This document shows positions 1-22,533 of a DNA stretch of 22,533 nucleotides, piece by piece. The DNA is taken from the IMG/VR virus record IMGVR_UViG_3300040807_002721, positions 1 through 22,533 of that record; one strand, given 5' to 3'. This DNA is from a virus. The first letter of the stretch is position 1, and every line of letters begins with the position of its first letter. Under the pieces are notes generated by a model. The model had not been told where the DNA came from. It did not search any database and saw only the letters and a list, made by a program, of their open reading frames with translations. The position numbers were made by a program, and so were the translations under genes.

Positions 1-413
1 GGGTCAGAGTAGTAGACAAGATTGATAACTTTGCCAGTCGTTGGAATAGGCTTGAGCGCAAATTTATTTTGTATTCTTGTGTAATATTTTGGCTCGCCGG
101 TAGCTGAAACTTTTTTATCTAAATCTATAAAAACGCGCAAAGGTGTACGCTGCAGTACTCCTTTGTCTGTGTATATGTAGACCATTTCCAAAAAGTCACT
201 TGGTATAGTTATCTCGCCTTCTGTGGCGTCGTAGGTTGCGGCTGAAGTTGTGCCAACAGTAACTGCTAATTTGTTTTCTAATGACGGCACGCGCAGTGTT
301 CTTGAGATCTTACGCTGCGCTTGATTAATGAATGTACCTGCAAGCGCGTTGGTGCAGTCTGTGCGATTAATAAGATCAATCACATCTTGTTTAAGCTCAG
401 CGTAAGTTGCCAT
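1..413 (-). CDS. Head-tail adaptor (connector) protein, 3'-truncated by window edge
   Basis: The minus strand reads open from an ATG at 413 to the left edge, giving 137 residues with no stop. The N-terminus (MATYAELKQDVIDLINRTD) is followed by an 'INQAQRKISRTLRVP' helix and then a beta-rich stretch with 'EITIPSDFLEMVYIY'. This layout is typical of the phage adaptor proteins that sit under the portal in short-tailed phages: an N-terminal helical pair, a conserved Arg-containing helix, then a beta domain. The Shine-Dalgarno AGAGGAT lies inside the end of the preceding gene, and the start follows that gene's stop after one base. Its place just after the capsid genes supports a head-completion role. 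The family assignment is from remembered pattern, not a search. Confidence 0.7.
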   Translation of the reverse strand, partial: MATYAELKQDVIDLINRTDCTNALAGTFINQAQRKISRTLRVPSLENKLAVTVGTTSAATYDATEGEITIPSDFLEMVYIYTDKGVLQRTPLRVFIDLDKKVSATGEPKYYTRIQNKFALKPIPTTGKVINLVYYSD

Positions 414-414
414 G

Positions 415-711
415 CTAGATCCTCTTTGAAGTCGTTAGAAAGTGCTCCATGTCATTTAGTTTGAGCCACTTAATGATGTCTTTGATTGGAGCTTTGTAGA
501 CATCGATGCCTTCACGCATCATTTGTTCTACGATGACGACAGGTATTGACGCCATCTTGAGCATTTCACCGCTTTGTGTGTAACCACCAGCGGTCTTTTG
601 CTCTTGTAGCTCTTTAATAAAACTGTCTGGAATGTGCTGTGTGTTTGTCCGATACAAACCATCAGCGTCTTGTTTGACGCCCATTACGGTGTCAATTACT
701 GGCTTATTCAT
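415..711 (-). CDS. Small conserved-looking phage protein downstream of capsid gene (98 aa)
   Basis: I cannot name a function for this 98-residue protein. It has 'DTVMGVKQDADGLYRT' near the N-terminus, a middle segment 'MLKMASIPVVIVEQMMREG' that looks like an amphipathic helix, and a basic C-terminus ending 'LTTSKRI'. It has no signal peptide or membrane segment. The ATG at 711 has a good Shine-Dalgarno (AAGGGGACAAA). It lies between the capsid gene and the adaptor, behind the post-capsid hairpin, so a head-completion or minor head role is plausible from context. I recall similar small proteins in this position in marine podoviruses, but that is memory only. Confidence 0.8.
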   Translation of the reverse strand: MNKPVIDTVMGVKQDADGLYRTNTQHIPDSFIKELQEQKTAGGYTQSGEMLKMASIPVVIVEQMMREGIDVYKAPIKDIIKWLKLNDMEHFLTTSKRI

Positions 712-728
712 TTTGTCCCCTTAGAATA

Positions 729-777
729 AACGTGGGTGCCCTCGGCAAGGAGAGCTGAATCCGAAGACACCCACGCT
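729..777 (-). terminator. Hairpin after the major capsid gene (terminator or attenuator)
   Basis: On the minus strand CGTGGGTGTC (775 to 766) pairs with GGCACCCACG (740 to 731) with one G.T wobble, giving ten base pairs. TCGG/CCGA continues the stem above a one-base bulge. The stem is followed by GTTTATTC, a weak T-run, so termination may be partial. It sits directly after the capsid stop, where phages such as T7 place a terminator that lifts capsid mRNA over downstream genes. Confidence 0.65.
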
Positions 778-784
778 AATTGGT

Positions 785-1729
785 CTAGCTCAAGTAGCGA
801 ATGAGACCTGAAGCTTTGTAATTGGTATGCTTCAGACCGTATTCAGTCACCATCATGTGCTTGTCAGCGTCGCCGTCTTTCGCGAGCAATTCGCGAGTCA
901 TTGGACGGAGTTCGCAGATCTTCCAGTTTGCTGGATCATACATCAGCGCAACTGAAGTCTTCATGAAGCGGTTCATGACAACGCGCTGCTCACCGTAAGG
1001 CGAGATGTACACGTCGACGACGTTCATGAGTGTGCGACCACCGTTTACGAAATGCTCTTGACGAGCGTTGCCTGAACCAACTGCAGAGCGGGTGAAACCA
1101 GCAATTACAGTTGAGTCGGCTGGCTTAATCATCAGGATTGATGCTTCTGAGCCTTCGTCGTACAGCTTGTCGCCGAGGTTGAGGATGTCCTGCTCAGTAA
1201 GGGCAGCAGGCGTACCAGAAGTTCCAGCGTCTTCGATGACGGCAGAATTGATGACGGCATTTGAGTCCGGGTCCGATCCATGCACGTTAGCAGTCAAGCG
1301 AGCAGTCGATGAAGAACCCGCAGCTGCGTCGTTACCATTTGTAGTACGATCGCCAACCAAGTTAAATTCGATGTCGCGCTTAAATTCAGCGGCTTTTTTC
1401 GAAAGCTGGTAAGCGGTTTCCTGCGCACGTCCGTAAGCATCAATAGCGTCAGCTGTTGCTGATACTTTAATGGTCTTTGACTGGATTTGCGTATAGTTAG
1501 AACGCATTACAGTTGGGGTCAGTGTAAGATCAGACGCGGTGAAGCCTTCAACTTCTGCATTTTCTGCAGTTGAAGCCAAGCTGTCTTCTTGCCACTGATA
1601 CAGTGTGTTGTGAACTGATTCCTTACCGATTGACGACAGGAATGGAGTTGTTGTCGGCGAGATATTTGAAATGATGTCTGAAATATCTTCTTTGATGCCG
1701 ATTTGATTGTACGTTGAATACGTAGCCAT
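785..1729 (-). CDS. Major capsid protein
   Basis: This 314-residue protein lies directly after the scaffold gene and before the adaptor, the standard capsid slot. The N-terminus contains 'GIKEDISDIISNISPTTTPF' (11-30) and then 'LYQWQEDSLAS' (43-53), a pattern I associate with the DUF5309/SU10-type group of HK97-fold capsid proteins. Its length is normal for such capsids. There are few cysteines and no membrane segment. The ATG at 1729 has an excellent Shine-Dalgarno (AAGAGGTAATA). A strong hairpin follows the stop. I am confident of the role from context plus pattern, and less sure of the exact family. Confidence 0.85.
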   Translation of the reverse strand: MATYSTYNQIGIKEDISDIISNISPTTTPFLSSIGKESVHNTLYQWQEDSLASTAENAEVEGFTASDLTLTPTVMRSNYTQIQSKTIKVSATADAIDAYGRAQETAYQLSKKAAEFKRDIEFNLVGDRTTNGNDAAAGSSSTARLTANVHGSDPDSNAVINSAVIEDAGTSGTPAALTEQDILNLGDKLYDEGSEASILMIKPADSTVIAGFTRSAVGSGNARQEHFVNGGRTLMNVVDVYISPYGEQRVVMNRFMKTSVALMYDPANWKICELRPMTRELLAKDGDADKHMMVTEYGLKHTNYKASGLIRYLS

Positions 1730-1752
1730 TATTACCTCTTATGGGCTAAAGA

Positions 1753-2778
1753 TTAGTCACTAGCAGACCATCTCGCTAAAAACGCATCCCTTGCCGCATC
1801 AGTTGATCCAGACTTTACAAGCGTATCCATTGCTTGTTGCCTTGCTCGGCGTGCTGGGTTTTGCGGCTTGGTTGCGCCAGACTTCAATACTCTTTGAGGG
1901 GCTTTAGTACGTTTTTTAACGGCAACTTTTTTGCCTTGATCATACTTCATAGCTTTCAACACCAGCTTAATTGCGGCTGGATCTACAAGTTGATCGATGT
2001 CTTGCTGGGAAATTCCCTGACTGACACCATATTTTCTGATCTTGTTGTAGAGATCCTCTGACCAATCAGGTATTTCCTGTTTCAGAGTTTCTATTGCTTC
2101 CGAAGCTCTTTTCTTCAGTTCCTGCTGTTGAGCATCTCGGACCATCTCGATGTATTTGTCTGACTCTTGATTAAGAAACTGGTAATCGTCATACGCTGCT
2201 TGTGCTTCTTTGCGAAGCTGAGCAAAGTCATCTGGTTCCATTTGTCGAGAAGCAAGCAGCATGTCAATTTCTGCGTAAGGCCTGAGCTTTTCCTCGGCTT
2301 TAGCCAGCAGTGTTTGAAGGATGCCTGCGTTCTTTTTTACGTCTTCTTCAAGAGTTTTGCGGATTTCTGCAACTTGTTGGGATTTTTTAGTAAGCGACTT
2401 TTCTTGACCGTATAAGCGTTTTAAGTCTTTGACGGATACTTCGAATACTTCTTCACCGACTTTGACTGTTGTCATGAGATCATCAGAAGCTATTTCAACT
2501 TCATAATGTTCGTCATCTTCGACAACCTCGTCATCGTCTAAAGCTGGAAGATTATCAAGGTCCACCTCATCACTTTCGACAACTTCGTAGTCTTCAGCAT
2601 CATCTGTATCTTCGCTTACTTCGTATTCTTCTACAGATTCAGCTTCGCTTTCATCCACGGTTTCAGATGTCTCCGCTTGCGGAGAGTCTTCCCAACGCTT
2701 CATAAAAGCACTAATTGCTCCGTCCACTGTGGGACTTTCAGGGTTCTCAGAGACGCTATTTTCAGTAGTCTCGGACAT
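1753..2778 (-). CDS. Capsid scaffolding protein
   Basis: This 341-residue protein has the classic scaffold composition. The first ~100 residues are extremely acidic (long runs of Glu, Asp, Ser and Val). A helical, coiled-coil-like centre (about 120-250, e.g. 'KKSQQVAEIRKTLEEDVKKN') follows, then a strongly basic tail (about 280-320, 'KKVAVKKRTKAPQRVLKSG') of the kind that binds the capsid shell. It immediately precedes the capsid gene. The Shine-Dalgarno AAAGGAG overlaps the stop of the upstream 80-aa gene, which suggests translational coupling. No protease motif is visible. Scaffolds are poorly conserved, so the call rests on composition and position. Confidence 0.8.
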   Translation of the reverse strand: MSETTENSVSENPESPTVDGAISAFMKRWEDSPQAETSETVDESEAESVEEYEVSEDTDDAEDYEVVESDEVDLDNLPALDDDEVVEDDEHYEVEIASDDLMTTVKVGEEVFEVSVKDLKRLYGQEKSLTKKSQQVAEIRKTLEEDVKKNAGILQTLLAKAEEKLRPYAEIDMLLASRQMEPDDFAQLRKEAQAAYDDYQFLNQESDKYIEMVRDAQQQELKKRASEAIETLKQEIPDWSEDLYNKIRKYGVSQGISQQDIDQLVDPAAIKLVLKAMKYDQGKKVAVKKRTKAPQRVLKSGATKPQNPARRARQQAMDTLVKSGSTDAARDAFLARWSASD

Positions 2779-2781
2779 AAA

Positions 2782-3024
2782 TTACTCCTTTGCCTCAAGG
2801 ATCTGATTTTTCATCATGACCTTTTGGTTCAATGTATTAACGATTTCTTGCATTGCCCGCGCAGAGTGATACGCAATTTCACGTTCGTCTTTCTGTAGCG
2901 GATCAGTTGAGAAAAATAGGCTTACATATTGATCGAGTAAGCTGTTGACGGTTTTTGTAAACGCGTCACTTCCGAGCAGTGTCTCTGCATGAGTTCCCTG
3001 CTCAATTATTTGTTGGTCTTCCAT
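2782..3024 (-). CDS. Small helical protein upstream of scaffold (80 aa)
   Basis: This 80-residue, mostly helical protein has N-terminal 'IEQGTHAETLLGSDAF' and a C-terminal 'NTLNQKVMMKNQILEAKE'. It has no membrane segment or catalytic motif. The ATG at 3024 has the Shine-Dalgarno GGAGAGATA. Its stop lies inside the ribosome-binding region of the scaffold gene, so the two are probably coupled. Similar small proteins recur between portal and scaffold genes in podoviruses; a head-assembly accessory role is inference. Confidence 0.75.
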   Translation of the reverse strand: MEDQQIIEQGTHAETLLGSDAFTKTVNSLLDQYVSLFFSTDPLQKDEREIAYHSARAMQEIVNTLNQKVMMKNQILEAKE

Positions 3025-3042
3025 TATCTCTCCTTGACCAAA

Positions 3043-3300
3043 TTAACATTTCCAGCGTCGCCGCGCTGCCTTGCCACGCTCACCAGTCCAGCTTTTTGAT
3101 CTGGCACAAAATGATTTGCGGCGCTTCGCAGCTTTGCTTCCTGGCTTAACTTTGCCGGTAACAGGGGCTTTTAAATTGCCACCTGTTGCTCGGTTATATT
3201 TTGCACGACCTTTTGCCGTGAGACCTGCACCTTTAGACGCAGGAAGTTTTTCACCTCGGCCGACAGACAGCCGAGGCTCTTTCTTATTTTTTGTGGGCAT
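3043..3300 (-). CDS. Small basic Arg/Lys-rich protein, DUF6321-like
   Basis: This is an 85-residue, very basic protein. It contains 'GRGEKLPASKGAGLTAKGR', 'YNRATGGNLKAPVTG' and 'RRKSFCARSKSW', and ends '...ARRRWKC'. The combination of a K-G-G/A-LT-x-KGR block, an N-LK-P-V block, an 'RKSFCAR' block and a C-terminal Trp-x-Cys is the signature I remember for DUF6321, common in phages and often next to head genes. No function is established to my knowledge. The charge suggests nucleic-acid contact, perhaps with packaged DNA. It lies between portal and scaffold. The start ATG at 3300 has a modest AGG ribosome site. Confidence 0.75.
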   Translation of the reverse strand: MPTKNKKEPRLSVGRGEKLPASKGAGLTAKGRAKYNRATGGNLKAPVTGKVKPGSKAAKRRKSFCARSKSWTGERGKAARRRWKC

Positions 3301-3308
3301 TTGCTTAC

Positions 3309-5342
3309 CTATGAGTTCGGGCTGACAATTGCCGTGCGCTCTGCTGCTGGTGTGGCTTGTGCCATCTCCAGCTCTTTGTAAGCAATGTCTGCACGGATCT
3401 CAGAGTCGAAGTCTTTGCGCTCTTCAGTGCTGTACTGTGTAGCTACGTTGACTTCTACTTTAGCTTGCTCAAGCTCAAGTCGTGCCTGTTCCATCTGTGC
3501 TTTCAGCTGTAGCTCTTGCTCTTGGATCGCAACTTTGCGTTCTTCAAGTTCAATTTGCTTCATCATGATCTGCTGTTGCATTTGTGCTGCAGGATCAGGT
3601 TGCGGAGGTTGCACTTGATCAGGTGGTGTCAGATACGTGTCGACATCCTTGATACCGGCATTAAGCATCGCCTGGCGCACCATGGCGTACCTATTAACTT
3701 CAGTATAGAAAGGCTGAATGCCAGGATCTTGTGTAAGCATGGCGTGTAAAGCTTGAAACTTTTGTGCTTCACGTTCTTGTTCGCCATAGCCAAGCTTGAA
3801 AGCTACTTCGACGTCTTTGCGCTCTGCCCAATCTTTTGGGTTTATTTGGACATAATTACCGGCAACATCGAGAATTTTTTCATAGTTCTCGTTTTCAATG
3901 GCAAGTCTATAGACTTCTAAAAATAAAGGCTTCAAGAAGTTATTCGCAAAATTGCGCGCAATAATCTTAGATCTTTGTTGCGACAAGCTGACGAGGTTTT
4001 CAACCATAGCCGCAGAATTTTGCTTGCTCACTGCATCTTTGTTAAGACCTTGAGACAGCTTCGAAATGCCGCTTGTATTCTCGGCATCTTCTTCGAGCTG
4101 CATGATTGTCTGGAAGATGAATGGGTTAAGCTGGTTCTGCATAAGCGGCACAACGCCATCAGGCCTAGTTACATTCACAATGCCACCCAACCTGTTGTCT
4201 AGGAGCTCCCTAGGGTTGGTTAAGGCACCTTTCTGCACAAGGTATCTGGGGTTAGTTGTAACAGACGCATGATCTAGCACCGAGCGCATCAGAGCAGTCC
4301 GTGCATTCTGTGTTGGCATCAACTTATATGCAAAGTTTTCACCATGAAATGAGTGAGGTACTGGTACAGGTGTAAATACGATAAATGGTCGACGGTCTAC
4401 TTCTTCAATGTCTAGCAGTGTGTTTCCTGCGGACATAACTTTGTACAAGCGAGCTTCGCCATCTCCCTCCATGTCTGCTTCGACATAGGATTCATATACG
4501 ACCACCTGCTTCATTTGCTCTTGCCGATGATGCTCATCTGGCGTTAGGCGCTGCGGTCCTACTTGTTCGTGCCTGTAATAACGCTCATCATAATTCTCAC
4601 CTAGTGGATCTTCGTCGTGGCCAATAGTCTCAACGAGCTCAGCCTCAAATCCCATAGCAATAAGGTCTGCTTTTCGCATAGTTCTGCGGTGTGCTACAAA
4701 CCCATCATCCACGCTAGTCGACATAGGATTTATGATAAATTCTTCTGGTGGAATTACTTCAATTGCTACTTTTGACTTGTTGACTGACTTGCGGATCACA
4801 CCTGAAAGCAAGCCGTCATTGTCGTTTAGTGAGGCGAGACCATCTACGTCTGGGTCAGCCATGAGACCGTCAAGTTCGTCAGATGTTAAGCTGTCAAACT
4901 CTTCTTCGACCACATCAAGCTTGTTGTCCCAGTAGACTTTAGCAATACCGTTTCGTGCCATCAGGCCATCGTGTATGACATCTCTGTAGACACTAAAACC
5001 ATCGTTCTGGCGATGGATAATATAGTTGGTGTAAGCTGTGCAAACTCGCGCCATCTCAACGTCTTCGGGACCTTGTGCATTAAACTGCACGACATCAGTG
5101 CCAGCAGAAAATGTCTCTAGCAGCAAGGCTTTCAAGCCTTCAACTCCGTCGTACACGTCTTGTGATACGTAGCTGCTGTTGCCGTTAGACTGCCTCTCGG
5201 GCAGTTCGGCGTGGTAGTACCGAAGCATCTGCTGACGCTCATGGCTAAGATCGCCATCGGAGTATCCGATTGAACCTTTGATCTCGTCTTGAACGAGACT
5301 TAGCAGCTCATCTTCGGTAAGTGCTGTGAATGTCTCAGCCAT
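3309..5342 (-). CDS. Portal protein
   Basis: This 677-residue protein directly follows the large terminase; the stop and start share one base (TAATG). The N-terminal region contains 'YVSQDVYDGVEGLKALLLET' and then 'VVQFNAQGPEDVEMARV', followed by 'DVIHDGLMARNGIAKVYWD' (about 125-145). This is the pattern of the long P22/N4-like portal group of short-tailed phages. The C-terminal ~110 residues are a Gln/Glu-rich coiled coil ('MKQIELEERKVAIQEQELQL'), matching the helical barrel some portals extend into the capsid. It forms the dodecameric DNA channel at the vertex, docks the terminase and nucleates the head. The translation is intact over its full length. Confidence 0.88.
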   Translation of the reverse strand: MAETFTALTEDELLSLVQDEIKGSIGYSDGDLSHERQQMLRYYHAELPERQSNGNSSYVSQDVYDGVEGLKALLLETFSAGTDVVQFNAQGPEDVEMARVCTAYTNYIIHRQNDGFSVYRDVIHDGLMARNGIAKVYWDNKLDVVEEEFDSLTSDELDGLMADPDVDGLASLNDNDGLLSGVIRKSVNKSKVAIEVIPPEEFIINPMSTSVDDGFVAHRRTMRKADLIAMGFEAELVETIGHDEDPLGENYDERYYRHEQVGPQRLTPDEHHRQEQMKQVVVYESYVEADMEGDGEARLYKVMSAGNTLLDIEEVDRRPFIVFTPVPVPHSFHGENFAYKLMPTQNARTALMRSVLDHASVTTNPRYLVQKGALTNPRELLDNRLGGIVNVTRPDGVVPLMQNQLNPFIFQTIMQLEEDAENTSGISKLSQGLNKDAVSKQNSAAMVENLVSLSQQRSKIIARNFANNFLKPLFLEVYRLAIENENYEKILDVAGNYVQINPKDWAERKDVEVAFKLGYGEQEREAQKFQALHAMLTQDPGIQPFYTEVNRYAMVRQAMLNAGIKDVDTYLTPPDQVQPPQPDPAAQMQQQIMMKQIELEERKVAIQEQELQLKAQMEQARLELEQAKVEVNVATQYSTEERKDFDSEIRADIAYKELEMAQATPAAERTAIVSPNS

Positions 5343-6916
5343 TAGATTGCCTCACTGTAAAATTCATCATAAATGGTAACAGGCTCCCAGCCTTGCTGGT
5401 GGCCGTAGTTTGCGATTGCCAAGGACATAACGCAGTCGTCATGGCAGCCAGCTTCAGCTTCCATACCGCCTGTTTCAGTTTCGATGTATGTCAGCATTTC
5501 GCGCAAAGTAACTTTGTCGTGAATTTCTAACTCGTCCATACGGAGCGCAGCTCGAAGTTCGTTGATGACTAAAGGCTTACTTTTGGCTGTGGTTGCAAAA
5601 CCTAGTTTTACTGTTTCTTTGTCGCTTATTTTGTCGACGACAATTTCAGTATGAAAATTTGAATATCCGTAATCTTTATAAAGTCGTGTGCAGGTCAACA
5701 GCCCGTGAGAGTTGCTTTCACATATTACATATGCGTCATTAAAAAACTCACCAAGTCTAAGAAGCACATCAGCAAAATAGTCTGGGTGTACGTGGGCTCT
5801 AAAAGATCCTACGTGCCGTTTTTTGCTGTCGAGTATTTGAGCAACAGAATAGTCTCCGCCTCTAATACCCATGGCAACATCAGCACCAATTGTGTACATC
5901 TCGCCCGGATCGACATCCCTGTATAAGGTTAGTTCGCCGCGTGGATGTTTTACCCAGACATCACCTTCTAGCGCCATGCGAGCAATTGGCTCTTTGGCTG
6001 CATCAATCATTTTAATAAGTTGGTCAGGGTTAAAAATTGGCCGACCAGAAGTCAAAAATGCTTCATCGGCGTCTGACGGATATTCTTGCCTGAATAGATC
6101 AATGCCATTTTGTGCAATTTTCTTGCGTCTGAAAGCTAATTGCTCATCGCTTAGTTTATACTTTTCTTTGAGCTCTTCTTCTTCAGGCGTGTAATCATTG
6201 CCGTAAACCCATGGTTCTTCGTACTCGTCTTGAATATACCAAGGAAGAAACACAGGAATAAAACCGTTGGTGCCTTCACATGCGCCTTTCCATAAATCAT
6301 AGAATTTTCCACTAACGCCGTTAGCGGTCGACTCAACGAAAACTGCAGTATTCTTTTTGTTTGGAATAGCCTGCATAATGGCGTTGAAGTTTTCTTCTGC
6401 TGTAGAGTGAGACCAAAAAGCTAACTCTGACAGATGCGCTACGGTTACGGTTTCACCTCGCGCTACCGATTCACCACCTGCTGTTGCGACAACATAAGAA
6501 CTATCTAAGATGTCGAAGTTAAGCTCGCGACGCGAGGAATACTTAGTGTGTGGTTTGATCGGTTCTGGGCAATTTTCATGGTATCGCCTTGTCATATCAA
6601 ACAAGGCGCGTGTGCTGTCGGCGTGGTGGGTCACAACGAGCCCTCGCTGAGCTTGGCGTTGTGAAAGCCACCAATATAGCCAACCACCTACCATTGTGGA
6701 TAAGCCCATCTGGCGCGCTTTTAAAATGATAATGCGCACCTTGCCTTCGTCCTGAAGCTGTTTTTCAACTTGCTCCAGAAGAAGGCTCTGGGCGGTGTTT
6801 AGATGCAACGGAGTTACGTTTCCATCTTTAGTGCGGATTTTTAGAGCGTGCTTTGAATAGAAGCCAAAGTCATCCCTCAATTTTTTCCTGATCTTCTGTG
6901 CTTTCGCTGCTGTCAT
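5342..6916 (-). CDS. terL: Terminase large subunit (packaging ATPase and nuclease)
   Basis: This 524-residue motor protein packages DNA into the prohead and cuts concatemers. Walker A is KARQMGLST (66-74), the K-x-R-Q-x-G-x-S-T variant usual in terminases. Walker B is 'VTVAHLSELAFW' (157-168) with E164 as catalytic carboxylate; Ser replaces the usual Asp before it. The coupling motif is 'ESTANG' (195-200). The RNase-H-like nuclease carries D346 ('IGADVAMG'), E400 ('VICESNSHG') and D493/D494 ('HDDCVMSLA'). The ATG at 6916 lies 47 bases inside the upstream gene and has only a weak ribosome site, so coupling is likely. All key residues are present. Confidence 0.95.
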   Translation of the reverse strand: MTAAKAQKIRKKLRDDFGFYSKHALKIRTKDGNVTPLHLNTAQSLLLEQVEKQLQDEGKVRIIILKARQMGLSTMVGGWLYWWLSQRQAQRGLVVTHHADSTRALFDMTRRYHENCPEPIKPHTKYSSRRELNFDILDSSYVVATAGGESVARGETVTVAHLSELAFWSHSTAEENFNAIMQAIPNKKNTAVFVESTANGVSGKFYDLWKGACEGTNGFIPVFLPWYIQDEYEEPWVYGNDYTPEEEELKEKYKLSDEQLAFRRKKIAQNGIDLFRQEYPSDADEAFLTSGRPIFNPDQLIKMIDAAKEPIARMALEGDVWVKHPRGELTLYRDVDPGEMYTIGADVAMGIRGGDYSVAQILDSKKRHVGSFRAHVHPDYFADVLLRLGEFFNDAYVICESNSHGLLTCTRLYKDYGYSNFHTEIVVDKISDKETVKLGFATTAKSKPLVINELRAALRMDELEIHDKVTLREMLTYIETETGGMEAEAGCHDDCVMSLAIANYGHQQGWEPVTIYDEFYSEAI

Positions 6917-7397
6917 CTAGACTTGCCAGCCACTCTTCAGCGACTGCCTTTACTTCATGCTTGTTCACGGGCTTCTGCTTGGTGAACTCCAAAAGAGCTT
7001 TTGCAGCACCTGCTTTTGTGGTTGCTGCGTCTGGTCCTTCGGCGATCTCAAGCAGAACTGTGACAGCACGTTTTGCGATGTCGTCGTCTGACGGCAAAAT
7101 GCCTTTTTCAATCATTTGCTGTACCTTGTTTTCTGCTTTGACACGTAATTGTTCACGAACTTCAGCTAATTTATCGAGTTGTCGACCCCACCCATCGGGG
7201 ACGCCTTTCGGCCTATTATTTTTTGCGCCCACGCTTCGCAGATGCTCCAGGTGTTTTTGCCACCTTTCCCCGCCCTCTGCCTTCATCCGTTTTATCGGAT
7301 GCATGTGCATGTTCTTTTCCGTCCATGCTGGCTTGATCTGTGGGTTTGCTCGTAGCCTGTTTGACTTCGGGTTCATTGACGCGTTTGGCTTGTCCAT
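6870..7397 (-). CDS. Probable terminase small subunit (by position)
   Basis: This 175-residue basic protein ends inside the terminase gene. The N-terminal part has 'GGERWQKHLEHLRSVGAK' and 'NNRPKGVPDGWGRQLDK'. A helical C-terminal half ('KAGAAKALLEFTKQKPVNK') ends in an acidic tail. Small terminase subunits are short, poorly conserved and encoded just before the large subunit, which fits. I do not see an unmistakable helix-turn-helix. I chose ATG 7397 rather than TTG 7400 because a perfect AAGGAG lies six bases upstream. That start puts 182 bases of this gene inside the preceding gene in another frame. It could instead be a different packaging accessory protein. Confidence 0.6.
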   Translation of the reverse strand: MDKPNASMNPKSNRLRANPQIKPAWTEKNMHMHPIKRMKAEGGERWQKHLEHLRSVGAKNNRPKGVPDGWGRQLDKLAEVREQLRVKAENKVQQMIEKGILPSDDDIAKRAVTVLLEIAEGPDAATTKAGAAKALLEFTKQKPVNKHEVKAVAEEWLASLDDSSESTEDQEKIEG

Positions 7398-7596
7398 CAA
7401 TAGCTCCTTGCATCACAGCTGCTATGTAATTGTGTACGATACGATATGTTGTTGAACTGCTCTTTATTAGCGACGCAGGTGGCATTGAATTTAAAAACTC
7501 GCTGCCCATCGCAAGCCGCGCTTCGAGCGTAAAACGATCGTCTGTAAACATTTTGTCGAAGACCTCGATAAGCTGATATAGCTCAGTGGGTTTCAT
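7216..7596 (-). CDS. Small protein with structured N-terminus and basic low-complexity tail (126 aa)
   Basis: I do not recognise this 126-residue protein. The first ~65 residues look folded and helical ('KPTELYQLIEVFDKMFTDD', 'TYRIVHNYIAAVMQG'). The remaining ~60 are hydrophilic low-complexity sequence ending in a basic 'SAKRGRKK'. The disordered tail is exactly the part that overlaps the next gene in a different frame, as expected when one frame constrains the other. The ATG at 7596 has an optimal Shine-Dalgarno (AAGGAGAGCAC). It lies between the giant virion protein and the probable small terminase. Confidence 0.75.
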   Translation of the reverse strand: MKPTELYQLIEVFDKMFTDDRFTLEARLAMGSEFLNSMPPASLIKSSSTTYRIVHNYIAAVMQGAIDGQAKRVNEPEVKQATSKPTDQASMDGKEHAHASDKTDEGRGRGKVAKTPGASAKRGRKK

Positions 7597-7614
7597 GTGC
7601 TCTCCTTATATTTC

Positions 7615-10600
7615 TTATGACAATGCATAAAGGTTAGGCGCTGCCTCACCTCCAAATGTCATTGCTTTTTGCTGTTCTATTTGCTGTAGAACGTCAGTCA
7701 TTGGACGCTCCATGCTCTGGCTGCCTTGGTCTGTCGTGATATTGTATTTCACGGACATACCGTTCGGATCCAAGCCGTTAGCTTGCAAGATTTGCTGATA
7801 AATAGGCTGACCTGCAATTTCTCGCATAATCTGCCAATATAACTCGCGCATCATTTCGCCGTTCTTTGCGTGTGTAGCAAAAGCATCGTGTGTGTGCATA
7901 AAGCCTGTTGCTCCAGCAGCACGCACGCGCTTAGCAAGTTCACGCTGAACGTAGGCATCAAGCGCATGGTTCAAAAATGCAGCAAAACCTGTAATTGCTT
8001 TCTTGTCTTGATAAACAGGAACAGCAACACGCTTGTCTTTGCCGATTTGCCATGTCACACGCCGCTTTGCGCTGTCTGGCAATTTACCTGTGTAGACAGC
8101 AACGTCTCCATCAGGCAGCGGCACACGGACTGCAAAGGCGTCTTGGCCAAGGCTGTTATACAAGCTTTGCGCAATAGATTTTGCGACACCTTCAGCCATA
8201 GCTGCACCGGGAAACCGTGAGTCAAATTGAAGCTCAAGATCATTTTGAATTTGTCTCAAACTATCTTTGGTTTCTTGTGTCCACTGCCCATTCTCGTCAC
8301 GCTCGGCATAAGAAGGCACTGACTTTGCTATCTCATCTGCACCAGATTTGAGTGCCGTGAGCTTAACTTGCCCATAGCTTCGTCTGTTGCTAATGAACTT
8401 CTTAGTGATCTTGCGTGTTTTTGACTGTGGCAAATCTAACGCACGCTGCAGATACTCAGCGCCAGGACGATATAAATCACCGCCTGGACCGTCAGGATCC
8501 ATGGGTCCAAGATTTGTTTCCTGCGCAAGATTAGCGTCGCCTGTTAGCACCGCGTGAAGTTGGTACGAAGACGAAGTGCCATCAAACCAGACTGGATAGC
8601 TAGAGCGAAAGTCAGCAAGCGCCTGCTGCGCCTGTGGCATCATGAACAGCTCGCTAGAAGGAATTTTCTTGGCACCGTCAATGACGTTTTCAAGATAAGA
8701 CCTCATACGCCCTAACTCTACAGCAGCACGTTGGATTTCAAATCCGTGTTCTGCGACATCGAACAAAGCGTGGTTTTTCTGATAAAGTGTTGAACCACTT
8801 TGCTTATCTAAAAATAGCTTTGGCGTGCCACCGCGTGTGTGGCTGTAGACGTAACTTCCGGGCTGACCATATGCGTTTACAAGATAATCAATCAACGGAA
8901 GTTCTAGGTCTGCTTGTGGAATGCTATCGCTAGCTGGGCGACCTGCAAGTGTAAGGTACTGGCTTACAGTCCCAAAAAGGAAGCCAGCTCTTTGGCTATA
9001 CGGCAGCTCGTTTGAAATACCAAAATGGTCACGCATACTATGAAGCATTTGCTCAAAGCCTGTGTCACCAAGAGGTTCCCAGTTTGGAAATTCCCAAATG
9101 GCTTTGCCAGCCTTGCCTTGATACGAAGCAGAGCCATTCAAAGTATCTACGCGCAACCGATCTTGTGCACGCCGTTTCATGAACAGCGGCGTCATGCCTC
9201 CACCTTCGCCTTGGTTGTCCTTAAACTGTTTCAAGGCTTCTGCAGCAGCTAGCGTATAAGCGCTATCTGTTGTGCCATCTTTTTTAAACACAAGATCAAG
9301 ACCACGATGGATTTGTGGCGTCGACTGCATTTTGTCCATCATCTCGTATATCTTGTCGTTGATTACGAGACCTTGTTTTTGTTCGCGTGTTATGAAGGCT
9401 TCAGTGTTGTCGTAGTTTCCAAACGGATGGCCATTGATTTCAATTTTGCCTTCCCAGTGGGTTGGCTTAGCTCTGTTTTCGAATTTACGAATGTTGTTGA
9501 GCTCAGCCTTGGCCACTAATTCTGGAAGCTTGGGTACCAGCATGTGGACAGGGTACATACGACCTCCAGCGGAGGTTCTGAAGGCAAGACCAAAGTCATC
9601 AATAATGTCAGACTTTTGCAGCGCTTTTAGAAGCACAAGAAAGTCTTCGCGATAATTATTAACAACGTCGTCTACTTCAACGTCAGGATTTGATCCTGTG
9701 TCGACAACACCTGCGTCGTCCATAACACCAATAGCACGCAGATAGTCTGCAGCCACCATGCCTATGTCAGTGTTGGGTGTAATGCGAGACAGAGTCTTTT
9801 TAAGTACCTCTGGCGTTACACTTGGCAAGTTTAGATTTTCGGCAATGTTCGTTACAGCTGTGTTGAACTGCTCGTTTACGATTGGTGTTGTAGCTTTTGC
9901 AGATTTTGCTTGTTCTTGAATTTTGTCGAGCAAAGCAAGACGCTTGGCGACCATTGGTCCACCAGGCTTGTCTTTCTTTGCGTAAGCAATGTCAGGAACA
10001 TACAAGCTGTCGTAATGCTCATTAATTTGGCGCTGATAAGTTTTGCCTGTATAGACATCGTCCAAGATGTTGTTGACGTTTGTAAAGCCATTGCCATCAA
10101 TGAGGTTTTTGAATGCCTCAATAAGATCTTTGATGCGCGACAGAATATATTTAATTCTGCCCATATCCTCACCGCGAACTTCTTGTAAGCGTGCTGATGT
10201 CTCAGCAAGACCTTCAAGCATTTTAGCGGCGTTGTTTAAGTCAGGATAAAGCTCGTCAACTTCTTTCATCACATCGCTGTATATTGAGTGCGATTTGATG
10301 ATGTTCATCTCTTCTGGTGTAAGTCTGTTTTCCACAGCATGGAAAATTTCGTGAAGCACCTTGCGCTTGTCACCGTCAGATGTGAGCGTGATGAGTTCTT
10401 GGCGACGATAGTAAGCGTCGTCGCTTGCATTGAACTGCACTTTTACGCCGTTGCCCAATGCGTCAGCTACAAGCTGTGCACGTTGTGCGTCGGTGATTTT
10501 GTTGCCAGCTTTGTGAAGCGAGCGAGATCTAAAGATGTCGGCTTTGTCTAAAGCTGTAGGCGACAACACATATTCATTTATTGTTTTGCCAAACGGAGCT

Positions 10601-13143
10601 TTGTACGGCTCAGTCTTGATCATGCCATTGCGTTTAAGCTGATTAAAGACTTTTTCAGGCCACATCATTGTAATGCGGCCATTGTCATTTGTTTGCAGTG
10701 TTGCTTGTGCAAAGCTATCTGCATCTGCTGGATCGACTGCTGCAAACACAGAAGGTGTAGAAAAACCAGACGCGTCAATCGAAGCTGCTGCACTTTTACT
10801 TGTGCCGTGATTTAAAGCAACCATACGATCGCCGTACATCTCGCGGCCAGCGTCCATTTCTTCTTGAATTATGTCGCCGCCTGGCACACCAAATCGTGAC
10901 TCTTGCTTTGGACCATATTCAGTCAGAGCCGGAAGCACCCTATTGATATAATCTTTGTGCTCTGGGTAGTTTTCTAACGCTTCAAGCCTTTTAGCTTCTT
11001 TAACAACTTTTGTGCGAGCGTTAGCAATGCTGTTGGCAACTTGAGCCAGTTCAGGCGTCGGAGCGCTTGCCACAGCGACTTCAGCAGTGCGCATAGCATT
11101 GTCAATAGTCGCTTGGTAAGCTGGCGCATTGTATATATTAGATGGTGCAGCGTTTGAGACACCGACACCAGACCGCAGCATCGGCTGCGCTGTAGAATTG
11201 ACATTAACTTCCATGCCGAGCTCTTCGGCTCGACCCTTTATTGCGTTTTGTAAATTGTAATATTCACGCGACTGGTCACCTACTCGCTGCCCTGTTTTCA
11301 AGCTCTCTTCATAGCTTTTGATAGTTGGGGCAAGGTCAGGGCGCGTGCGCTTCAGGCTTCTAAGTACAACAGCGGTTTGTTGTCTGTTGAGACCAGTGTA
11401 AGCCTGCATGTTTGCTTCAGCGCCACTGGTGGTCTCATAGCCTGCTTGTAGGTTGCTTATGTTCTGTTGCTGCAGGTTAGCTGCCTGTGCAGCTTTAGCG
11501 CGCCTCAGGACATCAGATTTGGCTGCTGAGTCAGCTTCATTTTGCTGAGTTTGGCCTAGGCCTGTAGTATCAATGCCAGGACGATTAGAGTAGGCCTTGA
11601 TTGCTTTATTGACGCGGTTGCGGTTGCCTGTAACAGCGTCTACTACGCGACCACCAACGGAAGCACCAAGAGTAAGTCCACCTGAATAGGCAGCTAGCGC
11701 AGATGCACCAGTTGCCTGCATACCGCCTACACCACGGCCAAAAGTGCCTGTCTTTTTCAGACCCTCGATTGGGTTGAGAAGATCTGTGTATTTACTTACG
11801 CCGCCTTTGACACCTTGTTGTGTAAAGCGAGTGATGACGTTGAGTTTTCGTGCAAGAGCCGCCAACTCAGGATCGACACTGTTAAGATAATCGATGTCTG
11901 CATTTGAGGCTTCATTCTTAGCTCTGTTTTTAGCGCGGCGCTCAGCAGTTTTAAACTCTGCAGTTTGCGTGTCGACACCAGCGTTTTCAGCACGTTTCTT
12001 AGCGGCGTCAAATTGCTTCATGTAGCTCGTGTGCAAATCTCGTATTGTTGCGTCTGCATCATCAAGGCTTTTGGTCGGGTTGCGGTCGTTGTACTGGCTT
12101 GCAAGTTGCGCTACATCCCGAGAAACGTCAGCCAAAGCTTGCGTGTCGCCTTGGTGTATTTTTTTGAGACCGTCCATGCTGCCTGCTACATTGACAGCCG
12201 TATTGGCAGTTTCAGACATTGTCTGTGAACCACCGCGGATAGTTCCACCAGCCGCCATACCAGCTGCGCCAGCTTCTTTTAGACGTGTGAAAATCTCGTT
12301 GTCTGCGAACTCTTTGCCAGCATAGGCTTCAGTGGCAATTTTTACGCCTTCTTGAGCTGTTTCGGTCAAGCCCTCGGAAGCCATGCCTGTTGCAAACGCC
12401 CCAGCAATGCGACCCATGCCTCGCTTTTTAAGCAGCTCTGACACACCATTAACGCCAAGCTTGCCTACAACTTCCTTTGGCATGCCTTTTAAAACGACAC
12501 CAGCACCAAGGTTTTCTAAGGCAGCCATTATCATGCCGCCAGCTGTTGCATAGCGGACTTGTTGATCAAGCGTGAGACCTTCGATCTCTTTCAAAGACGC
12601 GTTGACTTCGCCGCTTGTGATAAGAGGTGTAACAATTGGAGCAGCAACTGCCGCAGCCATAGCTGGAGCAGACTCAGCAGTCTTTTGAAGACCAAACTGC
12701 AACGCTGAGCCTAACCCAGTAATGTCGTCTGTTGTCAGTGATCTGTAGTTCAGAGCATCTGCTTGCTGGCGTTGGGTTTCAGCTGCAGCGCGTGCCTGTG
12801 CTTGAAACTGAGCGTTGACTTCATCATTATTGATAGGCTCAAAACCAAAAAACTCGCGAACAGGGTTGCCAATATATTGCTGGCCTGCGCGTGTCATGTC
12901 GCCAATGAAACCTTGGTTCATTGCTTGGTTAGCGTCTGCTGCATAATCTGCAACATTGGCTCGGTTCATTAAATCGCCGTATTGAAAAGCAGTGCTTAGC
13001 GAAGTGTCGCCAGCTGGAGGTTGCCCCATGCTTGCGATGATTTCTTCTACAGTTTTCTGCTGATCCTCAGGAGACAGTTGGTTGAAACTATCGTCCACTT
13101 TAATAGTCGGATAGCCGTCGATGTTTAGATCGAGCTGACCCAT
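7615..13143 (-). CDS. Giant internal virion protein with single-subunit (T7/N4-type) RNA polymerase domain
   Basis: This protein has 1842 residues. The N-terminal region contains Ala/Gly-rich hydrophobic stretches (about 158-178 and 465-500), as in ejected internal proteins. An ADP-ribosyltransferase-like segment starts at H779 ('NHGTSKSAAASI', then 'VFAAVDPADADSFA'). A zincin HExxH, HEIFH, lies at 931-935 with E938 nearby. The C-terminal third matches T7-type RNA polymerase. Motif A is 'WFDGTSSSYQLHAVLTGD' with D1521, followed by 'DLY' at 1556-1558 (T7 'DIY'). Motif B is 'RKITKKFISNRRSYG' with R1577, K1581 and Y1590-G1591. Motif C is 'THDAFATH' with H1752-D1753 (T7 'HDSF'). It follows two other probable ejection proteins, the slot of T7 gp16, so it is probably packaged and injected like N4 virion polymerase. 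Motif spacing is compact (A to C 232 residues; T7 275) and B has one extra residue, so activity is likely but unproven. The Shine-Dalgarno is CGGAGACGCCT. Confidence 0.8.
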   Translation of the reverse strand: MGQLDLNIDGYPTIKVDDSFNQLSPEDQQKTVEEIIASMGQPPAGDTSLSTAFQYGDLMNRANVADYAADANQAMNQGFIGDMTRAGQQYIGNPVREFFGFEPINNDEVNAQFQAQARAAAETQRQQADALNYRSLTTDDITGLGSALQFGLQKTAESAPAMAAAVAAPIVTPLITSGEVNASLKEIEGLTLDQQVRYATAGGMIMAALENLGAGVVLKGMPKEVVGKLGVNGVSELLKKRGMGRIAGAFATGMASEGLTETAQEGVKIATEAYAGKEFADNEIFTRLKEAGAAGMAAGGTIRGGSQTMSETANTAVNVAGSMDGLKKIHQGDTQALADVSRDVAQLASQYNDRNPTKSLDDADATIRDLHTSYMKQFDAAKKRAENAGVDTQTAEFKTAERRAKNRAKNEASNADIDYLNSVDPELAALARKLNVITRFTQQGVKGGVSKYTDLLNPIEGLKKTGTFGRGVGGMQATGASALAAYSGGLTLGASVGGRVVDAVTGNRNRVNKAIKAYSNRPGIDTTGLGQTQQNEADSAAKSDVLRRAKAAQAANLQQQNISNLQAGYETTSGAEANMQAYTGLNRQQTAVVLRSLKRTRPDLAPTIKSYEESLKTGQRVGDQSREYYNLQNAIKGRAEELGMEVNVNSTAQPMLRSGVGVSNAAPSNIYNAPAYQATIDNAMRTAEVAVASAPTPELAQVANSIANARTKVVKEAKRLEALENYPEHKDYINRVLPALTEYGPKQESRFGVPGGDIIQEEMDAGREMYGDRMVALNHGTSKSAAASIDASGFSTPSVFAAVDPADADSFAQATLQTNDNGRITMMWPEKVFNQLKRNGMIKTEPYKAPFGKTINEYVLSPTALDKADIFRSRSLHKAGNKITDAQRAQLVADALGNGVKVQFNASDDAYYRRQELITLTSDGDKRKVLHEIFHAVENRLTPEEMNIIKSHSIYSDVMKEVDELYPDLNNAAKMLEGLAETSARLQEVRGEDMGRIKYILSRIKDLIEAFKNLIDGNGFTNVNNILDDVYTGKTYQRQINEHYDSLYVPDIAYAKKDKPGGPMVAKRLALLDKIQEQAKSAKATTPIVNEQFNTAVTNIAENLNLPSVTPEVLKKTLSRITPNTDIGMVAADYLRAIGVMDDAGVVDTGSNPDVEVDDVVNNYREDFLVLLKALQKSDIIDDFGLAFRTSAGGRMYPVHMLVPKLPELVAKAELNNIRKFENRAKPTHWEGKIEINGHPFGNYDNTEAFITREQKQGLVINDKIYEMMDKMQSTPQIHRGLDLVFKKDGTTDSAYTLAAAEALKQFKDNQGEGGGMTPLFMKRRAQDRLRVDTLNGSASYQGKAGKAIWEFPNWEPLGDTGFEQMLHSMRDHFGISNELPYSQRAGFLFGTVSQYLTLAGRPASDSIPQADLELPLIDYLVNAYGQPGSYVYSHTRGGTPKLFLDKQSGSTLYQKNHALFDVAEHGFEIQRAAVELGRMRSYLENVIDGAKKIPSSELFMMPQAQQALADFRSSYPVWFDGTSSSYQLHAVLTGDANLAQETNLGPMDPDGPGGDLYRPGAEYLQRALDLPQSKTRKITKKFISNRRSYGQVKLTALKSGADEIAKSVPSYAERDENGQWTQETKDSLRQIQNDLELQFDSRFPGAAMAEGVAKSIAQSLYNSLGQDAFAVRVPLPDGDVAVYTGKLPDSAKRRVTWQIGKDKRVAVPVYQDKKAITGFAAFLNHALDAYVQRELAKRVRAAGATGFMHTHDAFATHAKNGEMMRELYWQIMREIAGQPIYQQILQANGLDPNGMSVKYNITTDQGSQSMERPMTDVLQQIEQQKAMTFGGEAAPNLYALS

Positions 13144-13167
13144 AGGCGTCTCCGTATGTGTAGTGAT

Positions 13168-14553
13168 TTAGTTTGTTGGGGTGCTTACTGAAAAGCCGAC
13201 ACCTGTAGATGTAGTGCCAGTAGCTGCAGAAGCGCCGTCATCAATTCCGCCGTTTGCTGCGTAAACTTGCAAAACTTGAGCTTTCATAGCCTCTAAGACC
13301 GCATCCATTTTAGGATCATACCCAGCTAGTGAGCCATTGTTTGAGTTGTAATATTCAACTTTTTGCTGTCTTGCTTTTAAAGCAGCTTCAGCAAGCATGG
13401 CTAACGCTTTTAAGCGTTTTGCATTCATTTGCGGCGGCAAAGTAGGATTGTATGCTCTGTCAATAAGCAACATGCCTTCTCTTTGTGTAAATTGAGCACC
13501 AAGTGTTTGTCTTAAATTTTGCTGAATCACACCAGCTACAATTTGTTGCTTGTCAATGCCTTCTTGATCTAAGAGTGCGCGTAATCCCATATCGCCTTCT
13601 CGATCAAGAATTCTGGCAGCAGATACAAGAGGACTGGAAAGAGAAAGCCCTGTAGAGTCTCCGGCTTGTTCAGTCGCAAGCTCGTCAGCGATCATTGACA
13701 AAACGCCAATATTACCTGCGGCTTGCTCAGGTCTAAAAGTTTCTAATTCTTTAGCAAAAGTTTTGTCTCGCTGTATTTCAGCTTCACTTAACGCACGATT
13801 GACGCCTGGATTAATTTTGTTGTTTGCTGTTAAAGTTGGTTTTTGTGCAGCTTTAAACGCAGCAATTGCAGCAGGTGAATATTGATCTGTTACATCTTCG
13901 TCTAACCCTGTGTATGGGTTGGTGCGCATTACTACACCAGTTTCGTGGTCTCCTACCCAGCGCGCATTATTTGTTTTGCCTTGAAGAAGGTCCTGTTGCG
14001 TTTGTGCATTTTGCAAAGCTTGAGTTTGGTTTTGCAAAAGCTGTCCTGCATTTTGGTTGCGCTGGTTTTGAGCAAGAAGAGGGTTCATCACATCGTTTTG
14101 AGCAATGTTTTGCTGTGTTGACTGATTGCTCAAGTTTTGCCCCTCGTTTCTCAATGTTTGAGCAGAGAGTTCCCCGGGCAACTTTTGCTGGGTGATGTTC
14201 ATATTTTGCTGAGTTTGGCGCATACCAAGCTCTGTTTGGGCACGGTTCAAATCATCTTGGCGAAGTTGCCGCTGGTCCATTGCACGTTGTCTAAAGCGAT
14301 CGCGTATGCCGGACTGGTAGTCAGTAATTGCACCAGACATGTCTTTGCCTTGAAGTGCTTGCCCAAGCATCATTAGCTTCATGCCTGTGTCCATGTTACG
14401 CGGATTTGCAGCGTTATTTACGTAGTCGGCATAGGCAGGATTAAGCTGCATAGAAGTGTTGCCGTCTTGGTACACTTGCATATAGGGAGACGGCGCATCT
14501 GCCATTGATTGCGACAGAGCACCCTGTGATTTGAAAAGGTCAAATAGCCCCAT
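13168..14553 (-). CDS. Internal virion / DNA-ejection protein (461 aa)
   Basis: This 461-residue protein has a strongly Gln/Asn-rich helical middle (about 90-190) and a C-terminal module containing 'QTLGAQFTQREGMLLIDRAY' followed by 'NPTLPPQMNAKRLKAL'. That 'LG-x-QFT-x-x-EG...Y-P-L-P-x-x-N-x-R' pattern is one I associate with DNA-transfer/ejection proteins of P22-like and marine podoviruses. Such proteins are stored in the head and form the trans-envelope conduit. It overlaps the upstream internal protein gene by 14 bases and is followed by the giant polymerase-bearing protein. The start ATG at 14553 has the Shine-Dalgarno CGGAGGACCTC. Confidence 0.72.
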   Translation of the reverse strand: MGLFDLFKSQGALSQSMADAPSPYMQVYQDGNTSMQLNPAYADYVNNAANPRNMDTGMKLMMLGQALQGKDMSGAITDYQSGIRDRFRQRAMDQRQLRQDDLNRAQTELGMRQTQQNMNITQQKLPGELSAQTLRNEGQNLSNQSTQQNIAQNDVMNPLLAQNQRNQNAGQLLQNQTQALQNAQTQQDLLQGKTNNARWVGDHETGVVMRTNPYTGLDEDVTDQYSPAAIAAFKAAQKPTLTANNKINPGVNRALSEAEIQRDKTFAKELETFRPEQAAGNIGVLSMIADELATEQAGDSTGLSLSSPLVSAARILDREGDMGLRALLDQEGIDKQQIVAGVIQQNLRQTLGAQFTQREGMLLIDRAYNPTLPPQMNAKRLKALAMLAEAALKARQQKVEYYNSNNGSLAGYDPKMDAVLEAMKAQVLQVYAANGGIDDGASAATGTTSTGVGFSVSTPTN

Positions 14554-15709
14554 GAGGTCCTCCGTACTGTTTTATGGCTTTATCCATGAAATAGCGGATG
14601 ACGCGCTTCAGCTTTGGCTTGTTTGCAATAAAGACAGCAAAGCGCTCGCCGTACTTGGCGTATGCGCTGTGAAGCCAGCGAGGGGAGTCGAAGTACATCC
14701 AGTGGCGGAACATGCGCCAGCGGTAATTATATGGACCGTAGACCTCGCGTGCGACCCAGCAGAACAACGTCATGCCTGTGCCGACAATGTTTGCAACTTG
14801 TCCAAATTTATCCAAAGTCGAAGGCTGGCTTTGTGCGCCGCTGTAGCCTGCACTGCCACTAAACCCACCAAGCGGATTAAAGAGCTGCATGTAATTGCCA
14901 GCAAGTTGCAGCGGGCGATCTTGGCCCATATAGAATTTGTTAGCGGCGTCGTCCATAGCACCTTGGTTAAACAAGCGCATAAAGTTGCCAGCAGCGCCCA
15001 TGTCGTTAAGTGCACCAGAGCCAAGTCCGTAGGCTGAGTTCATGGTCGTGAAAGCGTTGTTGTTCGCGTTCATCAGCTGATTTAAGGCGTTAGACTGCTG
15101 ATTAATGTTGTTGTTGTATTGGCCGACACCCTGATTAAAGAGGCTGCTTCTTACTTGGCTGCCGAGGTCCATGATGTTCTCTGCGGCACGGCTTTTGAGC
15201 ATGCCTGTCTCTAAGCCAGCGCGATTATTGTTTGTGTTGCCACCACCAACAAATCCTCGCTCAAGGCCTGCTAGATCCATGCCAAGATTTCGTTGAACGT
15301 CGCGCGCACCTGCATCAATCATGCTGTTGGCCATTGGTGAATTTGCCAAGGCGTTGCCCATGTCAAATGCAGCGTTAGGATTTTGTAAAAGACCGCCAAA
15401 AGCAGCAATGCGAGTGCCATAGTCTTTAGTGGCGTCATAATTGCCTTGAGCACCACCCATGGTATTCTGCGCAGCGTTTAGACCCATGTTGCCAATTGTT
15501 CCGGCCATGTTGTAGTACTGCTGCTGCATAGGGTCGAGGCCAGCATATGTTTGGCCGCCATAAACAGGGTTTGCTAAAGCATTAAGTACTTTGTCTTGTA
15601 GACCACCCTGAATTGGCCGCAGGGCATCTTGGTACATGTTGAAAGCACTTTGAGCGATAGGATCTGTGGCCTGTGTCACTCTTGGCTTCGATGAAAATAA
15701 GCTACCCAT
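14540..15709 (-). CDS. Internal virion protein with conserved aromatic C-terminal module (389 aa)
   Basis: This 389-residue protein is Gly/Asn/Ala/Met-rich over about 300 residues with many short repeats. It then ends in a basic aromatic module: 'FCWVAREVYG', 'YRWRMFRHWMYFDSPRWL', 'YAKYGERFAVFIANKP'. I recall this WVAREVYG-type tail on internal virion or ejection proteins of many podoviruses and prophages. The frame opens at 15766, but ATG 15709 (MGSLFSSKPRVTQATD) is the likely start. It has the ribosome site TTTGGAG eight bases upstream and overlaps the previous stop by only eight bases. Its place before two other large internal proteins suggests the T7 gp14-gp15-gp16 arrangement. Confidence 0.72.
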   Translation of the reverse strand: MGSLFSSKPRVTQATDPIAQSAFNMYQDALRPIQGGLQDKVLNALANPVYGGQTYAGLDPMQQQYYNMAGTIGNMGLNAAQNTMGGAQGNYDATKDYGTRIAAFGGLLQNPNAAFDMGNALANSPMANSMIDAGARDVQRNLGMDLAGLERGFVGGGNTNNNRAGLETGMLKSRAAENIMDLGSQVRSSLFNQGVGQYNNNINQQSNALNQLMNANNNAFTTMNSAYGLGSGALNDMGAAGNFMRLFNQGAMDDAANKFYMGQDRPLQLAGNYMQLFNPLGGFSGSAGYSGAQSQPSTLDKFGQVANIVGTGMTLFCWVAREVYGPYNYRWRMFRHWMYFDSPRWLHSAYAKYGERFAVFIANKPKLKRVIRYFMDKAIKQYGGPHGAI

Positions 15710-16001
15710 TGTTTTGTCTCCAAACCCATATTTCTGTGCCGCCTTCGAGGGTGCGAAGAGGCTCAAATCCGAACATTTTCAGGAATTTTGCGTGTTTCTT
15801 GTCTGCTGGATCGTGCTGAGCATGGATCGGCCCGCCGTGGGCGGTCTTAACGAGATGCCAGCCTGAGCGGAGCATCTCTTTGACAAGTTTTGACCATTTT
15901 GTGTGGATGTCGCAGTGTGCAAAGGTGCCATAGCCTGCGACTTGCTCAAGATAGATGGTGTAGCACCACCTTCGAGCAACAGGAACTTTGAGGAGGTGCA
16001 T
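15702..16001 (-). CDS. GNAT-acyltransferase-like small protein in the virion module (99 aa)
   Basis: This is a 99-residue protein (100 if ATG 16004 is used; the GGAGG site spaces better to 16001). The C-terminal 'KKHAKFLKMFGFEPLRTLEGG' followed by 'EIWVWRQ' resembles the end of GNAT acetyltransferases, where a helix precedes a 'GF' strand. The canonical acetyl-CoA loop (Q/R-x-x-G-x-G/A) is not visible, so it may be catalytically inactive or a minimal version. Acyltransferase-like proteins are known in the internal-virion modules of T7-like marine phages. Its start overlaps the stop of the 56-aa gene (ATGATGA). The function is uncertain. Confidence 0.65.
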   Translation of the reverse strand: MHLLKVPVARRWCYTIYLEQVAGYGTFAHCDIHTKWSKLVKEMLRSGWHLVKTAHGGPIHAQHDPADKKHAKFLKMFGFEPLRTLEGGTEIWVWRQNNG

Positions 16002-16171
16002 CATAGACCTCCAGCATTGAGCCTTGCATCAATCTCATCAAGGATCGTGAGTATGCGATCAAGCGAAACTTCAATTTTGCGCAGCTCTTCGTCTATATAT
16101 GGCACCGTAGACTCAGGTTGAGCTGGGGGTCGGAGCCTTGTGTAAGGCTCTTTGTCTGTTGTGTATGCCAT
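16001..16171 (-). CDS. Small protein with short coiled coil (56 aa)
   Basis: This is a 56-residue protein. A Pro-rich N-terminus ('YTRLRPPAQPESTVPYID') leads into a heptad-like helix ('EELRKIEVSLDRILTILDEI') and a short tail 'NAGGL'. The ATG at 16171 follows the upstream stop by one base and has an AGAGAG ribosome site. Its end overlaps the next start. Small proteins with an N-terminal Pro/Tyr peptide and a coiled coil are common beside tail genes and may trimerise on the virion, but I cannot assign a function. Confidence 0.75.
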   Translation of the reverse strand: MAYTTDKEPYTRLRPPAQPESTVPYIDEELRKIEVSLDRILTILDEIDARLNAGGL

Positions 16172-16172
16172 A

Positions 16173-17825
16173 TTATCTCTCTGACGTTAGCTCGACCTCA
16201 ATATCTGCTGCACTAAAGTTGAAATAGACACCATTTGCCTCTTCTACGCGGTAGGCTATGAGCCTTCCTGACGCCTTGGTGTCGATTTTGTGGTCCGTGT
16301 TAGGCGTAAAACTATAGGAAGTTGCGTAGACAGGCGCATCGTCATACGGAAAGTCAGTTGAACCTATCTTTACCGTGACTGTGTCTGTGCCAGATACTGT
16401 TGAGATCTGTGGTATGAGCGCTGTTACCTGCTTGTACGATCTGAGTGGTGCCTTTGTCTCGTCAAGATCGAGACCTCTGCGCTCCACAAAGGCTGTTTTT
16501 AGAGTTTCAGGCTCTGCAGCTACGTTTAGTAGCCCTGTAACGAGCATGTCGTTGGCGTATACTCGTCCTGCGGTAAGGCTATTGTTGTCGTCTCTCATGC
16601 CTGCAAAAGCACTAATTCTTGGGCTTGTGTCTGCATAACTGGAATAAGAGGTTGCAAGAGCGTTATAGGACGAAGTTTGTGACGCGTAGCTTGTGCCAGA
16701 CAACGAAATATTCGTAATAGCAGCGCCTGCCACATTAGGAAGATCCACAAAAGACCATGTGTTTGTCTTTAGATTGTAGACGGCAGCTTTGTTGCAATAG
16801 TTAGTCGAAGTAAAGCCAATGTCTGACTCTTCTGACACGTAGCAGAAGTAAATTAAATCGTGAACTTCATCCAGATGCACAAAGCATTTGTCTTTTTTGG
16901 ATCTGTTCATTTCAGTGAAGATGCGCTCTCGCACCCTGTTATTCGCTATGGACTGCATATTGATGCCGTTGTGCGAATAGATGTCAGTATCACCAAAAAC
17001 GTAGTGTTCGCGCCCTGTTGTGACGACACAATTTTGGTTAATCACACCGTCTCGGTTGAAGAGGCTGCGGAAACTAAACACAAGGCTAGAGCCTGTGTAT
17101 TCCATGATCGCCGACTCAGTTGTTGAGTAGATGACGAAAATATTGCCAAGTGCAAGACCATCTACAATTGGTGTTTTAAAGTCTGTCAGGATATTGGAGC
17201 CTGCGCTGTTTGAGGCTGAGGGAGTCCAGACAACCCCTGAGCTTACGCTTGCACGGTACTGAACAACGTCACTCCACTTTACCATTGTGTCGTAGTCGGT
17301 GCCGCTTTCTGTTACGTTAAGTGCAACAATGAAGTCTTTGAACCCGCGCATACTTGCAGCACGGTCAGCTGTTGGCCAGTCGCCGACTGACATAAGTGAA
17401 TAAGCGCTGCTCAAAACAGGGTCTTTTATGTAAGGCTCTGTGGTCTTGCGGCAAAGGATAGACAAACCTGCAAGCTCTGTGTGCGTGTATGGCGAAAAGT
17501 CCGAGCCGCTGGTAGTAGCACCAGAGGGCGTAACACTAGAACTTACGCCGTTATTATATTCTACGACGGTATTGTCATCGTAAGCGACACCATATATGGC
17601 ACCGTCTGTTGGATGGTTGTAATTAAATACATGTATGGGACCTGTTTCTTGGGCGACCTGAGATGTTTGGCTGAACATCGTCTTGAACACTGGCGCACGA
17701 ATAACTTTGTTCTCATTGAAGACGATATTACGCCCGTTATTAAATGCATTCAGAGGTAGGTCGTGAGGGTTCAAGTCTGAGATTATCCCAGTCTGCCCCA
17801 GATTTCTGAGCGGTAGATTGACCAT
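16173..17825 (-). CDS. Tail / DNA-stabilisation protein, beta-propeller-like (550 aa)
   Basis: This protein of about 550 residues is beta-rich, with Ser, Thr, Gly and Tyr dominating. The N-terminus 'LGQTGIISDLNPHDLPLNAF' followed by 'NNGRNIVFNENKVIRAPVF' is the 'G-I-x-x-D-L-x-P-x-x-LP-x-x-A' signature of a family I recall in podovirus tail complexes, with P22 gp10-like packaged-DNA stabilisation proteins as likely analogues. These plug or extend the portal-adaptor channel. It follows the collar-fibre and 116-aa genes. Two adjacent ATGs (17828, 17825) share the site TTGAGG; 17825 spaces better. The first ~86 bases overlap the upstream gene in another frame. Confidence 0.7.
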   Translation of the reverse strand: MVNLPLRNLGQTGIISDLNPHDLPLNAFNNGRNIVFNENKVIRAPVFKTMFSQTSQVAQETGPIHVFNYNHPTDGAIYGVAYDDNTVVEYNNGVSSSVTPSGATTSGSDFSPYTHTELAGLSILCRKTTEPYIKDPVLSSAYSLMSVGDWPTADRAASMRGFKDFIVALNVTESGTDYDTMVKWSDVVQYRASVSSGVVWTPSASNSAGSNILTDFKTPIVDGLALGNIFVIYSTTESAIMEYTGSSLVFSFRSLFNRDGVINQNCVVTTGREHYVFGDTDIYSHNGINMQSIANNRVRERIFTEMNRSKKDKCFVHLDEVHDLIYFCYVSEESDIGFTSTNYCNKAAVYNLKTNTWSFVDLPNVAGAAITNISLSGTSYASQTSSYNALATSYSSYADTSPRISAFAGMRDDNNSLTAGRVYANDMLVTGLLNVAAEPETLKTAFVERRGLDLDETKAPLRSYKQVTALIPQISTVSGTDTVTVKIGSTDFPYDDAPVYATSYSFTPNTDHKIDTKASGRLIAYRVEEANGVYFNFSAADIEVELTSER

Positions 17826-18090
17826 CATACAACCTCAATTGTTCTAAATTTTTCAAGTTGGCCTCGACCATCTCGTTACGGAAGCTCTCAACTGCAGCAC
17901 CAGTGGATCTGGACTGCTGGGCGTTCTCGATGAGAAGCACAGGTAACCAAGCCATAGAACAACCCCACTCTTCAGTTGGATCGCCTGTATTTGGGTTGAC
18001 ACCGTTGATCTTCATGAACCATGCGCAGTCAAATTGGCGGCAAGGCTTGAAGCTGTCTAAAGGGCAGTTCTGTTTAACTTCTAGCTTCAT
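17740..18090 (-). CDS. Conserved-looking cysteine-containing small phage protein (116 aa)
   Basis: This 116-residue protein has a cysteine-rich N-terminal half: 'QNCPLDSFKPCRQFDCAWFM' and then 'EEWGCSMAWLPVLLIENAQQ'. C9, C17, C22 and C44 could bind a metal or form structural disulfides. The helical C-terminal part ('AAVESFRNEMVEANLKNLEQ') ends in a hydrophilic tail that overlaps the next gene. I remember near-identical N-termini in marine podovirus genomes, always unannotated. The start ATG at 18090 is two bases from the collar-protein stop. No function is claimed; a tail-assembly accessory role is only contextual. Confidence 0.75.
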   Translation of the reverse strand: MKLEVKQNCPLDSFKPCRQFDCAWFMKINGVNPNTGDPTEEWGCSMAWLPVLLIENAQQSRSTGAAVESFRNEMVEANLKNLEQLRLYDGQSTAQKSGADWDNLRLEPSRPTSECI

Positions 18091-18092
18091 GG

Positions 18093-18773
18093 TCAGTCTT
18101 TAGACGCAATGATGACATCCACATATGAGACATCAAGGTCAACAGCAGTGCCTGTGAATGTAGAAGTAACAGCAAGTGTACCAACGCCGTGGGTGTGTCC
18201 TTGGCCGCCTCCTGTGGAACCTATGCTCCATGTGGTAGGCGAGTGGTTTCCAGCGCTTGGCGAATAACCTGCGTAAGATGTACCGTTGTCGAAACCCTCT
18301 TGAACGCGGTCTGTGTACTGACTGTGTGTGTGCGACGGTATTTCATCGACAGTAAGTGTGTGAGACGCAATGGAGCCAGAAATACTGCTGCTTATAGTTC
18401 CGGCAACAGCTTGGCTCGCAAAGGCAGTTTCAAAGCCAACAGAGCCTCCTGATGAGGCGGTACCTGAAACGACACGTATTGCCTTGTCGTTGTGGGTAGT
18501 AACTTTTGTCCAGCCTGTGGGTGCAGCGGTCTGCTGAAAGAGCATTTTTGTCCCTGATGGAACAGGTGGTGTGTTTTCAAGGGTTGTAACACGCGCATCA
18601 AGTCCGTTTAGGACTGTGTGAGTAGCAGTCATTGCCCCTGTGATATTGGGGAATGTGGCTTGAAGAGCTGCCTTGATTAGCCGGATGTGATCGTCTGCTT
18701 GCGCTACGGTATCCGTGGCAGTAGGGTTGGTCGATACTAGATCGTCAATATAAGTGGCTGTTTCTAATGCCAT
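18093..18773 (-). CDS. Tail-collar-domain fibre protein
   Basis: This 226-residue protein has an N-terminal attachment segment ('TATYIDDLVSTNPTATDTVA', 'DDHIRLIKAALQATFPNITG') typical of alphaproteobacterial and marine phage tail fibres. It then has a collar-domain core starting 'GTKMLFQQTAAPTGWTKVT', with His-rich 'IPSHTHSQY' and 'GQGHTHGVG' segments. The end 'YVDVIIASKD' matches the conserved terminus of tail-collar proteins. The His clusters often hold metal in fibre trimers. The frame opens at 18866, but ATG 18773 (MALETATY) is preferred because GGAG lies upstream and the extension is Cys/Trp-rich and unlike the family. As the first gene of the cluster it should be near the late promoter. 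Confidence 0.85.
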   Translation of the reverse strand: MALETATYIDDLVSTNPTATDTVAQADDHIRLIKAALQATFPNITGAMTATHTVLNGLDARVTTLENTPPVPSGTKMLFQQTAAPTGWTKVTTHNDKAIRVVSGTASSGGSVGFETAFASQAVAGTISSSISGSIASHTLTVDEIPSHTHSQYTDRVQEGFDNGTSYAGYSPSAGNHSPTTWSIGSTGGGQGHTHGVGTLAVTSTFTGTAVDLDVSYVDVIIASKD

Positions 18774-19032
18774 TTTAGGATCTCCGTAGTTTTTGTTGGG
18801 GCGCAATGCAGCAAGGAACACCCAACAACAACAATCCCCAACTTTTTCGAAGTTGCTTTTCGTCAATCATTTTGTATTCAAAAACGAAAAAGGGAGCCAA
18901 AAAGATGAATGTTTACAATCATTTATGAGTGTGTGAGACAAAGTGTGATTAGATATAGTATCTAATGACTGTGGTTGGACGAGTTGGATATATTTTGTGG
19001 GCCAAAACGTTTTTGAGAAAAAATAATTTCGA
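18774..19032 (+). other. Divergent control region between structural and plus-strand clusters
   Basis: This is the only stretch where the two transcription directions diverge, so the promoter of the minus-strand virion cluster should lie here. I see an inverted repeat GTTGGGG/CCCCAAC (18795-18801 and 18836-18842), a short CAACTT/AAGTTG hairpin around 18840-18856, and a perfect palindrome at 18949-18965. I see no convincing -35/-10 pair on either strand and no credible gene. Small starts such as the ATG at 18905 run only seven codons. Confidence 0.5.
18949..18965. promoter_or_regulatory. Perfect inverted repeat, candidate operator
   Basis: TTAGATA and TATCTAA flank a TAG spacer in the divergent region, a 7-bp perfect arm pair typical of dimeric repressor or activator sites. 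It lies 67 bases before the first plus-strand repeat element. No regulator gene is recognisable in this window, so the binding partner is unknown. Confidence 0.4.
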
Positions 19033-19060
19033 ACGCAAATTTCAAGTCTTTATGGACAAC
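19033..19060 (+). promoter_or_regulatory. 28-bp repeat element, copy 1 (candidate phage promoter)
   Basis: This copy has ACGCAAATT, variable hexamer TCAAGT, then CTTTATGGACAAC. All five copies have the same length, conserved flanks and a variable middle. Each lies 15-18 bases before the translated start of the first gene in its module, with a Shine-Dalgarno between. The ATGG inside the element is not a start, because the reading frame and ribosome site point further downstream. In this copy I see no hairpin in the register found in copies 3 and 5. Confidence 0.7.
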
Positions 19061-19078
19061 AAACATGAGGACATTGTG

Positions 19079-19297
19079 ATGACAACTGTTTATCTACAAT
19101 CTTTTCACGTCGATCTCGAATTAAACGAAAAAGAAATTCAAGGTATGATCGACTGTTTCAAAAGAGAATATAATCTTGATTGTAAGATTATTGATGACGA
19201 AACAATTTCTCTAATTGGTTCAAAAACCGACATCGAAAAATATTACGACGAAAATTCTGGTATGAACGAATTAGAAATTCACCCAAACAACTTATAA
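19079..19297 (+). CDS. Hypothetical small acidic protein (72 aa), module 1
   Basis: I do not recognise this 72-residue acidic protein (MTTVYLQSFHVDLELNEKEI...). It has a mixed alpha/beta look with a helix around 15-30 and charged sequence after it. The frame stays open back to an ATG at 18965. That longer start would translate through the repeat element (giving 'MDNKHEDIV'), so the start is set at 19079, eight bases after GAGG. It is the only gene of module 1 and is followed immediately by a strong terminator. Small unknown proteins in such single-gene modules are usually early host-takeover factors; that is inference. Confidence 0.72.
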   Translation: MTTVYLQSFHVDLELNEKEIQGMIDCFKREYNLDCKIIDDETISLIGSKTDIEKYYDENSGMNELEIHPNNL

Positions 19298-19302
19298 AAA
19301 TT

Positions 19303-19329
19303 AAGAGGCTTCGGCCTCTTTTTTTTTTT
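19303..19329 (+). terminator. Intrinsic terminator, module 1
   Basis: The stem AAGAGGC / GCCTCTT closes on a TTCG tetraloop and runs into at least ten T residues, then CGTTT. It starts five bases after the gene's stop. It is an extra-stable UUCG hairpin, as in modules 3 and 4. Confidence 0.93.
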
Positions 19330-19343
19330 CGTTTAAAGTTCGA

Positions 19344-19371
19344 ACGCAAATTTGAGCTCTTTATGGACAAC
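19344..19371 (+). promoter_or_regulatory. 28-bp repeat element, copy 2 (candidate phage promoter)
   Basis: This copy has ACGCAAATT, variable hexamer TGAGCT, then CTTTATGGACAAC. It begins 15 bases after the end of the preceding terminator T-run. The leader AAATATGGAGCGAAAA carries the ribosome site for the metalloprotease-like gene. Confidence 0.72.
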
Positions 19372-19388
19372 AAAATATGGAGCGAAAA

Positions 19389-19856
19389 ATGCCAAAATTC
19401 ATTCAAGTTCGTGAAGACGTTTTTGCAACTGGTTCAGTCGCATGTGACTTCAAACAAACTCGTGAGTTTTATCGTGCAAATATTGACGACATGATCAAAG
19501 CATTTGATGAATGCAAAAAGATCTTCAAAGTCGACAATGTGAAAATGTTCGTGAGAAATCTTCGCAAACACCAAGGCACATATTCAAATGCCAAAAAAGA
19601 GATTGCGATCGACATTCGCAAATATGATCTTAGACAAATTGTGTCGACTATCATTCACGAAATGACACATGCACAACAATTCGAATCCAAAAAGATGGCG
19701 TACAAAAATGGCAAAGTGGTATTCGCAAAAAAAGAATATACACAAGTCAAAGCATCAAAGGATTTCGAAGCGTATCAAAACCAACCATGGGAAATCGAAG
19801 CGCGAGAAATGGAAGCGAAATATATCGATCGTGTGATGAAAGCGATTTCGAAATGA
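19389..19856 (+). CDS. Putative zinc metalloprotease-like protein (155 aa), module 2
   Basis: This 155-residue protein contains 'TIIHEMTHAQQF' with H90-E91-M-T-H94, the zinc-binding HExxH of zincins. A downstream 'NQPWEIEARE' (131-140) offers E135 or E137 as third ligand. The HEMTHAxQ plus PWEIEA pairing recurs in small stand-alone phage and bacterial zincins. The N-terminal half is basic and helical ('VKMFVRNLRKHQGTYS'). There is no signal peptide, so it should act in the cytoplasm. The ATG at 19377 belongs to the ribosome-site region (ATGGAGC), so I place the start at 19389, six bases after GGAG. It is the sole gene of its module and likely early. The substrate is unknown. Confidence 0.8.
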   Translation: MPKFIQVREDVFATGSVACDFKQTREFYRANIDDMIKAFDECKKIFKVDNVKMFVRNLRKHQGTYSNAKKEIAIDIRKYDLRQIVSTIIHEMTHAQQFESKKMAYKNGKVVFAKKEYTQVKASKDFEAYQNQPWEIEAREMEAKYIDRVMKAISK

Positions 19857-19862
19857 AAATAT

Positions 19863-19899
19863 GAGAGAGATGACGAAAGTTGTCTCTCTCTTTTTTTTT
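19863..19899 (+). terminator. Intrinsic terminator, module 2
   Basis: The 12-bp stem GAGAGAGATGAC / GTTGTCTCTCTC includes two wobble pairs and closes on a GAAA tetraloop. It is followed by nine T residues. It differs from the TTCG type of modules 1, 3 and 4 but has the same placement just after the stop codon. Confidence 0.92.
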
Positions 19900-19977
19900 C
19901 AACGAAAACGAAGAAAAAACGCGACTCGTTAAAAGTCAATCAATTTATTATTTTCAAGACATCGCTCTTTAGTTGAG

Positions 19978-20005
19978 ACGCAAATTGCTGCGCTTAATGG
20001 ACAAC
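19978..20005 (+). promoter_or_regulatory. 28-bp repeat element, copy 3 (candidate phage promoter)
   Basis: This copy has ACGCAAATT, variable hexamer GCTGCG, then CTTAATGGACAAC. CGCA (19979-19982) can pair with TGCG (19989-19992) around a six-base loop, the same register as the longer hairpin in copy 5. The preceding spacer (19900-19977) is longer than in the other modules and holds no gene I can see. Confidence 0.72.
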
Positions 20006-20018
20006 TAAGGAGAGACTT

Positions 20019-20123
20019 ATGAACGAAGATTATTCATTTGGTCGCATGTTTATTGAAGCCGTTATTGTTTCAATCGCAGTAGTAGAAGTGTTTGTCTTTC
20101 TCGTTATTTTCGGAGGACAATAA
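20019..20123 (+). CDS. Miniature single-span membrane protein (34 aa), module 3
   Basis: This is a 34-codon gene. A short charged N-terminus (MNEDYSFGR) is followed by about 21 hydrophobic residues ('MFIEAVIVSIAVVEVFVFLV') and the tail 'IFGGQ'. It has an ideal ribosome site (AAGGAG, six bases before ATG) directly after repeat element 3, and its stop overlaps the next start (TAATG). Those signals argue strongly that it is translated despite its size. The acidic N-terminus, Glu within the span and lack of a C-terminal tail are unusual. It could be a membrane modulator, exclusion factor or tiny holin; none of these is shown by sequence. Confidence 0.72.
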   Translation: MNEDYSFGRMFIEAVIVSIAVVEVFVFLVIFGGQ

Positions 20124-20374
20124 TGCCTGAAATCATGTTCAACCTAAAATTGACTGCGTATCCGGACATCGAAGACAATGAATTAGAATGTGTCGAATAT
20201 CCGTTATTAAGCATTCAAATTCACGACACAGGCGGTTTTACTGTCGTTGAGATGATCCCAACGCGATACACATCAGAAGATGGCCAAGAATACGATTTTG
20301 TGTTTTCTCACACTTTCTACCATCTTAACGACGCTATCAACCATCTAAAAGAAATCATAGCCAACAAGAAATGA
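20123..20374 (+). CDS. Hypothetical acidic protein (83 aa), module 3
   Basis: I do not recognise this 83-residue protein. It looks like a small alpha/beta domain with strands 'IMFNLKLTAYP' and 'LLSIQIHDTGGFTVVEMIPT', and a C-terminal helix 'LNDAINHLKEIIANKK'. It has no cysteine pair, membrane span or catalytic motif. CGGAGG lies six bases before the ATG, and the start overlaps the stop of the 34-aa membrane gene, so the two are coupled. The terminator stem overlaps its stop codon. Confidence 0.78.
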   Translation: MPEIMFNLKLTAYPDIEDNELECVEYPLLSIQIHDTGGFTVVEMIPTRYTSEDGQEYDFVFSHTFYHLNDAINHLKEIIANKK

Positions 20375-20397
20375 GCGCTTCGGCGCTCTTTTTTTTT
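20373..20397 (+). terminator. Intrinsic terminator, module 3
   Basis: The stem GAGCGC / GCGCTC closes on a TTCG tetraloop and is followed by nine T residues and CGT. The stem begins inside the TGA stop of the preceding gene, which shows how compact these modules are. Confidence 0.93.
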
Positions 20398-20410
20398 CGT
20401 AAATGTTCAG

Positions 20411-20438
20411 ACGCATTTTTTGGCTCTTAATGGACAAC
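20411..20438 (+). promoter_or_regulatory. 28-bp repeat element, copy 4 (candidate phage promoter)
   Basis: This copy has ACGCATTTT, variable hexamer TTGGCT, then CTTAATGGACAAC. It starts about 13 bases after the previous T-run. The leader carries AGGAGG for the downstream gene. The internal ATGG opens a false upstream start in the gene's frame region. Confidence 0.72.
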
Positions 20439-20452
20439 CACAGGAGGCACGA

Positions 20453-20908
20453 ATGTCATTTATTTGTAATTTCGATAATCGTTCAACAATGGCGTACCGC
20501 TTTAGTGTGTACACAAAAGACGATAAAGACCTCATTGCACTAAAAGAACGAGTCAAAAAGAATAATGAGCTTGTTCGAACAAGATCGAGAAAGCATGGTT
20601 TTGTTTATGGTGAGATCCTGCGTATTCGCTTGATGTCACGTGGCCCAAGAAGAATATGGGCAAAACAAGATTTCGATCATCCGTCTTATTATTCAGGCAC
20701 TTTCGGTCAGTATGACGCTTATTTGCCACACCGTTACGCTGAATATTTCGATGTGTATGTTGATCAAGACAGTGATGCTGAAGACGTGTTACGCACCGAA
20801 CTCAAAACTGGCATGACTCGTTCAATGCAACAAAAGAAAAGCAGACTCGAATTCGAAGCAAGAATGATCGAGTGGGAAGGCAAACAAAGACTGCGTGAAG
20901 CAGCGTAA
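20453..20908 (+). CDS. Hypothetical protein rich in charged and aromatic residues (151 aa), module 4
   Basis: I do not recognise this 151-residue protein. It starts MSFICNFDNRSTMAYRF, has a basic segment 'RTRSRKHGFVYGEILRIRLM', a Tyr-rich middle ('PSYYSGTFGQYDAYLPHRY') and a charged C-terminal helix ('QQKKSRLEFEARMIEWEG'). There is no membrane span or known catalytic motif. The frame opens at 20420 inside the repeat element, but AGGAGG at 20442-20447 fixes the start at 20453. It is alone in its module. Basic and aromatic patches would suit nucleic-acid binding, but this is a guess. Confidence 0.78.
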   Translation: MSFICNFDNRSTMAYRFSVYTKDDKDLIALKERVKKNNELVRTRSRKHGFVYGEILRIRLMSRGPRRIWAKQDFDHPSYYSGTFGQYDAYLPHRYAEYFDVYVDQDSDAEDVLRTELKTGMTRSMQQKKSRLEFEARMIEWEGKQRLREAA

Positions 20909-20941
20909 TTTCACGACAAGTAATGAACCTTACGCACAACT

Positions 20942-20967
20942 GAGGGACTTCGGTCCCTCTTTTTTTT
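20942..20967 (+). terminator. Intrinsic terminator, module 4
   Basis: The stem GAGGGAC / GTCCCTC closes on a TTCG tetraloop, followed by eight T residues and CGT. It lies 33 bases after the stop. In between, GCGTAA (20903-20908) and TTACGC (20930-20935) form a second possible weak stem. Confidence 0.92.
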
Positions 20968-20983
20968 CGTCCGTTTGTTTTGG

Positions 20984-21011
20984 GCGCATTTTTTTGTGCC
21001 TTATGGACAAC
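20984..21011 (+). promoter_or_regulatory. 28-bp repeat element, copy 5 (candidate phage promoter)
   Basis: This copy has GCGCATTTT, variable hexamer TTTGTG, then CCTTATGGACAAC. With two upstream bases it can fold a 7-bp hairpin, GGGCGCA (20982-20988) with TGTGCCT (20995-21001), around six T residues. It drives the only four-gene module. Confidence 0.72.
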
Positions 21012-21027
21012 AAACATGGAGGTCGTA

Positions 21028-21411
21028 ATGACTAAACTTTTCAATATGGTCGTTGGCACACCAGCGGCACTCGAAACGACTGTCGGCTCTTTATTTGAAG
21101 GCCAATCGCCTAACGATAAAAAAGAGTTCATTGTTGCTTGCTTAAAAAGTTTAGAAGCAAACGACAATGCAGATGCGAGTGAAGCTATCGATGCTGTGAA
21201 GGCACTTGAACTCGATGAAGCATTCAAAGTTGAGTTCACCATAACAATTCATGGATCTGCTCACGTCGTAGCTCCAATTGAAGACATCGCGCGTACTCTT
21301 ATTGAAGACGCAAATGCTGTCGATTTAGCAAATGGGCATGTCTGTGGTGTTGAAGATATTGATCTTCACGATCAAGAAATTGAAATCACGGACATCGATT
21401 ACACGACATGA
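21028..21411 (+). CDS. Hypothetical acidic protein (127 aa), module 5
   Basis: I do not recognise this 127-residue, strongly acidic protein. The N-terminal half is helical ('DKKEFIVACLKSLEANDNAD', 'SEAIDAVKALELDE'). A beta-like segment 'FKVEFTITIHGSAHVVAP' follows, and the tail is Asp/Glu-rich ('IEITDIDYTT'). Its charge is reminiscent of phage DNA-mimic inhibitors, but acidity alone proves nothing. The frame opens at 20980 through the repeat element; GGAGG six bases before ATG 21028 fixes the start. Its stop overlaps the start of the 33-aa membrane gene (ATGA). Confidence 0.78.
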   Translation: MTKLFNMVVGTPAALETTVGSLFEGQSPNDKKEFIVACLKSLEANDNADASEAIDAVKALELDEAFKVEFTITIHGSAHVVAPIEDIARTLIEDANAVDLANGHVCGVEDIDLHDQEIEITDIDYTT

Positions 21412-21509
21412 AAAACATCTTCAAGTTGTTAGCGATGGTGATGGGCGTGTTGCTCATCATCATCGGTGTCGTATTTCCCATACTGTTTCGGAGACCAAGA
21501 GATGAGTGA
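21408..21509 (+). CDS. Miniature single-span membrane protein (33 aa), module 5
   Basis: This is a 33-codon gene. The basic N-terminus MKNIFK is followed by a ~20-residue span ('LLAMVMGVLLIIIGVVFPIL') and the charged tail 'FRRPRDE'. It starts at an ATGA overlap with the upstream gene, has little ribosome site of its own, and ends eight bases inside the next gene, so translation would depend on coupling. The charges do not settle orientation, as both ends are basic. Like the 34-aa protein of module 3 it could be a membrane modulator or tiny holin-like factor; this is unproven. Confidence 0.62.
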   Translation: MKNIFKLLAMVMGVLLIIIGVVFPILFRRPRDE

Positions 21510-21735
21510 CTATTCGAAACCAATCCAAAGTCGAAAGCAAGCAATCGATTTCATACTTCGGTTGTGTGCAGAGGGCAAACTATTCCACTTTGATGATGAT
21601 CCTCATGATTACAAAATGTTCGAAATTTACGAAGCTGACAATCTTGTCGGCAGAGTAGACGAATTATTTTGTTATCTAAAAGATCCGCACAAAGTGGCTG
21701 CGACGTTAATGGAGATCTATCATGAGCATGACTAG
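21502..21735 (+). CDS. Hypothetical small acidic protein (77 aa), module 5
   Basis: I do not recognise this 77-residue protein. It begins MSDYSKPIQSRKQAIDFILR, a helix, then has an acidic 'FHFDDDPHDYKMFEIYEAD' and a C-terminal helix ending 'LMEIYHEHD'. Start 21502 is chosen over the upstream 21466 ATG because GGAG lies eight bases before it and the upstream extension is the shadow of the 33-aa membrane gene. It overlaps its neighbours by 8 and 14 bases, so it is part of a tightly coupled operon. Confidence 0.77.
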   Translation: MSDYSKPIQSRKQAIDFILRLCAEGKLFHFDDDPHDYKMFEIYEADNLVGRVDELFCYLKDPHKVAATLMEIYHEHD

Positions 21736-21928
21736 AAAACATTACGTGATGCTTGCGCAATGGTGCGGGCACAGCAACGTAAGTGATTACCGTGTTCAAG
21801 ACCTCGTTGAAATGCTGGAAGAAGACAATCCGCAATTTGACAAACACAGATTTTTGCGAATGTTCAAGGATTGTCGTCAACAATACGAGGCGTACAACAC
21901 AAATTTACTCAATAGGCTGAGAGCGTAA
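21722..21928 (+). CDS. Hypothetical small helical protein (68 aa), module 5
   Basis: I do not recognise this 68-residue protein. It looks all-helical ('MTRKHYVMLAQWCGHSNVSD', 'VQDLVEMLEEDNPQFDK', 'FLRMFKDCRQQYEAYN') with a basic end 'NLLNRLRA'. GGAG lies seven bases upstream of ATG 21722; a second in-frame ATG follows at 21728. It is the last gene of module 5. Its TAA stop lies within the loop of the terminator hairpin. Confidence 0.77.
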   Translation: MSMTRKHYVMLAQWCGHSNVSDYRVQDLVEMLEEDNPQFDKHRFLRMFKDCRQQYEAYNTNLLNRLRA

Positions 21929-21944
21929 GCTCTCGGCCTTTTTT
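21915..21944 (+). terminator. Intrinsic terminator, module 5
   Basis: GGCTGAGAGC pairs with GCTCTCGGCC (one wobble) around a GTAA loop that holds most of the last gene's stop codon. Six T residues, an A and a further T-run follow. The T-run is shared with the end of the converging minus-strand gene, so the two transcription units meet here. Confidence 0.9.
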
Positions 21945-22089
21945 ATTTTTTTCGTTTTTTGGTCTGCGATGCTTTGAGTGCTTTGGCCGTTGGTGCACCT
22001 TTCGCTCCAGGCTTTCTCATTTTTTCGCCAGAACCTGCTTTGATACGCTTTCGCTTTGCGTGAATATTATCCCAAAGTCCACGAGGCAT
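21943..22089 (-). CDS. Small very basic protein (48 aa) recurrent in marine phages
   Basis: This is a 48-residue Lys/Arg-rich protein: MPRGLWDNIHAKRKRIKAGS, then 'GEKMRKPGAKGAPTAKALKA', ending '...KKRKK'. I recall close variants of 'NIHAKRxRIxAGSGEKMRKPG' in many marine phage genomes, always unnamed. The charge suggests nucleic-acid binding, but no function is established. It has no strong ribosome site of its own. Its ATG follows directly on the TAA of the 12-codon gene (TAAATG), which suggests reinitiation coupling. Confidence 0.78.
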   Translation of the reverse strand: MPRGLWDNIHAKRKRIKAGSGEKMRKPGAKGAPTAKALKASQTKKRKK

Positions 22090-22128
22090 TTAGCACTTAC
22101 GTCCTTTGCCTTTTTTCTTGTATGGCAT
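22090..22128 (-). CDS. Possible 12-codon leader cistron (MPYKKKGKGRKC)
   Basis: This is a 12-residue basic peptide with an excellent ribosome site (CAGGAG, seven bases before ATG 22128). Its stop is immediately followed by the ATG of the 48-aa gene. The strong signal with no other start nearby argues that ribosomes load here and pass to the next gene. It may be a leader peptide or a real micro-protein. Confidence 0.5.
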   Translation of the reverse strand: MPYKKKGKGRKC

Positions 22129-22272
22129 CTTTTTCTCCTGAAAACGCACTTCTACGAATGCAATCCATTTATTTTCGCTGAAAAGGAGCTCTAGGATGGC
22201 CAAGGAGCATGGCTAACTGCCTGCCCCTGTGGCCTAATATGGTTTTTTGCCTAGAGTGAGTCTGGGATGATC
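22129..22272 (-). other. Short intergenic region between nrdJ and the small basic genes
   Basis: These 144 bases hold no convincing gene or tRNA. On the minus strand GGCCA/TGGCC with AGG/CCT can form a ~40-base stem. GCCTAG/CTAGGC flank the nrdJ stop (22249-22254, 22273-22278) but have no T-run, so neither is a clear terminator. A six-codon plus-strand start at 22196 is ignored. Confidence 0.45.
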
Positions 22273-22533
22273 CTAGGCTATCTCACAGGCGCCTGCGCTG
22301 CATGCAAGCTCTTGAGTGCCAGTAGTTTCATCTTCTTCTTCTGTCATTTCATTCCAATCAATGTCCGTAGGCATCTTTGCCAAAAAGCTTTCATATTCTT
22401 CTTTTTGACATTCGGTGTACGGTGCTTGACGATATGTGCCTCCATCAAAAGGCAAGAATGAAATACCGCTGATGTCGTCGAAGTTGTTCCACACCCAGGC
22501 ACCTACAGCGGGCCATTCGGATTCTGTGACACT
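22273..22533 (-). CDS. nrdJ: Class II (B12-dependent) ribonucleotide reductase, C-terminal fragment
   Basis: Only the last 86 residues are in the window; the frame is open to the right edge, and the GTG at 22494 is internal. The fragment contains 'WVWNNFDDISGISFLPFDGG' and 'YRQAPYTECQKEEYESFL', the conserved C-terminal region of adenosylcobalamin-dependent monomeric ribonucleotide reductases. It ends 'QELACSAGACEIA', whose C-x4-C is the mobile cysteine pair that re-reduces the active site. The enzyme makes deoxynucleotides for phage DNA synthesis without oxygen dependence and needs B12 from the host. NrdJ is common in marine podoviruses of Rhodobacteraceae and relatives. Confidence 0.85.
   Translation of the reverse strand, partial: SVTESEWPAVGAWVWNNFDDISGISFLPFDGGTYRQAPYTECQKEEYESFLAKMPTDIDWNEMTEEEDETTGTQELACSAGACEIA

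Follow-up and report, generated by a model that had tools for sequence, protein, structure and literature searches.

In this study, a giant protein of 1842 amino acids (aa) encoded by an uncultured marine phage was found to end in a domain that is very likely a single-subunit RNA polymerase (RNAP) of the T7 family, since the profile matches, the invariant catalytic residues and the predicted fold agree; RNA synthesis itself is inferred, without an enzyme assay. The gene lies in the window, namely the whole 22.5-kb stretch of DNA that was analyzed, a fragment from a phage group with no cultured member. Because a T7-family RNAP is fused here to a giant protein in the slot of ejected virion proteins, we infer that the phage probably injects a transcription enzyme along with its DNA. 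No packaged single-subunit RNAP demonstrated outside the N4-like phages was found in the literature searched, which did not cover most subscription papers, and the absence of a report is not proof. With N4-like phages as the only shown case, it has been hard to tell which features the strategy needs. A second, apparently unrelated case sharing the absence of cysteine, the fusion to an ejection protein and a second T7-family RNAP makes these features testable as general rules. The new polymerase is half the size of the N4 virion RNAP (vRNAP), offering a compact enzyme together with candidate promoters, and it suggests that the start of transcription in integrase-bearing phages of abundant marine alphaproteobacteria can rely on an enzyme that the phages carry themselves.

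Table 1. Features of the window, in order of position.
Feature	Position	Strand	Evidence or remark
Giant virion-type protein with C-terminal RNA polymerase, 1842 aa	7615..13143	-	ORF, PHROG and Pfam profiles, 0 Cys
Single-subunit RNA polymerase domain (very likely), residues ~1181-1842 (last ~660)	7615..9600	-	PF00940 35.1 bits; AF2 model; PDB matches
C-terminal YALS	7618..7629	-	Same ending in N4 and LIT1 RNAP2; T7 ends FAFA
Motif C, FMHTHDAFAT (1748-1757), H1752-D1753	7873..7902	-	ORF translation, alignment, model
Motif B, R1577...K1581...Y1590-G1591	8371..8415	-	ORF translation and alignment
Motif A, PVWFDGTSSSYQLHAVLTGD (1517-1536), catalytic D1521	8536..8595	-	ORF translation and alignment
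HEIFH, residues 931-935, zincin-like motif	10339..10353	-	Invariant; SprT-like 7.1e-5 in homologue L046
Hydrophobic segments 158-176 and 200-218, candidate membrane contacts	12490..12672	-	Hydropathy only
N-terminal tag, residues 6-43	13015..13128	-	Common with 'structural proteins' of other podophages; RHph_N3_2 63% identity, 3e-6
461-aa protein, 0 Cys, second candidate ejection protein	13168..14553	-	Position
DNA ejection protein, 408 aa	14540..15766	-	phrog_4287 5.2e-13
Class I promoter-like element 1	19025..19070	+	PWM score 53.0
Terminator-like hairpin before element 2	19303..19320	+	
Class I promoter-like element 2	19336..19381	+	PWM score 53.9
Terminator-like hairpin before element 3	19863..19890	+	
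Class I promoter-like element 3	19970..20015	+	PWM score 44.1
Terminator-like hairpin before element 4	20373..20388	+	
Class I promoter-like element 4	20403..20448	+	PWM score 41.2
Terminator-like hairpin before element 5	20942..20959	+	
Class I promoter-like element 5	20976..21021	+	PWM score 39.7

The identification of the domain rests on profile searches in which the Pfam family RNA_pol (PF00940) was matched at E=8.8e-9, with 35.1 bits against a curated cut-off of 22, and two PHROG families annotated as RNA polymerase were matched at 1.8e-10 (phrog_2051) and 6.5e-10 (phrog_414). Four more divergent homologues also passed the Pfam cut-off. Residues D1521, R1577, K1581, Y1590, G1591, H1752 and D1753 were invariant in 28 aligned sequences with identity down to ~59%. 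The comparison of the domain between the window and homologue L002 gave a dN of 0.095 and a near-saturated dS of 2.9, and the domain is under strong purifying selection. Its catalytic competence is inferred from the intact invariant residues, with no enzyme assay. Two details depart from the expected pattern: the gap from K1581 to Y1590 is one residue longer than in T7 RNAP and N4 RNAP2, and the T/DxxGR motif is ambiguous, as the candidate TSAGGR (R1195) lies 331 aa from motif A with its R replaced by V or K in some homologues, and GRP at 1401-1403 is an alternative candidate.

The fold was predicted by AlphaFold (AF2) from 28 sequences for residues 1290-1842 only, with moderate confidence (pLDDT 75.4, pTM 0.76); an earlier model, covering 661 aa and resting on 13 near-identical sequences, reached a pLDDT of only 48 and was set aside as poor. 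In the model, motif A follows a strand (model residues 228-231, with the Asp at 232) and motif C forms the turn of a strand-turn-strand unit (459-461, HD at 463-464, 466-469), both as known for T7 RNAP. The top 50 Foldseek matches in the PDB were all single-subunit RNAPs, including yeast mitochondrial RNAP (4.6e-9), T7 RNAP (3.4e-7), N4 RNAPII (6.9e-6) and human mitochondrial RNAP, whereas a PDB search by sequence gave no significant match. In a viral structure library, the best matches were phage DNA-directed RNAPs, with N4-like vRNAPs appearing only near 4e-3. The query-normalized TM-scores of the matches discussed were modest (0.33-0.53); therefore, the model shows the fold and not the details. 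It supports a predicted palm and fingers architecture, and the distance between the catalytic Asp residues was not measured. The fold matches also included a 1463-aa viral protein (BFVD A0A7S5FRK7, 1.2e-6), possibly another long RNAP-containing protein.

The packaging and ejection of the protein are likely but inferred, without virion proteomics, from gene position, the N-terminal tag and the absence of cysteine. The gene sits in the morphogenesis cluster between the terminase gene and two ejection-type genes. Residues 6-43 match the N-termini of entries named 'structural protein' in Rhizobium and Paracoccus podophages, with 63% identity (3e-6) for the best. No cysteine was present in the 1842 residues, and the 17 further sequences examined had none either (17/17, 13 of them longer than 1700 aa), whereas ~15-18 would be expected at the genome-wide frequency and about 5 at the frequency of the window's structural proteins. 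By comparison, cysteine counts are 9-13 in the T7-like RNAPs that these phages also encode, 9 in the 404 residues of N4 RNAP2 (gp16) and 0 in the 3500 of N4 vRNAP. As several structural proteins of these phages likewise have none, this absence is a strong sign but not one restricted to ejected enzymes, giving support and not proof, and we read it as a sign of function, not of homology.

These results can be set against the first-pass annotation, which was made from sequence alone. The 1842-aa reading frame (7615-13143, minus strand) and the motif positions that it gave all held (D1521-G, QLHAVLTGD at 1528-1536, DLY at 1556-1558, R1577, K1581, Y1590-G and H1752-D1753), and its domain boundaries of 7615-9600 fit residues ~1181-1842; the T/DxxGR motif was absent from its list. 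Its claim that a giant protein of internal-virion type ends in a single-subunit RNAP held on profiles, invariant residues and fold, with the virion location remaining inferred. The check by profile search and structure prediction that it proposed returned RNAP profiles and a predicted single-subunit RNAP fold with a palm. Its claim of two other probable ejection proteins held only in part, since only the product of 14540-15766 has profile support and the 461-aa protein had no family match in the profile search.

The remainder of the giant protein is less conserved than the RNAP part, as shown by the comparison of homologues, and a search for N-terminal relatives without the RNAP domain found none. 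The HEIFH motif did not vary in any homologue covering that region, and the giant protein may possibly carry an additional zincin-like domain; the SprT-like metallopeptidase match in homologue L046 is weak and under the cut-off. By eye, residues ~777-815 (window 10699-10815, minus strand; LNHGTS...GF...VFAAVDPADADSFA) resemble an ADP-ribosyltransferase-type motif, and an inserted segment at residues ~805-990 of homologue L008 has a similar appearance (YHGGTP...YTSADPTQAEVYA); Pfam gives no support for this resemblance in either. Comparison of L013, L019 and L020 with the window showed that some homologues have a different, MATLQQIESALLAAHEAGN-like N-terminal tag instead. Such swapped tags might reflect exchangeable packaging or ejection signals.

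Concerning the affinity of the polymerase, alignment of the RNAP domain by hhalign was closest to N4 RNAPII gp16 (1.2e-12), followed by T7-like RNAPs (9.4e-10). Against N4 vRNAP, it gave only 0.16 with a probability of 0.4%, the level of unrelated controls (0.21 for the DNA polymerase PolA and 0.018 for the portal). The ExDGxxxG signature of N4 vRNAPs (PMC10654107) is missing at motif A, where WFDGTSSS is found instead, and matches to it occur only in L046 and L047, in both cases outside motif A. The DxDGD motif of two-barrel RNAPs of the P23-45, crAss and phiKZ type was tested and is absent. In the tree, the virion family forms one long branch (4.45; support 100/100), placed weakly near or among the N4 RNAP2 (gp16) proteins; the phages' own T7-like RNAPs group with those of T7, HTVC019P and CRP-113, and the virion lineage is not their sister. 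These data show that the family is a lineage distinct from both N4 vRNAP and the T7-like RNAP that the phages themselves encode, with its exact origin unresolved because the branch is long and the placement support low.

The closest functional parallel is N4 vRNAP (gp50, Schitoviridae), likewise a giant cysteine-free protein of the ejection set with a single-subunit RNAP, in a phage that also encodes a second T7-family RNAP. By analogy, the new protein would work like a virion RNAP without belonging to the N4 vRNAP family. The two show no detectable sequence relation, the RNAP lies mid-protein in the 3500-aa N4 enzyme and at the C-terminus here, and family lengths are ~2842-3820 aa for N4 vRNAPs versus ~1715-2003 aa for full-length members of the window family, in which the RNAP is C-terminal. 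Moreover, the window phages have SU10-type head genes, and no repeated hairpin promoter was seen in them. N4 RNAPII gp16 shares the closest profile, a similar motif A (DxTSSxxQ...LTGD), the YALS terminus and, through N4 RNAPII, a place among the fold matches, but it is a free 404-aa subunit with 9 cysteines, acting with gp15 as a non-virion middle RNAP. The autographivirus RNAPs (T7, SP6, HTVC019P, CRP-113) share the superfamily, motifs A, B and C and the palm fold, but are free enzymes of ~780-880 aa with 10-14 cysteines, produced after infection, and the window's relatives carry one as well. P23-45 gp96 is also an RNAP fused to a giant virion protein in a phage with a separate non-virion RNAP and a similar programme (PMC10770324); in contrast, its RNAP is of the two-barrel type, has DFDGD and occupies the N-terminus of the tape measure protein of a long-tailed phage. 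The crAss-like phage phi14:2 and phiKZ/AR9 also package RNAPs, but these are two-barrel single-chain or multisubunit enzymes of unrelated fold (from the literature; only DxDGD was tested here). The 'putative vRNAP' of StenR_269, argued from size, cysteine absence and helices (PMC10747016), and the Poorviridae vRNAP claim, resting on PSI-BLAST (PMC11654794), are not directly comparable.

The domain is carried by about 30 IMG/VR contigs with 59 to 100% identity to the window. A tblastn search of 50,697 phage genomes gave no match at 1e-5 (records very near the window were possibly excluded), a relaxed-threshold search gave only weak RNAP2/T7-like matches, a scan of bacterial (GTDB) genomes found no copy, and IMG/VR pattern scans with motifs A and C yielded no more distant members recognized by the domain profile. 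The related phages have genomes of ~40 kb in which the portal, capsid and adaptor genes are SU10-type, and they also encode a T7-type primase-helicase, PolA, an exonuclease, thymidylate synthase, ribonucleotide reductase (RNR) and a tyrosine integrase. A separate ~835-aa T7-like RNAP was present in all six relative contigs of at least 32 kb (G001-G005 and G007), that of G001 being about 32% identical to T7-group RNAPs; its gene is not within the window. The portal (PF23899) and major capsid protein (PF17236) are SU10-type and not N4-type by Pfam, and N4-like gene order is absent. The remark of the first-pass annotation that such an order was not obvious thus held, and its suggestion of a separate lineage of packaged polymerases is supported by the lack of detectable N4 vRNAP similarity, with 'packaged' still inferred; it could not include the relatives' second RNAP or the promoter cassettes. 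A tRNA-Arg(ACG)-like 3' segment adjoins the integrase gene, and the 65-nt form taken from G003 has exact copies in 29 genomes whose titles mark them as alphaproteobacterial, many of them SAR116/Puniceispirillum. The host is therefore probably a SAR116-like alphaproteobacterium; both host and integration site are inferences, since they are based on matches of this segment.

A 46-nt element, here called class I, has the consensus TTcgaACGCAAATTT-N5-CTTtATGGAC and occurs in 5-8 copies per genome upstream of small genes, in a divergent cluster on the strand opposite to the structural genes. Four of the five copies in the window are preceded by a same-strand terminator-like hairpin, and sigma-70-like sites in this stretch number 3, compared with 8.2 expected by chance. 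The PWM scores are in-sample for the genomes used to build the motif; in G007, which was left out, six copies were found in the small-gene cluster and one before the integrase. No class I element was found in six control records, among them HTVC019P and a portion of CRP-113, both of which have a T7-like RNAP and no known virion RNAP. A conserved class II element (AAGCCGCACTWWAG) precedes the T7-like RNAP and RNR genes, and a third conserved stretch is located before the structural operon. Compared genome-wide with the T7 promoter, class II was the best match in G001 (17/23) and joint best in G007 (16/23), and other copies reached only 13-14/23; being strong in two genomes and average elsewhere, it was rejected as a T7 promoter. 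N4-style hairpin promoters with a 3-nt loop showed no consistent excess over shuffles. In G003, a strong sigma-70-like promoter (TTGACA-18-TAAAAT) precedes the T7-like RNAP gene, and host RNAP may therefore start that gene without the virion enzyme.

We propose a model, likely overall but without virion proteomics, enzyme assay or a cultured member, in which the giant protein is a packaged and ejected T7-family RNAP for early transcription, following the N4 pattern (PMC4496689, PMC12633501). The head would hold a few copies, which would leave through the tail together with the two smaller ejection proteins. Of each copy, the first ~1150 residues would remain with the envelope channel, and the RNAP domain would refold at its cytoplasmic mouth and transcribe the incoming DNA from class I elements (core TTCGAACGCAAATTT-N5-CTTTATGGACAAC) into short early mRNAs. 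The T7-like RNAP would then take over replication and late genes, possibly from the T7-resembling class II elements. A comparable order is known for P23-45, whose tail-tape-fused RNAP transcribes the pre-early genes, including that of the second RNAP (PMC10770324). The early-transcription role is probable by inference; that class I elements are the promoters of the virion RNAP is as uncertain as a balanced guess, since no assay links the polymerase to the element.

Several rival explanations were considered. The one closest in weight is that class I elements serve the T7-like RNAP as promoters, or else host RNAP together with a phage factor, and that the packaged enzyme uses other, unidentified sites. 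No assay ties any polymerase to any element, and the AT-rich stretch followed by GGAC in class I loosely resembles T7-type start regions; we lean slightly against this reading, because class II is the best or joint-best T7-promoter match in G001 and G007 (though not in its other copies), and the controls with a T7-like RNAP lack class I. It is also conceivable, but unlikely, that the packaged enzyme mainly pulls the genome into the cell by transcribing, with host and T7-like RNAPs making the useful early mRNAs. The sigma-70-like promoter of G003 would fit, and transcription coupled to DNA entry has been discussed for the N4 and P23-45 vRNAPs (PMC12633501, PMC10770324); however, the promoter-gene cassettes without sigma-70 character fit dedicated early genes, and the two roles are not mutually exclusive. 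The fused domain might instead be a relic, or act as a structural plug, with an RNAP-like fold but non-catalytic or never packaged. This appears very unlikely: the ambiguous T/DxxGR motif and the one-residue insertion in motif B speak for it, and the invariance of the catalytic residues in 28 sequences, the strong purifying selection and the higher conservation of the RNAP part over the N-terminal part speak against it.

Two rivals concern descent, and both appear highly unlikely. A shortened N4 vRNAP acquired from a Schitovirus would explain a cysteine-free giant encoded beside two smaller ejection proteins in both cases, but there is no profile similarity (0.16), ExDGxxxG is missing at motif A, the RNAP is C-terminal without a large domain after it, and the length is half. 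Duplication of the T7-like RNAP within these phages, a history that has been proposed for the pair of RNAPs in P23-45, would agree with two T7-family enzymes occurring together in six long contigs, but in the tree the copies of the T7-like enzyme cluster with T7, HTVC019P and CRP-113, and the virion lineage stands apart as a long branch (4.45; 100/100). Returning to the preferred model, a bolder form would be an origin independent of N4, in which an RNAPII/T7-type polymerase became joined to an ejection protein of a podophage. The integrase-bearing marine phages concerned would use two polymerases of their own with two families of promoters, and the ejected enzyme would drive the promoter-gene-terminator early cassettes with no help from host RNAP. 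As a joint claim, this could fall either way; full independence from host RNAP is not claimed, because of the G003 promoter and because no experiment links element to polymerase.

Some minor observations concern the small-gene cluster and the integrase. A perfect inverted repeat, ATTAGATA-N3-TATCTAAT, lies between this cluster and the structural genes (window 18948-18966) and is also perfect in G002, G003 and G004; it may be an operator or a hairpin, and its role is unassigned. The small cassette gene at window 19377-19856 (plus strand) has a putative metallopeptidase match (DUF6782 1.5e-5, SprT-like 8.6e-4), just under the curated cut-offs. Finally, a class I-like element coincides with the integrase start or lies just before it in G001 (39479), G002 (28825), G003 (38156) and G007 (3820). 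In two of these, G001 and G003, the element continues into a terminator-like hairpin, as though to attenuate transcription at that point.
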